Positions 1-64,000 of a DNA stretch of 64,000 nucleotides are shown here, piece after piece; the first letter of the stretch is position 1, and each line of letters opens with the position of its first letter. The notes beneath the pieces are model-generated. The model was not told the DNA's origin. It searched no databases and saw nothing but the letters and a program-made list of their open reading frames with translations. The DNA lies in NCBI RefSeq assembly GCF_002591915.1, contig NZ_NIHB01000007.1, forward strand, positions 32,916 to 96,915. Direction: 5' to 3'. The translations under genes and the position numbers were made by a program. Origin of the DNA: Marinicella litoralis. Lineage in GTDB: Bacteria > Pseudomonadota > Gammaproteobacteria > Xanthomonadales > Marinicellaceae.

Positions 1-1157
1 TGATTTTTTCAAATTACAAAAACTTGGCCAATTTAATCGAGCCATCAGGTATGGCTTTGATGGCCTCAAAAATTGAATCCTATGCCATATTTGATTCATA
101 TTCAGGCCTGAGTGTCTATGATGAAATCATTGAAACATTGATTGAATTTGGTGAATACCAATTGAATGTAGTTAATCTTCCAGCAATGCCTGGCAGAAAC
201 TTATATGTTTTTAATTATGATTGGCGTCAAGACAATGTCCACAATGCGCAAGTCTTGGCTCATTATATCGACCAGGTATTGATTAAACACCCCGGCCATA
301 CCCAAGTAGATGTGGTGGCACATTCAATGGGTGGATTGATATTGCGTTATTACCAAAGGTTTGGCGACAAAGATGTGCTGACTGAATTGAATCAAATTAA
401 AAATGGCAACCCTTACAGCAAAGCCAGTGTTATCAGACATGCTGTGTTCCTCGGCACGCCACAACTAGGAACCGTAAAATCGGTAAAACGATTACAACAG
501 GGATTTGATTTCAACCTCAGAAATATACCGGTTGAAGTGCAAATAACCATGCCCAGTGTATACCAATTATTGCCCCATCCAGACAGCCAGCCTGTGGTCA
601 ATGTTGACGGAAACCCCATGGAATTGAATTTATACAATGTTGACTTTTGGCAACAAAACCAATGGTCGATTTTCAATCCAGCAGTTGAAGAACGAATCAT
701 CAAACAAGCCACAGATGAAGCCAGTGGTAAAGCACAAGTAACCACATTAAAGCTGTTTTTTGAACATCAACTCGCCCGCGCTGAATTATTTTGGGAAGCC
801 CTTTCACCCGCTTATGAAGTTGACCATGAAGGTTTTATTATTATGGGAGGTGATTGTAAGAAAACGTTGAATAAGTTAATCGTTGAACGCAACGGTGCTG
901 CCGTCAAACTTAATGATGATTTTAAGCCAGATGATGCCTACGAAATTCGTGCATTGCATAAATCCATTTTATTTGAACCTGGAGATGGTCAAGTCAGCAA
1001 GTCGTCTTTATTGGGACAAATTCATGATTCCAACACCCACAAAACCACGAAAACCATTAAAATAAAGTACCCAGTTTTCGTCTGTGAAGAGCACCTTAAA
1101 CTGACACAAAATCTTACGTTCCAAGACAATTTACTGCATGTTTTATTGAATGAATAA
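1..1157 (+). CDS. LCAT-like lipase/acyltransferase, N-terminus cut by window edge
   Basis: This alpha/beta-hydrolase resembles the lecithin:cholesterol acyltransferase family, which acts on lipid esters. The frame is open to the left edge, so the true start lies outside the window; a TTG at 24 is unlikely to be the real start. A tyrosine/tryptophan stretch (NYDWRQD) typical of LCAT-like enzymes precedes the nucleophile elbow AHSMGG near base 325. A later DGQVSKSSLLG segment and the EEHLKL histidine near the C-terminus look like the acid and base regions of the triad. Substrate and location cannot be told because the signal-peptide region is missing. No operon partner is visible: the next gene starts 160 bases on. 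The family call is fairly sure; the exact reaction is unknown. Confidence 0.8.
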   Translation, partial: IFSNYKNLANLIEPSGMALMASKIESYAIFDSYSGLSVYDEIIETLIEFGEYQLNVVNLPAMPGRNLYVFNYDWRQDNVHNAQVLAHYIDQVLIKHPGHTQVDVVAHSMGGLILRYYQRFGDKDVLTELNQIKNGNPYSKASVIRHAVFLGTPQLGTVKSVKRLQQGFDFNLRNIPVEVQITMPSVYQLLPHPDSQPVVNVDGNPMELNLYNVDFWQQNQWSIFNPAVEERIIKQATDEASGKAQVTTLKLFFEHQLARAELFWEALSPAYEVDHEGFIIMGGDCKKTLNKLIVERNGAAVKLNDDFKPDDAYEIRALHKSILFEPGDGQVSKSSLLGQIHDSNTHKTTKTIKIKYPVFVCEEHLKLTQNLTFQDNLLHVLLNE

Positions 1158-1317
1158 AACAAATTAATTTACTTAGCACTACGAACATGTCGATTCAATA
1201 CAGCACTTAATGCTGAAACATCCCCAGAACGAAAACCAACTTTTTTCTCTTTTTTCAAACGATTTTAAATTTATCCCGAATGTATAAGTAATTCAAATTT
1301 AAACACTGAGAAACAAA

Positions 1318-2652
1318 ATGAAAACACATCACCTATTTTCTGGTCTTATTTTTACTTTCATTGCATTTTATGCACATTCAGCCAATTTCATCGTAGATCG
1401 ATTTGAAGACGCGCCTGATGACCTGCCTGGCAATGGCGTCTGTGCAGCCACCAATATGGTTGGAGCCGTCTGTACGTAAAGAGCAGCCATCATGGAATCA
1501 AATGCCCAAGTCGGCTCAGACACCATCCTTATCCCACAGAACACCTATGTTTTATCCAACACGGGTGAAGATGATAGTGGTTTCCTGGGCGATTTGGACA
1601 TCACCGGTGAGCTCATCATCATCAATGGAATCACTGGCGGTTTTGTGATTGACGGCAATGGTTCAGACCGAATTTTTCATGTGCATTCCGGTGGGGATTT
1701 AACCTTGATCAATGCCACATTGACTCATGGCGTCGCCAATTCACCCAATGTAATTGAAGGCGGTGCAGTCAAAATTGAAAACGGTGGTTAATTTGCCACC
1801 GATGAAGTTGTATTTGTTAACAACTTAGCCAACCGAGGTGGTGACATCTTCAATGATGGTACAGTGGTGATTGGAAACTCATATTTTCACCACAACGCAG
1901 TCACCAATTAAAACACCCCACAAAACCTCAATTCAGTGGGCAGTGCCATACTCAACAGGGAAATTTTATTGTTCGCAACCAGTACCATTGCCCACAATGG
2001 CCAACTGTTGGACAATCCAAGCAATGCTGTCCAGACCAGCAGTCAATATGCCATGCATTTTAACCTGAATGGCAACAATGCGGCACCACCGGTCAGTTTT
2101 ATCTTTAATTCCACCATTGCCAACAATGGTTTTGCTGGCATCAGATCAGACCGTGGTTTTACTGACATCAATCAATCCACCATTGCTAACCATGAAAGCA
2201 GGGGTTTGCGGTTTACCAGAAATGACAATCATTTGGACGAATTACAACTTAAGATACGCCATTCTTTAATCGTAAACAGTGATTTTCAGGACTGTAATGA
2301 TCCCTGGGTATATCCAGTCAGCGAAGTGGATTTAGTGAATAACTACAATGCCAGTACCGATGAGTCTTGTGGTTTTTCTGGCATGAACGACATTGAAAAC
2401 ATCAACAATCCAATCAATGGCTCTTTGCATATGTGGGGAGGTTTTGCGCCTACCTTGATGATAAACGCAAACAACAGCGTCATCGATGCTGCCAGCAATG
2501 GTTGTACCGATGAAGATCAAAGAGGAGAAACTCGCCCCTTGGATGGTAACAACAATATGGTTTCAAGTTGTGACATGGGTGCTGTTGAGTTCAACCCAAT
2601 GACTGACCCAAATGATTCAGATGTTATTTTTAAACACGGTTTTGAAGATTGA
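1318..2652 (+). pseudogene. CSLREA-type beta-helix secreted protein with three in-frame TAA codons
   Basis: One continuous reading frame of 445 codons is broken only by TAA at 1477, 1789 and 1909; I see no frameshift. It starts with a signal peptide (MKTHHLFSGLIFTFIAFYAHSA), here split as MKTHHLFSGLIF plus TFIAFYAHSA. A CSLREA-like segment follows (VCT, stop, RAAIMESNA), where the family normally has a leucine at the stop position. Asn/Gly-rich beta-helix repeats come next, then a C-terminal end DVIFKHGFED like that of other exported proteins in the window. An intact relative lies at 61696-63153. Most simply this is a recently inactivated gene, though sequencing error or stop readthrough cannot be excluded. 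The longest uninterrupted piece, from 1912 to the end, has no signal peptide. Confidence 0.75.
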
Positions 2653-2676
2653 ATCCCAGCCACTGACAAAAACAGT

Positions 2677-2707
2677 AACCAGGAAATCAATTAAGAATTT
2701 CCTGGTT
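2677..2707 (-). terminator. Hairpin terminator of the tldD operon
   Basis: An 11-base inverted repeat, AACCAGGAAAT and ATTTCCTGGTT, lies just past the tldD stop. On the minus strand it is followed by a T-rich stretch (actgttttt). It sits between converging genes, so it may act in both directions. Confidence 0.6.
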
Positions 2708-2711
2708 GCCT

Positions 2712-4151
2712 TTAAACCTGGGTTCCACCCACCGTTAATTTATCTATTTTCAAACTGGGTTGACCAATGCCAACAGGGATGCTTTGACCATCTTTTCCAC
2801 AGACACCCAAACCTTGGTCAAATGCCAAGTCATTGCCTACCATACTGACTTGTTGCATAGCAGCTGGACCATCGCCAATCAAAGTGGCACCCTTAACAGG
2901 GTATGAGATTTTACCATGCTCAATCATGTATGCCTCTGAAGCAGAAAACACAAACTTACCGTTGGTGATGTCCACTTGACCGCCACTGAAATTAACCGCA
3001 TACAAGCCCTTTTCCACCGAAGCGATGATTTCATTGGGATCATTTTCGCCACCCAACATATAGGTGTTGGTCATCCGTGGCATTGGCAAATGAGCAAATG
3101 ATTCTCGTCTTCCATTTCCAGTTGTTGGTACGCCCATTAACCGGGCATTGAGCTTGTCTTGCATGTAGCCACGCAGGATGCCATTTTCTATCAAAACATT
3201 TTCTTGTGACTGAGTTCCTTCATCATCTATGTTCAAGGAACCGCGCCTATTGGGTAAAATACCACTGTCAATGATGGTGCATACTTTTGATGTGACCTGT
3301 TGGCCCACTTTCCCTGAAAAAGCAGACGAGCCTTTTCGATTGAAATCTCCTTCCAATCCATGTCCAACCGCTTCATGTAACAGCACACCCGGCCAGCCAG
3401 CAGCCAAAACAACAGGCATTTCACCCGCCGGTGCTTCTTTGGCCTGAAGGTTGATCAAAGCGCCATGGATGGCTTGCTCAATATAACCATCGGCATAGCC
3501 TGCTTTAAACACATCATTCAACAATATCCGTCCACCACCTCCAGCATAACCCATTTCCATGCGACCTTTGTCATCGGTACAGATGACTTGGATGCTGAGC
3601 TTAACCATCGGTCTGATATCAGCCGCAAAGACACCATCCGTGGCTGCTACCATGATTTCTTCTTGCGATGAAACCAATGAACAGATCACTTTTTTAACTC
3701 GGTGGTCTTGTTTCCTGGCTTTCACATCCATTTGATTCAATAAATCCAAGATGGATTGGTTATCTACACCAGTCAATACATCTTTGGGAGTATAAAGATC
3801 AGGTGGCTGATGTTGTTTAAGGTTCACTCCTTTGTGAGTGGATTGACTTCTGGCGATGCTGCGAGCTGTATGAACGGCATGATTGATGCTGTTTTTATTC
3901 AACGCATCGGTATAAGCAAAACCTGTTTTTTCACCTTGATTGATGCGTATTCCGACCCCTCGATCAATGCTGTGGCTGCCTGATTTGACTTGCTGATTCT
4001 CTAACACCCATGATTCTAATCGTGATGATTGAAAATACAAGTCGGCAAAATCCCCACCTGTGGATAAAGCATCTCCAAGCATTTGTTCAAGGTCATTAAC
4101 ACTTAAACCACCTGGTTCAAGAAAAGTTTGGCTGGTTTGTTTGATTGACAT
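2712..4151 (-). CDS. tldD: TldD metalloprotease (TldD/PmbA family)
   Basis: TldD works with TldE/PmbA as a cytoplasmic zinc protease that trims unfolded or modified peptides; in E. coli the pair matures microcin B17 and degrades CcdA. The 479 residues match the usual length. The zinc-binding HEAVGH motif is near residue 259, followed by the conserved GLEGDFNRKGSSAFSG segment. It is the last gene of the rng-yhdP-pqiA-like-tldD run, 4 bases after its upstream neighbour, the same place it has in many gammaproteobacteria. The partner gene pmbA is not in this window. Because TldD/E enzymes process RiPPs in some species, its distance of 12 kb from the borosin-like locus is noted, but no link is claimed. 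Confidence 0.95.
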   Translation of the reverse strand: MSIKQTSQTFLEPGGLSVNDLEQMLGDALSTGGDFADLYFQSSRLESWVLENQQVKSGSHSIDRGVGIRINQGEKTGFAYTDALNKNSINHAVHTARSIARSQSTHKGVNLKQHQPPDLYTPKDVLTGVDNQSILDLLNQMDVKARKQDHRVKKVICSLVSSQEEIMVAATDGVFAADIRPMVKLSIQVICTDDKGRMEMGYAGGGGRILLNDVFKAGYADGYIEQAIHGALINLQAKEAPAGEMPVVLAAGWPGVLLHEAVGHGLEGDFNRKGSSAFSGKVGQQVTSKVCTIIDSGILPNRRGSLNIDDEGTQSQENVLIENGILRGYMQDKLNARLMGVPTTGNGRRESFAHLPMPRMTNTYMLGGENDPNEIIASVEKGLYAVNFSGGQVDITNGKFVFSASEAYMIEHGKISYPVKGATLIGDGPAAMQQVSMVGNDLAFDQGLGVCGKDGQSIPVGIGQPSLKIDKLTVGGTQV

Positions 4152-4155
4152 TATT

Positions 4156-4977
4156 TTATGGTTCCCTCTTAATATTTATGAGGTAAGTTAATAACATGGA
4201 TGAAATCACGTAAGCAACGAAATAGTAAACACCAATTTGCAAAGTGGCATCTGTAGCGCCACCTGACTTGGTGGTGAAATAAGTCACTAAAATGGCGATA
4301 ACAAAAACATCCAACATGGACCACTTTCCAATGGCCTTAAGTACTTTAACGCTTTTCTGTGAAAAGTGTAAATTCTGACTGAATAAAACCACAGACATCA
4401 TTAATGATTTAAGGATGGGGGTTAATATTGTAAATACAAATATGACAATGGCAATGGCCATTTGCCCAGAGTCATATAATTTTTGCAGGGCCGAAACAAT
4501 GCTTTTGGATTCAAACTGAAATACAGTTTGTCCCAGAACAGGGATCTCCTGATAAGCAATGATGGCCAATATTGGTGCAAACCAGCCTGTAATCAATGCC
4601 ACTATAGTGACCAGTAACAAAGCCATCAAAGATATCTTTGACTTTAAGAACCCATGAATTAAAAACATCAATACCAATGTGGCTATAAATAACTTGGTGT
4701 ATTTATACGCCAATTTATCATGTGACTCTGCTTTGGTTTTTAACTCACTCAGTGCATCCAGTTCTTCGGTGTGGCCAGGATACCAACCAAATGTAATGGT
4801 TTCTAGCACTTGTTTACTCTTGGATTTAAAATTATCTGACATTGATAGTTTTTCAGACAACTCACCAATTCGATGTTCATAAGCCAAAGACTGCCCCCAT
4901 GATTCATAAGCCAAATAAGTACAAAAACTGACCACTATCAACAAGTATAGGGTTTGGAACAGGTTATTTTTATTCAT
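4156..4977 (-). CDS. PqiA-domain inner-membrane protein
   Basis: This 273-residue membrane protein ends in a paraquat-inducible protein A domain, recognised by the signature GKWSMLDVFVIAILV near residues 215-229. An N-terminal transmembrane helix (about 7-25) is followed by a charged, probably periplasmic region of about 65 residues and then four or so helices. PqiA proteins partner with MCE-domain PqiB proteins in lipid transport between the envelope membranes. Here there is a single PqiA domain and no cysteine pairs. The gene overlaps the end of yhdP by 8 bases and precedes tldD by 4, so it is surely cotranscribed and probably translationally coupled to yhdP. A role in envelope lipid transport with YhdP is inferred. 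Confidence 0.8.
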   Translation of the reverse strand: MNKNNLFQTLYLLIVVSFCTYLAYESWGQSLAYEHRIGELSEKLSMSDNFKSKSKQVLETITFGWYPGHTEELDALSELKTKAESHDKLAYKYTKLFIATLVLMFLIHGFLKSKISLMALLLVTIVALITGWFAPILAIIAYQEIPVLGQTVFQFESKSIVSALQKLYDSGQMAIAIVIFVFTILTPILKSLMMSVVLFSQNLHFSQKSVKVLKAIGKWSMLDVFVIAILVTYFTTKSGGATDATLQIGVYYFVAYVISSMLLTYLINIKREP

Positions 4978-7900
4978 CGGATATCAACTCTATTTGGGGA
5001 TCATCCCAGGTACCAGTGACGTGGTAGATGATTTCATTTTTATTTTTTAATTGTTTATCGAACAACCCTTGTACCAAAAATCCAGCCGCTGCACCCACTG
5101 GACCACCAGCAATGGCACCAATGGTTGGGAATGTTTTTCCAATTTGAGGTCGCACAGTGATGGTTTGATTATAACTTTGTTCAGCAAAGCCCACATCACC
5201 TTGAATGTGGATTTTAGCAGAAGAAGCTTTGATTAAAAAATCTTGTGTGTTGGCCACACCATCGGTAATCACGAAATGACCCTCCATACTTCTGAACAAC
5301 AGGCCTTCTGCCAACACATCCCTGAAATCCAACAGCAACCTTCTGGGTAGATTAGTTAGATTAAACAGGCCCAAAACACGACCAAAACCTGGTTGTTGAT
5401 CCAACACTTGGCCTTGTCCAATTTTAATGTCCAATTCACCGTCAATGTTGGCCATATCAAATTCACTGGGTACACCCGTCCAAATCGCATTCATTTCAAT
5501 CAAAGTCTGGGCATTGGTGATTGGAGCGTTGAATCCCACATTACTCAAAAAATCCGCAATTTTCTCAGAAAACATCACCACATTAAAATTGGATTGTCCC
5601 ATCGGTCCTGAGGCTTTGTTCCATGCGCCAGATATGTTGATTTCTGCCAACTCTGATTTGATGCTCATTTGTTCGACTTTGATGCCATCAGCGACGTTCC
5701 TCATTTCCATTCTTAAAGCACCCAATGGAATGCCAGCGTAACTGAAATTCTCAGCCCACAGGTGAATATCAGGCACCGCTGATTTGGTTGATGTGGGTGA
5801 GTGGGTGTTGTCGTTTTGCACGGAATCTATCCAGTTCAAATGATCGAATTGCGCAACAATGCCTTTGCGGCCTATGTCATCAGCAATGGTGACCAAGCCT
5901 TTGATTGCCTGACTGTCTACATTGATTTCATAACTGCTTGCTTGCCGGACGATGTGAAGATCAATTTCAGTGAACTCACGAGACATGAACAACAACTTTT
6001 CTATACTGACCCTGACTTCAGAAAAGGGTAAATTTTGACTTTCATTGGCTGTTTTATTTTCTGCCATTAAGGCCAACCATTGGTCTAGATCTAAAACTTT
6101 GATGTACCCACCAAATGGAGCTTCACTGGGTGATTCGGCATTGGGATCAATGAATTTTAACTGCGTCAGGTGGTAATCACCTTCTGTGGTATTGATGATT
6201 GATTCAATTTGGTTGTTGTAATTGATTTCCACCTGGGATTCTTGGCATGGAATGTTGCATTTGATGGAAAATGTTTTTTGTTCACCTTCAGACTTGTCTA
6301 AGGGCGCTGGTAATAAGCTACTGACCCCTGACAGGTCTGATTGTGCGGTCATAAATAATTGGTCTTGTTGGTTTTTAATCCATATATTCCAAAATGACTC
6401 GCCTTCAATCGGCAGGATTTGGTTCACTTTATTCAATAAATATTCAGCATTCAAAAAACCTGCAATATTCACATCTATGGACAAGCCAGTTGCTGTTTTG
6501 GTGGCTATTTTTCCATTCAATTTAACCGGAGCCGATTGCAATTCTGCTGCCAAGTCATCTATCAGTAAATCATAGCCATCCAATTGGACGGGGCCATTGA
6601 TATGGTCAAGGCTAAAATGTTCGGTTTCAAATGTACCTTGGTTGAAGTTAATTTGTCCTTGTGGGTTAAAATCAGTTTTTTTATCACTTTTCAATGAAAT
6701 ATCAAAGTTCAATGCAATCTGTTGATCACCACTTAATGTGATGGCATCACTTAATTTGATGTTATTTGATAAAGGCGATTGATTCAGGTAATCCAGAAGT
6801 TGGTTGTTTTTTGCTTTTGCAGTCATCTCAACAGATAAAATGCCCACATCCAATGAATCGATATCAACCTGGCTCTTGGCTATTTCTATGCCCTGGGTTT
6901 TGGCTTGATTCACCGATACATGGACCTCATCGTGGGTAAATAAAGCGGTGGCATTCAAGTCCGATACAACAGGCCAATCTGGACGAAATTGGTTGCTTGT
7001 ATTTCTAACATAAGCCCTGGAAACAAACGCTGCGGCACCACTTTTAAATGCTTGTGGGATCATGTCCCCATTGACAAAAACAAAGCCCGTTTCAACAAGC
7101 CCTTTGAGTAAGCTGTTGTCTAACCAATTCAAAGTTTTTTCTTTCCATACATTGTGTGGCCAATATTTCCATAGCATACTCACATCCACATCATTCAGGC
7201 GACTGTTCAAAATCACAGAATTAACCGCTGTCAAATCAAGGTGCATCCAAAGTTGCAAGTCAAAATCTTCACAATCACACCAAAAGTTATTCAACCTGAC
7301 CTGCCTATCAGAACTCGCAAAATCAACATCTAATTGAGCCGACAATTGTTGCCAATTCAAGGTGTCTCGATAAAGCGCTGGTGCTGACAAATGACCTGAA
7401 CCGGTATCAAGTAAAATGTTGGCTTGATTTGTAGTTAATTTGACTTCGCCTGACAGGCCTGCCAAATCAAAGGACTCATGCTTCACGGCCAAGCCTTCGA
7501 ATGCCACAAAACCTGATTGCAACTCTGCGGCGGCGTGATCAAAACTCAACTCAATGTTCGACAAATCACCCCTCAACTGATCCAATAAGCTTTGGTAATA
7601 TGCATTTTGCGGTTTGATTTCCAGCAAAAACTGAGTCATTAAATCAATCGGCAAACCTCCACTTTTGATTTGACTGATTGTTCCATTGCGTTGTACATTG
7701 ATTTCAAAATCATCATGGTTAACACCATTGACTGATAAATCATCAAGTTGCCAATGACTTAACCAATGCTTGTCATCTCCTTGGTGCTTCACTTTTAATT
7801 GAAATGACATTCCTTGCTCAGGATTTGACCAATTAAGGTCACCCAATGCATGGCTGACATAACCATTTTCTGCAGTGACCCACAGTTGACCATCCAGGTA

Positions 7901-8644
7901 GCCGTTTGGAAACTGAATGTCTGTTACCAGTTCATTCAGTTGGTTTACCTCAAATTGATGAAACTTTATATACCATTGTGCATTACGGGTAAGGCTCTGA
8001 GACCTTTGACTCAGGCTTCTTACTTCAATGTTTTGGTTGTCTTTGGCACTGTTAATCAAGAGCTTGAAAGCCCTTTGGGTTTTATCTTGTTCCAGCAAGA
8101 AATCAGCTTTTAAGCCAGCCAATAAAACTTTGCCTTCTTGGTTGGCTATGTTCAAAACCAATTCATCCACCCGCAGCGAACCGGTAGTGAGTACCCGATC
8201 CAACATGTCTGTGAATTTCGCTTCGTCTTGTTGGTTGTTGATGGTTATGCTGGCACCATCCGCCGATTGGATCATGCCCAATTCTGCATTGTTGATGCTT
8301 AAATCAATCCCTGTGCGACCGCCAGGCAGTAAATACTGGTAGACATTTATTGATAAACTGGCGGCTTCCAATTCAATATTTTGCTTGCCACTGAGGGTTA
8401 AATTCTTTAACTGGAAATAAGGTCCATAACCATTCCATGAACCATCAATTTGATCAATATTGACTTCCAAGTTCCATTGTTCTTCTAAAAATTGTTCCAA
8501 TTGCTTTTGGTACAAAGATTCAAATGGTAACAACAAGCTTAATAAACCAACACAAACTCCAGCCAAGACCACTGTCAATGCCAGTAAGCCACGAATTTTT
8601 ACCCACAACTTAAACAACCAATGATGTTTTTTCGTTTTGGTCAT
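4970..8644 (-). CDS. yhdP: YhdP-family AsmA-like envelope lipid transport protein
   Basis: At 1224 residues this has the size and layout of YhdP. It has one N-terminal transmembrane helix (about residues 12-36), then a very long periplasmic region of beta-rich repeats, and a conserved AsmA-like C-terminal domain (GQGQVLDQQPGFGRVLGLFN near 1080, then KTFPTIGAIAGGPVGAAAGF). In E. coli YhdP bridges the envelope and, with TamB and YdbH, moves phospholipids to the outer membrane. It lies 12 bases after rng, as in other gammaproteobacteria, and overlaps the PqiA-like gene downstream. I see nothing missing. Confidence 0.93.
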   Translation of the reverse strand: MTKTKKHHWLFKLWVKIRGLLALTVVLAGVCVGLLSLLLPFESLYQKQLEQFLEEQWNLEVNIDQIDGSWNGYGPYFQLKNLTLSGKQNIELEAASLSINVYQYLLPGGRTGIDLSINNAELGMIQSADGASITINNQQDEAKFTDMLDRVLTTGSLRVDELVLNIANQEGKVLLAGLKADFLLEQDKTQRAFKLLINSAKDNQNIEVRSLSQRSQSLTRNAQWYIKFHQFEVNQLNELVTDIQFPNGYLDGQLWVTAENGYVSHALGDLNWSNPEQGMSFQLKVKHQGDDKHWLSHWQLDDLSVNGVNHDDFEINVQRNGTISQIKSGGLPIDLMTQFLLEIKPQNAYYQSLLDQLRGDLSNIELSFDHAAAELQSGFVAFEGLAVKHESFDLAGLSGEVKLTTNQANILLDTGSGHLSAPALYRDTLNWQQLSAQLDVDFASSDRQVRLNNFWCDCEDFDLQLWMHLDLTAVNSVILNSRLNDVDVSMLWKYWPHNVWKEKTLNWLDNSLLKGLVETGFVFVNGDMIPQAFKSGAAAFVSRAYVRNTSNQFRPDWPVVSDLNATALFTHDEVHVSVNQAKTQGIEIAKSQVDIDSLDVGILSVEMTAKAKNNQLLDYLNQSPLSNNIKLSDAITLSGDQQIALNFDISLKSDKKTDFNPQGQINFNQGTFETEHFSLDHINGPVQLDGYDLLIDDLAAELQSAPVKLNGKIATKTATGLSIDVNIAGFLNAEYLLNKVNQILPIEGESFWNIWIKNQQDQLFMTAQSDLSGVSSLLPAPLDKSEGEQKTFSIKCNIPCQESQVEINYNNQIESIINTTEGDYHLTQLKFIDPNAESPSEAPFGGYIKVLDLDQWLALMAENKTANESQNLPFSEVRVSIEKLLFMSREFTEIDLHIVRQASSYEINVDSQAIKGLVTIADDIGRKGIVAQFDHLNWIDSVQNDNTHSPTSTKSAVPDIHLWAENFSYAGIPLGALRMEMRNVADGIKVEQMSIKSELAEINISGAWNKASGPMGQSNFNVVMFSEKIADFLSNVGFNAPITNAQTLIEMNAIWTGVPSEFDMANIDGELDIKIGQGQVLDQQPGFGRVLGLFNLTNLPRRLLLDFRDVLAEGLLFRSMEGHFVITDGVANTQDFLIKASSAKIHIQGDVGFAEQSYNQTITVRPQIGKTFPTIGAIAGGPVGAAAGFLVQGLFDKQLKNKNEIIYHVTGTWDDPQIELISDE

Positions 8645-8656
8645 TGATCCAAATCC

Positions 8657-10120
8657 TTAAAGCAAGACCACATCATGTTGATGCCTCTCATAACTGTCTT
8701 CCGCTTGAAAACTGATTCTTTTGCCCAATGCTTCTTCCATTTCAGCCAAAGTTTCAGAATGTTCATCAATGATGTATTTGACCAAGCGAGATGAACCTAT
8801 CACCATCACTTTGCTGGCTTTGAATTGTTTAACAGAACGAGTGATTTCCCGAAATAATTTAAAACTGATGGTTTCGATGGTTTCAATGGATCCATTGCCT
8901 TGGCATTTATCACAAGGTTCACACAACAGGTCATTTAAATTCTCAGTGGTTCGCTTACGAGTCATTTCAACCAGCCCCAAACCTGTAAACCCAAGTACAT
9001 TGGTTCGGGCGCTGTCAGGCTCAAGACATTCTTCAAGGGTTTGTAAAACTTGAATTTTATGAGATTTTTCAATCATATCAATGAAATCAATGATGATGAT
9101 GCCGCCTATATTCCTCAGCCTTAACTGACGGGCAATGGTCTGAGCTGCTTCTAAATTGGTCTTAAATGCAGTGTCTTCTAATGACTTATAACCCACATAT
9201 TGACCGGTATTGATATCTATGGTGGTCATTGCTTCATTTTGATCAAAAACCAAATTACCACCTGATTTTAATGGCACCCTTTTACTGATTGAACGATCTA
9301 TTTCATCATCAATGTGAAATTGATCAAACAAAGGTCGAGTGGATTTGTATTCAATCAATTCACCAGACCAATCTGCTGCATAATCTGCTACAAACATTCT
9401 AACGTTTTGGTAGATGTCGTAAGAATCTGTGGTTATTTTAGTCAAGTTTTCGTTGATTTGATCTCTGACCACTTTTTTGGCCAATGAAAATTCACTGTAA
9501 ATTAAACAGGGTGACTTTGATTCATTGATACGTTGTTCAATTTGTTGCCACAACCGTTGCAAGAAACGCCAATCATGATACAAGGCTGTATAACTCACTT
9601 GTTCGGCATTGGTTCTGGCTATTAAGCCAAATGCATCATTGTTCTGGTTGATCTTCATCAACAACGCAGTCAGACGGTCACGTTCTGACTCATCTGTGAT
9701 GCGTGCTGAAATGGCCGCTAAAGACGGGGAATTGGGCAACATCACCAAGTACCGACTGGGAATACTGAGTTGCGTTGTGATCCTGGCTCCTTTGCTGCCT
9801 ATTTGGTCTTTAAACACCTGCACCACAATTTTTTGCCCTTCATGTAAAATGCGAGCAATGGACCCTTCAGCCACTGTGGTGGATTCTATGTGTTGTTCAG
9901 CGATGTCCGAGACATGAATAAAAGCCGCTTTTTCTTGTCCAATGTTTACAAAGGCTGCTTGTAAGCCTGGCAACACTTTTTCTACGGTTCCTTGGTAAAT
10001 GTTACCTACGATAGAATGTTTCTGTCCGCGTTCAAGCCACACCTCAGAAAGCATGCCCTCCTCGACCAAAGCCACACGCGTCTCAAATCCATTGCTGTTG
10101 ATTAATATCTCTTTGGACAT
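8657..10120 (-). CDS. rng: Ribonuclease G
   Basis: RNase G is a cytoplasmic endonuclease that matures the 5' end of 16S rRNA and cleaves some mRNAs. The 487 residues match the E. coli protein and lack the long C-terminal scaffold of RNase E. An S1-type RNA-binding region (about 35-125) includes NIYQGTVEKVLPGLQAAFVN. Catalytic aspartates lie in MTTIDINTG and IIIIDFIDM. The zinc-link cysteines are in CEPCDKC, near residue 405. It is 13 bases after maf and 12 before yhdP, forming part of the classic maf-rng-yhdP operon. Confidence 0.96.
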   Translation of the reverse strand: MSKEILINSNGFETRVALVEEGMLSEVWLERGQKHSIVGNIYQGTVEKVLPGLQAAFVNIGQEKAAFIHVSDIAEQHIESTTVAEGSIARILHEGQKIVVQVFKDQIGSKGARITTQLSIPSRYLVMLPNSPSLAAISARITDESERDRLTALLMKINQNNDAFGLIARTNAEQVSYTALYHDWRFLQRLWQQIEQRINESKSPCLIYSEFSLAKKVVRDQINENLTKITTDSYDIYQNVRMFVADYAADWSGELIEYKSTRPLFDQFHIDDEIDRSISKRVPLKSGGNLVFDQNEAMTTIDINTGQYVGYKSLEDTAFKTNLEAAQTIARQLRLRNIGGIIIIDFIDMIEKSHKIQVLQTLEECLEPDSARTNVLGFTGLGLVEMTRKRTTENLNDLLCEPCDKCQGNGSIETIETISFKLFREITRSVKQFKASKVMVIGSSRLVKYIIDEHSETLAEMEEALGKRISFQAEDSYERHQHDVVLL

Positions 10121-10133
10121 AAGCTCACCTTTT

Positions 10134-10742
10134 CTACAATGTCTTTAAGACATCTAATGGACTTATTATATCCAGTTTATTAAGCAGTTGTGAGGTCTCA
10201 AACAAGGGTAAACCCATTATTCCAGAATAACTGCCACTGATGTGCTCGATCCACATCGCAGCATAACCTTGTATACCGTAAGAACCCGCTTTATCCATCG
10301 GCTCTCCAGTGGCTATATAAGCATGTATTTGTGCTTCATTAATTTTTGCAAACTTGACATCACTGCGATTCATCAACGAATGAACCTTACCCAGGTAAAC
10401 AACCGTCACTGCTGTATAGACCTGATGACTTGATCCTGACAGTTGATTCAATACAGCAAAAGCCTCATCAACACTTTGTGGCTTGCCCAAAATTCGATCG
10501 TGATGTACCACAGTGGTGTCTGCCGTTAGTATAGGCCACTTTATAGACACTTGGACTTGAGCTGCTTCGGCTTTTTCAATTGACATCCGATGGCAATATT
10601 GATCGGCAGGCTCATTGGGATAAGGTGTTTCATCGATATCCACCGCTTGCACCTGTACCTGCCAGCCTAACTGCTCTAGCAATTGTTTGCGCCTGGGTGA
10701 AGCTGACGCCAACATCAGGGTGGGATGGGTAGATTTATTCAC
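10134..10742 (-). CDS. maf: Maf-like nucleoside triphosphate pyrophosphatase
   Basis: Maf proteins hydrolyse non-canonical or excess nucleotides (dTTP/UTP in the YhdE subgroup) to the monophosphate, a house-cleaning role. The 202-residue protein starts with LMLASASPRRKQLLEQLGW, the family signature, and carries ADTTVV and the downstream KAGSYGIQG segment of the active site. It overlaps rlmH by 8 bases and is followed by rng, as in E. coli. The exact substrate group is inferred from the position beside rng. Confidence 0.94.
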   Translation of the reverse strand: MNKSTHPTLMLASASPRRKQLLEQLGWQVQVQAVDIDETPYPNEPADQYCHRMSIEKAEAAQVQVSIKWPILTADTTVVHHDRILGKPQSVDEAFAVLNQLSGSSHQVYTAVTVVYLGKVHSLMNRSDVKFAKINEAQIHAYIATGEPMDKAGSYGIQGYAAMWIEHISGSYSGIMGLPLFETSQLLNKLDIISPLDVLKTL

Positions 10743-11205
10743 GGTGATATGGATGGTTATTCAGCATGCTGTACGCTCGATAGATTTGTTCTGCCATAAT
10801 GACACGGACCAGCTGATGCGGAAATATTAATTTTGATAACGACCAAGTCTGTTTGGCCAGTTTTAAAATTGACTCATCTAGGCCGTCTGCACCACCAATG
10901 ATGAGATTGATGTCTTGCCCCTGCATTTGCCAATTCGCTAATTGTTGAGATAAAAAAGTCGTGCTGATAGACCGACCCTTTTCATCCAACGCAATGTTCA
11001 AGGCGCCAGGTTTAAGTTGTTTGGAAATTATCTGGGCTTCGTGTGACTTTATTTGAGCAATCGACAGGCCTTTTTGTCTCGAAACTGGGTTCAATTCAAC
11101 CAAATTTATTTTGAGGTGAGCGGGCAGTCGATCGTTGTAAGTTTGATAGGCAGCATTCACCCAATCTGGCATCTTATGCCCGAGTGAAAGCAAACTGATT
11201 TTCAT
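10735..11205 (-). CDS. rlmH: 23S rRNA pseudouridine-1915 N3-methyltransferase RlmH
   Basis: RlmH is a small SPOUT methyltransferase that uses SAM to methylate the pseudouridine at position 1915 of 23S rRNA on the assembled ribosome. At 156 residues it has the normal length. The SAM-binding knot is visible as LIIGGADGLDESIL, and the C-terminus ends LNNHPYHRE, the conserved family ending. It overlaps rsfS upstream by 4 bases (ATGA type) and maf downstream by 8 bases, so translation is probably coupled along rsfS-rlmH-maf. Confidence 0.97.
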   Translation of the reverse strand: MKISLLSLGHKMPDWVNAAYQTYNDRLPAHLKINLVELNPVSRQKGLSIAQIKSHEAQIISKQLKPGALNIALDEKGRSISTTFLSQQLANWQMQGQDINLIIGGADGLDESILKLAKQTWSLSKLIFPHQLVRVIMAEQIYRAYSMLNNHPYHRE

Positions 11206-11564
11206 TCTTCAGTTGATTCTTTGATGTCCCAAAGGCCTTCCAGATGATAAAACTCACGTGCTTCAACACTCATTACATGTAAAACCGCATCACCACAATC
11301 CACAATAATCCATTCATCAGAATTCATGCCTTCTGTACTGAGTATTTCACCACCATTTTCTTCAATCGCTGCGACTGCAGTTTCAGCCAAGTGTCTCATG
11401 TGTCGGTTTGAACTGCCGCTACAAATAATCATATAGTCAGTAACTGCAGTCAAATGACTGACAGGTAAAGTGATGACATTTTGCGCTTTGGCTGATTCGA
11501 CCGCTTGAGAGATGATTTCTGAAATTGAGTTGCTTGGGTTGGTATCTTCTATATTTTTTTGCAC
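11202..11564 (-). CDS. rsfS: Ribosomal silencing factor RsfS
   Basis: RsfS binds ribosomal protein uL14 and blocks subunit joining, which saves energy under starvation. The 120-residue protein has the family core SHLTAVTDYMIICSGSSNRH, DEWIIVDCGDAVLHVMS and REFYHLEGLW. The first possible start is GTG at 11564, with a stop codon right before it in frame, so this start is the only long option; no strong ribosome site is visible. It heads the minus-strand run that continues through rlmH, maf, rng, yhdP and tldD. The nadD gene that often precedes rsfS is not here. Confidence 0.95.
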   Translation of the reverse strand: MQKNIEDTNPSNSISEIISQAVESAKAQNVITLPVSHLTAVTDYMIICSGSSNRHMRHLAETAVAAIEENGGEILSTEGMNSDEWIIVDCGDAVLHVMSVEAREFYHLEGLWDIKESTEE

Positions 11565-11844
11565 AAATTAACAGTTTAATAAAACGGAGGCATTTTAACA
11601 TGTAAAACTTGAAAACATGAAATGCTTTTACTGATAAGTCGCAGCTATATGGACATTCCGAAGATTTAATTGAAAAATTTGTTGGTATTTCACCTCTTTT
11701 GCTGTCAACTCTTGTTAAACGCATCATTGAATATCAAATCATGAAAAAGACATCATCAGCTGCTTAGATGAAAAATCTATTCACGCGTTTCATGGAATTA
11801 TAACCCACAAATTGATACAATCTTCACACAGCCAAAGGCATCAT

Positions 11845-13998
11845 ATGACACTCCAAAACAACAAAATATACCCACCGATTAATATGTCAACACCTATCAG
11901 CAAGACGCCTTTGATTCAAAACGGCAGTGCCAACGCAAAAAGGAATGAAATCAAAGCCCATTTCATGAGTACCTATACACGGTATGAAAATTTATTTGAA
12001 TGCTTAGCCAATGACGAAGCCTATTACCTCAAACCTGAATCATTGCGCCACCCATTGATTTTCTATTTTGCCCACACCGCAGTCTTTTTTGTCAACAAAC
12101 TGCGAGTGGCTAAATTAATTGAACACAACATCAATGACGACATTGAGTCAATGATGGCCATTGGTGTCGATGAAATGTCTTGGGATGACTTGAATGATGG
12201 CAATTATCAGTGGCCCAGCGTTCAAGAAGTCAGAAATTATCGCAAGCATGTGAGTCAACTGGTGTTGAATTTAATTGATCAATTACCATTGACCTTGCCC
12301 ATTGGGTGGGATGACCCCTTTTGGATCATCTTGATGGGGATTGAACATGAACGGATTCACTTAGAAACTTCTTCGGTATTGATCAGACAATTGGACATCC
12401 ATCAGGTCAAACCTCACAGTGAATGGCCTCGATGTCAAAATGACAACCCTGTGGTTCAAAACAGCTTAATTCATATTGATGCTGGCACCATTCATCAAGG
12501 TCGCCAGCTGCCCAGCGAAACTTACGGCTGGGACAATGAGTATGGGAGTTTGGAGACTGAAGTCGCTGCTTTCAAAGCCAGTCAATATTTGGTTTCTAAT
12601 CACGAGTTTTTATCATTCATCGAAGATGGTGGCTATCAAGACATTCAATGGTGGACCGATGAAGGCTGGCAGTGGAAGCAATTCAAGCAAGCTGAACACC
12701 CCACGTTTTGGTTGAAAAAAGCAGGCCAATGGTATTACCGCAGTATGACAGAAGAGCTTCCCATGCCTTGGAGTTGGCCAGCCGATGTTAATTACCTTGA
12801 AGCCAAAGCTTTTTGTAATTGGTTAGCAGCTCGGACTGGAGAGCCCATCAGATTACCAACCGAAGCTGAATGGTTTCGCTTATACCAACACACCATCAAC
12901 ACCCACTATCCACATTGGGACCATACACCTGCCAACATTGATTTGGCTTATTTTGCCTCGTCTGTTCCCGTTGATCATTTTACTTTTGGCCAGGAGCAAT
13001 TTGGCGACGTTATTGGCAATGTGTGGCAATGGACAGAAACAGCCATCGATGGTTTTGCAGGTTTTCAAGTTCATCCAGCTTATGATGACTTCTCTGTACC
13101 CACCTTTGACGGCCAACACAACCTGATCAAAGGTGGCAGTTGGATCAGTACCGGTAATGAAGCCCATAAGGATTCAAGATACGCCTTTCGCAGGCATTTT
13201 TTTCAACACGCAGGATTTAGATACGTCGAATCGGAGCAACAAGTGAACCAAAATTTTAACACCTATGAAACGGATGAACTCATTTCTCAGTACCTCGAAT
13301 TTCATTATGGCAATGAATATTTCAATGTACCAAATTTCCCCAAAGCCTGTATAGATACTTTGATTCAATATGTTGATTTATCCGAACACAAACGCGCATT
13401 AGACTTAGGTTGTGCGGTAGGAAGGAGTTCTTTTGAGTTGGCGAAGTATTATGACCATGTTGATGCCCTGGATTTTTCTACGCGCTTTATTCGCAATGCC
13501 ATTAACTTGGTAGATCATGGTGAAGTTAAATACATGATTCCTACTGAAGGCGAACTGACTGAAGTCAAATCCTTCAGCTTGTCTACATTGGACTTGGGAG
13601 AAAAAGCCAACAACATCGAATTTGCACAAGGTGACGCCTGTAATTTAAAAGCCAAATATGATCATTATGATTTGATCTTTGCTGGCAATCTGATAGATCG
13701 GCTGTACCAACCCAAGCAGTTTTTGTCCAGCATCAAAGACCGCATCAATGCTGGTGGTTACCTGGTTATCACATCACCTTACACATGGCTGGAAGAATTC
13801 ACTGAAAAACAAAATTGGTTGGGTGGCGTTAAAATCAACGGTGAAAATCACACCACTTTGGACGCCCTTAAAGAACATCTAAAAGCAGATTTTGAATTGG
13901 TGGGTCTACCTCAGGATATACCCTTTGTGATCAGAGAGACAGCGCGAAAACATCAACACACAGTCGCTCAGTTAACAGTCTGGAAAAAACACAAATGA
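11845..13998 (+). CDS. ovoA: OvoA: 5-histidylcysteine sulfoxide synthase / mercaptohistidine N-methyltransferase
   Basis: OvoA makes the first and last steps of ovothiol A: iron-dependent coupling of cysteine to histidine with oxygen, then methylation of the thiol-imidazole. Domains in order are a DinB-like region (about 30-180), with the iron-site motif EHERIHLE, a formylglycine-generating-enzyme-like domain (about 200-450), with GNVWQWTE and IKGGSW, and a SAM methyltransferase (about 490-715), with ALDLGCAVGRSSFELA. I chose ATG 11845 because AAAGG lies 6 bases upstream; a TTG at 11812 is in frame but less likely. It overlaps the next gene by 4 bases, so the two form an operon. The three-domain layout matches known OvoA proteins. 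Confidence 0.93.
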   Translation: MTLQNNKIYPPINMSTPISKTPLIQNGSANAKRNEIKAHFMSTYTRYENLFECLANDEAYYLKPESLRHPLIFYFAHTAVFFVNKLRVAKLIEHNINDDIESMMAIGVDEMSWDDLNDGNYQWPSVQEVRNYRKHVSQLVLNLIDQLPLTLPIGWDDPFWIILMGIEHERIHLETSSVLIRQLDIHQVKPHSEWPRCQNDNPVVQNSLIHIDAGTIHQGRQLPSETYGWDNEYGSLETEVAAFKASQYLVSNHEFLSFIEDGGYQDIQWWTDEGWQWKQFKQAEHPTFWLKKAGQWYYRSMTEELPMPWSWPADVNYLEAKAFCNWLAARTGEPIRLPTEAEWFRLYQHTINTHYPHWDHTPANIDLAYFASSVPVDHFTFGQEQFGDVIGNVWQWTETAIDGFAGFQVHPAYDDFSVPTFDGQHNLIKGGSWISTGNEAHKDSRYAFRRHFFQHAGFRYVESEQQVNQNFNTYETDELISQYLEFHYGNEYFNVPNFPKACIDTLIQYVDLSEHKRALDLGCAVGRSSFELAKYYDHVDALDFSTRFIRNAINLVDHGEVKYMIPTEGELTEVKSFSLSTLDLGEKANNIEFAQGDACNLKAKYDHYDLIFAGNLIDRLYQPKQFLSSIKDRINAGGYLVITSPYTWLEEFTEKQNWLGGVKINGENHTTLDALKEHLKADFELVGLPQDIPFVIRETARKHQHTVAQLTVWKKHK

Positions 13999-15095
13999 AT
14001 TTCGAGCCGTTTAAGATGGCTCAATTCAGTGGCCAATGGCCAGCTGGATCATTACACAATATGCACAGCAGCAACCCACAACCAATGACATGGGATGAAG
14101 TGGCTGAATTGACTCAAGTTGATGTGGTGGCTGTGCTTAAAAATGCGCCCTTAGGTTATGAGTCCTCACAAGGCAATGAAAAATTACGCCATAGCCTAAG
14201 TCTTCATTATCACAAGCAAATAAAAACCAATGACATTGTGCTTACTTCAGGCGCACAAGAAGGGATATTTTTAACCATGCATGCTTTGTTGGATCCGGGT
14301 GATCATGTGGTGGTTATAACGCCTTGTTTTGAACCTTTACACAAAGTGGCACATGATTTGGGTGCAAAGGTCAGTACCTGTCAATTAAAACCCCAAGATC
14401 AATGGCGTATAGATTGGCCTGCTTTGACTTCATGTTTAAAACCAGAAACCAAGTTATTGATTATCAATTTTCCACATAACCCAACCGGCTCACACATCAG
14501 TTCTGCTGATTTACAACGCATCGTTGAATTGTGTGAAAAGAACCATTGTTGGCTGTTTTCAGACGAAGTGTTTCGCGGCTTGGAACACCAAGTCAAGCAC
14601 AGATTAACTTCAGCAGCTGATTTGTACCACAAAGCCATAGCCATTGGGGTGGTATCAAAAGCCTTGGGGTTACCAGGCATCAGGGTGGGGTGGGTTTCTA
14701 CGCAAAATCAGTCATTGGTCGATAAAATCATGGTGATAAAATCACACCTTTCCATTTGTCAAAGCAGTTTAGATGCACAGTTGTGTCAAACACTGGTTCC
14801 ACACAGCGAACGTTTGTGGCAAAGGCATGTTGAAATCATCAAAACCAATAAAGCACTTGTAGAAAAATATTTAGATGGCCACTCACAACTTCACTGGCAC
14901 CCGCCACAAGCTTCGGCAACTGGCTTCGTCCAATTGAAAAACAAAGTGGCCGCAGGGTTTGTTGATGATTTAGCCAAGCAATCATCCATCATGGTGATGC
15001 CCAACGAGGTCTTTCTGACGCAACAACAAGGATTCAGGTTAACCCTGGGCCAAAAAGGGTCGGCTTCCCTGTTGTCGACAATTATGAAGCCCTAA
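13995..15095 (+). CDS. ovoB: PLP-dependent enzyme, probable OvoB sulfoxide lyase
   Basis: This 366-residue fold-type I PLP enzyme resembles class I/II aminotransferases. The PLP lysine is in VVSKALGLPGIRVGW (near residue 224), with the NFPHNPTGS motif before it and the DEVFRGLE aspartate between. In ovothiol synthesis OvoB is a PLP-dependent lyase that cleaves the OvoA sulfoxide product to 5-thiohistidine. The ATGA overlap with ovoA and the absence of another candidate make this role likely. Family alone cannot separate it from a general aminotransferase or cysteine-conjugate lyase. Its end overlaps the converging diguanylate cyclase gene by 14 bases. Confidence 0.78.
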   Translation: MNFEPFKMAQFSGQWPAGSLHNMHSSNPQPMTWDEVAELTQVDVVAVLKNAPLGYESSQGNEKLRHSLSLHYHKQIKTNDIVLTSGAQEGIFLTMHALLDPGDHVVVITPCFEPLHKVAHDLGAKVSTCQLKPQDQWRIDWPALTSCLKPETKLLIINFPHNPTGSHISSADLQRIVELCEKNHCWLFSDEVFRGLEHQVKHRLTSAADLYHKAIAIGVVSKALGLPGIRVGWVSTQNQSLVDKIMVIKSHLSICQSSLDAQLCQTLVPHSERLWQRHVEIIKTNKALVEKYLDGHSQLHWHPPQASATGFVQLKNKVAAGFVDDLAKQSSIMVMPNEVFLTQQQGFRLTLGQKGSASLLSTIMKP

Positions 15096-16887
15096 CCACA
15101 GCGTTACCTTTGAGCAATGAAGCATAGGAAACAACCTGATTGCGGCCTTTGTTTTTTGCTTCAAACAAAGCCAAGTCAGCGTGGGTCAACAACATCGAAG
15201 TCTTATAACCAGAAAACCCATTGCTGCTGATGCCAAAGCTGGCTGTGATGTTGAAACTGGCACCAGAAGGTGAGCAGTCTAATTCGGTGATCGCTAGGCG
15301 CATTTTTTCCATCAAAGCAATCATTTTCTGGTGAGTGATTCCAGGCGAAACAATACAAAATTCTTCGCCGCCTAAGCGTGCAATCATGATGTCGTGATCA
15401 GCTACATTTTCACAGGTAATGATGACTTCCCGCAACACCCAGTCACCGACTAAATGGCCATGCTGGTCGTTGACATTTTTAAAATGATCCAAGTCCATGA
15501 TGGCTAAATTAATGGGCTCTTGCTTTTCCTTACAGCTTGCCATCATTTGTTTCATTCGTTCTTCAAATGCTTTGCGGGTAAAGACTTTGGTCAGATGGTC
15601 AATTTCCGCCACTTCTTTAAAATAATCATGTCTTTTCTTGATTTTATAAGTCCAGACACCTAACAACAGCAAAACACTGACAATCAACAACATCATCAAT
15701 TGTTGCTTTTTCGCGGTTTCAACTGACAGCCTATTTTCTAACACCAACAGTTTATTGTTTTGATTCAATTGCTCAATCTGTAATTCTTGCGCTAAGTTGG
15801 CATGTTTGACACGATAATAAGCTACTTGGGTCGCCAATTTTCGTTCAAACACAGCCTTTTCAATCTCATTTTTCTTGGCTAAAAATAAATAAGCGGGTTG
15901 CATCGTATTGGCTTCCAGACTTAATTGAATCAGTACATTGAGCGCTAAAATCAACTGCTCTGACTCTCCAATACTGATGTTTTCTGCAATGGCCAATTTT
16001 CCATAGGACATGGCTTGCTTATTCATATCAGCAATCCAATACATATGCGCCATCAAGGCATGGTAATACACTTTGATGTTTTTAAATTGTGTTTTAATGA
16101 CCTCATCTTCTAAAGACTCCAGTGTATCAACTGCTTGCAGTGCCTGAGCCGAATCATGGCTGTCTTTTTGAGGAAATTGATAGCGAACTTGATCTAATTG
16201 TAAGAACAGCGAGGCAATGTGATTTTCAACCGCTTCACAGCGTTCAATGGCTTGTTCAATTTCATTGATGTACTCAGCGCCCTTTCCTTGCCTCATCAAT
16301 ATTCTGTATTTGTTAAAACCACCCATGCATTTGTCATCTTCAGTAAAATCACCTGAGATCAGCAAGTCTGCGTATTTTAAGGCAATTTCATCTTGATTCA
16401 TTAAGCGATACGAAATGGCAGCCACGTTATTGGTCAGTGACCTCAGGTAATCATCTTCTGTATTTTCTGTGATCTGAATCGCTGTGTTCAAATTTTTCAG
16501 CGCAGGTTCAAAATCACCTGTTATGACTTGTAGGTTCGCCAGAAACTGAACAACCCTGGCTTTGTATTCAGGTGTCTCACACAGTGCCTTGGTTTGCTTC
16601 AATGCATTGATTGATTGGGAGTAATCACCTTTATAACTTTCTTTATAAATAGACAAGTATTGATACAGACATTGCTCATCGGCTGACATGGTCGCCATCA
16701 ATGGTTGCATGGCTTCTAACTTAGCTCCAAACTCATCTTGTTGTACTTTTCGGATTTTCTCCAAATCAATGAGCTGGGCTTCCAATTGATTGATGTTTGG
16801 ATTTTGCTCACTGTCATTGATTTCGGCATAAGCAGGAGCAAAGGCCATAAAACCAGCGATTAAGAATTGTTTGAATGATTTAACCAT
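15082..16887 (-). CDS. TPR sensor diguanylate cyclase (copy 1)
   Basis: This 601-residue protein should make the second messenger c-di-GMP. It has a signal peptide or anchor (residues 1-21), a long helical TPR-like region of about 350 residues that should be periplasmic, a coiled stretch, one transmembrane helix (about 397-415) and a cytoplasmic GGDEF domain. The active-site motif is ARLGGEEFCIV, with IMDLDHFKNVND before it, so it looks catalytically intact. I see no RxxD inhibitory site just before GGEEF. Its closest visible relative is the gene at 17749-19545. It follows the peptide gene at 16945 by 57 bases, and that pairing is repeated at the second copy, so the sensor may respond to the peptide product. 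That link is an inference. Confidence 0.88.
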   Translation of the reverse strand: MVKSFKQFLIAGFMAFAPAYAEINDSEQNPNINQLEAQLIDLEKIRKVQQDEFGAKLEAMQPLMATMSADEQCLYQYLSIYKESYKGDYSQSINALKQTKALCETPEYKARVVQFLANLQVITGDFEPALKNLNTAIQITENTEDDYLRSLTNNVAAISYRLMNQDEIALKYADLLISGDFTEDDKCMGGFNKYRILMRQGKGAEYINEIEQAIERCEAVENHIASLFLQLDQVRYQFPQKDSHDSAQALQAVDTLESLEDEVIKTQFKNIKVYYHALMAHMYWIADMNKQAMSYGKLAIAENISIGESEQLILALNVLIQLSLEANTMQPAYLFLAKKNEIEKAVFERKLATQVAYYRVKHANLAQELQIEQLNQNNKLLVLENRLSVETAKKQQLMMLLIVSVLLLLGVWTYKIKKRHDYFKEVAEIDHLTKVFTRKAFEERMKQMMASCKEKQEPINLAIMDLDHFKNVNDQHGHLVGDWVLREVIITCENVADHDIMIARLGGEEFCIVSPGITHQKMIALMEKMRLAITELDCSPSGASFNITASFGISSNGFSGYKTSMLLTHADLALFEAKNKGRNQVVSYASLLKGNAVVRAS

Positions 16888-16944
16888 TAAATAAAAAGTG
16901 CCCGTGAATTTTCAAAGGCACTGTGTCATGATATTGAATTGATA

Positions 16945-17106
16945 TCAATCGTCGTCATCACCAGGATGGTGTGCACACTTAAGCTCGTTGTCTAGCGATA
17001 ACAACTGCTGCACTTGATCATCCGATAATTGACTTGCAATCTGGTTATTTTGATGAACAGAGTCGGTTTGACCTATGTTTTCTAATATTTTTACTGGTTT
17101 ATTCAT
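16945..17106 (-). CDS. Putative borosin-type precursor peptide 1 (53 residues)
   Basis: This short gene is easily missed. I chose ATG 17106 because AGAGGTG lies just upstream; a longer frame to 17160 has no such site. The peptide has a leader with LENIGQTDSVHQ, a helical middle (SDDQVQQLLSLD) and an end NELKCAHHPGDDDD. The peptide at 19570 shares LE-x-IGQT-x-S-x-x-Q, then N-(D/E)-L-x-C, then P followed by four or more Asp, so the two are related. Both sit directly before a TPR-GGDEF gene, and the same run contains a borosin-type peptide N-methyltransferase. I infer a modified-peptide precursor whose core lies around the cysteine. This core is less hydrophobic than that of peptide 2, so it may be diverged or a poorer substrate. 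Confidence 0.72.
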   Translation of the reverse strand: MNKPVKILENIGQTDSVHQNNQIASQLSDDQVQQLLSLDNELKCAHHPGDDDD

Positions 17107-17182
17107 AACACCTCTATTGTGATTTTTAAAAATAAATTGCTGGCACCTCAATGCCAACAATCAATCTATTCTAACATCAATT

Positions 17183-17731
17183 TTATCGAAAATTCGAATC
17201 AATCCATGACGACTTTTCGATTGACCATTCTTGAGATAACTGTTGATTAACACCGGCTTTAATTTGCCTGCCTTTAAGTAATTTTAAGTACTCATTGGCT
17301 GCATTTGCAGCCACATTATTTATTTGACAAAATGCATATACCACATCAATTTTAAAATCTTCAAAAGCCGCACTTATCATCATCTTTTTGCTTTGATGCC
17401 CCCAATACTGACGTCGCCAATCGGGAGATATCATGATGCCAACTTCAGCAACACCCCGGTTATTTTGATCAAACCATGTCAAACCAGTGATACCAATTTT
17501 ATCTTGCTTATCCCCATGAACAATCACATAAGTCAGATGATGAGGATCTGGTGTCTGCATGACTTTGATTGTTTCATGCAATTGTTTATTGGCCTGGGCT
17601 TTAGTTAAGGGCCTGCCTATGTATTGCATGATGTCTTGATTGCTATACATTGCATAAAAGAAATCCATATCCGATTCATCCAAGGGCTTAAGGATGATTG
17701 GAACATTTGGCTTTGAGATGACAGAACGCAA
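17183..17731 (-). CDS. GNAT-family N-acetyltransferase (copy 1)
   Basis: This 182-residue protein has the GNAT fold, which moves an acetyl group from acetyl-CoA to an amine. The acetyl-CoA loop appears in the ISPDWRRQYWGHQSKKMM region, and INNVAANAANEYLKLL is the usual helix-4 region. It is related to the gene at 20584: both start LKPL-x-E-x-D, then IM-x-x-IG-x-x-LT-x-x-QAN. The start is TTG at 17731; no ATG is in frame near it and the ribosome site is poor, so coupling to the gene ending 17 bases upstream is likely. It lies between diguanylate cyclase 2 and peptide 1. Substrate unknown; acetylation of the modified peptide is one option. Confidence 0.85.
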   Translation of the reverse strand: MRSVISKPNVPIILKPLDESDMDFFYAMYSNQDIMQYIGRPLTKAQANKQLHETIKVMQTPDPHHLTYVIVHGDKQDKIGITGLTWFDQNNRGVAEVGIMISPDWRRQYWGHQSKKMMISAAFEDFKIDVVYAFCQINNVAANAANEYLKLLKGRQIKAGVNQQLSQEWSIEKSSWIDSNFR

Positions 17732-17748
17732 TTGACTGAAAAATGGAA

Positions 17749-19545
17749 CTATGTCCTACCCTGTAATGTTTTGAATTTGACCACCTGATTGCGACCGTGT
17801 TTTTTGGCATCAAACAAAGCCACATCGGCATGGGTTAATAACAGTGGCAAAGAATAACCTGAAGTCACTGACGAAGTGTAGCCAAAACTGGCTGTGACTG
17901 AAAGTTTAGCGCCTGACTCTGAACAATCCAAAGTTTCAATGGCAGAACGCATCATTTCTAATTTGTTTCGCATCGTTTCACAATCCACATCCGCCATCAC
18001 AATACAAAATTCCTCACCACCCAAGCGCGCTAAAATCATATTTTCCTCGACCAATTCTTTGATGGCATAAACGACGTTTTTCAACACCCAGTCACCAATC
18101 AGATGGCCATGACTGTCATTGACGTTCTTGAACAAATCTAAATCCATGATGGCTATATTGATGGGGCTGTTGGTTTTTTCACAATTTTCCAATTGGACTT
18201 TTACTTGTTCCTCGAATGCTTTGCGAGTTAACACCTTGGTCAAATGATCAATTTCTGACACGTCTCTGAAATAATCATGCCTTTTCTTGATTTTGAATAG
18301 CCATAAAACCATCATAGCCAAAACAGTTAAAATCAATAAAATGATCAACCTTTGGTTATTGGCTTCTTGGTTAGCTAACTTTTTCTCAAGTTCCAACACT
18401 TCTTTTTGCCGGTTCAATTGCTCTATTTCAAAAACCTTGGCTAAATTTGAATGCTTAACCGCCATAAACGCCATCTGCTTGGCTTGTGTTTCGTCATACA
18501 TACTCAATTGAGTTTTGTTTATTTTCTTCAAATAATTATATGAAGATTGGAAGTCTCCATTGTCCTTAGAAACCTTCTCCAACACCTCCAATGCCATAAT
18601 CAGTTGTTCAGTATTTCCTAAATCTTGATTCAACTTCAATGCATTTAAAGCATGACTCTGAGCCAACTTATTTTCACTCTTAAACCAATAAAATTTAGCT
18701 TTAATCGCAGCGAATATACCAAGTATGTTTTTATAAGGACTGTTTTGAATTTCTGCATCAATGTTACGAATTTCAGCTTCAATTTCGCCCAATGCATTTT
18801 CATCCAATCTGTCCTGAGCCAATTTCCATTTAATGTTATCTAAAATTAAGAATTGACTGTATAACAAATTACCACTGCTTTTACATTGTCCAGACATCTC
18901 TTTAATTTCAGAAAATTCTTTTGGTGGGTTATTACCATCTAAATGATGCACATTACTGCTGTAATGCAAATGACACAAATTTTTATCTGTCGGTTCAAGG
19001 TTGTACAAAAGTTCAGAATACTTAACACCTAACTCTCTTTGATCCAATAAATTATAAACAATAGCTGCCGCTGAATAAGCTAACGTTTTGGTTGTTGTAT
19101 CAGCTGTTTGTTCGGCATTTTGGATCACCAAATCAATATGATTAGAAGCTTTTAAATAATTTCCACCAATCACAGATATATTAGCAATCAAGGCATTCAG
19201 CCTTACCCTTACTCTTAAATCATCACAGCTTGGAATCAAATTTTCCATTACCTTAATTGCTTGCTTAGATTCTCCTTTAAATGCTTTTTGATATGCCCTT
19301 AAAAATGCATAATGACATTGTTGATAAGATGACATTTTCATTTGTTCAAAAGCCAATGCATCTAAACCATCACCAAATAATTGAGGATTGTTAATTCTCA
19401 ACGATTCCAGCCTTAATAATTCATCAGTGATGTATTGCGGTTCACCAGATGATTTTACTGAAATTTGAGCAAAAGAAGTACAGACACACAAAAAGAGCAT
19501 GAAAACTAAACATGCTCTTCTATTCCAATCTATCTCTTGAATCAT
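17749..19545 (-). CDS. TPR sensor diguanylate cyclase (copy 2)
   Basis: This 598-residue protein has the same plan as the gene at 15082: N-terminal signal or anchor (about 8-26), periplasmic TPR-like region, coiled coil, one transmembrane helix (about 400-418) and a GGDEF domain with ARLGGEEFCIV. The stretches KIKKRHDYF, SEIDHLTKVLTRKAFEE and NVNDSHGHLIGDWVL are nearly identical in both, while the sensor halves are much more divergent. This suggests duplication followed by sensor divergence. It follows peptide gene 2 by 24 bases and ends 17 bases before GNAT copy 1. It should be an active c-di-GMP synthase. What the periplasmic half senses is not known. Confidence 0.88.
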   Translation of the reverse strand: MIQEIDWNRRACLVFMLFLCVCTSFAQISVKSSGEPQYITDELLRLESLRINNPQLFGDGLDALAFEQMKMSSYQQCHYAFLRAYQKAFKGESKQAIKVMENLIPSCDDLRVRVRLNALIANISVIGGNYLKASNHIDLVIQNAEQTADTTTKTLAYSAAAIVYNLLDQRELGVKYSELLYNLEPTDKNLCHLHYSSNVHHLDGNNPPKEFSEIKEMSGQCKSSGNLLYSQFLILDNIKWKLAQDRLDENALGEIEAEIRNIDAEIQNSPYKNILGIFAAIKAKFYWFKSENKLAQSHALNALKLNQDLGNTEQLIMALEVLEKVSKDNGDFQSSYNYLKKINKTQLSMYDETQAKQMAFMAVKHSNLAKVFEIEQLNRQKEVLELEKKLANQEANNQRLIILLILTVLAMMVLWLFKIKKRHDYFRDVSEIDHLTKVLTRKAFEEQVKVQLENCEKTNSPINIAIMDLDLFKNVNDSHGHLIGDWVLKNVVYAIKELVEENMILARLGGEEFCIVMADVDCETMRNKLEMMRSAIETLDCSESGAKLSVTASFGYTSSVTSGYSLPLLLTHADVALFDAKKHGRNQVVKFKTLQGRT

Positions 19546-19569
19546 TAATACGTTCTAACGAGTGGTTGG

Positions 19570-19749
19570 TTAATCCTCGTCGTCATCGTCTGGAAACAGC
19601 ACGCATACTAAATCATTATTTTGTGCTTTTAGTTTATCAAATGCGTGATCACTATATTTAGCAACCTCAAACATTTTATCAACCGAATCAAACTGCTGTA
19701 TTGATTGTGTTTGTCCTATTTTTTCTAACATTGAAATGTTAATTTTCAC
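19570..19749 (-). CDS. Putative borosin-type precursor peptide 2 (59 residues)
   Basis: The start GTG at 19749 is supported by GAGGTG four bases upstream. An internal ATG seven codons in is an alternative. The peptide has a leader LEKIGQTQSIQQ, a helical middle and an end NDLVCVLFPDDDDED. The hydrophobic LVCVLF block just before an acidic tail is what a borosin core would look like, since those enzymes methylate backbone amides of hydrophobic, often branched residues near the C-terminus. It lies 52 bases downstream of the methyltransferase stop and 24 before a TPR-GGDEF gene. It is related to the peptide at 16945. It is not similar to any family I can name beyond this arrangement. Confidence 0.75.
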   Translation of the reverse strand: MKINISMLEKIGQTQSIQQFDSVDKMFEVAKYSDHAFDKLKAQNNDLVCVLFPDDDDED

Positions 19750-19801
19750 TGGTCACCTCACTTTTTAGTTAATAAAATTATTATTCTTTATCGCAAAAAT
19801 C

Positions 19802-20584
19802 TTAACACGACTCATTAATCGACAACAACTCATTTATTTTTTGGTCATTTTTAGATTTTTCGATTGCTGGCGGAATCACCAATGTTGTTTTCAACGTCAT
19901 GTCAGCTTGAGCCAAATCTCTTAAGGAAAGCCAATCCGCTTTGAATCTTTCAATGGGTAAGACTGCGCATTCATACAGTGCCACTTGGTGATCTGCCGGA
20001 TAAAAGTCTAACAACATGTTCACCAATAATTGTTTGGCTTTTTCACTGGTCTCAAAAACCTTCAAACTGCGGTCACCGGCAATCCCTATTTGCCAAAGAA
20101 TCAAGTAAGCACTTGGATCAAACTTGGTTTGATTGAACATGAAGTTATTCGCTTCAAAATGAGCACATCCGAAGGTCCCAGGATCAATTCCCAAATCAGC
20201 ATACAAACAATCCTCTGCAGATACCCCTGGTTCCATATGGGCCCTAAAACCTTCTGCCCGAGCCATCTTGATGGTTTCATGCGGGGTTAATGCAAACACC
20301 CCAGGGTGTCCGTAAAAAGCGCCCACCACCTTTTTACCTGCACGCACTTGACTCATGATGGCTTCATTCATTTCTGCATAGGTTTGCTTGCGTGATTTTC
20401 CCTCTGCATACAATGACTGTAGGCTGGTGACATTGTCATTCATGGTAGCCACCCATTCTTCGACCAATTGATTGGAAGCAGCAACGAACACAACGTCGGC
20501 TTGTTCTATAAAATGCCTTGATAAGGGTGTGATGTGCGAACCCAAAGTCATACCCAAGCCCACATTGACTAAACTGCCTTTCAT
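19802..20584 (-). CDS. Borosin-type peptide alpha-N-methyltransferase (tetrapyrrole methylase fold)
   Basis: This 260-residue enzyme belongs to the tetrapyrrole methylase fold and matches, by eye, the catalytic domain of the fungal omphalotin enzyme OphMA and the free-standing bacterial SonM type. The GKSRKQTYAEM block, VVGAFYGHPGVF and PGVSAEDCLYADLGIDP are close to the corresponding OphMA stretches. Tyr59, Arg65, Tyr69 and Tyr91 line up, with one constant offset of seven, with catalytic residues I recall for OphMA (Tyr66, Arg72, Tyr76, Tyr98). Unlike OphMA there is no fused core peptide, so the substrate must be separate; the peptide gene 52 bases downstream is the obvious choice. The start codon overlaps the stop of the upstream GNAT gene by one base (TAATG), so the genes are coupled. 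Confidence 0.9.
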   Translation of the reverse strand: MKGSLVNVGLGMTLGSHITPLSRHFIEQADVVFVAASNQLVEEWVATMNDNVTSLQSLYAEGKSRKQTYAEMNEAIMSQVRAGKKVVGAFYGHPGVFALTPHETIKMARAEGFRAHMEPGVSAEDCLYADLGIDPGTFGCAHFEANNFMFNQTKFDPSAYLILWQIGIAGDRSLKVFETSEKAKQLLVNMLLDFYPADHQVALYECAVLPIERFKADWLSLRDLAQADMTLKTTLVIPPAIEKSKNDQKINELLSINESC

Positions 20585-21084
20585 TATTTAAGTAACTCCA
20601 TATTAAAATCCCACCGGATGAGGTTAAGATGTTTGGTTAATTTAGATGTGTTCTCAACAGGCACAAAACCCATCTTTTTATAACTGGTGTTGGCAGCAAC
20701 ATTGTCACCGCTGATATAAACCGTACACACTTTAACCGGAAAAATATTTTTTACCAAATGCAGGGCTTCCATTTGCGCCCAACGACAAACACCTTGGTTT
20801 TGAAAAGTGGGCAAAATAATCATGCCTGATTCAATGTGACATGACTCAGCTTTCCAATGCATACTTAACAACCCCACCCTTTGCTTGCCATCGGCCGTCA
20901 TAATCACTTGATAGATTGCTTTGTTTTTATCTGCTTCCGCCCTCATTTTACCACCCAGGCCATTTGCTTGGTGGTCGGTTAAAACGGCGCCAATGTGACG
21001 CATAATGACAGGGTTTTGGTACAAAACGATGACGAAAGTGTCATCAGTTTCTGACAGCGGTTTTAATTTAAAAGTCATGGTCAT
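20584..21084 (-). CDS. GNAT-family N-acetyltransferase (copy 2)
   Basis: A GNAT protein of about 166 residues and the first gene of the borosin-like run. I prefer ATG 21084 (AGGAT seven bases before it) over the longest frame to 21144, which would leave only 11 bases to the divergent mtfA-like gene. Signature parts are LKPLSETDD at the start, the acetyl-CoA loop near LPTFQNQGVCRWAQME and the GDNVAANTSYKKMGF helix-4 segment. It is related to the gene at 17183. It ends within the start codon of the methyltransferase, which suggests the two act together. The acetyl acceptor is unknown. Confidence 0.86.
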   Translation of the reverse strand: MTMTFKLKPLSETDDTFVIVLYQNPVIMRHIGAVLTDHQANGLGGKMRAEADKNKAIYQVIMTADGKQRVGLLSMHWKAESCHIESGMIILPTFQNQGVCRWAQMEALHLVKNIFPVKVCTVYISGDNVAANTSYKKMGFVPVENTSKLTKHLNLIRWDFNMELLK

Positions 21085-21155
21085 ATTATCCTGGTAACTT
21101 GTCTCAGCTTTGCCTATCGATATGATACTATAAACCAAAACCACGCAGAAAAACC
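21085..21155. promoter_or_regulatory. Divergent promoter region, borosin-like run and mtfA-like gene
   Basis: These 71 bases separate two divergent genes and must hold the promoters for both. An AT-rich block (ATATGATACTATAAACC) contains -10-like sequences on both strands. No operator repeat is clear. Confidence 0.4.
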
Positions 21156-21959
21156 ATGTCCCAAACCTACCTCATTTTATTGATTATTTTGTTGTTATTA
21201 ATCTCATGTACTTGGCTGTATATGTGGCACAAAAAACAAAAAAGAAATCAAACTTTCAAGCTAGAAACACCTGCGCAATGGGTGACTTATATCAAAAACA
21301 ATGTGGCCATCTACCATTTCCTACCGCAACATTTACAACAAGAGCTTTTGGGGCATGTGAATGTGTTCCTTGCAGAAAAATACTTCTCCGGGCATGCAGG
21401 TTTAACCGTAACTGATGAAATGCGTGTGACCATAGCAGCCCAAGCCTGTTTGTTGTTATTGAATCGTAAGCACAATTATTTCACCCATTTAAAAACCATC
21501 ATGATCTACCCTGCCGGTTTTAAAAATCCCAAACATGAAGGCCCTGGTCATCATTTAGGAGAGTCCTGGGTTCGCGGCCCTGTGGTGCTGTCTTGGAATG
21601 ATGTTAAACATGGCGGCATGAATGCCAAGGATGGAACCAATGTGGTGATACATGAATTTGCCCACCAACTTGATCAAGCCGATGGTGCCGGTGATGGCCG
21701 GCCATTGATTGAAGGGGGACAGCTGAGAACGTGGGGTAAAGTTTTAAGTAAAGAATTCAGCAGTTTAAAAACCAAAGCCAAACTCAGGAAACGTACTTTT
21801 TTTGACCATTATGGTGCAACCAATCCCGCTGAATTTTTTGCAGTCATCAGTGAGCATTTCTTTGAACAGCCCAAAACGTTCAGCCGCAAACACCCTGATT
21901 TATACCAAACCCTTAAAAACTACTACAAGCTGGACCCTGTTACTTGGCTGATTACCTGA
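21156..21959 (+). CDS. mtfA: MtfA-like zinc peptidase (M90 family)
   Basis: MtfA in E. coli is a zinc aminopeptidase that binds the glucose-system repressor Mlc (DgsA). This 267-residue protein has an N-terminal membrane helix (about 4-22), so it is probably membrane tied, unlike soluble E. coli MtfA. The zinc motif is VVIHEFAHQLDQADG, with a downstream AEFFAVISEHFFEQP glutamate region. The family core MIYPAGF is present. It is divergent from the borosin-like run and shares its promoter region. No sugar PTS genes are nearby, so the Mlc role cannot be assumed. Confidence 0.88.
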   Translation: MSQTYLILLIILLLLISCTWLYMWHKKQKRNQTFKLETPAQWVTYIKNNVAIYHFLPQHLQQELLGHVNVFLAEKYFSGHAGLTVTDEMRVTIAAQACLLLLNRKHNYFTHLKTIMIYPAGFKNPKHEGPGHHLGESWVRGPVVLSWNDVKHGGMNAKDGTNVVIHEFAHQLDQADGAGDGRPLIEGGQLRTWGKVLSKEFSSLKTKAKLRKRTFFDHYGATNPAEFFAVISEHFFEQPKTFSRKHPDLYQTLKNYYKLDPVTWLIT

Positions 21960-22120
21960 TTAAATTGATGTCTTATCTACAAGCCTGTCACATAAAATTC
22001 ATCCAATCAAACGATAATGGCCGTCGAAAGTAGAGCCATTAGCGGAACCTAAGTAACTTTTTACAGTCTTAACCGTTAATAAGCATAACAATAGATATAA
22101 ACACATTGGCGGGAATTGAC

Positions 22121-22663
22121 ATGATTAGTTTACAACACAGTTTTTTGACTTCATTTTTAAAAGCCAGTAGCCTTACGGTGCTGATGATTGGTGGATTACT
22201 GGCACAAAGCTATGCCACCACAGCCCTGTTCTCTGACACAGTGATGAAAATGAACATAGAATTCAGTTCCACTGAAGACAACAGCGAAAAACCACAAGTG
22301 GCTTCGATGACTGTGCACAATGAACAAGAGTCCAGCATTGCCTTTGGTGACCACCAAATTAACATCAAGACCACATTCATTAAATGGACTGAAGATGCCG
22401 TTGAACCAGAACAAATTCTCGCTGAGCTAAAGTTATTAAAGCTTGCTGACAATGGAGACATCATCAATATGCACAAACCCACTTTGATGATTGACAAAGA
22501 TAAATGGGCTGAATTCAGAATAGCGCCCAGTGATGAGATGGAAGGCATCGAATTTAAAATGAAATATGAAGATTACAACCACGCTGAAGATGACAATGCG
22601 ATGAATGATGAACCCGCATGGCTGAATTGGGATTTAAAATCTGCCGAAGCAGAAGTTTGTTAA
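22121..22663 (+). CDS. Secreted protein of unknown function
   Basis: I do not recognise this 180-residue protein. ATG 22121 is preferred over a TTG at 22106 because a signal peptide follows directly (hydrophobic stretch SLTVLMIGGLLAQSYATT, cleavage near residue 33) and GGGA lies upstream. The mature part is acidic, with a single cysteine as the last residue and beta-strand-like alternation (ASMTVHNEQ, INIKTTFIKWTED). It stands alone: the neighbours are on separate units. Periplasmic or outer-membrane location is likely. Confidence 0.7.
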   Translation: MISLQHSFLTSFLKASSLTVLMIGGLLAQSYATTALFSDTVMKMNIEFSSTEDNSEKPQVASMTVHNEQESSIAFGDHQINIKTTFIKWTEDAVEPEQILAELKLLKLADNGDIINMHKPTLMIDKDKWAEFRIAPSDEMEGIEFKMKYEDYNHAEDDNAMNDEPAWLNWDLKSAEAEVC

Positions 22664-22858
22664 GACATACTCATTAACCCGCCCTGAACATCCAGGCATA
22701 TATGCACAGCCAATTTCAGCGAATCCCAAGGACGGGTTTGCTGATACCGAATCCAAATCCCAACTCAGTCATAGTCAAAGATTCATGGACTGAACACATT
22801 ACCCCCAAAACAACATTAAATGAATGGTTTCAAAGTTAAAGTGCTTGTTGTTGAGTGA

Positions 22859-24244
22859 TTACTCACAATCAACTACTTTCCCGCGATTCAATACGCCTTT
22901 AGGATCAAACACTTGCTTCACTGCTTGCATCAATTTAATTTCTTCGGCTGATTTTGAATAAGGCAAAAAGGGTTTTTTAATTAAACCCACGCCATGTTCC
23001 GCAGAGATACTGCCTTCAAATGTGGCAATCAAACCATAAACATGTTCATTAACCTTTTCACATTGTTGTTTGAATTCAGTGGTTTCCATGTTTTCTGGCT
23101 TCAGAATATTTAAATGCAAATTACCATCACCGATGTGTCCAAACCATATGGTTTCAAAATCAGGGTATTCAGCTGCCAACACATCTTCAAGTTGTTGCAT
23201 GAACTCAGGCACCCTTGAGATTTTTACTGAGATGTCATTTTTGTACGGCGTAAAATGAGCAATCGATTCAGAAATGCCTTCGCGGTATTGCCACAATTGT
23301 TGGGCTTGATCGATACTTTGCGCAATGATGCCATCAGTGACCCACCCTGCTTCCATGCCGGATTCAAACACTTGCATGGCAGCTTCTTCGTCATCATCAA
23401 ATTCCAACAGCACATAAAAAGGATGGAGGGCTTCAAAAGGGTTTTCAAACCCACGGTGTTGCATCACCCGATGTAAGGAACGATCTGAAAAGAATTCAAA
23501 TGAAGACAACAACAATGACTTTCTGGCCAATGCGAAAACCGACATCACCGCTTCCAATGAGGACAATGCCAATAACATCACAGCTTGGTTTGGAGGCGTC
23601 TTGATTAATTTAATTTCTGCCTCAACCACCACACCCAAGATGCCTTCAGAACCAATGAACAAATGCCTGAAATCTAAGCCACTGGCATTTTTTACTAACC
23701 CATTGTTCAGTTTTAAAATTTCACCGGCACCGGTAACCACAGTTAAACCCAATACATAATCTCTGGTTAAACCATAACGCAAGACTCGAATACCACCGGC
23801 ATTGGTCGCAATATTTCCAGCAATGTGGCTTGACCCAGACGAGGCGAAATCCACGGGATAAAACAAGCCCTGTTCTGTCGCAAAATGCTGCAATTGTTCT
23901 GTGATAACACCCGCACCCACTCGCACTGTTTGGTCTATGGGGTTGAATTCAGTGATTTGATTAAACCGCACCATGGAAATAATCCATTCACCCTTGGTCG
24001 CCACTGCGCCTGCGCTGTAGCCAGTGCGTCCACCGGAAGGAATGACCACACAATCACATTGATTGGCCACCTGGATGATTTTTTGCACTTCTTCTACGTC
24101 ATTGGGGAAAAAGACCACTGACGCATTGCTCTGGTGAAAGCGGGTCCAATCTTGGCCAAATTGCACCAAATCATTGGGCTGGGTAGACCAAGCCAAACCG
24201 CTCAGTTCTGATTCTAATAAAGAAGACAGTTCATCTGCTTGCAT
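22859..24244 (-). CDS. FAD-linked D-2-hydroxyglutarate dehydrogenase-like oxidase
   Basis: A 461-residue FAD-binding oxidase of the GlcD/D-lactate dehydrogenase type. The PCMH FAD-binding part (about 35-215) has VIPSGGRTGYSAGA and GNIATNAGGIRVLRYG, and the C-terminal oxidase part has GHIGDGNLHLNI and SAEHGVGLIKK. It is divergent from serA, 56 bases apart. SerA makes D-2-hydroxyglutarate as a by-product, and in other bacteria a D-2-hydroxyglutarate dehydrogenase removes it to drive serine synthesis. That context makes this the best guess. Glycolate or D-lactate oxidation cannot be ruled out from sequence. Confidence 0.8.
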   Translation of the reverse strand: MQADELSSLLESELSGLAWSTQPNDLVQFGQDWTRFHQSNASVVFFPNDVEEVQKIIQVANQCDCVVIPSGGRTGYSAGAVATKGEWIISMVRFNQITEFNPIDQTVRVGAGVITEQLQHFATEQGLFYPVDFASSGSSHIAGNIATNAGGIRVLRYGLTRDYVLGLTVVTGAGEILKLNNGLVKNASGLDFRHLFIGSEGILGVVVEAEIKLIKTPPNQAVMLLALSSLEAVMSVFALARKSLLLSSFEFFSDRSLHRVMQHRGFENPFEALHPFYVLLEFDDDEEAAMQVFESGMEAGWVTDGIIAQSIDQAQQLWQYREGISESIAHFTPYKNDISVKISRVPEFMQQLEDVLAAEYPDFETIWFGHIGDGNLHLNILKPENMETTEFKQQCEKVNEHVYGLIATFEGSISAEHGVGLIKKPFLPYSKSAEEIKLMQAVKQVFDPKGVLNRGKVVDCE

Positions 24245-24300
24245 ATCTGTTAAAATCCTGTTTTTAAGTTAAAAACACGTCAATCAAAGGCGCAAAGAAT

Positions 24301-25533
24301 ATGACCAAACTGTCCCTAAGTAAAGAAAAAATCAAGGTTGTTTTGTTAGAAGGTGTTCATCCAGATGCTGAAAAATTATTCAGAAAAGATGGTTATGACA
24401 ACATCCACGTTTACAACAGCACACCCAATGACGATGAATTACAAAACATATTGGCAGATACCCACATCCTAGGCATCCGCTCCAGAACCCAACTCAAAGG
24501 ACAAAATCTGGATACTTGTGAAAAATTAATGGCAGTGGGTACTTTTTGTATCGGTACCAATCAAGTGGATCTAGATCAATGCAAATCACAAGGCATTCCC
24601 GTATTCAATGCCCCTTTCTCAAACACCCGAAGTGTGGCTGAGTTGGTGATGGCAGAAATTATCTTACTGCTTCGCGGTATCCCAGAAAAAAATGCCAAGG
24701 CACATCGTGGGCAATGGTTCAAATCAGCTTTGAACTCCAATGAGACCAGAGGCAAAACTTTAGGCATAGTTGGATTTGGTCACATCGGTTCTCAACTGTG
24801 TATCTTGGCCGAAGCCATGGGTATGAAAGTAAAATACTACGACATCGAAAATAAATTACCCTTAGGCAACAGTGAAGCGGTGGGTTCTTTGGAAGAACTG
24901 TTACCCCAAGTTGACGTGTTGTCACTACATGTTCCCGACACCGAGCTCACCCAAGAAATGATTGGCGCCAAAGAATTGGCCTTATTACCCAAGGGTTCAT
25001 TCTTGGTCAATGCGGCTCGCGGACAAATAGTGGTGATCGATGACTTGGTTAAAAGTTTAAAAATGGGTCATTTAAACGGTGCAGCCATTGATGTTTTTCC
25101 CACAGAACCTGCCAGTAACAACGATCCATTTGAATCACCCTTGCTGGCATTTGACAATGTCATACTGACTCCCCACATTGGCGGCAGCACTCAAGAAGCT
25201 CAAGTCAATATCGCCAATGAAGTGGCCGATAAATTAATCAAATATTCCAACAATGGTTCCACATCATCTGCGGTTAACTTCCCTGAAGTCTCATTACCAG
25301 CCTTGCATGCAGATTTAACTCGGGTGATGCACATCCATGAAAATAAACCAGGCATGTTAGAACGGATCAATCATGCATTTTCCAGTCAATCCATCAATAT
25401 CGCTGCAATGTACCTGCAAACTTCTGGAGATGTGGGCTATGTCATCATGGATGTGAATTGTGAATCTTCTGATTCCATAGTTAAACAACTGAATGACATT
25501 GATGGCACCATCAGGGTTCGGGTTTTGCATTAA
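24301..25533 (+). CDS. serA: D-3-phosphoglycerate dehydrogenase
   Basis: SerA oxidises 3-phosphoglycerate with NAD, the first step of serine synthesis. Its 410 residues equal the E. coli form. The NAD fold has GIVGFGHIGSQL, the catalytic arginine is in NAARGQIV, the glutamate in DVFPTEP and the histidine in LTPHIGGSTQEAQ. A C-terminal ACT domain (about 335-410, LTRVMHIHENKPGML) should allow serine feedback inhibition. It is divergent from the D-2-hydroxyglutarate dehydrogenase-like gene, which fits removal of a SerA side product. Confidence 0.97.
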   Translation: MTKLSLSKEKIKVVLLEGVHPDAEKLFRKDGYDNIHVYNSTPNDDELQNILADTHILGIRSRTQLKGQNLDTCEKLMAVGTFCIGTNQVDLDQCKSQGIPVFNAPFSNTRSVAELVMAEIILLLRGIPEKNAKAHRGQWFKSALNSNETRGKTLGIVGFGHIGSQLCILAEAMGMKVKYYDIENKLPLGNSEAVGSLEELLPQVDVLSLHVPDTELTQEMIGAKELALLPKGSFLVNAARGQIVVIDDLVKSLKMGHLNGAAIDVFPTEPASNNDPFESPLLAFDNVILTPHIGGSTQEAQVNIANEVADKLIKYSNNGSTSSAVNFPEVSLPALHADLTRVMHIHENKPGMLERINHAFSSQSINIAAMYLQTSGDVGYVIMDVNCESSDSIVKQLNDIDGTIRVRVLH

Positions 25534-25568
25534 TAAAAATTAACCACAGGATAAATTAAGAGGTTCTT

Positions 25569-27320
25569 ATGAAAAATAGTTTTCACTTCAGCATCATTTT
25601 CCTGCTCATCAGCACATCAGCCGTGGCCAACAGAACCAGTAAAAAACTGCATCAAATTTTAGAGCAAGTGGTTGCAGTTCAAACAGCCCTCAGCCCACAA
25701 ACGGCCAGTTATTTAGGTGATCAATCCAAAGCCGGTCAATTGGATGATGTGTCGGCAAAATTTTACCAGCAACAAAATGCGAAACTTCAGCCATTGTTGG
25801 ACCAGCTGAATCAATTGAAAGTCAACAAGCTGGATTTTCAAGACCAAATTTCATTACAAATGCAAAAATCATTTCTGCAGGAAATAATGGCTGACAACAG
25901 ATTCAGAACCTACGAAATGCCCATCACTGCTGAAGGCTCTTTTCATGTGCAATTGGCGACCATGCATCGGTACGCATCCTTTCAAACTGTGGATGATTAC
26001 AATAACCACTTGAGTAAAATGAAACAAATACCGCGGGTTATGCAACAACACATGGATAACATGCAAGCGGGACTGTCGCGTGGCTTCAGCCAGCCGAAGG
26101 CCATCATTCAACATTACCCTGATTTTGTGCAGACTTACATCAAAGACAAAGCAGAGGAATCCAATTTCTATCAACCGTTTTTAAATAAGCCCAAACACAT
26201 CAGTAGTGAGCAGTTTACTGAATTTCAACAACAGGCAAAAACCATCATCAACAATGCCATCAACCCAAGTTACAAAAAATTCAAATCTTTCATGGCTGAC
26301 ACCTACCTACCCAATGCAAAAGATGACATAGGCGCCTACAGTTTTCCCGATGGCAAAGCTTATTACCAGCAACAAATTAAAGCTTACACAACGCTTGACT
26401 TAACCGCAGAGGACATCCACCAAATAGGCAGGAGTGAAGTTAAACGAATCCGCGCTGAAATGGAAAACATCATTGCTGAATTAAATTTTGAAGGCAGTTT
26501 TGCAGATTTCCTTCTGTTCCTCAGAACCGATCCGCAATTTTATGCCACAACGGCCGAAGACTTACTCAAAGCAGCGCGCGACATTGCCAAACGCATGGAT
26601 GGCAAGTTACCTGAACTGTTTACACGTTTACCTCGTCAGCCATATGCAGTCAACCCAGTACCCGCTGGCATTGCGCCCAATTACACCACAGGACGGTATG
26701 TCCCAGCACCCTTGGATTCAACTCGACCCGGACAATATTGGGTCAACACCTATGCTTTGGACAAAAGACCCTTGTATAACTTAGAAGCTTTGACCTTTCA
26801 TGAAGCGGTTCCAGGCCATCACTTGCAAGGTGCCTTAACCAAAGAATTGACCGATTTACCTAAATTCAGACAACATGCTTACATTTCAGCCTTCGGTGAA
26901 GGTTGGGGCTTGTACTGTGAAAAGCTGGCCAAAGAAGTGGGGTTTTATCAAGACCCCTATGCAGAGTTTGGACGCTTGACCTATGAAATGTGGCGTGCCA
27001 TGCGTTTGGTGGTCGATACCGGCATGCATGCAATGGGCATGAGCCGAGAGGAAGCGATTAAACTGATGGAGGATAACACGGCATTATCCAAACACAATGT
27101 GCGCACTGAAATTGATCGCTACATTGCATGGCCAGCCCAAGCACTGTCATACAAGCTCGGTGAAATTAAAATTTGGGACTTGCGCCATCAAGCAGAAGCT
27201 GCACTGGGTGCATCATTTGATATACGCACGTTTCATGACACCCTACTAAGTAGCGGCTCAGTACCATTGGATGTTCTGGAACAAATCGTTGAAAGATACA
27301 TCATTGACAACAAAGAATAA
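25569..27320 (+). CDS. DUF885 family secreted peptidase-like protein
   Basis: A 583-residue DUF885 protein. A signal peptide (1-20, SIIFLLISTSAVA) is followed by a helical protein with the metalloprotease-like motif TFHEAVPGHHLQGAL near residue 417 and FGEGWGLYCEKLA after it. These correspond to the HExxH and second-ligand regions of M32/gluzincin-like folds, so a zinc peptidase activity is likely but not proven for the family. It starts 35 bases after serA, with AGAGG upstream, and may be cotranscribed with it. Export suggests peptide breakdown in the periplasm or outside. Confidence 0.86.
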   Translation: MKNSFHFSIIFLLISTSAVANRTSKKLHQILEQVVAVQTALSPQTASYLGDQSKAGQLDDVSAKFYQQQNAKLQPLLDQLNQLKVNKLDFQDQISLQMQKSFLQEIMADNRFRTYEMPITAEGSFHVQLATMHRYASFQTVDDYNNHLSKMKQIPRVMQQHMDNMQAGLSRGFSQPKAIIQHYPDFVQTYIKDKAEESNFYQPFLNKPKHISSEQFTEFQQQAKTIINNAINPSYKKFKSFMADTYLPNAKDDIGAYSFPDGKAYYQQQIKAYTTLDLTAEDIHQIGRSEVKRIRAEMENIIAELNFEGSFADFLLFLRTDPQFYATTAEDLLKAARDIAKRMDGKLPELFTRLPRQPYAVNPVPAGIAPNYTTGRYVPAPLDSTRPGQYWVNTYALDKRPLYNLEALTFHEAVPGHHLQGALTKELTDLPKFRQHAYISAFGEGWGLYCEKLAKEVGFYQDPYAEFGRLTYEMWRAMRLVVDTGMHAMGMSREEAIKLMEDNTALSKHNVRTEIDRYIAWPAQALSYKLGEIKIWDLRHQAEAALGASFDIRTFHDTLLSSGSVPLDVLEQIVERYIIDNKE

Positions 27321-27388
27321 GTAAACAAAATCATGTGTATGTTTTTTAATAAAGATTAAACACCAATTTCATACAAAAATTTTACCCA

Positions 27389-27420
27389 CAAAAAAACCGG
27401 CTTGTTGATACAAGCCGGCT
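27389..27420 (-). terminator. Rho-independent terminator of the DUF5666 gene
   Basis: A perfect eight-base stem, CCGGCTTG and CAAGCCGG with a six-base loop, is followed on the minus strand by seven or more T. It lies 24 bases past the stop at 27444. Confidence 0.9.
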
Positions 27421-27443
27421 CTATGTAAATCCCTATAAATGAA

Positions 27444-28934
27444 TTACTGGTCGTCAAATCCACCGTTAAATATTTGATCCATACCACCTGTAATGTGCCC
27501 CACTCCCGCAACAGTTGGATTACCATTTTTATTTGTATACCCTGCCGTAACTTTATTACTGGCCAGTTTTTCAATAAAGACATTGCCACCAGCAATCAAT
27601 CCAGAGTTCTCATCTAATGTGGCGTCTTCAACATTTACCTCAGAACCCACAGTGATTGATTCAAAAAACTCCACAGCTGAGATGCTCGTGCCAATGTCAT
27701 CATAAAACAGCGAGCTTGTGGTGTCTAAACTGACACCAAACAAATCAACAATTGGGTCATTAATCGCAGACACATTGCCATTGATTTTGACCCCATCATA
27801 ATCAACTTCACCACGGGCATATAGTCGGGTGACAATCAACTCACCATCACCATGATCATAGCCTTTGAATTGAAGTTGTATGGATTCGTTGATCCCATTG
27901 GTAATGACACCATCAGGATCAAGCGTTTGTGGAGTGACTTGCAAACTGGCACCTGCCACATTGAAGAACGGATAGGTAAAATCATTCGGTGTCACTGGCA
28001 GGGTGAGGTTGATACGATCTTCAAAAAAGCGAATTTTATCTGCCGAAATGATCCCAGACACGTCATCTACAGTGCCCTCTACTTCAATACTAATGCGTTC
28101 TTGAATGTCCTCAGCACGGCCTCTGATGTACCGCGTCAGTTGATCAACAACAACCTGTTGCCCTGACAGGACAAAACCGTCGTCATCATCCAATTCATCA
28201 ATCATACCAACCACAATAACTGTTCCATTGGGCGAGTTTGATTGTACACTTCGATCCACACAATTGATTTGTGTGACAGAGTTGATGGTGTCATTGAGCA
28301 CAAAACCTGAGACTGGATCAGCAAACACTTCAACGTAGTCATGATTGGCTAAACTGGCATTACACGCGCCAACGTCACTGGGTGAAAATTGAATCCATTG
28401 GTTGTTGATACTGAATTGATTGTTCGACAAATTTTCAACATAACCACTTAATTTCCATTCTGTCAGTGAAGGCACCACTTCAACCCGAGTCATGACACTC
28501 AATGAATGACTGTCGACATAACCACTGATTAAGACTGTGTCGCCCACCGATAATCCAGCCTGCGATAAACCATTGGCAAAGTAAGTTTTACTGGAAGTTG
28601 CTCCTTCAATGTTGAAAATTTGCAGAGGGTCGACAGATAAAACGGGGCCCATATGGGTGTTGATAAAATCAATTTCCTCAAAAGTGCCAGACGTTAAATT
28701 GGGGTTGGTGTCTGAAATCTGGTACCTGATTTTATAACCCGTTCCACCCTGGGCATCTGGCTGTTGACTGGGCTTGCCATCTTCCATAAACAAAGTGTTT
28801 TCATCAACTTCAAAAGTGCGCGATAAATTAATCTGATACCCCGTTCCGCCTTGGGCTTTTATGGCTTTGCTTGAATCATCTGCCACCGCTGATTGGAAAT
28901 TAATTATAAGTAAGGTAAATATTAAAGTCTTCAT
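27444..28934 (-). CDS. DUF5666-repeat secreted protein with GFE-like C-terminus
   Basis: This 496-residue protein has several DUF5666-type beta domains (for example EWKLSGYVENLSNNQFSI and VIVVGMIDELDDDDGFVLSG). I chose ATG 28934 because it gives a clean signal peptide (MKTLIFTLLIINFQSAVA) and lies 7 bases past the upstream stop; a longer frame runs back into that gene. An AQGGTGY segment occurs twice near the start. The C-terminus MDQIFNGGFDDQ matches an ending shared by several exported proteins here. It is coupled to the DUF6502 gene. Function unknown; a surface or periplasmic protein is likely. Confidence 0.82.
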   Translation of the reverse strand: MKTLIFTLLIINFQSAVADDSSKAIKAQGGTGYQINLSRTFEVDENTLFMEDGKPSQQPDAQGGTGYKIRYQISDTNPNLTSGTFEEIDFINTHMGPVLSVDPLQIFNIEGATSSKTYFANGLSQAGLSVGDTVLISGYVDSHSLSVMTRVEVVPSLTEWKLSGYVENLSNNQFSINNQWIQFSPSDVGACNASLANHDYVEVFADPVSGFVLNDTINSVTQINCVDRSVQSNSPNGTVIVVGMIDELDDDDGFVLSGQQVVVDQLTRYIRGRAEDIQERISIEVEGTVDDVSGIISADKIRFFEDRINLTLPVTPNDFTYPFFNVAGASLQVTPQTLDPDGVITNGINESIQLQFKGYDHGDGELIVTRLYARGEVDYDGVKINGNVSAINDPIVDLFGVSLDTTSSLFYDDIGTSISAVEFFESITVGSEVNVEDATLDENSGLIAGGNVFIEKLASNKVTAGYTNKNGNPTVAGVGHITGGMDQIFNGGFDDQ

Positions 28935-28941
28935 AATGATT

Positions 28942-29778
28942 TTATAAGGGGTTTTCGTCATTGTCAGCTTTATAAAAATAGATTCCAACGCCTATATATG
29001 GAATCAACTCTTGGTCATCCTCTAATTCAGAATGTTGAATTAAGTGTTCGATGTATTCATCCACGTCATTAGCCAACTCCTGACTCTTTTTGCGTGCATA
29101 GGATTCGGCTAAATTAGCCAATGATTTAGGTAATTTGTCATGTAATACAATTCTTTGGAACCGAGGATGGTCACGATCTGGATCGATGTTGTGATCTATG
29201 GTTTCCAATAGGTATTGTGTTGATAAACCCAAAAAATCGACATTCTGAATGTCATCCGGGTCATTTTCAGACAGGTAAAATGGCTTTATCAGCTCAACCT
29301 GATTATCAGAATTAACCACCACAGCCTCAGCTTGCAACAATTCATCCAAAACCGATTTATAAGTCGCTCCACCAGAGTATTTCTCGACTAATTTGGTGAA
29401 ATTGATGTTTGAATCATCTTCGATGGCGATGATCTTTGGCTTTCCATGGTGGTTTTGGTAGTCTTTATCTTCCACCCAACCGGTTAAAACGCGACCGGCA
29501 CGGTGCCATTTCCGGTGGCTGTTGTCTGCATTGAACAAGTTCAGTTTTAATTGTTGGTCAACTTGAATTCTAGAAAGGCCGGTAATAACCGCTATTCTGG
29601 ACTTGGTGGGTTTCTTGTTATTGATGCCAAAATACTTATTGGCCACATCAACATACACCCATTTCAAAATATCACTCACCACATGAAATGGCACATTCAA
29701 ACGCAACAACATCCTGACCAGTGGTCTGAATATTTGAATCAACATTTTTTTTATAACGTCGTTCAATGAAGCCGGCAT
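28942..29778 (-). CDS. DUF6502 family protein
   Basis: A 278-residue cytoplasmic protein of the DUF6502 type, known by LKWVYVDVANKYF, SRIAVITGLSRIQVDQQ and HRAGRVLTGWVEDKDYQ. The middle looks like a winged-helix DNA-binding part, so a regulator is possible, but no function is established. It ends 7 bases before the DUF5666 gene. In my memory these two families often sit together, so they probably form one functional unit. The most N-terminal part is amphipathic (IFRPLVRMLLRLNV). Confidence 0.8.
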   Translation of the reverse strand: MPASLNDVIKKMLIQIFRPLVRMLLRLNVPFHVVSDILKWVYVDVANKYFGINNKKPTKSRIAVITGLSRIQVDQQLKLNLFNADNSHRKWHRAGRVLTGWVEDKDYQNHHGKPKIIAIEDDSNINFTKLVEKYSGGATYKSVLDELLQAEAVVVNSDNQVELIKPFYLSENDPDDIQNVDFLGLSTQYLLETIDHNIDPDRDHPRFQRIVLHDKLPKSLANLAESYARKKSQELANDVDEYIEHLIQHSELEDDQELIPYIGVGIYFYKADNDENPL

Positions 29779-29881
29779 TAAGAATGATTCCTATGATTTA
29801 AAATGAGGTGAATGTAAAAATACTACCAAAGATTATAAGTAAAAATCATTTAAAGTAAATTTATTATCAAATTTAAGTCAT

Positions 29882-29909
29882 AAAAAAAACCCCGCCGAAG
29901 CGAGGTTTT
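29882..29909 (-). terminator. Rho-independent terminator of subtilase 1
   Basis: A seven-base stem with one mismatch (ACCCCGC, loop CGAA, GCGAGGT) is followed on the minus strand by eight T. It lies 29 bases past the protease stop. Confidence 0.85.
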
Positions 29910-29937
29910 CATTCTTCCCCCAATTAAATGTGATCAA

Positions 29938-31707
29938 TCAGAGGGTGATCTCATTGGTACATTCAACCGTTGAACCTTCTTCACAGACACTGAATGTATA
30001 AGTTGAATTTTTACTTACATTGTAAGTAGCAGATCCATCATTCACTGTGGTGTTATTCAGGCTGCCATTGATATATACATCAACATTGGCAGTGGTTCCA
30101 CCTGTCCATGACAAATTGGCTTTGCGGTTACCATTGCTGCGGCTACCAGTCAAGGTCATGTCAGTGCCACCTGGAGGCTCAGTTACGCCACCTTCACAAC
30201 CATTGGCTGTCAAGTAATCACTGGCCGCTTTGGCTTTAACAATACCATAACCAAAGTAATCGTCTTTACCTGAAGCACCTGCATCTTCTGCTGAAGCTTT
30301 CAATGCATCACGAATTTCTTGACCGGTACAATCGGCATGATTTGACCAGACCAATGCAGCCACACCAGCAACTGCAGGTGTTGCCATTGATGTACCACTC
30401 ATGTAGCCATAATCACTGGCGCCGATTGAAACCGAAGCAGTAGAAGCGCCCAATAAGAATGTACGGTCTTCAAATGCTGCACCAACCGCTGGTATCGATG
30501 TTGCATTGGGATCGCCCAATGTTCCATACAACATACCTGGCTCATTATTGATGATAATGGCACCTGCACCGCCTGAGTTTTCACAATTGGCCACTTTGTC
30601 ATGGAATGAAATAACCCCACGATCAATCAAACAAATTTTACCAGCAGCTCCTCCATCAGTTGATTCTGCAGTACCCATATAATATGTGGAACCACTGGCA
30701 GAGCCTACATTTTCCATGGCTGAAGAAGCCACACCAGCACCATCAGCTGTGGCAGAGGAGAGTGTTGCCAAGCCAGCTGGATAAGTTGAAAATGTATCGA
30801 CCCCACCTGCAGTCACTTCAACACAAATTGTTTCGTCAGTTTTAACTTTCTTTCCTCTGCCTGAAGTACAAGAAGGAAATTGAGAAAAATCAGCGATGTT
30901 GTTATCCGCATCATTGGCCCCAATCATCATCACTGATGAATAGCCTGCAGGATAAGAACGCACTGAATTACCATCATTACCAGCAGCAGCAACCACCAGA
31001 CCGCCGTTGGCGATAAAGGTATCAAATGCATTTTCTTCAATTGAATTGGCTCCACCACCACCTAAACTCATGGAAATGATGTTGGCACCTGCATCAGTAC
31101 ATTTTTGTGCCGCGTACGCTAAATCAGAAGAATAACCCCAACCGGCAGCATTAAAAACTTTGATGATGTGCAATGGGACACCGGGGGCCATTCCAACCAC
31201 ACCAATGTTATTGTCAGCAGCCGCAATGGTTCCAGCGACATGGGTACCATGAGGACCACCATGATCGAACCAGTTACCCGTGCCTGAATCATTGTCACCA
31301 GTGATGTTAGACCATTCGAAATCATTGTTGCTGGCATCTAAACCAGAGTCAATCACACAAACCTTTTGACCAGGCTGTAAACTGAGTTGATCAGCTTGTG
31401 ATTGATAAATGGCATATGGTTTTAATTGTTGTAAAGTAGGATCACCTGCATCATCATTATAAATAGACAGTGGGTATCTTTTTGCATCCACTTCCATATT
31501 TTTGAATCCACTTTTGCCACGCATGGCAGATTTGCCATTCTCGTCCAACTCAACTGCAAACCAACCATCACCTTGAACCAAGACTTGGTGACCATTTTTC
31601 AATCCATTGCCATTGTCATGATGACTCACAATCATGCGTTCAGCTTGTGCAAAAGTTCCCAGTGCCAACATGGTTGCCACACAGGTTTTCTTCATAGTAA
31701 ATTTCAT
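29938..31707 (-). CDS. Secreted subtilisin-like serine protease with PA domain
   Basis: A 589-residue S8 peptidase. The signal peptide (about 1-22) is followed by a propeptide and the catalytic triad: Asp in CVIDSGLD (near 117), His in HGTHVAGTI (near 155), Ser in GTSMATPAVAG (near 438). A protease-associated (PA) domain is inserted before the serine (KICLIDRG, GAGAIIINNEPG). After the catalytic part a linker (PPGGTD) leads to a fibronectin-like domain of about 75 residues. Export by Sec and then type II secretion is likely. Unlike the second subtilase it lacks the GFE-like tail. Confidence 0.93.
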   Translation of the reverse strand: MKFTMKKTCVATMLALGTFAQAERMIVSHHDNGNGLKNGHQVLVQGDGWFAVELDENGKSAMRGKSGFKNMEVDAKRYPLSIYNDDAGDPTLQQLKPYAIYQSQADQLSLQPGQKVCVIDSGLDASNNDFEWSNITGDNDSGTGNWFDHGGPHGTHVAGTIAAADNNIGVVGMAPGVPLHIIKVFNAAGWGYSSDLAYAAQKCTDAGANIISMSLGGGGANSIEENAFDTFIANGGLVVAAAGNDGNSVRSYPAGYSSVMMIGANDADNNIADFSQFPSCTSGRGKKVKTDETICVEVTAGGVDTFSTYPAGLATLSSATADGAGVASSAMENVGSASGSTYYMGTAESTDGGAAGKICLIDRGVISFHDKVANCENSGGAGAIIINNEPGMLYGTLGDPNATSIPAVGAAFEDRTFLLGASTASVSIGASDYGYMSGTSMATPAVAGVAALVWSNHADCTGQEIRDALKASAEDAGASGKDDYFGYGIVKAKAASDYLTANGCEGGVTEPPGGTDMTLTGSRSNGNRKANLSWTGGTTANVDVYINGSLNNTTVNDGSATYNVSKNSTYTFSVCEEGSTVECTNEITL

Positions 31708-32042
31708 TAAGTAATCCTCTTTTATTTAAGTTTGTATGTATTTCAAAATGGCCTGTTTTTTATTCTCATTTCAAAATATATGCGGAGTGCCATTAAAGGC
31801 TGCAAAAGATTAAAGCAATATATTTAACAAAGTTCAAGCAGAAATTTTCTTATTTGCAATTATAATTACATATGTTGTTTGCTGACCAATCGCATAAGAA
31901 ACAGTCAATCCCTTTTTATTCAATAAAGCGGTTTACGTGCTGCCTCACCTTTAAACCATCCGATCACTGGCTATTTTCATCATGCCGCTTTCAATCTAAC
32001 TACAGGTCTCATACAATAAACACTTTATAAAAACAGACTCAG
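31708..32042. other. Divergent intergenic region, no gene seen
   Basis: These 335 AT-rich bases separate subtilase 1 (minus) from rnt (plus). They must hold both promoters. I see stop codons in all frames, no clear hairpin, and no small gene with a ribosome site. Confidence 0.5.
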
Positions 32043-32660
32043 ATGCCCACAATCAAAGACCGATTCAGAGGATTTTTGCCCGTAGTAGTTGATGTTGAAA
32101 CCGGTGGTTTTAACAATCAAACCGATGCTTTGTTAGAAATTGCAGCAGTGATCATTGAAATGAACGATGACGGCACCCTCAGATCAGGTGAGACTATCAA
32201 TGCCTATGTCACTCCGTTTGAAGGATCAAACATTGAACAAGCGGCGTTGGATGTCACCGGCATAGATTTGAACCATCCTTTAAGAATGTCCTTGGATGAA
32301 AACGCCGCCCTGGGAAAAATTTTCACCCCAATACGCAAAGCCATCAAAGCCGCTGGCTGCACCCGCGCCATTTTAGTCGGCCACAACGCACATTTCGATT
32401 TGGGCTTTGTCCATGCCGCCGCTGAACGCGCTGGCATCAAACGGAATCCATTCCACCCTTTCAGCTGTTTTGACACCGCCACTTTATCGGCTTTGGCCTA
32501 TGGACAAACGGTCTTAGCCAGAGGCATCGATGCGGCAGGCATAGAATGGGAAACAGACCAGGCACATTCTGCCTTGTATGACACCGAAAAAACCGCCGAG
32601 TTGTTCTGTAAGATATTTAATCAGGCATTAGAAACTGGTATGTATACGCCCAAAACATAA
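32043..32660 (+). CDS. rnt: Ribonuclease T
   Basis: RNase T is a DEDDh 3'-to-5' exonuclease that trims the CCA end of tRNA and matures 5S and 23S rRNA. The 205-residue protein has the first acidic motif [20 protein letters not shown], a [11 protein letters not shown] second motif and the final [14 protein letters not shown] motif. Length and motifs fit E. coli RNase T. It seems to be a single-gene unit, transcribed away from subtilase 1 and converging on mmsB. Confidence 0.95.
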
Positions 32661-32767
32661 GCAACTAATCATAAACAATTGACACTTCTGCAAGTTTAAT
32701 CATAATAATACTGGGTCAGTCAAAGCATGTTATCAAACCTGCCTTACATCAATCTAAATGAATGCAA

Positions 32768-32798
32768 AACACCCTGTTATTTCAGTTGACAGGGTGTT
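32768..32798 (-). terminator. Hairpin at end of the valine operon
   Basis: A perfect ten-base stem, AACACCCTGT and ACAGGGTGTT with an 11-base loop, lies 23 bases past the mmsB stop. Only a short T tract follows on the minus strand, so it may be a weak or two-way terminator between converging genes. Confidence 0.65.
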
Positions 32799-32821
32799 CT
32801 CAAATGAAGTGTTTTGAACAG

Positions 32822-33712
32822 TTACTTTTTTTGAAATAACTGTAATATACTTGAAAAATCTTTACCGCCAGCACCTGCTGCTTGGTGAATTTGGTACAGC
32901 TGAGTGGCCATGGCACCTAACGGTGTGGCACTCTTTGATTTGGCGGCCAGCTCTTGGGACAAGCCCAAGTCTTTACTCATCAAGTCAACCATAAAACCAC
33001 CTTGGTAGTCATTACTTGAGGGGACGTTTGGCATCACACCTGGGAATGGGTTATAGACTTGTAGTGACCAATTATTGCCCGAGCTGGCTTTCATGATTTC
33101 AGACATCACTTTTGGATCAAGCCCTTGTTGAGCCCCCATGTTCAAAGCTTCAGCTGTGCCAACCATGTGGATTGCCAATAACATGTTGTTACATATTTTA
33201 GCCACTTGGCCTGCTCCGGACGCGCCAGCATGGAAAATGTGCCTACCCATGGCACTCAAAACCAATTTAGCTGCTTCAAAATGAGCTGGTTCGCCACCAC
33301 ATATAAAGGTCAAAGTACCCGCTTCTGCGGCTGCCGTGCCACCGGAAACCGGCGCATCAATCATCGCGATGCCTTTGCGTTCACAGGCTTTGGCCACTGC
33401 ACGTGCGTCATCAGCTGCGATGGTAGATGAATCGATGATTAACACATCGTCTTTGACCTCGTTGATCAATCCATTGTTGCCGATATACAGTGATTTAACG
33501 ATCGCTCCATTGGGTAACATGGAAATAATCACATCGGCATCTTTGATCGCCGCTTTGGCATTGTCAGCGGTGTTAGCCCCTGCCGCTTTCAGATCAGCAA
33601 CCACATGGGCGTTCAAATCATAAACTGTAACCTTGAAATCATTTTTAATCAGGTTTTTGGCCATAGGGCCACCCATGTTACCTAAACCGATGAATGCGAT
33701 GTTCTGTGTCAT
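32822..33712 (-). CDS. mmsB: 3-hydroxyisobutyrate dehydrogenase
   Basis: MmsB oxidises 3-hydroxyisobutyrate to methylmalonate semialdehyde with NAD in valine breakdown. The 296 residues match the family. It has the Rossmann start IAFIGLGNMGGPMAKNL, the DAPVSGGTAAAEAGTL substrate motif and the catalytic lysine region AGQVAKICNNMLLA. It is the last gene of the operon mmsA, acyl-CoA dehydrogenase, hydrolase, mmsB, 18 bases after the hydrolase gene. Its product is the substrate of MmsA, encoded first in the operon. Confidence 0.95.
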   Translation of the reverse strand: MTQNIAFIGLGNMGGPMAKNLIKNDFKVTVYDLNAHVVADLKAAGANTADNAKAAIKDADVIISMLPNGAIVKSLYIGNNGLINEVKDDVLIIDSSTIAADDARAVAKACERKGIAMIDAPVSGGTAAAEAGTLTFICGGEPAHFEAAKLVLSAMGRHIFHAGASGAGQVAKICNNMLLAIHMVGTAEALNMGAQQGLDPKVMSEIMKASSGNNWSLQVYNPFPGVMPNVPSSNDYQGGFMVDLMSKDLGLSQELAAKSKSATPLGAMATQLYQIHQAAGAGGKDFSSILQLFQKK

Positions 33713-33730
33713 ATGAATACCTACTAAAAT

Positions 33731-34852
33731 CTAATTGTTTAATTGGGGTTGAGTAAAAAATGCCTCAACCTCTGCCGTTGAAATTTCATCTACGCTGGCA
33801 GCACTCCATTGCGGCTGGCCGTCTTTATCAATCAACAAAGCCCGTATTCCCTCAGCCAAATCTGCGTGCATGGCACACTGGGTCGACATGATGAGTTCCA
33901 TATCAAACACCGCTGATAAACTCATGTGTTTGGCACGTTTGATTTGTTCTCTGACTAAATGCAAAGTCATTGGACAACCATTAATCAGTGCTTTGGCGGC
34001 AAACGCCATCCATTTGTCATCGGTTGCCAACTCTTTGAATTGTTGTACCACCTCAGAAAGGTCTACCGGCGCCATCAATTCATTGATCAATTCATAATTA
34101 ACCCATAACTGAGATTCGTGCACGCGTTGTTCCATTTGTGCAGATTGTATCGCAGTGGTGATGCCCTCATGGCTGCCATCTGATTCCAAAATGGCCAATT
34201 GCATGACCCCCAAATCCTCAGTAGCGACTGCAAAGTCTGCCAGTTTGGCAAATAAGGCATCAGCGGCATTCATTCTGGCGCCCGTCATACCAAGAAATTC
34301 TGCACATTTACCAGGCATGCGGTTAAAAAACCATGAAGCACCCACATCAGGATACAAACCTATGGTCACTTCTGGCATGGAAATCATGGATCGTTCTGTA
34401 ACGATGCGGTGTGAACCACCAACAGTCACACCCAAGCCACCACCCATGACGATGCCATCGGCATAGACAATCACTGGTTTGGCATAATAGTGTATGGTTT
34501 GATCTAACTGGTATTCCTTGGTGAAAAATTCATGCGCTTTGCTTGGGACATCACCGGCTTTGGTTTCTTGCATCGAGTGATATAACATCACCACATCACC
34601 ACCGGCACAAAATGCCTTTTCGCCAGCACCTTCAATCCACACCACCTTAACTTGATCATCCACAGCCCATGCGTCTAATGTGGCTTGCATGGCTTCAATC
34701 ATCTCAGTTGAAAGGGCGTTCAACGCTTTGGGTTTATCCAAAACTATTTTTCCCAACAAACCGAAATCTGCTTCAACCAATTTGGTTTTGATGTGCTCAC
34801 TGAGCTCATGTGGCTTGGCTTTACCAATCTCAGAATTCAAAGAATTAACCAT
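33731..34852 (-). CDS. 3-hydroxyisobutyryl-CoA hydrolase-like crotonase
   Basis: A 373-residue crotonase-fold protein. Its length and the segments AFCAGGDVVMLYHS, GIVMGGGLGVTVG and MPEVTIGLYPDVGASWFFNR fit 3-hydroxyisobutyryl-CoA hydrolase better than a 260-residue enoyl-CoA hydratase. The enzyme frees 3-hydroxyisobutyrate in valine degradation. It shares one base with the stop of the acyl-CoA dehydrogenase gene (TAATG), so translation is coupled. A separate enoyl-CoA hydratase for the step before is not in this operon and must come from elsewhere. Confidence 0.87.
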   Translation of the reverse strand: MVNSLNSEIGKAKPHELSEHIKTKLVEADFGLLGKIVLDKPKALNALSTEMIEAMQATLDAWAVDDQVKVVWIEGAGEKAFCAGGDVVMLYHSMQETKAGDVPSKAHEFFTKEYQLDQTIHYYAKPVIVYADGIVMGGGLGVTVGGSHRIVTERSMISMPEVTIGLYPDVGASWFFNRMPGKCAEFLGMTGARMNAADALFAKLADFAVATEDLGVMQLAILESDGSHEGITTAIQSAQMEQRVHESQLWVNYELINELMAPVDLSEVVQQFKELATDDKWMAFAAKALINGCPMTLHLVREQIKRAKHMSLSAVFDMELIMSTQCAMHADLAEGIRALLIDKDGQPQWSAASVDEISTAEVEAFFTQPQLNN

Positions 34853-36012
34853 TAAATAATCACCTCAGTGGCGCCTTCTTGAAGAATTTTTCGCGAAATA
34901 ATTAAGCGCATGATTTCATTGGTGCCCTCTAAAATTCGATGAACTCGAGTGTCACGCACATGGCGTTCCAAGGGATATTCTTTGATGTAGCCATAACCAC
35001 CGTGTAGCTGCAGGGCCTCATCACAAATTTGAAAACACACATCGGTGGCAAATCGTTTGGCCATGGCACAATAGGCCGAAGCTTGTGGGTGTTTATTGTC
35101 TAATTTTACAGCAGCCAATCGCACCATTTGTCGCGCTGCAATCAGTTCAGTCAGCATGTCCGCTAATTTAAACTGTAAGGCTTGAAATGATGCCAATGAT
35201 TGACCAAATTGTTTGCGTTCAAGCATATAAGACTGTGCTTGGTTCAAGGCCGCCTGGGCAGTACCCAAAGAACAAGAAGCAATGTTAATACGACCACCAT
35301 CCAATCCTTTCATGGCAAATTTAAACCCTTCACCCTCTTGACCGATTAAATATTCTGCAGGTATGGTCACGTCCTCAAAAGTGATCAACCGGGTTGGTTG
35401 TGAATTCCAACCCATTTTATCTTCTTTCTTACCGTATGAAATACCAGCCAAGTCAGCAGGAACCATAAAGCATGAAACACCCCTGGGGCCCGCTTCTCCG
35501 GTTCGCGCCATCACAATCAAAATTTCAGTTGAACCGGCTCCGGAAATAAAAGTTTTGCTGCCATTGAGTACATAAGTATCGTCTGTTTTGACTGCTGTGG
35601 TTTTCAAATTGCCTGCATCTGATCCATGACCAGGTTCAGTTAAACAATAAGAAGCCAACAACTCACCTGAGGTCAATTGAGTGCCCCACGTTTCAGCCAG
35701 TGATTCGCTGCCAAATGTGGTCAGCATCCAAGCACACATATTATGAATGGTTAAGTAGGCTGTGGTTGAGGTGCAATGCTTGGACATTTCTTCGAATATC
35801 AAGGAAGCATCCAATCGACTTAAGCCCAAACCACCATATTTTTCTGGTGAATAAATGCCTAAAAATCCCAACTCACCCGTGTTTCTGATTACATCCACAG
35901 GAAAAATACTTTCCTCATCCCATTTGGCTGCCAATGGTGCCATCTCACTGATGGCGAATTCTTTGGCTGCATCGACAAAGGCTTGTTGGTCTTCGTTTAA
36001 GTCAAAATTCAT
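34852..36012 (-). CDS. Acyl-CoA dehydrogenase, probable isobutyryl-CoA dehydrogenase
   Basis: A 386-residue FAD acyl-CoA dehydrogenase. Signature parts are YCLTEPGHGSDAGNLKTTA, the QTHGG-like LQLHGGYGYIKEYPLER and the catalytic glutamate in ILEGTNEIMRL. Context points to isobutyryl-CoA or a short branched acyl-CoA as the substrate: it lies between mmsA and the hydroxyisobutyryl-CoA hydrolase-like gene. Electrons should go to ETF. It is 26 bases after mmsA. Confidence 0.9.
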   Translation of the reverse strand: MNFDLNEDQQAFVDAAKEFAISEMAPLAAKWDEESIFPVDVIRNTGELGFLGIYSPEKYGGLGLSRLDASLIFEEMSKHCTSTTAYLTIHNMCAWMLTTFGSESLAETWGTQLTSGELLASYCLTEPGHGSDAGNLKTTAVKTDDTYVLNGSKTFISGAGSTEILIVMARTGEAGPRGVSCFMVPADLAGISYGKKEDKMGWNSQPTRLITFEDVTIPAEYLIGQEGEGFKFAMKGLDGGRINIASCSLGTAQAALNQAQSYMLERKQFGQSLASFQALQFKLADMLTELIAARQMVRLAAVKLDNKHPQASAYCAMAKRFATDVCFQICDEALQLHGGYGYIKEYPLERHVRDTRVHRILEGTNEIMRLIISRKILQEGATEVII

Positions 36013-36038
36013 AACTGATCCTAATAAATAAAATGGGT

Positions 36039-37535
36039 TTATAAATTAATGGTGGCGTTAGGCGCAGCATCATCTGGAATGTCAGATTCAAACCAACGCG
36101 CTGTGATGGTCTTGGTTTCGGTATAAAAGCGCACGGCTTGCTTGCCATAAGCATGTTGATCACCATAAAAAGATTTTCTCCATCCTGTGAATGAAAAGAA
36201 AGGCAGTGGCACTGGAATTGGAATATTAATCCCGACTTGCCCTACTTTGATTTCATGTTGGAATTTACGTGCAGCCGCGCCTGAAGAGGTGAACAATGAG
36301 GTGCCATTTCCATAGGGGTTGTTATTGATCAACTCAATGGCTTCTTCCAAGGTGTCAGCGGTCATCACACACAACACCGGCCCAAATATTTCTTCGTTGT
36401 AAATACGCATTTCAGTGGTTACATTGCTGAACAGGCTGGGACCTAACCAGTTACCATCCGGGTAGCCTTCGACCTTAAGATTTCGTCCGTCCAACATCAA
36501 ATCAGCACCTTCATCAACACCCGATTGGATCAAACTTTCTACTTTGGCTTTGGCTTGTGGAGAAATCAGTGGTCCATAAAATGACTTAGGATCTTTCCAA
36601 TATCCAGGTTGCATTTCAGACATTTTACCTTTGATTTCTTCCAACCAATCTTTGGCTTCACCGACCAAAACGGCCACTGAAATCGCCATACAACGTTGAC
36701 CAGCAGCACCACAAGATGAACCTGCGATGTTGTTAATGACTTGGTTTTTGTTGGCGTCAGGCATCACAACCATGTGATTTTTGGCACCAGCAAAAGCTTG
36801 AACACGTTTCAGGTTATCGGTCCCTGTTTTGTAAATGTGTTCACCTACTGGCACAGAACCCACAAAAGAAATGGCTTGGATGTCTTCATGATGTAAAATT
36901 TGATTCACTTGGTCTTTACCACCGTGTACCACTTGCAAAACATCTCTTGGAAATCCTGCTTCATAAAATAACTCAGCCAATCGCATGGGCGTATTTGGAT
37001 CTTGTTCTGAAGGTTTCAAAACGAAGGTGTTGCCGCAGACCACTGCCATAGGAAACATCCACAATGGAATCATCGCAGGGAAATTAAAAGGTGTGATACC
37101 AGCACAAACACCCAAAGGTTGAATCAAAGAGTAGGTGTCCACTTGAGAAGCCACATTTTCAACTGTCTCGCCCATCATCATTGATGGGATGTTAGCGGCA
37201 TGCTCTGCCACTTCGATACCACGCCATACATCGCCTTTGGCATCTTCAAAGTTTTTACCCGTTTCTTCTGCCAAAATTTCTGCCAACTCGTCATGGTGTT
37301 CTTTCAACAAATGTTGGTAGTTAAGCATCATGCGTGCTCTTTTTGTCACAGGTACATCCTTCCAAGTTTCAAACGCTTTTTTCGCTGAAGCAATGGCTTT
37401 TTCCATTTCAGCTTCAGTGGCCATAGGAACTTGGCAAATCGCTTCTTGGGTTGCAGGATCAGTCACATCCATCCAATCAGCTGATTCGCTGATCACTGAT
37501 TGACCATCAATAAACATAGAGACTTTACGTGTCAT
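36039..37535 (-). CDS. mmsA: Methylmalonate-semialdehyde dehydrogenase (CoA-acylating)
   Basis: MmsA turns methylmalonate semialdehyde plus CoA and NAD into propionyl-CoA. The 498-residue aldehyde dehydrogenase has the catalytic cysteine in [11 protein letters not shown] near 285, the NAD-side motif [14 protein letters not shown] and the family C-terminal pattern [14 protein letters not shown]. It is the first gene of the four-gene valine operon. A start at ATG 37535 has a plausible AAAAAGG site upstream. Confidence 0.96.
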
Positions 37536-37857
37536 AGATATACCTTTTTAATTTTAGATGGGCTGCGCCCACTACTTGTGATAAAACCTGGCTTTAATTT
37601 TGACGCAACTTGTTTGGCAGAATTAAAGGAAAAAATTTAAGTTTTGATTATTTTGCACTCAATCAGGATGTCCCCCTGTGGAATCTAACACCTTTGTGTG
37701 ACCCCATATGAGCGCGGATATTGTATCACCAATGCCAATAAAAAACATATCAAGTCGTCGATAAGATTGCTGTGAAGTGGGCTTTTTATGCGACATTTCA
37801 CACAATCTAAATTTTCTATTTGTTAGAATGGAATTTCATTTTAAAAAGAGCTGAATC
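37536..37857. other. Divergent intergenic region, no gene seen
   Basis: These 322 bases lie between mmsA (minus) and a small lipoprotein gene (plus). They should carry the valine-operon promoter. No regulator gene sits next to the operon and I see no clear operator palindrome or small gene. Confidence 0.5.
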
Positions 37858-38091
37858 ATGAAGGCAAAACACACACCGTTTGTCATCCTCGCTGGCCTGC
37901 TGTTAAGCAGTTGTGCCACCGACCCTATTGACCCACTGAACCCAGCACAGGCAGCCAATTCAGACCTTCAACCTCAATGCCCGGTTGGGCAAGAACCCGT
38001 GTACAGCACTGAAATTGTGATCAAATCTACTGAGGACGATAAAAAAACAGGGAAAACCAAAAGAACTTTTCAATGTAAATTAATCAATTAA
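37858..38091 (+). CDS. Small lipoprotein of unknown function
   Basis: This 77-residue protein has a lipoprotein signal with lipobox LLSSC (cysteine at 19). The short mature part starts ATDPIDPLNP and carries two more cysteines (QPQCPVGQEP and RTFQCKLIN) that may form a disulfide. I know no family for it. AAAGAG lies upstream of the ATG. It is a single-gene unit facing cbpM. The residue after the lipidated Cys is Ala, so outer-membrane sorting is expected. Confidence 0.75.
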   Translation: MKAKHTPFVILAGLLLSSCATDPIDPLNPAQAANSDLQPQCPVGQEPVYSTEIVIKSTEDDKKTGKTKRTFQCKLIN

Positions 38092-38105
38092 TTCACAAGC
38101 CAATG

Positions 38106-38132
38106 TTATGCCGCCTCAGTGAGGCAGCATAA
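38106..38132. terminator. Hairpin between converging genes
   Basis: A 13-base stem with one mismatch (TTATGCCGCCTCA and TGAGGCAGCATAA) lies between the lipoprotein gene and cbpM. No T tract follows on either strand, so its role as a terminator is likely but not sure. Confidence 0.5.
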
Positions 38133-38151
38133 CTATCCACCAGCTGGCCTT

Positions 38152-38442
38152 TTATTCGTGAAGCGCCAGCCGGTTGCTGATTTCAGTCAACCGACATTCC
38201 AATTCATCAATCCGTTTCAACAAATTAAGGATAACGTCAATGCCTTCAGGATTGATATTTAAGTCACAGTACAGGCGCAAAATTTTATCTATGCGACTGA
38301 CTTGTCCTTCATCAACACACCATTTGCTTTCATGTTCAAAAGTTTGTATCAATCCCATTTCATCTAAATGTTGAAATAAGGTCGGTTCAATTTGATAATG
38401 TCGACAAAGAATATCTATTTTTATGTAGCTCGAATCTCTCAT
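38152..38442 (-). CDS. cbpM: Chaperone modulator CbpM
   Basis: CbpM binds the J-domain of CbpA and blocks its DnaK co-chaperone and DNA-binding activity. The 96-residue protein has the MerR-like helix start (YIKIDILCRHYQIEPTLFQH) and the LRLYCDLNINPEGIDVILNL segment, then a coiled end (RIDELECRLTEISNRL). It overlaps cbpA by four bases, the standard arrangement. Confidence 0.93.
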   Translation of the reverse strand: MRDSSYIKIDILCRHYQIEPTLFQHLDEMGLIQTFEHESKWCVDEGQVSRIDKILRLYCDLNINPEGIDVILNLLKRIDELECRLTEISNRLALHE

Positions 38443-39335
38443 GACAATGCCTTAAGTTGTTTGAACAAATCAATTTCTTGGGCAGACAAATCCTTAGGGA
38501 TCTTGACCACGTAATTGATATACAAATCACCTTTTTCTTGGTCTTTTTTGTAAAGCGGAAATCCTTTGCCTTTTAATTTAACCTGACTGTTGTTTTGCGT
38601 GCCAGCTGGGACTTTTAATTTAACCTGACCATCCAGCGTATCGACCAACACCTCACCGCCCAAAACAGCAGTGTACAAATCCAATTCAAATGTTTTGTAT
38701 AGGTGGTTCTTTTCTCTGCGAAAAGCGGTGTTGTTGTTTATTTTGAAGCGCACATACAAATCACCATCAGGACCTCCATTGACACCTTTGCCGCCAAAAC
38801 CTTTGAGTTTAATGCGTTGTCCATTTTCAACCCCGGCTGGAATGGATATTCGGATGTTTTTGCCGTTCACTGACAGGGTTCTTTTGTGTGTCATTACCAC
38901 GTCAGTCAAAAGCAAATTCAACTCAGCTTGTATGTCTTCTCCTTTGAAACGAGTGGCCGAACCGCCAAAGCCATATCTACCACCTGAGGTACCTGTTTGC
39001 TGGCCAAAAACGGATTCAAAAAATTCTGCAAAATCAGCCTCACTGGCGCCACCACTGTATTGATGCTGGCTTTGACCTCTTTGTGTGCCGCTTTGATTTT
39101 GTGCACCTGCATGCTGCCAATGCTCACCCAGTTGATCGTATTTCTTGCGATTTTCAACCTTGCCTATCACTTGATAAGCTTCATTGATTGCTTTGAATTT
39201 CCCCTCTGCGGTTTTGTCATTGGGGTTCACGTCGGGATGGTGTTTTCTGGCCAGTCTTTTGTAGGCTTTTTTAATTTCCTGTTGACTGGCAGTCTTATCA
39301 ACCCCCAAAATTTGGTAATAATCTTTGTATGCCAT
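38439..39335 (-). CDS. cbpA: DnaJ-class chaperone CbpA
   Basis: CbpA is a DnaJ-like co-chaperone of DnaK that also binds curved DNA. The 298-residue protein has an N-terminal J-domain (1-70, with the HPD triplet in RKHHPDVNPND), a Gly/Gln-rich linker (about 75-125) and two beta-barrel peptide-binding domains without the zinc finger of DnaJ. It precedes cbpM and overlaps it by 4 bases. Confidence 0.95.
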   Translation of the reverse strand: MAYKDYYQILGVDKTASQQEIKKAYKRLARKHHPDVNPNDKTAEGKFKAINEAYQVIGKVENRKKYDQLGEHWQHAGAQNQSGTQRGQSQHQYSGGASEADFAEFFESVFGQQTGTSGGRYGFGGSATRFKGEDIQAELNLLLTDVVMTHKRTLSVNGKNIRISIPAGVENGQRIKLKGFGGKGVNGGPDGDLYVRFKINNNTAFRREKNHLYKTFELDLYTAVLGGEVLVDTLDGQVKLKVPAGTQNNSQVKLKGKGFPLYKKDQEKGDLYINYVVKIPKDLSAQEIDLFKQLKALS

Positions 39336-39590
39336 TGGTGTTATATCAATAAAAAAGACAGTATTGTTACTTAAAATGGGGGTTTTCAGACTATTTACAA
39401 TGGTTTATCAACGATTAATACAATCAAATCCACCATAAAAATTACTGGCCAAGCGCCTCATCTACAACCACTTGCCGAATCATCATTCAGTGTTTAATTG
39501 ATATCACAAACATGCTATGGATATGCTGCTGAATACATGAAAAAAGCGTCATCCACATTTTTTCGACAAACACCAGATTACAGTAGTCAG

Positions 39591-40052
39591 ATGAAAACTG
39601 CGTTAAAACCTAAAACATTAACTTACCTGGGTGCCATACCTTTTATTCTGGCATTGCTGATTGCCAGTTATGGCTACTTCAATCTTGACAGCCTATTGGG
39701 GCATGAAGTCCGATTCACTCGCTTCAAGTCTTATTTTTTGGCTCATACCTACGGCGCTGTGATCGTGGCATTTCTGGCTGGTATCCAGTGGGGTAGCTGT
39801 CTTAATCAAACCAATGAAAATAATCATTTCATCATCAGCACAGTATTGGCCCTGATGGCATGGTCAAGTTTATTTGCTTTTGCCAGTTTTATCGGTGTGT
39901 TAACTATTTTGATTACTTTGGTTTTGGCCTTGTTGGTAGATCGCCATGCTTTTCGCAAAGGACTGATACCCGCTTGGTTTTGGTTGTTGAGAATTCGCAT
40001 CAGCTTGATGATAATTTTGACATTGTCCTTGTTGTTAATGATAAATAAATGA
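39591..40052 (+). CDS. DUF3429 membrane protein (copy 1)
   Basis: A membrane protein of about 153 residues with four or five helices. I prefer ATG 39591, which gives the family-like start LTYLGAIPFILALLI; longer frames to 39537 or 39498 add a polar tail that does not fit. The FLAHTYGAVIVAFLAGIQWG stretch is the family core and is repeated in altered form in the gene at 43538. DUF3429 proteins have no known activity. It is followed 52 bases later by tag. Confidence 0.78.
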   Translation: MKTALKPKTLTYLGAIPFILALLIASYGYFNLDSLLGHEVRFTRFKSYFLAHTYGAVIVAFLAGIQWGSCLNQTNENNHFIISTVLALMAWSSLFAFASFIGVLTILITLVLALLVDRHAFRKGLIPAWFWLLRIRISLMIILTLSLLLMINK

Positions 40053-40104
40053 TGATCAATTGAGTTAAAATGCCTGTTTATTGAAATACTTTTAGACCCA
40101 TCAC

Positions 40105-40836
40105 ATGCAATCATTTGAATCCATTTATGCCATGGCTGTTTCCCGCAAGGGCGGTGAAAAAAACTTAAAATCTTTACTGCCTCAAGTATTAACCACCCAA
40201 CAACTGGCACAAAAAGGCGATGACCGGTTTTTGGCCATGATGTGCAAAGCCATCAACCAAGCAGGTTTCAATTGGACGGTGATTGAGAACAAGTGGCCAC
40301 AATTTGAAGACGCTTTTCATGGGTTTGACGTCAAACGATTGGCATACAAATCTCCCGAAGATTGGGAGGCCTATGTCAAAGACACTCGAGTGGTGCGCAA
40401 TTGGACCAAAATCAAAGCCATGATGGTCAATGCCAACTTCGTCAATTACACCGCAGAAGAAAACGGTGGTTTTGCACCATTCATTGCTGATTGGCCATCA
40501 TCCGATCAAATTGGTTTGATGACTTATTTAAAGAAAAATGGCTCACGCCTTGGTGGTAACACCGGTTTTTGGTTTTTGCGTTATGTGGGAAAAGACTGCT
40601 TCACCACTACTCATGACACCATCCAGGCGGTGAAACAAGCCGGCTATGAAACCAATGACCACCCCACATCAAAACGTGACTTGACCCAAGTTCAGTTGGC
40701 ATTCAATCATTGGCACGAAGAAACTGGGTTGCCCTATACCCACCTCAGTAAAATTGCTGCCTACTCCATCGGTGAAAATTATCCGGTCGATGGCATCAAA
40801 CAACAAATGAATAAATTTTCTGCGGGTACAGCTTGA
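40105..40836 (+). CDS. tag: DNA-3-methyladenine glycosylase I
   Basis: Tag removes 3-methyladenine from alkylated DNA. At 243 residues it is longer than E. coli Tag (187) and belongs to a divergent branch: the core MCKAINQAGFNWTVIENKW and GFDVKRLAYKS match the HhH glycosylase fold, and the zinc-binding Cys/His set of E. coli Tag is not visible. The C-terminal part (LGGNTGFWFLRYVGKDCF, then a helix pair) fits. Base repair is the likely role; the substrate range may differ. Confidence 0.83.
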   Translation: MQSFESIYAMAVSRKGGEKNLKSLLPQVLTTQQLAQKGDDRFLAMMCKAINQAGFNWTVIENKWPQFEDAFHGFDVKRLAYKSPEDWEAYVKDTRVVRNWTKIKAMMVNANFVNYTAEENGGFAPFIADWPSSDQIGLMTYLKKNGSRLGGNTGFWFLRYVGKDCFTTTHDTIQAVKQAGYETNDHPTSKRDLTQVQLAFNHWHEETGLPYTHLSKIAAYSIGENYPVDGIKQQMNKFSAGTA

Positions 40837-40917
40837 GTTGTTCACTTTATTGTATTTACAGTGCATCATAAAGTCAGTTAACATCAATCCTACAATGCAA
40901 TATTAATTTGGTCACCT

Positions 40918-42381
40918 ATGAAAAAAACCCTGTTATTAATCAGTATGGCTCCATTTATTAACGCCCAAGCAGAAGACTGGCAGCACAAAGTTTCTGCTGA
41001 AGTGCTTAAGCAACTGAACAGCAACCAAGACGTTGAAATCATATTGCGTTTACAAAGCCCAGCCACCACATCCAACATAAATTCTAATAACAGGATTGAA
41101 AAGATTCAAAACAAAGTGGCTCAGTTGAAACAAACAGCCAAAGAAACGCAAAAACCCATCATCGAGTATTTGACTGCCAACAACATACCCTATCGATCAT
41201 ACTGGATCAGTAACGACTTATTGATCACTGCCAAATCAGGGGAAATCACTGCTTTGCTGGCCAGAAAAGAAATCAAAAAGGCCTTCAGCAATGCCCCCAT
41301 TCAATTGAATTTACCGGCTCCAAACAAACAAACCATCCAAACACCAACTGCCATCGAATGGAATGTGAGTATGGTTAATGCACCACAAGTTTGGAGTAAC
41401 TATGGTGTTACCGGTGAAAACATCATCATTGCGGGGCAAGACACCGGATATCAGTGGAACCACCCGGCTTTGCTTGATCGCTACCGAGGATGGGATGGCC
41501 AATCAGCCGATCATAATTACAACTGGCATGACAGCATTGACTCTCCTCAAGTGAGCTGTGGCAACGCACCGTGCGATGACCATGGCCATGGTTCACATAC
41601 CATGGGCACCATGATAGGCGATGACGGCGCAACCAATCAAATTGGTGTGGCACCAGGGGCTCAATGGATTGGCTGTCGCAACATGGATGTCGGCAATGGC
41701 ACCCCAACAAGCTATGCCGAATGTTTCCAATGGTTTTTAGAACCCACAGACCTCAATGGTCAAAATCCAGACAGCAATTACGCGCCACACATCATCAATA
41801 ATTCATGGGGCTGTCCTGGTTTTGAGGGTTGTACCGATCCTTTGGTACTGAGAGACACCGTTAACAATGTGGTAGCGGCCGGTATATTGGTGGTTTCATC
41901 TGCTGGAAACAGCGGCTCAGCGTGTAACACCATCACCACCCCAGCAGCCATTTATGACAAAAGCTTGACCGTTGGATCAACCACATCAAGTGACTTGATT
42001 TCAGGTTTCAGCAGCCGAGGTGGCGTGGTGGTCGATGGCGTAGAATTGATCAAACCCAATTTATCAGCACCGGGCAGTTCGGTGCGTTCTGCCAATAACA
42101 ACTCAGGCTACACCACATTCAGTGGCACCAGCATGGCATCACCCAATGTGGCTGCAGTCGCCGCCTTGGTCATGTCTGCCAACCCATCACTGGCAGGCAA
42201 GCCTGAATTGGTCAAAAAAGTGCTTGAAAGGACCTCTGTTCCGAAAACATCAACACAAACATGTAACGGTGTCCCAGGGTCAACCATACCAAACAATACT
42301 TTTGGCTGGGGCAGAATTGATGCTTTACAAGCGGTTGACTTCGCCTCCGACCTAATCTATTTCGATGACTTTCAGCAGTAA
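40918..42381 (+). CDS. Secreted subtilisin-like serine protease 2
   Basis: A 487-residue S8 peptidase of the bacillopeptidase F-like kind. Signal peptide 1-17 (LLISMAPFINAQA), propeptide of about 115 residues, then Asp in IAGQDTGYQW (near 180), His in CDDHGHGSHTMGTM (near 225) and Ser in FSGTSMASPNVAA (near 405). Six or more cysteines suggest disulfides. The end DLIYFDDFQQ resembles, loosely, the GFE-like ending of other exported proteins here. It stands 82 bases after tag and 25 before the threonine aldolase gene. Confidence 0.92.
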   Translation: MKKTLLLISMAPFINAQAEDWQHKVSAEVLKQLNSNQDVEIILRLQSPATTSNINSNNRIEKIQNKVAQLKQTAKETQKPIIEYLTANNIPYRSYWISNDLLITAKSGEITALLARKEIKKAFSNAPIQLNLPAPNKQTIQTPTAIEWNVSMVNAPQVWSNYGVTGENIIIAGQDTGYQWNHPALLDRYRGWDGQSADHNYNWHDSIDSPQVSCGNAPCDDHGHGSHTMGTMIGDDGATNQIGVAPGAQWIGCRNMDVGNGTPTSYAECFQWFLEPTDLNGQNPDSNYAPHIINNSWGCPGFEGCTDPLVLRDTVNNVVAAGILVVSSAGNSGSACNTITTPAAIYDKSLTVGSTTSSDLISGFSSRGGVVVDGVELIKPNLSAPGSSVRSANNNSGYTTFSGTSMASPNVAAVAALVMSANPSLAGKPELVKKVLERTSVPKTSTQTCNGVPGSTIPNNTFGWGRIDALQAVDFASDLIYFDDFQQ

Positions 42382-42405
42382 TCCAACCTTGATGATGAGG
42401 GAAAT

Positions 42406-43446
42406 ATGAAATCGATGCGGTACCTGGGCATGCGTCACCACAGCCATCAATACTGGCTGAATATCATGAACCAGTCTGCATACAAAGAACTGGCTAATGA
42501 CAACTACAATCAAGGGCCTTTGGTGGCAGCCTTAGAAAACCGTGTGGCCCACTTACTGGACAAACCCAAAGCCATGTTATTCAATAAGGGCACCACCTGT
42601 CAATTGGCAGCGCTCAAAACCATATGCCAAGCCAGTAAAAACAACCGAGTCATCCTGCATGCAAAATCGCACATTGCTTTCGATGAGCAGGATGCTTATC
42701 AAGCCTTGATGGGACTTGAGGGTGTTATATTGGGTACTGAAGCCGCTCCCTTCACTGCCAGAGACCTAAAATCAATCAAACACAAGGCCGCTGTGTTAAC
42801 CGTTGAGTTGCCCTTGCGGCGAGTTGGATTTAAATTAACTGCATGGGAAGAGTTATTAAAAATGCGCCAATGGTGTGATGAGCATCAAGTGCATTTTCAT
42901 ATGGATGGTGCAAGGTTGTGGGAATCGACCCACTTTTACCAAAGGTCATTGGCAGAAATAGCCGCACTTTTCGACTCGGCCTATGTTTCACTCTATAAAG
43001 GCATTGGTGGTATTTCAGGCGCACTGCTGGTGGGCAGTGAAACATTTATAGCACAATGCAGTGTATGGCGCGATCGCTTGGGTTCCAATATGTACAGCAC
43101 ATTTCCAGCCTTGATCACTGGACTTGAAGGCATCGACAAAAACTTACCCAAAATCCCTTCATGGGTTGATCGAGCGCAGGAAATCAACACGCTGTTAAAC
43201 AGCATTGAAGCCATCAAAGTAAACCAAGCTGACACCAATGGGTTTCAACTTCATGTCAAAGGCAACAAAACACAATTGAATCAACAACTGAATCAACTTC
43301 AGCAACAATACAATTTGGTTTTGTGCAAACCTTTTGAAAATATGGACAATCAGGACCTGTTATACACAGAAATTCAAGTGGGGGCTGAACATGAAAAAAT
43401 CTCTAACGAAGAAATCCTTGCCTTTTTTAACCAGTTGTTTAGTTGA
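42406..43446 (+). CDS. Threonine aldolase-like PLP enzyme
   Basis: A 346-residue fold-type I PLP enzyme of the low-specificity threonine aldolase / beta-eliminating lyase group. These split L-threonine or allo-threonine into glycine and acetaldehyde. The PLP aspartate is in HFHMDGARLWES and the PLP lysine in VSLYKGIGGISGA. It opens MKSMRYLGMRHHSHQYW, which differs from the usual start, so the true substrate may differ. The gene closely follows subtilase 2. Confidence 0.84.
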   Translation: MKSMRYLGMRHHSHQYWLNIMNQSAYKELANDNYNQGPLVAALENRVAHLLDKPKAMLFNKGTTCQLAALKTICQASKNNRVILHAKSHIAFDEQDAYQALMGLEGVILGTEAAPFTARDLKSIKHKAAVLTVELPLRRVGFKLTAWEELLKMRQWCDEHQVHFHMDGARLWESTHFYQRSLAEIAALFDSAYVSLYKGIGGISGALLVGSETFIAQCSVWRDRLGSNMYSTFPALITGLEGIDKNLPKIPSWVDRAQEINTLLNSIEAIKVNQADTNGFQLHVKGNKTQLNQQLNQLQQQYNLVLCKPFENMDNQDLLYTEIQVGAEHEKISNEEILAFFNQLFS

Positions 43447-43537
43447 CAAGAGCCATTATTTCTCAAGCGCTACAATCAACCATCATATAATATGTTGTTC
43501 AAAACCACGCGAAATACACAGCACTGACAGTGATTAA

Positions 43538-43999
43538 ATGAAACCAATCCCATTAAAATCCATGGCTCTATACACCTGCTTGCTGCCTTTGTTATTTTCA
43601 TTATGGCTGGCCTGTTATCAATGGCTTAACTGGTCACAATACACGGGCCTGAGCTTGTCATATGCACGCCTCAATTCCTACATATACGCCCATTCCTATG
43701 GTGCTTTGTTATTGGTCTTGTTTGTTGGTATAAGAATCGGTCAAACCACATCTTATGCTCAACAAAAATACAGACTCGCCTTACATCTATCCTTGGCGAT
43801 GTGTGCTTGGCTCAGTTTGGCTTCATTTGCTGATTTAGCAGGGATGACTTTCCTTTCATTTTGTTGGATGGTGTACGCCATTAGCCATCGTTTTTTTACC
43901 CAGCATGCAGAACAAAACCAAACCTCTGTTCGCCCAGAAACCCATGTCAATTTCAGCGTGATTGGCCTCTTAATTGCGCTGATATTGATTAACCATTAA
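43538..43999 (+). CDS. DUF3429-like membrane protein (copy 2)
   Basis: A 153-residue membrane protein with four or five helices. The core YIYAHSYGALLLVLFVGIRIG lines up with FLAHTYGAVIVAFLAGIQWG of the gene at 39591, so the two are paralogs about 4 kb apart. A polar loop near the C-terminus (QHAEQNQTSVRPETH) is not in copy 1. The gene ends 13 bases from the converging ASPIC gene. Function unknown. Confidence 0.72.
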   Translation: MKPIPLKSMALYTCLLPLLFSLWLACYQWLNWSQYTGLSLSYARLNSYIYAHSYGALLLVLFVGIRIGQTTSYAQQKYRLALHLSLAMCAWLSLASFADLAGMTFLSFCWMVYAISHRFFTQHAEQNQTSVRPETHVNFSVIGLLIALILINH

Positions 44000-44012
44000 G
44001 TCTCAATAAAGT

Positions 44013-45533
44013 TCATTCGAATCCTTGCATGAAAATCCCATCACCTGGGTAGGTCAATGTGTGCATTTGATTCGCCGATAAGCCGGATAACAGGCTGATG
44101 ATTCCATTTGGCCAGGTGATCTTAACAGATTCAATCGTTTCATCAGCCAAGCCAAAATGAAGCACCAAAGAATTACCAGCGCCATGGCTGCCACCTGAAA
44201 CCAATTGATCGACCAGTTCCTGACCATTGCTGGTATTCACCGCAACTTTCGATCCAATGGCCAACTGATTGATTCCACTGCCTCCAATCAATTTTATTTT
44301 GATCCAATTATTGGCATCCAATGAAGTGTTTTTGTACAGCATGTAGTTTTCACCCCAGTTCCCCACCACCAAATCCACTTTGCCATCGTTGTCAAAATCT
44401 CCTTTGGCCGCACCAACTGTCATGTATAAATCCTCGATACCACTGAGTGCAGTCACATCAGTGAATTGCTGGGATTGGTTGTTCAGGTACAAGCGGTCTC
44501 TTTTGCTTGGGGTATTATTGGCTGTTGCCAAGTAGGCATCCGGAAACTGGTCATTGTTAAAATCAGCGAAAATAGTGGCCCATCCTGTGGCATTAAAATT
44601 TAAACCAGCTGGATTGGATTGTTCCACAAACACCGCTGAGCCTTGACTGATTTGAGATTGTAGCAACACCTGTTCAGCGATGCTGGAAAAATAAAAATCA
44701 AAATCACCATCCAAATCATAATCTGCTATAGCGATCCCCATACCAAATACTGCCCGATTTGTTTGAGTTAAAGCGGATACATCAGTGAAACAAACATAAA
44801 CACCACAAGCGCTAGAACCAGGGCCATCATTGCGCCACAAGGTGTTTTGCTCTAATTTGTCATTCACCACGTACAAGTCCATGTCATTATCCATATCAAA
44901 ATCAATAAACTGAACAGCCAAACCATGTTTGGTTAAATTTGTAAAAGGGGTTAAATCAGAAGAAACATCAATAAAATTGGCGCCTTGATTATTTAAATAC
45001 ATCCTGTCAGCTTCATCTGAATCATTCTCAACACTGTAATTAACCACATACAAATCTAGCCAACCATCTTGATTGATGTCAGCCCATGTTGATGCAATGC
45101 TGTAGCTGTTATCAACAAAACCCATCTCATCACTGACATCAAGAAACGATGAACCATTGATGTTTTTGAGTAATTTATTTACCCCCCAACTAGCAATGAA
45201 TAAATCTTGAAAGCCGTCATTATTAAAATCTGTCACTGAAACACCGAAATCTTGTGATAAGGGCAACTTAATGTCATTATATTGTGCCATCTCAACAAAA
45301 CTGCCATCTTGTTGGTTGATGAATAAATAATTTTCACCACTTTGGTTGGTTAACATTAAATCCTCGTATCCATCATTGTTAACATCAACCCATCCCTGCC
45401 CCATTCCCAGTTCACCGCTTTTCAACTGATGATTTATAGCAACCCCTGCTTGATTACTGACGTCTGAAAAATAATTTTGAGCCGTCACATTTAACGAAAT
45501 CAAGCTCAAAAGAATAAAACAAAGAAAAAACAT
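44013..45533 (-). CDS. Secreted FG-GAP/ASPIC (UnbV) repeat protein
   Basis: A 506-residue exported protein (signal peptide about 1-19). About seven FG-GAP/VCBS blade repeats carry calcium-binding Dx(N/D)xDG loops such as DFNNDGFQDLFI, DINQDGWLDLYV and DFDNDGKVDLVV. A C-terminal ASPIC/UnbV domain follows (NWIKIKLIGGSGINQLAIGS, then VKITWPNG). It forms a beta-propeller likely used in surface binding. The end PGDGIFMQGFE is one of the shared GFE-like endings. Confidence 0.9.
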   Translation of the reverse strand: MFFLCFILLSLISLNVTAQNYFSDVSNQAGVAINHQLKSGELGMGQGWVDVNNDGYEDLMLTNQSGENYLFINQQDGSFVEMAQYNDIKLPLSQDFGVSVTDFNNDGFQDLFIASWGVNKLLKNINGSSFLDVSDEMGFVDNSYSIASTWADINQDGWLDLYVVNYSVENDSDEADRMYLNNQGANFIDVSSDLTPFTNLTKHGLAVQFIDFDMDNDMDLYVVNDKLEQNTLWRNDGPGSSACGVYVCFTDVSALTQTNRAVFGMGIAIADYDLDGDFDFYFSSIAEQVLLQSQISQGSAVFVEQSNPAGLNFNATGWATIFADFNNDQFPDAYLATANNTPSKRDRLYLNNQSQQFTDVTALSGIEDLYMTVGAAKGDFDNDGKVDLVVGNWGENYMLYKNTSLDANNWIKIKLIGGSGINQLAIGSKVAVNTSNGQELVDQLVSGGSHGAGNSLVLHFGLADETIESVKITWPNGIISLLSGLSANQMHTLTYPGDGIFMQGFE

Positions 45534-45649
45534 ATTAAAAAAGCCAATAAAATGAATGTATTTTTAACACATTTACCCCAACATTTCTCTTTTTTGTGAT
45601 AGGATTATCTTTTTTATAACAACAGCCTTGTTACAAGAGGGGAGCACCT

Positions 45650-46513
45650 ATGAAATTTAAATCTTTACTTTTTACTGCATTAATCTCTACATCAGCCCTT
45701 GCGGCTGAACCTAAAGAAGACTTGAACGCACCAATACCACCTGGTGTATTTTTGGGTGGTGGTGGCGTTGGACCAGACGCGTTTGGTTACACCGGCACCG
45801 ATTCCAATACGGGTACCTGTTCAACCCAATTTGTCGACATCACAGCAACCGGAACCAATGTGGTTTCTGGTGATGATTCAGGCGCACCCGTCACGCTTGG
45901 CGCACCATTTAACTTATACGGCACAATCTATACCGATGTGGCTTTAGCTACCAATGGATATATTGCCACTGATGTCACAGATACAGGTCCTGACCTGTCA
46001 AATGACTGTCCATTGCCTGCAGCCCCCAGTACCGGCGGTGGTGCACGCATATATCCTCTGCATGATGACTTAATATCTGATGTATTCTACCAATTTTTTC
46101 CAGTTTGCCCCAGACCTTCAGACAACTTCCCAGGACAAGATGTGGGTTGTCATGTGGTTCAATGGGCCAATACCACTCACTTTGGTGATGCCACTGTTTT
46201 CACTTTCGAAGCCATTCTGTATGATCAAAGCTGGGAAATTGCATTCATCCAAGGCGCTGGTAATCCAGAAGAAGGATCAGGTTCAACCACAGGTATACAA
46301 AATGATGGTGCCACAGATGGCCTCACTTACGCATGTAACACAGCATCCAGTGTACCCGCTGCAACTGCACAGTGTTTCACCCACCCTGCACCAGAGCAGT
46401 CACTTTTCCCACCACGCTCAGTACCAGTTAACAACAACATAGCCTTGATGATTCTGGCTGGTTTGTTTGGCTTAATCGGTTTGTCACTGTTCAGAAGAAA
46501 AGCGGCTTTGTAA
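45650..46513 (+). CDS. Exported protein with IPTL-like C-terminal anchor
   Basis: A 287-residue protein with signal peptide (1-18, FTALISTSALA), a glycine-rich start (PPGVFLGGGGVGPDAFGY), a beta-rich domain with six or more cysteines and a C-terminal sorting tail: VPVNNNIALM, then a hydrophobic helix (ILAGLFGLIGLSLF) and RRKAAL. The tail fits the IPTL-CTERM type of putative sorting signals. The middle resembles domains found in other exported proteins of marine bacteria, but I cannot name it. A strong terminator follows. Confidence 0.83.
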   Translation: MKFKSLLFTALISTSALAAEPKEDLNAPIPPGVFLGGGGVGPDAFGYTGTDSNTGTCSTQFVDITATGTNVVSGDDSGAPVTLGAPFNLYGTIYTDVALATNGYIATDVTDTGPDLSNDCPLPAAPSTGGGARIYPLHDDLISDVFYQFFPVCPRPSDNFPGQDVGCHVVQWANTTHFGDATVFTFEAILYDQSWEIAFIQGAGNPEEGSGSTTGIQNDGATDGLTYACNTASSVPAATAQCFTHPAPEQSLFPPRSVPVNNNIALMILAGLFGLIGLSLFRRKAAL

Positions 46514-46537
46514 GTAAAGCATTCAATATGAATGAAA

Positions 46538-46567
46538 GAATCCCCTCTGTTGAGGGGATTCTTTTTG
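46538..46567 (+). terminator. Rho-independent terminator
   Basis: Stem GAATCCCCTC and GAGGGGATTC with a four-base loop, followed by five T on the plus strand. It ends the IPTL-like gene. Confidence 0.92.
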
Positions 46568-46766
46568 TCTGAAGACAGCAAATTATTGGATTAAAGGAAT
46601 AAGTATATAAACCAACAATCTGTGACCTAAGGCCTGGGTTAATTCCAAAGTTTTTTCTTAAAATTGACCGATAAAAGAGATCATTACTGGATTATTTACC
46701 AGCAAACTAAATCTCCCATAACATAAATCAATTTAATGTGGATCCAAGCGCCTTGACCGCTCGGCT

Positions 46767-47900
46767 TTATGATATTTTGTCAATATAGGCCTTGGGCGAT
46801 GTACCTTCAAATTTTTTGAATGCCCGATAAAAACTGGCCTGGGAATTAAAACCCGAGTCCAAAGCCAAATTTAAGATTGTTGACTGATTGCCCAATGATT
46901 GTTGCATTTTAGTTTTCACATGACTGACGCGGTACTTGTTGAGTAAATCGCGAAAACTCATCTCAAACTTTTGATTCACCACCATGGACAAATTTTCTGC
47001 GCTCACCTCCATATCTGTAGCCAGCGTTTTCAAAGTCAGTGATGGATCAAGATAAACGGCTTCATTGGTCAACTTATCCAATAATTTTTGCTCAATTACA
47101 CTGACACGGTCTTTACTCAGTTTTTTTGACAAGGAAACTAAATTGAGCTTTGAATCATGAATTTTCAAACCCGCCTGTTTGTATCCCATAAACCCCAAAT
47201 AGTAAGTCACAAAAGCCAGCAGTAAATTGAAGAAACGCCATCGGAAGGTATTCACTTCCATCGCAACAGCCAATGAATCCAAACTTTGGTTGATCATTAA
47301 TACCAAACCCAACAAGACAAACCACATGATCAAGCTTCTCAGCCAACGATAAATCGGAAAGGAATGGTAATCCTTAAATTGTTTTAACCAAGTTAAATAG
47401 ATATACACTTTCCTGCCGCCAGCTGCAATAAAAAACAGTGTCATGACCACAATCAAATGGTCTTCGATTTGATTGGCTGAGTTGAAATAAAAACTGGTGG
47501 CAACTTGGTCTTTGGCTTGCAAAGATTCCAGACCCACCACCATGATGTAAAGTGCAATGTCATATATGGCAAAGAACAGACCGGGCATAAAATACAACAG
47601 GTATTTTCGCCTTAAATGAAAATCCGTCTCAGTCAATGACAACAAATACAAATAAACCAATGGAGGCAGAAACAACTCCATGCCAACTGGAAAAAATCGA
47701 AACGCGGGCACATCCCACAAATCCGATGAATGCAACAACACCCGACAGTTGGCTATACAAAAAACCAAAACGGTCACACCCAATATTTTTTTCCCCAACT
47801 GCTTGTCTTGAGTGGTTAACAGCAACGAAGCAGTAATCAAACCTTGGGACAAGCCAATGATGATTAAAATTTCAAACAATGAAAAGGTGACAGGCATCAT
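46767..47900 (-). CDS. Membrane-bound AraC-type regulator
   Basis: A 377-residue regulator with seven or so N-terminal transmembrane helices (about 5-240) and a C-terminal AraC/XylS DNA-binding domain (about 280-377: LSMVVNQKFEMSFRDLLNKY, then LDSGFNSQASFYRAFKKFEG and SPKAYIDK). Such proteins sense a signal at the membrane and bind DNA directly. It is a single-gene unit, with an intergenic gap on each side. The target is unknown. Confidence 0.88.
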   Translation of the reverse strand: MMPVTFSLFEILIIIGLSQGLITASLLLTTQDKQLGKKILGVTVLVFCIANCRVLLHSSDLWDVPAFRFFPVGMELFLPPLVYLYLLSLTETDFHLRRKYLLYFMPGLFFAIYDIALYIMVVGLESLQAKDQVATSFYFNSANQIEDHLIVVMTLFFIAAGGRKVYIYLTWLKQFKDYHSFPIYRWLRSLIMWFVLLGLVLMINQSLDSLAVAMEVNTFRWRFFNLLLAFVTYYLGFMGYKQAGLKIHDSKLNLVSLSKKLSKDRVSVIEQKLLDKLTNEAVYLDPSLTLKTLATDMEVSAENLSMVVNQKFEMSFRDLLNKYRVSHVKTKMQQSLGNQSTILNLALDSGFNSQASFYRAFKKFEGTSPKAYIDKIS

Positions 47901-48039
47901 GCAGTTAAATAATAGTTATATATAATTTGTGTTTATGGTTTCGATGTTTGATTTTACACTGAATCTAAATGAGTCATTCAATTGAACTTTGTCTTCATAT
48001 TTATTGAAGGGTCACTTATCCGTTAAGATTGAGGGTTCA

Positions 48040-48555
48040 TCAGTATTGGGACATGGTCAGTAGTTTATTAACGGTATTGAGGTTTCTGGCAGTGGTCGCC
48101 ACACCCATACATTTTTCCACTTGGGCAGCCATTTTTGAGCGACCTATGCCATCAGGGGCATACAGGTAAAACACCTGATTGATTAATTGATATGCTTCAT
48201 TGGGTGCGGCCAAAATTTCCAACTTTGTTGCATCAACTGTTGGCGGTCCGGCCAAAAAGTAGAAATGAATGGTTTTACTCTCACTGGCTTTGAATGGATT
48301 ATTTTGTACCGCACGGTTAAACTCAGCTTGATCTAACACCAAAATTTGTGGTTTAAAACCAAAGCTGTCTGCCATTTTATCAACCATCAATTGATCGGGT
48401 CTATTGGGACTTTGCAAAACCACATTGCCGCTTTGTATATAGGTTTTGATCTGTTGGTAACCACACTGTTCTAATATGGCCGTCAAAGCTTTCATGGGCA
48501 GTATATTATGACCGCCCACATTGATTCCTCGAAATAATAAGATGTACGTTTTCAT
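48040..48555 (-). CDS. DUF1697 family protein
   Basis: A 171-residue cytoplasmic protein of the DUF1697 type, recognised by the start YILLFRGINVGGHNILPM, the segment YIQSGNVVLQS and the end SKMAAQVEKCMGVATTARNLNT. No activity is established for the family. It begins 33 bases after the gltX stop and may be cotranscribed with it. Confidence 0.9.
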   Translation of the reverse strand: MKTYILLFRGINVGGHNILPMKALTAILEQCGYQQIKTYIQSGNVVLQSPNRPDQLMVDKMADSFGFKPQILVLDQAEFNRAVQNNPFKASESKTIHFYFLAGPPTVDATKLEILAAPNEAYQLINQVFYLYAPDGIGRSKMAAQVEKCMGVATTARNLNTVNKLLTMSQY

Positions 48556-48588
48556 GGCTCAGCTAATTAACTCGATACATGGCAAAGT

Positions 48589-49998
48589 TCATGCTGAGGC
48601 CAACTTTTGCTGCAAGTATTCCAAGGCCTGTTGTAAGCGATGGATGGTTTCATCTTGACCCAAGACCTGCATGATTTCATCATTGGAAGGCCCTTGGGCT
48701 TGACCTGACAGCGCCAAACGCACAGGCATGCCCACTTTACCAAATCCAACTTCCAATTCAGCCACCACATCAGCAATCAATTGGTGTAAGTCAGCCGCGG
48801 CCCAATCATTGATGGCTTGGCATTTGGCGATCACCGCTTGTAAAGGCTCGATGGCAGATTCCTTGAATGCTTTCTTTTCAGCCTTTTCATCATAACCAGA
48901 CAATGGTTGCAGTAAGAATAAGCTCAAATCAGCCAGTTCATTGATGGTATGCGCACGGTCTTTGAACATATCAACAACAGCGGATAAATTAATTTCAGCA
49001 GGTAAATGTAATCCCATCGTCATTAACCGTTTTTGTAGTAAACCCACCAACTGTAAATGATCGGCTTTTTGCATGTATTGTTGATTGATCCAATTTAATT
49101 TGGTGGTATTAAAAGCACTCGGCGCTTTGTTAACACCCGATAAATCAAACAACTCAATCATTTCTGCTTTGCTGAACAACTCTTGGTCACCGTTTGACCA
49201 ACCCAAACGGACCAGGTAATTCAATACCGCTTCAGGTAAATAGCCGTCCTCGGCATATTGCATCACACTGACCGCACCATGGCGTTTGGACAATCGCGCA
49301 CCGTCATCACCCAAGATCATTGGTACATGGGCAAATTCTGGCACTGGCTCACCCAATGCTTGGTAAATATTGATTTGTCTTGGGGTGTTGTTGATGTGGT
49401 CATCGCCACGTATGACATGGGTGATGCCCATATCGGCATCATCGATGACTACACTGAAGTTATACGTAGGCATGCCATCAGCACGCGCAATCACCAAATC
49501 ATCCAGTTCGGCATTGGCCACCGTTATTTCACCACGCACATGATCAACAAACTTCACTTCACCAGTTTGCGGGGTTTTAAAGCGGATGATGGTTTGAGCA
49601 GTTTTGGCCAAGCCCAAATCACGACATTTCCCGTCATATCGCGGTTTTTCACCGTCTTTCATCTGTTGTTCACGAATTTTATCAATGCGCTCTTTGGAAC
49701 AATCACAATAATAGGCTTGCCCATTGTTCAATAGTTGATCGATTTTTTCATGATAACGAGCCAAGTTTTTACTTTGGTATTTGACTTCAGAATCAAACTC
49801 CAAACCCAACCAATTCATCCCTTCAAAAATAGCGTCAACAGATTCTTGGGTCGACCGTTCGGTGTCAGTGTCTTCAATCCTGAGTTCAAATTGGCCGCCA
49901 TGATGACGTGCATATAGATAAGAAAATAAGGCCGTTCGGGCACCGCCTACATGGAGGTAACCGGTTGGACTGGGGGCAAATCGAGTGATGATTTTCAT
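48589..49998 (-). CDS. gltX: Glutamate--tRNA ligase
   Basis: GltX charges tRNA-Glu with glutamate using ATP. The 469 residues match the bacterial form. The class I HIGH motif is in APSPTGYLHVGG and the KMSKS-like loop is GARLSKRHGA (about 240-250). A zinc-type knuckle (YYCDCSKERI, then DGKCRD) is present, and the helical anticodon-binding domain fills the C-terminal 150 residues. The REP-like array starts 135 bases upstream. Confidence 0.97.
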   Translation of the reverse strand: MKIITRFAPSPTGYLHVGGARTALFSYLYARHHGGQFELRIEDTDTERSTQESVDAIFEGMNWLGLEFDSEVKYQSKNLARYHEKIDQLLNNGQAYYCDCSKERIDKIREQQMKDGEKPRYDGKCRDLGLAKTAQTIIRFKTPQTGEVKFVDHVRGEITVANAELDDLVIARADGMPTYNFSVVIDDADMGITHVIRGDDHINNTPRQINIYQALGEPVPEFAHVPMILGDDGARLSKRHGAVSVMQYAEDGYLPEAVLNYLVRLGWSNGDQELFSKAEMIELFDLSGVNKAPSAFNTTKLNWINQQYMQKADHLQLVGLLQKRLMTMGLHLPAEINLSAVVDMFKDRAHTINELADLSLFLLQPLSGYDEKAEKKAFKESAIEPLQAVIAKCQAINDWAAADLHQLIADVVAELEVGFGKVGMPVRLALSGQAQGPSNDEIMQVLGQDETIHRLQQALEYLQQKLASA

Positions 49999-50132
49999 GG
50001 TATATTTTGTATTGCTGTTGGTTGTTAAGGTTGAATCAGATTCTAAATTATTTAACCGCCAAATGCTGATATTATTTGAATAAATTGACCATTCGTCATA
50101 TCAGGGACTTGTTTGGGTGTTTGCATGAGTGT
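49999..50132. other. gltX upstream region
   Basis: This stretch lies between the gltX start and the repeat array. It is AT-rich and should hold the gltX promoter. I see no gene or clear operator. Confidence 0.4.
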
Positions 50133-50204
50133 GGGTTGTTGGCTTTAGCCAACCTGTGCAGGTTGTACAAAAAGCTAACTCAGGTCGACTGAAGTCGACA
50201 ACCC
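50133..50204. repeat. REP-like hairpin pair, unit 1
   Basis: The outer ends GGGTTGT and ACAACCC pair with each other. Inside are two stem-loops, GTTGGCT-TT-AGCCAAC (loop one base different from the other units, with a mismatch) and GTCGACT-GA-AGTCGAC. Confidence 0.85.
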
Positions 50205-50322
50205 AAAATAAAACTGACTTGAATTTGTTATTGGCCCAACAGGGATTTCATCGCGTCATTCAATTCAGTTCATCCTGGCCAATGGCTTTTAAAGCTCCAG
50301 AGGTGGAATTGTTAATGAGTTT

Positions 50323-50394
50323 GAGTTGTTGGCTTGAGCCAACCTGTTTAGGCTGGACAAAAAACCAACTCTGGTCCACTGAAGTCGACAACCC
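50323..50394. repeat. REP-like hairpin pair, unit 2
   Basis: This unit starts GAGTTGT, one base off the other units. Its stem-loop 1 is the perfect GTTGGCT-TG-AGCCAAC. Stem-loop 2 has one change (GTCCACT). Confidence 0.85.
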
Positions 50395-50514
50395 AATAAA
50401 AAAACTGACTTGAAATTGTTATTGGCCCAACAAGGATTTCATTGCGTCATTCAATTCAGTTTCATCCGAACCAATGGCTTCTAAAGCTTCGGAGGTGGAA
50501 TTGTGAATGAGTTT

Positions 50515-50586
50515 GGGTTGCTGGCTTGAGCCAACCTATTTAGGTTGGACAAAAAACTAACTCTGCTCGACTGAAGTCGACAACCC
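50515..50586. repeat. REP-like hairpin pair, unit 3
   Basis: The start GGGTTGC changes one base of the first stem. The centre CCAACCTATTTAGGTTGG can form an alternative stem that competes with stem-loop 1. Stem-loop 2 is nearly complete. Confidence 0.85.
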
Positions 50587-50706
50587 AATATAAAAACTGA
50601 CTTGAAATTGTTATTGGCCCAACAAGGATTTCATTGCGTCATTCAATTCAGTTTCATCCGAACCAATGGCTTCTAAAGCTTCAGAGGTGGAATTGTGAAT
50701 GAGTTT

Positions 50707-50778
50707 GGGTTGTTGGCTTGAGCCAACCTGTTTAGGTTGTACAAATAGCTAACTCAGGTCGACTGAAGTCGACAACCC
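50707..50778. repeat. REP-like hairpin pair, unit 4
   Basis: This is the best-formed copy: a perfect GTTGGCT-TG-AGCCAAC and a perfect GTCGACT-GA-AGTCGAC within the outer GGGTTGT/ACAACCC. Its second half is almost identical to unit 1. Confidence 0.88.
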
Positions 50779-50896
50779 AAAATAAAACTGACTTGAATTT
50801 GTTATTGGCCCAATAGGGATTTCATCGCGTCATTCAATTCAGTTCATCCTGGCCAATGGCTTTTAAAGCTTCAGAGGTGGACTTGTGAATGAGTTT

Positions 50897-50968
50897 GGGT
50901 TGTTGGCTTTAGCCAACCTGTTTAAGCTGTACAAAAAGCTAACTAACGTCGACTGAAGTCGACAACCC
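50897..50968. repeat. REP-like hairpin pair, unit 5
   Basis: This unit is next to the true stop codon of the phosphatase-like gene (23 bases away), so it may protect the 3' end of that message or end transcription. Both stem-loops are formed. Confidence 0.85.
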
Positions 50969-50991
50969 AATAAATAACTGACTTGAAATTG

Positions 50992-51489
50992 TTATTGGCC
51001 CAACAAGGATTTCATCGCGTCATTCAATTCAGTTTCATTCGAACCAATGGCTTCTAAAGCTTCGGAGGTGGACTTATTTTGGTGTTTGATCAACCAGGCT
51101 GCATACAACTGGCTGGCTCGATGTCCAGAGCGACAATGCAAAACCATTTTCTTGTCTTTATTGGCTGTCATTAAAGCGTTGAATGTTTCAAGCTTGGCTG
51201 GCGAATATGGGTGGCCTGTACCTATTTCTAACAAATCATAAGTCATGTTGAATTTTGACGCCTGTTCAACTTCGCTGTAACCCAGTTGCTCCATTTCAGC
51301 TGCTGTACGGGTATTGACCACTGCGCCTATTTCTTCTGCAGCCAACTCATCGAAATCTTGTGCTGTGGGTTGAGGACCAATCCAAACGTTTTCACCCACT
51401 TTTTTAGCCTTGTTTAAATAACTCACTTGTTCTTCCGCCATCACTATTTGAGACACCACCATTAATATAAGTACTGAGTATTTCAACAT
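50992..51489 (-). CDS. Exported PTP-like phosphatase (DUF442 type)
   Basis: A 165-residue protein with a signal peptide (1-18, SVLILMVVSQIVMA) and a dual-specificity-phosphatase-like fold of the beta-lactamase-hydrolase-like (DUF442) kind. The start VWIGPQPTAQDFDEL is the family mark, and the phosphate-binding loop is VLHCRSGHRA (HCxxGxR). It should be a periplasmic phosphatase, substrate unknown. Its last 28 codons have been copied into the tandem array downstream. It follows cnoX by 24 bases and may share its message. Confidence 0.87.
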   Translation of the reverse strand: MLKYSVLILMVVSQIVMAEEQVSYLNKAKKVGENVWIGPQPTAQDFDELAAEEIGAVVNTRTAAEMEQLGYSEVEQASKFNMTYDLLEIGTGHPYSPAKLETFNALMTANKDKKMVLHCRSGHRASQLYAAWLIKHQNKSTSEALEAIGSNETELNDAMKSLLGQ

Positions 51490-51513
51490 GTTATTCTCCG
51501 CTGTCTGTTGGTG

Positions 51514-52341
51514 TTAATTAAGTAAAGAACCCATCCTTCTGCGATACTGTGCCGCCAATTTAGGGTCATTCAATAAACTGAATGAAGCGATCAAGAGCTG
51601 TTTGACATTTGCATTTCCCAAGTCATTTTGTAACATGGCTAACAAGCCTTGTACCGCAGGTTCAACCTGGCCTTGGGCGATCTGAAGTTTTAAAGCCGCC
51701 AGTTCATCCTTGGCATCCACGCTGGCCAATTGAATTTTGGCTTTGGCTTGATCGGCTTCAGTCATTTTAAGTTGTTCATCACTCAAGGCTTCATACATTT
51801 TTTGTGCCGCATCAATATTATTCATTAACAAATGAACTTCAATGGTTTGCCACACCGCTTGTTCAGGAGGCAAGGCCAATAAAGCAGATAAGGCAGCCTC
51901 GTATTGTTGACTGTCAATCAAGGCCTGTATGTTGTTGTCAACGACGGGTGCTTCAACTGCAACATTCAGATCAATGTGCTGCTCTAACCAAGTCACAATC
52001 TCCCCCATTGGTTTAACACCCATGAAATTGTCAATGATTTGACCATCCTTTAATAAAGCCACTGTGGGCAAACTTTGAATGCCCATTTGTTGCGCCAGCA
52101 TCTGTTCTTGGTCGGTATTGACTTTAGCCAACACCACTGAGTCTGGGTATTTTTCAACAATTGAATGCAAAATGGGCGTGAGGTTTTTACAGGGTTCACA
52201 CCAGTCAGCCCAAAAATCCAATAAAACCGGCGTCACTTTAGATTTCTCAATCACCTCAGCCATAAAGGTTTCGGCAGTGACATCAACAATATGTGCTTGT
52301 GTATCAGTCTTGGGGTTGCTCTCAGTCATCTTTGGGCTCAT
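51514..52341 (-). CDS. cnoX: Thioredoxin-fold co-chaperone CnoX/YbbN
   Basis: A 275-residue protein with an N-terminal thioredoxin domain (about 15-120, active site WADWCEPCKNLTP) and a C-terminal TPR-like helical part (about 130-270) like YbbN/CnoX. That protein shields chlorine- or heat-damaged proteins and passes them to GroEL or DnaK. E. coli CnoX has SxxC, while this one keeps CxxC, so it may also be a redox enzyme. It lies 9 bases after nfuA in the operon esterase-nfuA-cnoX. Confidence 0.9.
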   Translation of the reverse strand: MSPKMTESNPKTDTQAHIVDVTAETFMAEVIEKSKVTPVLLDFWADWCEPCKNLTPILHSIVEKYPDSVVLAKVNTDQEQMLAQQMGIQSLPTVALLKDGQIIDNFMGVKPMGEIVTWLEQHIDLNVAVEAPVVDNNIQALIDSQQYEAALSALLALPPEQAVWQTIEVHLLMNNIDAAQKMYEALSDEQLKMTEADQAKAKIQLASVDAKDELAALKLQIAQGQVEPAVQGLLAMLQNDLGNANVKQLLIASFSLLNDPKLAAQYRRRMGSLLN

Positions 52342-52350
52342 CTCAATTAA

Positions 52351-52926
52351 TTAATAATAAGGGTTATCACCTGACTCATGGTCAGTGGCATCCAATACCT
52401 GGTTAATCTCTGAGAACGCAGTGGTTATTTGAGATTGCATTCCTTGAGACAGGGTTTGTTTCGCCATACCACAGCCTTGACAACCTCCACCAAACTGAAT
52501 ATATGCTTTGTCTTCTTCAATCGCAGTTAATGCAGCATTCCCACCATGCGATGCCAACATGGGGTTGATGGTGGCATCGATAAAATATGAAAGTCTATCA
52601 AACAAAGGAGCGTCTTCATCGGGTGATTGGCCTTTGAGCATCGGCGCCTTGATATTCAATTGACCACTGGCTCCTTGTATTTCATAATCAATTTCAGCAT
52701 CGACAAAATAGTCTTTATCTGCTTTGGCCATATACATGTTGAATGGACCTAAATCTTGCACATCATAACTGTCATCCATTTCTACGGCTTCACAGAAACC
52801 CAAGTGACAATCAGCTGCGGGGGTACCTGGATTTTGCACGTCCACTTTCAAATGCAGGTCGTCGATGTCTTGTTCATTAATCACACCAGCTAAAAATTCG
52901 ATGGCTGATTCACTGACTTTAATCAT
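52351..52926 (-). CDS. nfuA: Fe/S biogenesis protein NfuA
   Basis: NfuA carries 4Fe-4S clusters to client proteins, mainly under oxidative stress or iron limitation. The 191-residue protein has a degenerate A-type scaffold domain (1-95) and an Nfu domain with the cluster-binding motif GGCQGCGMA near residue 155. The end NPYY matches the E. coli style YY ending. It overlaps the esterase gene upstream by four bases and precedes cnoX by nine. Confidence 0.96.
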   Translation of the reverse strand: MIKVSESAIEFLAGVINEQDIDDLHLKVDVQNPGTPAADCHLGFCEAVEMDDSYDVQDLGPFNMYMAKADKDYFVDAEIDYEIQGASGQLNIKAPMLKGQSPDEDAPLFDRLSYFIDATINPMLASHGGNAALTAIEEDKAYIQFGGGCQGCGMAKQTLSQGMQSQITTAFSEINQVLDATDHESGDNPYY

Positions 52927-53939
52927 TTAATTTTCTCATATAAAAAGGGTAAGGATTCATCCAGACGGTAGTCGATGCCTGAATGTGTTCCATTGAACTC
53001 TGTGTAAGTGTGTTCAACTTGTGATTTTTCAAGCTTTTTCGCCAGTTGTCGCATGCCATAATGGATAAAATATTGATCGCGAAAGCCACAATCCATATAC
53101 AATCCATTCAATTGTTGCAATGCACCCACATGATCTGCGACCCGATTCACTGGATCATGAGCCAACCACCGCTGCCAGCGCTCATGGTTCAACTCACAAG
53201 TCTCTAAGTCAAAAGGCAACACCAGCTGGGTGGTATTGGCTTCGTCATAAGTGGCGGCCATGCACAGGTGCATCATGGCCAAAATATGCGAACCCATGAC
53301 TTTTTTTGCTTTCCAAAACCGTTTAATGAATTTTTCAATGTCACCATTGAATTGGGCCAAGATATCAGCCACTGCAGGGAAGTCGCGTTGATACAGCAAA
53401 TCAAAACCGGCATCACCCGAATGATTGGCAATGGCGCCCCACCTGCCTGGAAAATCCATGGCAAATCGAATCGCGGCAAACCCACCTGATGATTTACCCA
53501 GAACCGCACGATGTTTGGCACCTTTTTTCACTGCATAGCTTTGTTCAATCAAAGGAATCAATTCATCATGAATGTGACTGGCATAAGGACCCATGGCCGG
53601 TGAATCAAGGTATTGGTTACCGCCCAACCGGGTAAAACATTCAGGAAAAACCACGACAGTTGCTCCCATTTGCTGTTCATGAATCAACCGATCCAATCGC
53701 TCCGGAATACTTTCTCCAAAACCCCGCCATTCAACCACACCCTGCCCACTGTTGGTATATGCCGCCAAATAATACATCACTGGATAGGTGTTTTTAGCAT
53801 CGTAGCCAGCGGGTAAATACACCGGCACTTGACGCTCATGTGGATCTCCCAACGGGTTGTTTTTCAACAGTTCAGATGAAACCATTTGAAGATCTATTCG
53901 TCCCTTTGGCACACTTGGTTTTTGGTTGTAGATAGACAT
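52923..53939 (-). CDS. Putative esterase (esterase D family)
   Basis: A 338-residue alpha/beta-hydrolase of the esterase D / antigen 85-like family, with no signal peptide, so probably cytoplasmic. The nucleophile is in LGKSSGGFAA (near 172), the acid may be in DCGFRDQ (near 275) and the histidine in GTHSGIDYR (near 320). It opens the esterase-nfuA-cnoX run and overlaps nfuA by four bases. The substrate is unknown. Confidence 0.85.
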   Translation of the reverse strand: MSIYNQKPSVPKGRIDLQMVSSELLKNNPLGDPHERQVPVYLPAGYDAKNTYPVMYYLAAYTNSGQGVVEWRGFGESIPERLDRLIHEQQMGATVVVFPECFTRLGGNQYLDSPAMGPYASHIHDELIPLIEQSYAVKKGAKHRAVLGKSSGGFAAIRFAMDFPGRWGAIANHSGDAGFDLLYQRDFPAVADILAQFNGDIEKFIKRFWKAKKVMGSHILAMMHLCMAATYDEANTTQLVLPFDLETCELNHERWQRWLAHDPVNRVADHVGALQQLNGLYMDCGFRDQYFIHYGMRQLAKKLEKSQVEHTYTEFNGTHSGIDYRLDESLPFLYEKIK

Positions 53940-54043
53940 GAAAGTAATTAGCAGGATTAAAGCCTGTTATTTTAACTGATAGCCACTGCCGTTTTCAGCT
54001 AATTCTTAATAGGGGGACCGAATGCCTAAAAAGGCGGTTTATA

Positions 54044-54079
54044 CAAAAAAACCTCCAAACAGGTTAATGCTTGAAGGTT
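54044..54079 (-). terminator. Rho-independent terminator of the metalloprotease gene
   Basis: On the minus strand AAACCTTCAAGCA pairs with TGTTTGGAGGTTT (two G-U pairs) and is followed by seven T. It lies about 45 bases past the protease stop. Confidence 0.8.
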
Positions 54080-54124
54080 TGGTCGGTAATACACCATCAC
54101 GGCGTATTATTTCAGCTCGACAAA

Positions 54125-55363
54125 TTACCTGAAACCAGCAACCGTCGATGCACGGTTGGCATGAACCCGCCGGTTATCACGGCTTGATGTGCCTATCGCG
54201 CGGCCACCATAGGTTTGATTGGGGTTTGAAAAACCAGCAATTCGGGGTTGTGGATTAGAACTGACTGCCATAACGGTCCTGAAGTTTCCGGCAGAACTGA
54301 CAAAACCGCGACCATAACTGTATGGCGTACCCGTTGGGTCATTGTCATGACGCGCCCCAAACAAATGGCCGGCTTCATGAACAAAAGTATAATCAGTGCA
54401 ATCATGATCAATCACAAAAAAGGCTCGACTCTGACTGACACCAATGCCATCGGCCTGTCCACACAAACCTTGATTCCTTAATGAAGTCGTTACCAACACC
54501 ACCAAATCAGCATTGGTTTGGTTTCTTAAAGTACCTGGTACATTGTCCAAATAGCCGTCGTTGGTTCCTCTTAGGCGAGACAGCATAGTTCCTGAGCTGG
54601 TGTTTAATTCAGCCCCGGCTCGATACAAACCCGCATTGCGCATTTCAAGATCCAGGCCATTGTTACCATATACTTGATTGGATTGGGTGATAAAAAAGCG
54701 CATGGCATCGACTGCTGATGAGACCCCTCCGGCATCATTGATGGCTTGATCCGTTATCAATTGGATCACATCAACCACATTGGATGCGGCTTTGGCACCC
54801 CCGCGATCTGCTGTGTTTTGCCAAGGGAATTCATTTTCAGGGGTGTCGTCTTTACTGCTGAGTACACTGAAGTCGCGTTTAACCAACAAATACCCATCAC
54901 CATTTTCCATGGTTCTAATTTCATAGACCAGATCTTCAATAATAATTTGACCAAAAACCCGGTGACCACTGACCATAAATACCGCTTGATTGGCATTGAT
55001 AACAGCGGCATCATCTATTGGTTTTGACCGCTTATGTATGCCCAAGTCAATTTCACCAACCCAGGCATATGACTCATCGTCTATGGCATAGGATTGGCTT
55101 TGAGTGGTTTTCAATTGTAAATCTTTAGCCAGATTCAGGTTCAAAGATTTTTCTTTGGGCTGCAAGGCGGCAACATTTAGACCAATCATCTCAATGTATT
55201 CAACACTGTCGTTTTTTTCCAATGCTTGTATGACTGTGGAAATTGACTTCATGCCATTGACTGTTCTGGTCTCTGGATAAAACAATTCATTTTCTGCTTG
55301 CACCGTTGAGCACATGCCTCCAGCCATAAAACCAATAAGCGCTAATTTATGTGTTTTTTTCAT
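54125..55363 (-). CDS. Secreted reprolysin-like zinc metalloprotease
   Basis: A 412-residue exported metzincin. The signal peptide (1-23) is followed by a propeptide of about 160 residues and the catalytic domain. The zinc motif FVHEAGHLFGARHD (HExxHxxGxxH; near 325) and the Met-turn region (TVMAVSSN) are in place. The N-terminal half carries YSY-like acidic segments. Likely a broad extracellular protease. Single-gene unit with its own terminator. Confidence 0.9.
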   Translation of the reverse strand: MKKTHKLALIGFMAGGMCSTVQAENELFYPETRTVNGMKSISTVIQALEKNDSVEYIEMIGLNVAALQPKEKSLNLNLAKDLQLKTTQSQSYAIDDESYAWVGEIDLGIHKRSKPIDDAAVINANQAVFMVSGHRVFGQIIIEDLVYEIRTMENGDGYLLVKRDFSVLSSKDDTPENEFPWQNTADRGGAKAASNVVDVIQLITDQAINDAGGVSSAVDAMRFFITQSNQVYGNNGLDLEMRNAGLYRAGAELNTSSGTMLSRLRGTNDGYLDNVPGTLRNQTNADLVVLVTTSLRNQGLCGQADGIGVSQSRAFFVIDHDCTDYTFVHEAGHLFGARHDNDPTGTPYSYGRGFVSSAGNFRTVMAVSSNPQPRIAGFSNPNQTYGGRAIGTSSRDNRRVHANRASTVAGFR

Positions 55364-55902
55364 TTCGTACTTCCTCTTTTTATCTATTTAGAAAGTCAAA
55401 ATAAATCTATAGATCCCAGTCTTGGGATGCAATAACCGCTACAGTCGAAAATCAACTGTGGTTCTGTAGAGATGTTGTCAGCATCGAGAATGTGGGTTCC
55501 TGCTTCACTCCATTGATTAAAAGTTTATTTCAACCAATTTGGTGCTTTTGAACATTATTTTAATTATGATATAGATTCAATCAACACCGCTCTTTTCATG
55601 ATTTATGCCTGCATAGTATGCACCTAGTCGCACAAATCAACAGCCATTCTGACAGCAAATTTATTGTTATTTTGTTAAGGCCATCACAAATCACATGATA
55701 CAAAGGCCATTAAATTGAAAACAGATCATAGGAATCAGGAGAGCTCTTAGATGCCAAGCAAGACATTGAATTACAGCAACTTCGTTGACTGCTAAAATCA
55801 AATAGACACCAGCAACCACTATTATGAGGTGTTTCTAATACTTTTCTCAATGTAAATTGGACATCAATCTACCCTTTATTAAAAGACCTGGACTTGAATT
55901 AA
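55364..55902. other. Intergenic region, no gene seen
   Basis: About 540 bases upstream of the metalloprotease gene. The part nearest it should hold its promoter. The rest has stops in all frames. I see no clear gene, hairpin array or mobile-element end. Confidence 0.4.
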
Positions 55903-56094
55903 AAACAACCAGACTATTGGCAACCCATGTTGGCTGAAATATGGATGGGAGAATTGGCCATGAAATGTGGCCATACAGATTTGACCAAACAACACCTCAT
56001 CTCAGGGCTTGAAAAATCCAAGCAAGTCTACAAAACTGGCTCTGTCGGACAAAAGCAAATTGCTCAGAAAGTCAGTGAACTGTTAAATTTGTAA
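55903..56094 (+). pseudogene. Possible remnant of a TPR-containing protein C-terminus
   Basis: An open stretch of 63 codons with an inner ATG at 55927. It reads DYWQPMLAEIWMGELAMK and then HLISGLEKSKQVY, which looks like two TPR-type helices from the C-terminal end of a larger TPR protein such as a Ser/Thr kinase. No start with a ribosome site and no matching upstream frame are present; a different frame is open just before it, which fits a frameshifted, decayed gene. A small unrelated gene cannot be ruled out. Confidence 0.35.
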
Positions 56095-56169
56095 GCGATT
56101 TGCTGGGCTTTATGCTTGCGTCCATTCAATTGAATTGTTACGCTAGTCTTTTTTTCATAATGGCTTCAT

Positions 56170-56778
56170 TTGACCATCAGTCGCTCACAACAAAAAGAAC
56201 GCACCAGACGCGCCATCATTGATGCGGCCATTGGTCAATTGGGTGAAAGTAAAAGTTTTGCCAGTTTGAGTCTGCGTGAAGTTTCTAGAGAAGCTGGGAT
56301 TGCACCCACATCGTTCTATCGTCACTTTAAAGACATGGAAGAATTGGGACTGACCTTGGTCGACGAATCTGGCTTAACACTCAGACAAGTCATGCGCAAA
56401 GGCAGACAACGCCTGAAGAAAAAAGGCAGTGTCATCGCGACTTCAGTCAAAACATTCATGGAATTTACCCAAGCAAATCCTAATATTTTTCGCATTTTAT
56501 TTCATGAACGTTCTGGTACAACCCGAGCCTTACGGGTGGCTGTGGCCAGGGAAATTCAGTATTTTGTGGTCGAACTGACCGATTACATACAAAACTCGGG
56601 CTTTGACCAAGAATCGGCCTATGCCCAAGCAGAAGCCATGGTTGCGGTGATTTTTAATGCCGGTGCCGAATCAATTGCAGTCAAGCCCACAGCAAGAAAA
56701 GAACTTGAAAAAAGAGCCATATTACAATTGCGCTTCATTGCAACTGGCGCCCTCAGACTCAAAGAAAAACAGCCTTAA
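56170..56778 (+). CDS. fabR: TetR-family repressor FabR
   Basis: FabR represses unsaturated fatty acid genes and senses the acyl-CoA/acyl-ACP pool. The 202-residue protein has the near-identical FabR helix-turn-helix [20 protein letters not shown] (residues 30-49) and the [19 protein letters not shown] region. The only fitting start is TTG at 56170; the ATG at 56159 is out of frame, and the ribosome site is weak. It is followed by a ferredoxin reductase and a desaturase gene, the same functional set that DesT controls in Pseudomonas. Confidence 0.95.
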
Positions 56779-56860
56779 ATCCTGTCTATTCAGTCGTTTA
56801 AATTAATCAAACAGACGTTTGAACGGTTAACACACGTATCCCAAAATACAATTGTTTTAA

Positions 56861-56878
56861 TTAGAGTATATACTCTAA
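56861..56878. promoter_or_regulatory. Perfect 18 bp palindrome upstream of the reductase gene
   Basis: TTAGAGTATATACTCTAA is a perfect 18-base palindrome about 100 bases before the reductase start. It may bind a dimeric regulator, but its sequence does not match the FabR operator next to it. Confidence 0.45.
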
Positions 56879-56942
56879 AAACCAGATATATAGTCATTTA
56901 ATTTATAAAAGCCATAATTTTACCTTGCATGAATGATATTTA

Positions 56943-56960
56943 AGTGTACACTTGTACGCT
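56943..56960. promoter_or_regulatory. FabR/DesT-type operator
   Basis: AGTGTACACTTGTACGCT, 20 bases before the reductase start, is a near-palindrome of the kind bound by FabR and DesT. Position between the promoter and the start fits repression of the reductase-desaturase operon. Confidence 0.75.
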
Positions 56961-56979
56961 CAAATAACAGGATTAAACC

Positions 56980-58086
56980 ATGTCAACACCGACCAGTTTC
57001 AGCCGCCACAAAAAATGGGTCACCCAAGCGTTGACCAACCACCAAAGTTTCAAAGCTTATATTGAACCTTTGGTACAAATGGTTAAACCGAGCTGGCAAG
57101 CCAGCGATTGTAATGCTGAAGTTATGGACCTTCGTAACGAAAGCGAACAGGTGTATAGCTTGGTACTCAAGCCCAGCAAAAAGTGGATGCGTCACACGGC
57201 AGGACAATACGTACATATACAAGTCACTATTGAAGGCGTCAGGTACAATCGTACTTTCAGTGTATCCAGCTCCCCAAAACACCACGAAGTTTCAGGCTTG
57301 ATCGAATTAACCATACGCAAACAAGAGCATGGCAAAGTCACTCAATGGATGGCTCAAGGATTAAAGGTCGGCGACCACATCAGTCTGACTCAGGCGCAAG
57401 GTGAATTCACCTTGCCGAACCATCAAGAACCCTTGTTATTGATAGCCGGAGGCAGCGGCATCACGCCTTTTCGCAGTTTTTTACAACAACTGGCTGCAAG
57501 CCATTCAACCTCAGACGTTCACTTGATTTATTACAACCAATCTATTGCGCCCTTGTTCGCCATTGAATGGCAACAACTGAGTCAAGCGCATCCCAATTTT
57601 AAAATCAGTTTAATTGACACGCAAATCTCAGGTTTGATTTCTGCCCAACAACTGCATAAAACTTGCCCTGATTTTGACCAAAGAAAAGCCTATTTGTGCG
57701 GGCCCCATGGCCTGATCACCACCTGCAGAGACTTGTTGATTGAACATGGCGTCGCAAAAACAGATATCTACCATGAGCTGTTTGGACCAAAACCAGTATC
57801 TAAACCGCCATCAATCACCAACCAAAATCAAGCATCAACTGTGACTTTCGCCCAATCAAACCGACTCGTGAACGCGCAGTCACAGCAATCACTGCTGGAA
57901 TTGGCAGAGGCCGCTGAATTGAACCCGCCCAGCGGTTGCCGGATGGGAATTTGCCATCAATGCAAATGCAGCAAAAAACAAGGCGTGGTCTACAACACCC
58001 TCACCAACACCTATTCAGACACAGGTACTGAAGACATTCAACTGTGTGTTTCGATAGCCGTTGGTGACGTGACTTTAGACTTTTAA
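56980..58086 (+). CDS. Flavin/2Fe-2S ferredoxin reductase for the desaturase
   Basis: A 368-residue electron-transfer protein with an FAD domain (RYNRTFSVSSSP), an NAD domain (LLLIAGGSGITPFRSFL) and a C-terminal plant-type 2Fe-2S domain with cysteines in PSGCRMGICHQCKC and LCVS. It should carry electrons from NAD(P)H to the desaturase encoded 39 bases downstream, like DesC with DesB in Pseudomonas. The operator just upstream suggests FabR control. Confidence 0.9.
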   Translation: MSTPTSFSRHKKWVTQALTNHQSFKAYIEPLVQMVKPSWQASDCNAEVMDLRNESEQVYSLVLKPSKKWMRHTAGQYVHIQVTIEGVRYNRTFSVSSSPKHHEVSGLIELTIRKQEHGKVTQWMAQGLKVGDHISLTQAQGEFTLPNHQEPLLLIAGGSGITPFRSFLQQLAASHSTSDVHLIYYNQSIAPLFAIEWQQLSQAHPNFKISLIDTQISGLISAQQLHKTCPDFDQRKAYLCGPHGLITTCRDLLIEHGVAKTDIYHELFGPKPVSKPPSITNQNQASTVTFAQSNRLVNAQSQQSLLELAEAAELNPPSGCRMGICHQCKCSKKQGVVYNTLTNTYSDTGTEDIQLCVSIAVGDVTLDF

Positions 58087-58124
58087 CCACAGACAGACTG
58101 AATCAAACTTAAACAGGCAATACT

Positions 58125-59234
58125 ATGAAGCACAAAGAATCAATAGACTTTACCGCTTTGGCGGATGAATTTGATCAAATCAACGCATCCGTTAAAAGTC
58201 AACTTGGCAGCCAAGATGCTGACTACATCAGGCGCATCATCAAAATCCATCGTTTGGCAGAAATCAGCGGCAGAATCATTCTGATGTTGTGTTTCTTCAG
58301 CTTGTGGTTTCTCCTTCCAGGCATGCTGCTGCTGGCCTTGGCAAAAATATTAGACAATATGGAAATTGGACACAATGTGATGCATGGTCAATACGACTGG
58401 ATGAATGACCCCAACATCAATTCCAGAAATTTTGAATGGGACATTGCCAGTGATTCAGGTTCATGGAAGCGGGTTCACAACCATGAACACCACACTTACA
58501 CCAACATCATCGGCAAAGACCGTGACTATGGCTATGGTTTACTGCGCATGAGCAATGACTTACCCTGGCGTAAAAAAAACCGGTGGCAGTTTTTCACTTA
58601 TTTGAACTTAAGTCTGCTGTTTGAATGGGGCATTGCTTATCATGAGCTGGCTGCAGAAAGGGTTTTCGTCGGCAAGAAGAAAAAAGACCGCACCAGCAGC
58701 TTGTCTGACAGCGAGCTAAAGCGCATGTTTTTTAGTAAAGCCGGCAAACAGCTGTTTAAAGATTATGTGTTCTTCCCATTATTGGCAGGCCCCATGTTTT
58801 TGTATGTGTTGGCTGCAAATGTCGGCGCCAATTTAATTCGAAACTTATGGACATCAACCATTATATTTTGTGGCCACTTTACTGAAAACGTGCAGACATT
58901 TACCGAAGCAGAGTGCAAAGGAGAAAGCAAAGGGGAGTGGTATTACCGCCAAATGCTGGGGTCATCCAATTTAACTGGGCCTAAGTGGTTTCACATCATG
59001 ACAGGTCATTTAAGTTGTCAAATCGAACACCATCTGTTCCCTGACATTCCTGCCTTCAGGTATTATGAATTGGCACCCAAAGTGGAAGCCATAGCAGCCA
59101 AATATGGCATCCCCTACAATTCAGGCAGTTTCTTCAAACAATACGGCACTGTATTACAACGGATTTGGACATACTCGTGGCCAGACAAAGCCGCTCATAA
59201 AATCAATGAAGATCATCAACAAACAGAAAATTGA
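58125..59234 (+). CDS. Membrane fatty acid desaturase
   Basis: A 369-residue di-iron membrane desaturase. Histidine boxes are HNVMHGQYDW, HNHEHHTYTN and QIEHHLFPDIPAFRY, in the usual order, with helix pairs between. It should make a double bond in acyl chains (probably delta-9) using the reductase encoded upstream. The pair forms the FabR-controlled aerobic route to unsaturated lipids. The position of the double bond and acyl carrier are not evident from sequence. Confidence 0.92.
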   Translation: MKHKESIDFTALADEFDQINASVKSQLGSQDADYIRRIIKIHRLAEISGRIILMLCFFSLWFLLPGMLLLALAKILDNMEIGHNVMHGQYDWMNDPNINSRNFEWDIASDSGSWKRVHNHEHHTYTNIIGKDRDYGYGLLRMSNDLPWRKKNRWQFFTYLNLSLLFEWGIAYHELAAERVFVGKKKKDRTSSLSDSELKRMFFSKAGKQLFKDYVFFPLLAGPMFLYVLAANVGANLIRNLWTSTIIFCGHFTENVQTFTEAECKGESKGEWYYRQMLGSSNLTGPKWFHIMTGHLSCQIEHHLFPDIPAFRYYELAPKVEAIAAKYGIPYNSGSFFKQYGTVLQRIWTYSWPDKAAHKINEDHQQTEN

Positions 59235-59255
59235 TCAGCATTGTACGATCCGTGG

Positions 59256-59873
59256 TCAGCGGCTGACCGACCAGGTGCTTTCAACCAACAGTTTTTCACC
59301 GCTGTAAACTCGACCAACAAAATCATCGCCAGCATTTATTTTGCCCACACCTGCTGGCGTGCCTGTCATTAATATATCACCATCTTCTAAAGTCATGAAT
59401 GCACTGATGTTATTTAGCAGTTCATTGGGTGAGAAAAGCATCATTGAACACCCACCTTTTTGCTGCAGTTGTTCATTAATAAACAGCGCCAAGTGCAAGT
59501 CTTCAACAGAATCGGGTATCAAGACAAATGCACCAAAGACTGCGGACTGATCAAATGCTTTGGCACGCTCCCAAGGCAATCCCTTGATTTTGAGTTGATG
59601 CTGAATTTGACGTTTGGTTAAATCCAAACCCAGACCCACAGCAATCAACTTGCCGGATTCAACTAAAAATGCCAACTCAGCTTCGTAATGCACTTCATCA
59701 CTGCCCTGCAGGACCAGTTCGGATGAAATGGCTGAGTTGGGTTTAACAAAAATAACGGGTTCTGTCGGTGTGGCATTATTTAATTCCTTAATGTGCTCGG
59801 CATAATTTCGCCCAACACAGACCACTTTAGAAGGTGAAATTTTGCGGCCATCGAAGTTGATGTGATTTTTCAT
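59256..59873 (-). CDS. Fumarylacetoacetate hydrolase family protein
   Basis: A protein of about 205 residues with the FAH fold: KVVCVGRNYAEHIKEL, the metal-ligand EAELAFLV glutamate pair and ILMTGTPAGVGKINAGD. Family members split or decarboxylate acyl-pyruvates with a metal ion. The start ATG 59873 has GAGGAC directly upstream; an earlier ATG four codons before is less likely. It follows the M28 peptidase gene by 15 bases and may be cotranscribed with it. A GC-rich inverted repeat overlaps the stop codon. Confidence 0.9.
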   Translation of the reverse strand: MKNHINFDGRKISPSKVVCVGRNYAEHIKELNNATPTEPVIFVKPNSAISSELVLQGSDEVHYEAELAFLVESGKLIAVGLGLDLTKRQIQHQLKIKGLPWERAKAFDQSAVFGAFVLIPDSVEDLHLALFINEQLQQKGGCSMMLFSPNELLNNISAFMTLEDGDILMTGTPAGVGKINAGDDFVGRVYSGEKLLVESTWSVSR

Positions 59874-59888
59874 GTCCTCACCCACCCT

Positions 59889-61544
59889 TCAATCATTTTT
59901 TATGGTTGCAAAGAAACTGTCTTTATTCCAACTGGGTCTTTCTTCTGCATTGGCTACCTCCGAAACGATGACCCGATTGATGGCAACAAATTTGGCAGCT
60001 ACCTCATAGTTAATCGGCAAATCCAATTGGTCCGACGGCTTGTGATAGTGTTGCATCCTAAACTCTTGGCTACTCACTTCATGCGCTTCAAACACCATAT
60101 TGGCATTGTCAGCGGTTACCAGAAAAACGGCAGGGATGCCTTTTTTCACAAAGCTGTATTGATCGCTGCGCACAAAAATACTTTGTTCTGGCATGGGGTC
60201 AGGAATTAAATTCATGCCATGCTGTTTCACAGCACCTTCAATCACACCCCAGAGACTGCTGTGTTGGGCACCAAAGCCAATCAATTGATCAAACGCATTG
60301 GTCAAAATAGGCATGTCCAGATTGATATTTGCCACGATGCTGTCAATCGGTACCGTCGGGTTGTGCGCAAAATAATCAGAACCCAACAAACCTTTTTCTT
60401 CAGCCGTAACCATGGCAAACAATATGGACCGTTTAGGGCGTTGATTCAGCTGGGTAATTTGATACGCCATTTCCAACAAAGTAGTCACACCAGCGGCATT
60501 GTCCATGGCGCCATTGTTGATTTTATCACCCAATTCGATGTGCGTAGAAACACCAATGTGATCGGTGTGCGCACTGAGCAAGACATATTCATCTTTCAAA
60601 ACAGGATCCGCACCTTCTAAGATTCCAATGACATTTGGACTGCTGATTTGACTGTGAGAGGATTGGTAGCTGATGCTTGCAGTTAAGCCCATGTTTTGCG
60701 CTTTAGGCTGCTCCCCTTTTTCAGTTTGCTCAATGATCGCGTCCATATCCATACCTGCCAATGCAAACAATTTTTTCCCAGACTCAACACTCAACAAGGC
60801 CGCTGCCATAATCTCGGGGTTGCCTTTACCAATGGCTCCTTGTGCATTGATCCAACTGATTTTAGGTTTATCTATATACGCCTTGCCTCGATCAAAACCC
60901 CATATCTTTTCCATCTGTGGGGTGCTGACTGAAATCACCGCAATGGCCCCTCGGTCAACCAAGGCCTGTGTTGATGTGCGCGAATAATGAGCACCTTCTT
61001 CGCTGGGAAAAGTAATGGGTTTACCGCGCAAAACCACGGCTATTTTCCCTTGCAAATCGATTTGATCAAAATCCGAATAATTTAAAAACGGTGCATCAAT
61101 ACCAAAACCGGCAAAAACCAACTCAGCGGAAACCGCAGATTCAGTTCGACTGACATCTGCACCCACTAAAAATTCTGACATAAACTTGAATTCATGCTCC
61201 CCCGCATCATGGCTGACCATCAATTTCGGTGAGTCCAAATCCAACAAAGCCGATTTGAATGGTACGCGTTGCTGATAACCACCATTATCACCAGCGGGTA
61301 TAATGCCTAACTTGGCAAATTCAGTGGCAATGTATTGCGCAGCTATTTCATGTCCAACACTGCCAGTGTCTCTACCACGCAATAGATCGGATGCCAAAAA
61401 ATCCATATGGGCTTCAAATCTTTGGGCTGTGTCTGAATGGGCATCTGGCGTTACCAGCAATAAACAGGTACAACTGATCAACAAGGCATTGAGAATGAAT
61501 TTAAGGGTCATGGGCTGTGTCGGTATAAGTGGGAATACTGTCAT
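59889..61544 (-). CDS. Secreted M28-family aminopeptidase with PA domain
   Basis: A 551-residue exported peptidase. The signal region is residues 12-38 (ILNALLISCTCLLLV); the start may be ATG 61544 or ATG 61511. A PA domain (about 110-240, KIAVVLRGKPITFPSEEGAH) is followed by the M28 zinc site: HTDHIGV, NGAMDNAAGVT, TAEEKGLLGSDYF. It resembles bacterial leucyl aminopeptidases, and likely trims peptides made by the extracellular proteases encoded nearby. The FAH-family gene follows at 15 bases. Confidence 0.9.
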   Translation of the reverse strand: MTVFPLIPTQPMTLKFILNALLISCTCLLLVTPDAHSDTAQRFEAHMDFLASDLLRGRDTGSVGHEIAAQYIATEFAKLGIIPAGDNGGYQQRVPFKSALLDLDSPKLMVSHDAGEHEFKFMSEFLVGADVSRTESAVSAELVFAGFGIDAPFLNYSDFDQIDLQGKIAVVLRGKPITFPSEEGAHYSRTSTQALVDRGAIAVISVSTPQMEKIWGFDRGKAYIDKPKISWINAQGAIGKGNPEIMAAALLSVESGKKLFALAGMDMDAIIEQTEKGEQPKAQNMGLTASISYQSSHSQISSPNVIGILEGADPVLKDEYVLLSAHTDHIGVSTHIELGDKINNGAMDNAAGVTTLLEMAYQITQLNQRPKRSILFAMVTAEEKGLLGSDYFAHNPTVPIDSIVANINLDMPILTNAFDQLIGFGAQHSSLWGVIEGAVKQHGMNLIPDPMPEQSIFVRSDQYSFVKKGIPAVFLVTADNANMVFEAHEVSSQEFRMQHYHKPSDQLDLPINYEVAAKFVAINRVIVSEVANAEERPSWNKDSFFATIKND

Positions 61545-61695
61545 CTTATCGAAAACAATTTAATTATTGAATAGCTCACAAGTCATTAACTCCAAAAAAC
61601 CAATTATGTTGGTATAGGCGGGTATTTTGTGAAGCAACCTACAAAACAATTTGGTAAATAAGCTAAAATCTGTTTACTTTTTTTAGCTGATAATT

Positions 61696-63153
61696 ATGAG
61701 AGCCACCAATCTGAACCCACTGTTACTCACCTTACTTGTTGTTGCATGCCCTCATGAGGCTTTCGCCGGCGGTGTCCCATTCACCTCGGACGACCTCAAT
61801 TTAGAATCGGCAATTAACAGCAATGCGGTTGTATTGGATCTATTGGGTAATGACGACAGTGGTATCAACAATGATGATTACAAGGAAGTGATTGCCGTTT
61901 GTGACATCAACAGTTCAGATCAAGACTGTACGGGTAACAGTTACTCGGATGCCATTGGTTCCGTCAGCATCAATGGTACCGGCAACAACAACAATGTTGT
62001 GCTGACCTCTGACGGCAACGCATCAGCACTGTTTCAATTTAAATACGTGATGCAAAACAGTGCATTTTCTACCGGCACTGCTGTTGCTGAAGTTGCTTTG
62101 TCTTATGTAGAAGTGAACAGCTTGTCAGATTCCGGCAGTGGTGGTTGCGACAGTGCAGAATGCACACTCAGAGAGGCCATTGTGTTTGCGGCCAATGATG
62201 GAGAAGCATCGCTCATCAACTTCGCCAGAGACTTGAATGGAACCATAGTGCTCAGCAATCAACTGACCATAGACTCAATAGATTTGTCGATCATCGGACC
62301 CGGAGCGAATTCAATCACCGTATCAGGCAACGATCAAAACCGTGTTTTTATGGTTCCAGCTGGCAGTGAGCGTTTCTTTATGTCGGGCCTGACCATCAGT
62401 AACGGCAAGACTTTTGTCAATGACTCAGGCGCAGGAATATTGATTGAAAATGCCACAGAAACTCGTTTTGAGAATTTAAGAATCACCGACAACGATTCAA
62501 TACAAGACGGTGGAGGTCTGTTTATCTCAAATGCAGGTTTCATCATGATTAATTCAGAGATCAGTCTCAATTCAGCCAACAACAATGGTGGTGGCATAGC
62601 AATTTCAGGCGGCTTTGGCAACGAGGTCATTATTGAAAATGTCACCATCAGCAACAATCAATCCAGCAATTTTGGCGATGGCTTATTCATCAACTCAAGT
62701 TCTGGCCAAAACACACTGCTGCGATTCGTCACAGCAGCATTCAATTTTGGTGGAATCACCGACAACCACATAGCTGGGGCGGGCAATGTAACCATAGAGT
62801 CCAGTGTCTTTGACCCTGGCCTTTCTATACCAAATAGCAACAATATCACCAACAATTCTATTTTTAAAAATTTAAGTGACGGCAATATATTTGGCAGCAA
62901 CAACTTAACTGACACTGATGATTTATTTTTAGAGCCTTTGGCAGAAATCAACAATTCTGGTTTTTATGGCCACAGCTTCGACACCAACAGTTTGCTCTAT
63001 AACCATGTTGATAACATGATTGGCAACGCTGGCTGTGAGGTTACTGTTACCAGTGATCAATTTGGTAACCCCAGACCTACCGATGGTCAATGCGATGCAG
63101 GGGCCTATGAATATATATACATTGATCTGATTTTTACCAACGGCTTTGAATAA
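61696..63153 (+). CDS. CSLREA-domain secreted beta-helix protein with GFE-like end
   Basis: A 485-residue exported protein. The signal peptide is about 1-24 (LLLTLLVVACPHEAFAGG). The CSLREA-type motif CDSAECTLREAIVFAAND is near residue 155, followed by Asn/Gly-rich beta-helix repeats (for example SVSGNDQ-like turns, TISNNQSSNFGDGLFI). The end YIDLIFTNGFE matches the ending of other exported proteins in the window. It is an intact relative of the broken gene at 1318. A surface or extracellular role is likely. Confidence 0.88.
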   Translation: MRATNLNPLLLTLLVVACPHEAFAGGVPFTSDDLNLESAINSNAVVLDLLGNDDSGINNDDYKEVIAVCDINSSDQDCTGNSYSDAIGSVSINGTGNNNNVVLTSDGNASALFQFKYVMQNSAFSTGTAVAEVALSYVEVNSLSDSGSGGCDSAECTLREAIVFAANDGEASLINFARDLNGTIVLSNQLTIDSIDLSIIGPGANSITVSGNDQNRVFMVPAGSERFFMSGLTISNGKTFVNDSGAGILIENATETRFENLRITDNDSIQDGGGLFISNAGFIMINSEISLNSANNNGGGIAISGGFGNEVIIENVTISNNQSSNFGDGLFINSSSGQNTLLRFVTAAFNFGGITDNHIAGAGNVTIESSVFDPGLSIPNSNNITNNSIFKNLSDGNIFGSNNLTDTDDLFLEPLAEINNSGFYGHSFDTNSLLYNHVDNMIGNAGCEVTVTSDQFGNPRPTDGQCDAGAYEYIYIDLIFTNGFE

Positions 63154-63161
63154 CAAACCTA

Positions 63162-63186
63162 CCCCCAGACCTGTCAGGTCTGGGGG
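63162..63186. terminator. Strong hairpin between converging genes
   Basis: CCCCCAGACCT and AGGTCTGGGGG form a perfect 11-base stem with a three-base loop. No T tract follows, so it may block transcription in both directions rather than act as a classic terminator. Confidence 0.65.
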
Positions 63187-63195
63187 CAATTAAAC

Positions 63196-64000
63196 TTAAC
63201 CCCTTGCTGTTCTGAGCTTAAGAGCTGTAATCCCACCTAATGACAGCATCATCAAAAGCAAGCTCCACCAATGATTTATCGGTACCTGCACAGGTGGTCC
63301 TCCTTGGATAACCACAAATTCTACTGGTTGGCCCACTGGATTGTTGGTACTGATAGATACTGTTTGTGTTTCCGGTGTTGTTGGAATGTTGCAATCAGTC
63401 AACGATGCATCACTGGTGTCATAACTTAATAGATAACAAGCTTCTGGGTTAGGAGGCGCTGGTGACAATGCCACAGGCAAGTTATTGAATGAAAACACCC
63501 CATTGGCATCCGTTAAGGTGGAACCCACCGCTTCATCACCGATCGCATCACAATTGAAATCCCTGTCTAAGGTTACAGTTACTCCGGTAACCGCCTCGCC
63601 AGGGTCTTGAGAACCGTTTTCTGGATTATCATCACAATATAACAAGCCAGAAACTTCACCGTTGTTGGCATATACACCTGCATCAATAGTTGAGTCATTC
63701 ATGGTCAAACTGATGTTTTGTAATTGGCCATCGGCTGGGTTGGCATCAGAATCCACACCATCGTCGCCACCTTGATTGGCCAGGGTAAACACATGACTGG
63801 CCGGTAAACCACTGAATTGCACGCAATAGGTTCCAACATCCAATCCGGTGAACTGATAATACCCATCATTGGCAGGCACTCCACCGTTGGCGGTCGTGGT
63901 GCTGTCCACTGCCGGCGCAGTACAAGTCGCGTTATCAAACAGCTCGACTGTGATGCCATTAACTCCGGGCTCGCCACCATCTTGCAGGCCATTCTGGTTG
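63196..64000 (-). CDS. SdrD-B repeat protein with IPTL-CTERM tail, cut by window edge
   Basis: The reading frame is open to the right edge, so the gene starts outside the window; 268 residues are visible. Two SdrD-B-like beta domains are present: one with EPGVNGITVELFDN and YYQFTGLDVGTYCVQF, the next with DPGEAVTGVTVTLDRD and FSFNNLPVAL. A C-terminal IPTL-type sorting tail follows: VPINHWWSLLLMML, SLGGITALKLR, then a short basic end. This is probably a large surface protein held by the tail. Confidence 0.88.
   Translation of the reverse strand, partial: NQNGLQDGGEPGVNGITVELFDNATCTAPAVDSTTTANGGVPANDGYYQFTGLDVGTYCVQFSGLPASHVFTLANQGGDDGVDSDANPADGQLQNISLTMNDSTIDAGVYANNGEVSGLLYCDDNPENGSQDPGEAVTGVTVTLDRDFNCDAIGDEAVGSTLTDANGVFSFNNLPVALSPAPPNPEACYLLSYDTSDASLTDCNIPTTPETQTVSISTNNPVGQPVEFVVIQGGPPVQVPINHWWSLLLMMLSLGGITALKLRTARG

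What the first reader, a model, noticed from the sequence alone, without database searches (positions are those of the whole stretch)
16945..21084. Candidate split borosin RiPP locus with a new gene set
Seen: the gene at 19802-20584 carries GKSRKQTYAEM, FYGHPGVF and PGVSAEDCLYADL, closely matching the catalytic domain of OphMA-type peptide backbone N-methyltransferases. Four catalytic-type residues (Tyr59, Arg65, Tyr69, Tyr91) fall at a constant offset from OphMA. Known: OphMA is fused to its core peptide, while the bacterial SonM/SonA pair is split. Inferred: here the substrate is the peptide gene 52 bases downstream (19570-19749), plus possibly that at 16945-17106. Two GNAT enzymes and two TPR-GGDEF proteins in the same run are partners I do not know from a described borosin pathway.
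Basis: partly seen in the sequence, partly recalled or inferred. Interest (0 to 1): 0.95.

Follow-up and report, generated by a model that had tools for sequence, protein, structure and literature searches.

The report
Methylated-peptide operon with paired receptors
A marine bacterium carries one gene for a predicted peptide-methylating enzyme beside two short peptide genes, each followed by a gene for a predicted membrane sensor that would make the messenger c-di-GMP; the same trio of genes is found at SonM, a well-studied bacterial enzyme of this kind, so these peptides, whose purpose is not established, are likely signals read by the neighbouring sensors.

Summary
The gene at 19802-20584(-) is a borosin-type backbone N-methyltransferase: SonM is its best solved match (238 bits), the four SonM active-site residues are kept, and it separates from the genome's own CysG-like and RsmI-like enzymes. 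Both small ORFs belong to one precursor family. The 'new gene set' claim does not hold: the SonM/SonA locus itself has a TPR-GGDEF gene 3 bases after sonA. Of 109 methyltransferase loci examined (not a random draw), 90 have a GGDEF neighbour within 1.5 kb and 3 more a TPR histidine kinase; in one, TPR, GGDEF and methyltransferase share a frame. The window is a variant: shortened precursors without a recognisable SonA domain, two precursor/cyclase pairs sharing one methyltransferase, and GNATs. Peptides with two distinct cores pair with two distinct sensor clades. The sensor model resembles peptide-binding TPRs, RapF among others. Best reading: N-methylated peptides are ligands of predicted periplasmic TPR diguanylate cyclases; methylation, export and binding are untested. 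A published legend already lists GGDEF among borosin architectures.

The parts
20584..21144 (-). GNAT acetyltransferase 2; its stop overlaps the MT start by one base
   Evidence: Pfam Acetyltransf_3 E 3.1e-10; ORF list
19802..20584 (-). SonM-type peptide backbone alpha-N-methyltransferase (split borosin)
   Evidence: phmmer to SonM 238 bits, OphMA about 155 bits; YRYY residues; tree
19570..19749 (-). precursor peptide A, 59 aa, GTG start; predicted core DLVCVLFP followed by an acidic tail
   Evidence: precursor HMM (it was one of the 15 that built it); homologs P0122-P0128
17749..19545 (-). TPR-sensor diguanylate cyclase 1, 598 aa: predicted signal helix 7-24, TPR helices 37-328, long helix with TM 332-436, GGDEF 431-587
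   Evidence: Pfam GGDEF 4e-35; AlphaFold pLDDT 82.8; fold match
17183..17731 (-). GNAT acetyltransferase 1
   Evidence: Pfam Acetyltransf_3 2.2e-19
16945..17106 (-). precursor peptide B, 53 aa; predicted core ELKCAHHPG followed by DDDD
   Evidence: precursor HMM E 1.3e-16 (it was one of the 15 that built it); type B core shared with L031, L032, L033, L034
15082..16887 (-). TPR-sensor diguanylate cyclase 2, 601 aa, sister of cyclase 1 (38% identity)
   Evidence: Pfam GGDEF 1.7e-35, TPR_12 2.2e-4 below cut-off

Best explanation
This is a split-borosin operon of a Marinicella bacterium in which one SonM-type methyltransferase gene is followed by two precursor-peptide genes, each directly upstream of its own TPR-GGDEF gene; the enzyme is predicted to N-methylate the peptides' C-terminal cores, and the modified peptides would likely act as ligands of the predicted periplasmic TPR sensors and so control c-di-GMP synthesis. 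Shown: gene identities, order and conservation; in the window and its near relatives each precursor directly before a cyclase; core type matching sensor clade; the same trio at SonM/SonA; one open frame that joins TPR, GGDEF and MT in a relative. Predicted: periplasmic TPR topology, a TPR superhelix of the kind that binds peptides, an active cyclase (GGEEF). Inferred and untested: methylation of these cores, trimming, how the peptide crosses the membrane (none of the seven genes is a transporter or protease; an M90 peptidase gene lies divergently next to the operon), binding to the sensor and the sign of the effect. That the GNATs acetylate the peptide is a guess.
Confidence: 0.47

Rival explanations
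1. The peptide is a secreted natural product (for example a metal-binding or antimicrobial peptide) and the TPR cyclase only regulates its production or senses something else; it is not the receptor of the peptide.
For: Borosins known from fungi are natural products; the cores here carry a Cys and an acidic tail, and type B also His, which could bind metal. Regulators often sit in biosynthetic clusters (general knowledge). In the wider order precursor and cyclase numbers often differ.
Against: No exporter or protease among the seven genes; in the window's family each of two precursors has its own cyclase and core types track sensor clades.
Confidence: 0.28
2. The precursor acts inside the cell as an unprocessed protein partner of the cyclase, or methylation tunes a protein-protein contact; there is no extracellular signal.
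For: No signal peptide seen on the precursors (sequences); leader-sensor covariation exceeds core-sensor covariation; the L066 frame puts MT and GGDEF on the same side of the membrane.
Against: The hydropathy-based topology puts the TPR sensor outside the cytoplasm in 38 of 38 paired cyclases.
Confidence: 0.2
3. The MT is an ordinary tetrapyrrole methylase and the small ORFs are chance.
For: It carries the broad Pfam TP_methylase domain.
Against: No NCBIfam tetrapyrrole cut-off is reached; among solved structures the matches at E 0.001 are borosin enzymes and one chain named Scone-E; tree; precursor family conserved over many families of bacteria.
Confidence: 0.02

Closest known systems
SonM/SonA type IV split borosin of Shewanella oneidensis (PMC8429565)
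   Same: Separate MT and precursor, same four active-site residues, precursor directly downstream, TPR-GGDEF next in line
   Different: Window precursors are 53-59 aa instead of 71, lack a LigA/BBD match, have a Cys-containing core with an acidic tail, come in two copies each with its own cyclase, and GNATs are present
OphMA-type fused borosins
   Same: Homologous catalytic domain (about 155 bits)
   Different: OphMA carries its core in the same chain; here it is separate
RRNPP peptide receptors such as RapF
   Same: TPR superhelix of the predicted sensor aligns with RapF bound to its peptide
   Different: RapF is cytoplasmic and has no GGDEF (recalled); here the TPR is predicted periplasmic and tied to a diguanylate cyclase; no sequence homology was shown
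MT copies at 50-55% identity to SonM in the SonM family of genomes (L162-L165, L167, L168)
   Same: GNAT, MT and, in five of the six, TPR-GGDEF (L162 is cut by its contig end); precursor core PDVVCVLFPAEEE in L163, like DLVCVLFPDDDD here
   Different: One TPR-GGDEF per locus in those five; longer leader where a precursor was read (L162, L163, L165)

Membership tests
Split borosin pathway | Discrete MT of the borosin clade | tested here: met
   SonM 238 bits, 260 aa without fused core; tree
Split borosin pathway | Conserved residues SonM Y58, R67, Y71, Y93 | tested here: met
   Alignment; 87 of 89 relatives
Split borosin pathway | Separately encoded precursor peptide | tested here: met
   Two precursor genes, conserved family
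Type IV (SonA-type) borosin | Precursor with a LigA-like borosin-binding domain | tested here: inconclusive
   No Pfam match, no PDB match of the profile, no direct profile match to the SonA type (1.2%); linked through intermediates (95.1% and 97.7%)
Split borosin pathway | Backbone N-methylation of the core | not testable with these tools
   Needs co-expression and MS/MS
Tetrapyrrole (cobalamin/siroheme) methylase | Equivalog-level match or grouping with such enzymes | tested here: not met
   All 7 NCBIfam matches are below their cut-offs; 17 borosin-type rows split from the own CysG-like and RsmI-like rows at 98/98, both of these on very long branches; no Cbi/Cob enzyme was in the tree
Diguanylate cyclase | GGDEF domain with GG[DE]EF signature | tested here: met
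   activity itself untested
RRNPP peptide receptor | TPR domain that binds a cognate peptide | tested here: inconclusive
   Fold similarity only
Named borosin types V-X of Imani et al. 2022 | Type-specific architecture | not tested
   Paper not held

The most novel reading that the evidence does not exclude
Split borosins of gammaproteobacteria are a peptide-signal system: a backbone-N-methylated peptide is the cognate ligand of a transmembrane TPR receptor whose output is c-di-GMP (or, in other lineages, a histidine kinase), and signal and receptor duplicate and diverge together while sharing one methyltransferase.
Probability: 0.38. Interest if true: 0.88.

Novelty: new variant of a known kind. 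Interest (0 to 1): 0.62.

Why it matters
The 2021 study of SonM/SonA says that none of the type IV split-borosin pathways was yet tied to a final natural product (PMC8429565, passages). The pairing of precursor with TPR sensor, found in most of the loci examined here and at SonM/SonA itself, turns the open question 'what are bacterial borosins for?' into a direct test in a tractable laboratory strain. If true, it would add an N-methylated ribosomal peptide as a signal class and give c-di-GMP cyclases a genetically linked ligand.

Tried and rejected
Ordinary tetrapyrrole methylase: rejected. The first tree lacked the outgroup because my pattern missed it; it was rerun with fewer rows. Chance small ORFs: rejected. 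Direct homology of window precursors to the SonA type: not found, only through intermediates. AlphaFold of precursor A: poor (pLDDT 61), not used. Foldseek with the cyclase model shows GGDEF entries in its 50 listed rows; the TPR matches come from the second look. Of the genus genomes without an MT hit, G010 and G015 are cut by contig ends, G011 has no full TPR-GGDEF match, G012 is a true counter-example. The genome-contig scan gave only 2 loci.

Literature, all in the one open library: borosin plus GGDEF gave one paper; borosin plus c-di-GMP none; a locus tag that I guessed for the SonA-adjacent gene none; a mixed search listed 6 papers, of which only that same one is on borosins by its title; borosin since 2022 gave 26 papers, seen as a listing only. 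Papers seen in passages only: PMC8429565, PMC11395268, PMC11285071. Imani 2022 and a DOI that I recalled for Lee 2024 are not held; Cho 2022 was not looked up. An earlier description of the TPR-GGDEF link therefore cannot be excluded.

Mended on checking: an early notebook count (43 precursors, 40 paired) was wrong and is corrected; my draft said that precursor and cyclase come one to one, which one search does not bear out in the wider order, so I lowered the best explanation from 0.50 to 0.47 and the novel case from 0.40 to 0.38, and raised the first rival from 0.25 to 0.28.

Full report
What was seen. On the minus strand, 21144 to 15082, seven genes run in one direction: GNAT2, methyltransferase (MT), precursor A, TPR-GGDEF 1, GNAT1, precursor B, TPR-GGDEF 2. 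Gaps between them are 17 to 76 bases, and GNAT2 overlaps the MT start by one base. The window lies in contig C19 of a 3.35 Mb genome, 99.66% complete; the nearest named relatives are Marinicella species at 79% MT identity.

The enzyme. Against all solved structures the matches at E 0.001 are SonM (238 bits), fungal OphMA-type enzymes (150 to 159 bits) and one weak chain named Scone-E; no cobalamin or siroheme enzyme is among them. Y59, R65, Y69 and Y91 align with SonM Y58, R67, Y71 and Y93, which the SonM paper describes as active-site residues (PMC8429565, passages), and read YRYY in 87 of 89 relatives. The two exceptions, L102 and L104, may not be borosin enzymes at all. In a tree of 19 rows the 17 borosin-type rows, SonM among them, split from the genome's own CysG-like and RsmI-like rows (named by length and recalled motifs) at 98/98, with very long branches to these two. 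The genome has three TP_methylase matches: those two and this MT; a search with the MT itself finds only itself.

The peptides. An HMM from 15 precursors finds 41 in 35 of 41 sources (window and 40 loci), 26 of them not used to build it. In the window's own genus and family most share LExIGQxxS near the start and a core around a Cys (invariant in the 16 rows), mostly with a Pro and an acidic tail; in the wider order the Cys is often missing (for example L054, L060, L064). Type A cores (DLVCVLFPDDDD) and type B cores (CxHxPGDDD) occur side by side in the window, L031, L032 and L034. The window type lacks a LigA/BBD match and does not match the SonA type directly (1.2%), but profile comparisons link it to precursors of the wider order (95.1%, E 3e-8), and those to SonA-type precursors (97.7%, E 2e-12). 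So it is best read as a shortened descendant of the SonA type; this is an inference through intermediates.

The partner. 38 of the 41 precursors are followed on the same strand by a full-length cyclase of 582-672 aa with no ORF over 150 aa between; the other three (L033, L038, L047) run off contig ends. Over 109 MT loci (89, 20) a GGDEF protein lies within 1.5 kb of the MT in 90: 71, and 19 by my reading of its list (L155 and L171 as two frames; L161 with a weak GGDEF of 34 bits). The TPR part was not scored separately in each of the 90. Three more loci have a TPR histidine kinase alone (L096, L097, L112), one has the cyclase at 1.8 kb (L140), and one, L066, is a single 859-aa frame with TPR, GGDEF and MT. 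Five are cut by contig ends (L033, L038, L047, L070, L162). Nine have none by this test (L067, L099-L104, L113, L119), though L067 has a 918-aa GGDEF frame 1.8 kb away. In the wider order the pairing is not one to one: in at least 10 of the 40 loci precursor and cyclase numbers differ.

How the loci were drawn. Not at random. 40 are the non-own places with E of 1e-37 or better except two fragments of G030 (40 of 42; four weak places at about 1e-4 were also left out). Nine are the places at E 5e-16 or better that were not yet held. Nine are the places outside the order that were not yet held. I picked 31 from the list and 20 from the list. The MT itself is found in 144 of 299 genomes of the order (E 1e-15), in 11 of 370 of a class sample at E 1e-15 (21 at E 1e-3), in 13 of 299 of a phylum sample and, with SonM as query, in 119 of 146 genomes of the family that holds SonM (E 1e-30).

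The type system. The genome with SonM at 100% identity over the 244 residues used has MT, SonA (identical to the solved SonA over the stretch printed) and, 3 bases after SonA, a 596-aa TPR-GGDEF protein (L153; GGDEF 1.3e-38 and a weak TPR_2 below cut-off). It is homologous to window cyclase 1 (29% over 458 aa, E 3e-45). The window operon is therefore the same kind of locus and not a new gene set. A GGDEF domain is also named in the legend of a published figure on borosin architectures (PMC11395268, passages); the figure itself was not seen.

Against. G012 keeps a TPR-GGDEF at the same chromosomal site without MT, GNAT or convincing precursor, and sucA-linked TPR-GGDEF paralogs have no precursor. 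No exporter or protease is among the seven genes; an M90 peptidase gene lies next to them on the other strand. Methylation, trimming, export and binding are untested.

GNATs. They occur within 1.5 kb of the MT in 33 of 89 loci, 18 of the 33 in the window's own family by my count, and in 6 of 20 loci of the SonM family, all six beside the MT copies with 50-55% identity to SonM. Their substrate is unknown; N-acetylation of the precursor is a guess.

Verdict. The enzyme call is right, the cyclase partners are not new, and the conserved company of precursor and TPR sensor is the interesting part, because it points to a function that can be tested in Shewanella oneidensis.

Noticed in passing
L066:7788-10364 (+): One 859-aa frame joins TPR, GGDEF and borosin-type methyltransferase, a natural fusion if the assembly is right.
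   Followed up: partly
L096, L097, L098, L112: MT loci whose TPR sensor is a hybrid histidine kinase instead of, or (L098) besides, a cyclase.
   Followed up: partly
L145:6410-8215 (-): Genome G012 keeps a TPR-GGDEF at the syntenic site but has no MT, GNAT or convincing peptide.
   Followed up: partly
L055, L056, L137: MT and precursor lie in one open frame without a stop between: a fused borosin or only a long GC-rich frame.
   Followed up: no
L119:5902-6333 (+) and L140:5506-5787 (same strand as MT): Precursor-like ORFs with repeated core-like units (YFCxVxTPEE; VFAA).
   Followed up: no
L161:7438-9300 (+): TPR protein beside MT and precursor whose GGDEF domain scores only 34 bits, perhaps degenerate.
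   Followed up: no
21156-21959 (+): M90 peptidase gene, divergent from the operon, found beside it in 7 of the 40 loci, all of the same genus.
   Followed up: partly
L163, L165: Precursors of distant genomes carry nearly the same core (PDVVCVLFPAEEE, PDIFCALFPAED) as the window's DLVCVLFPDDDD.
   Followed up: no
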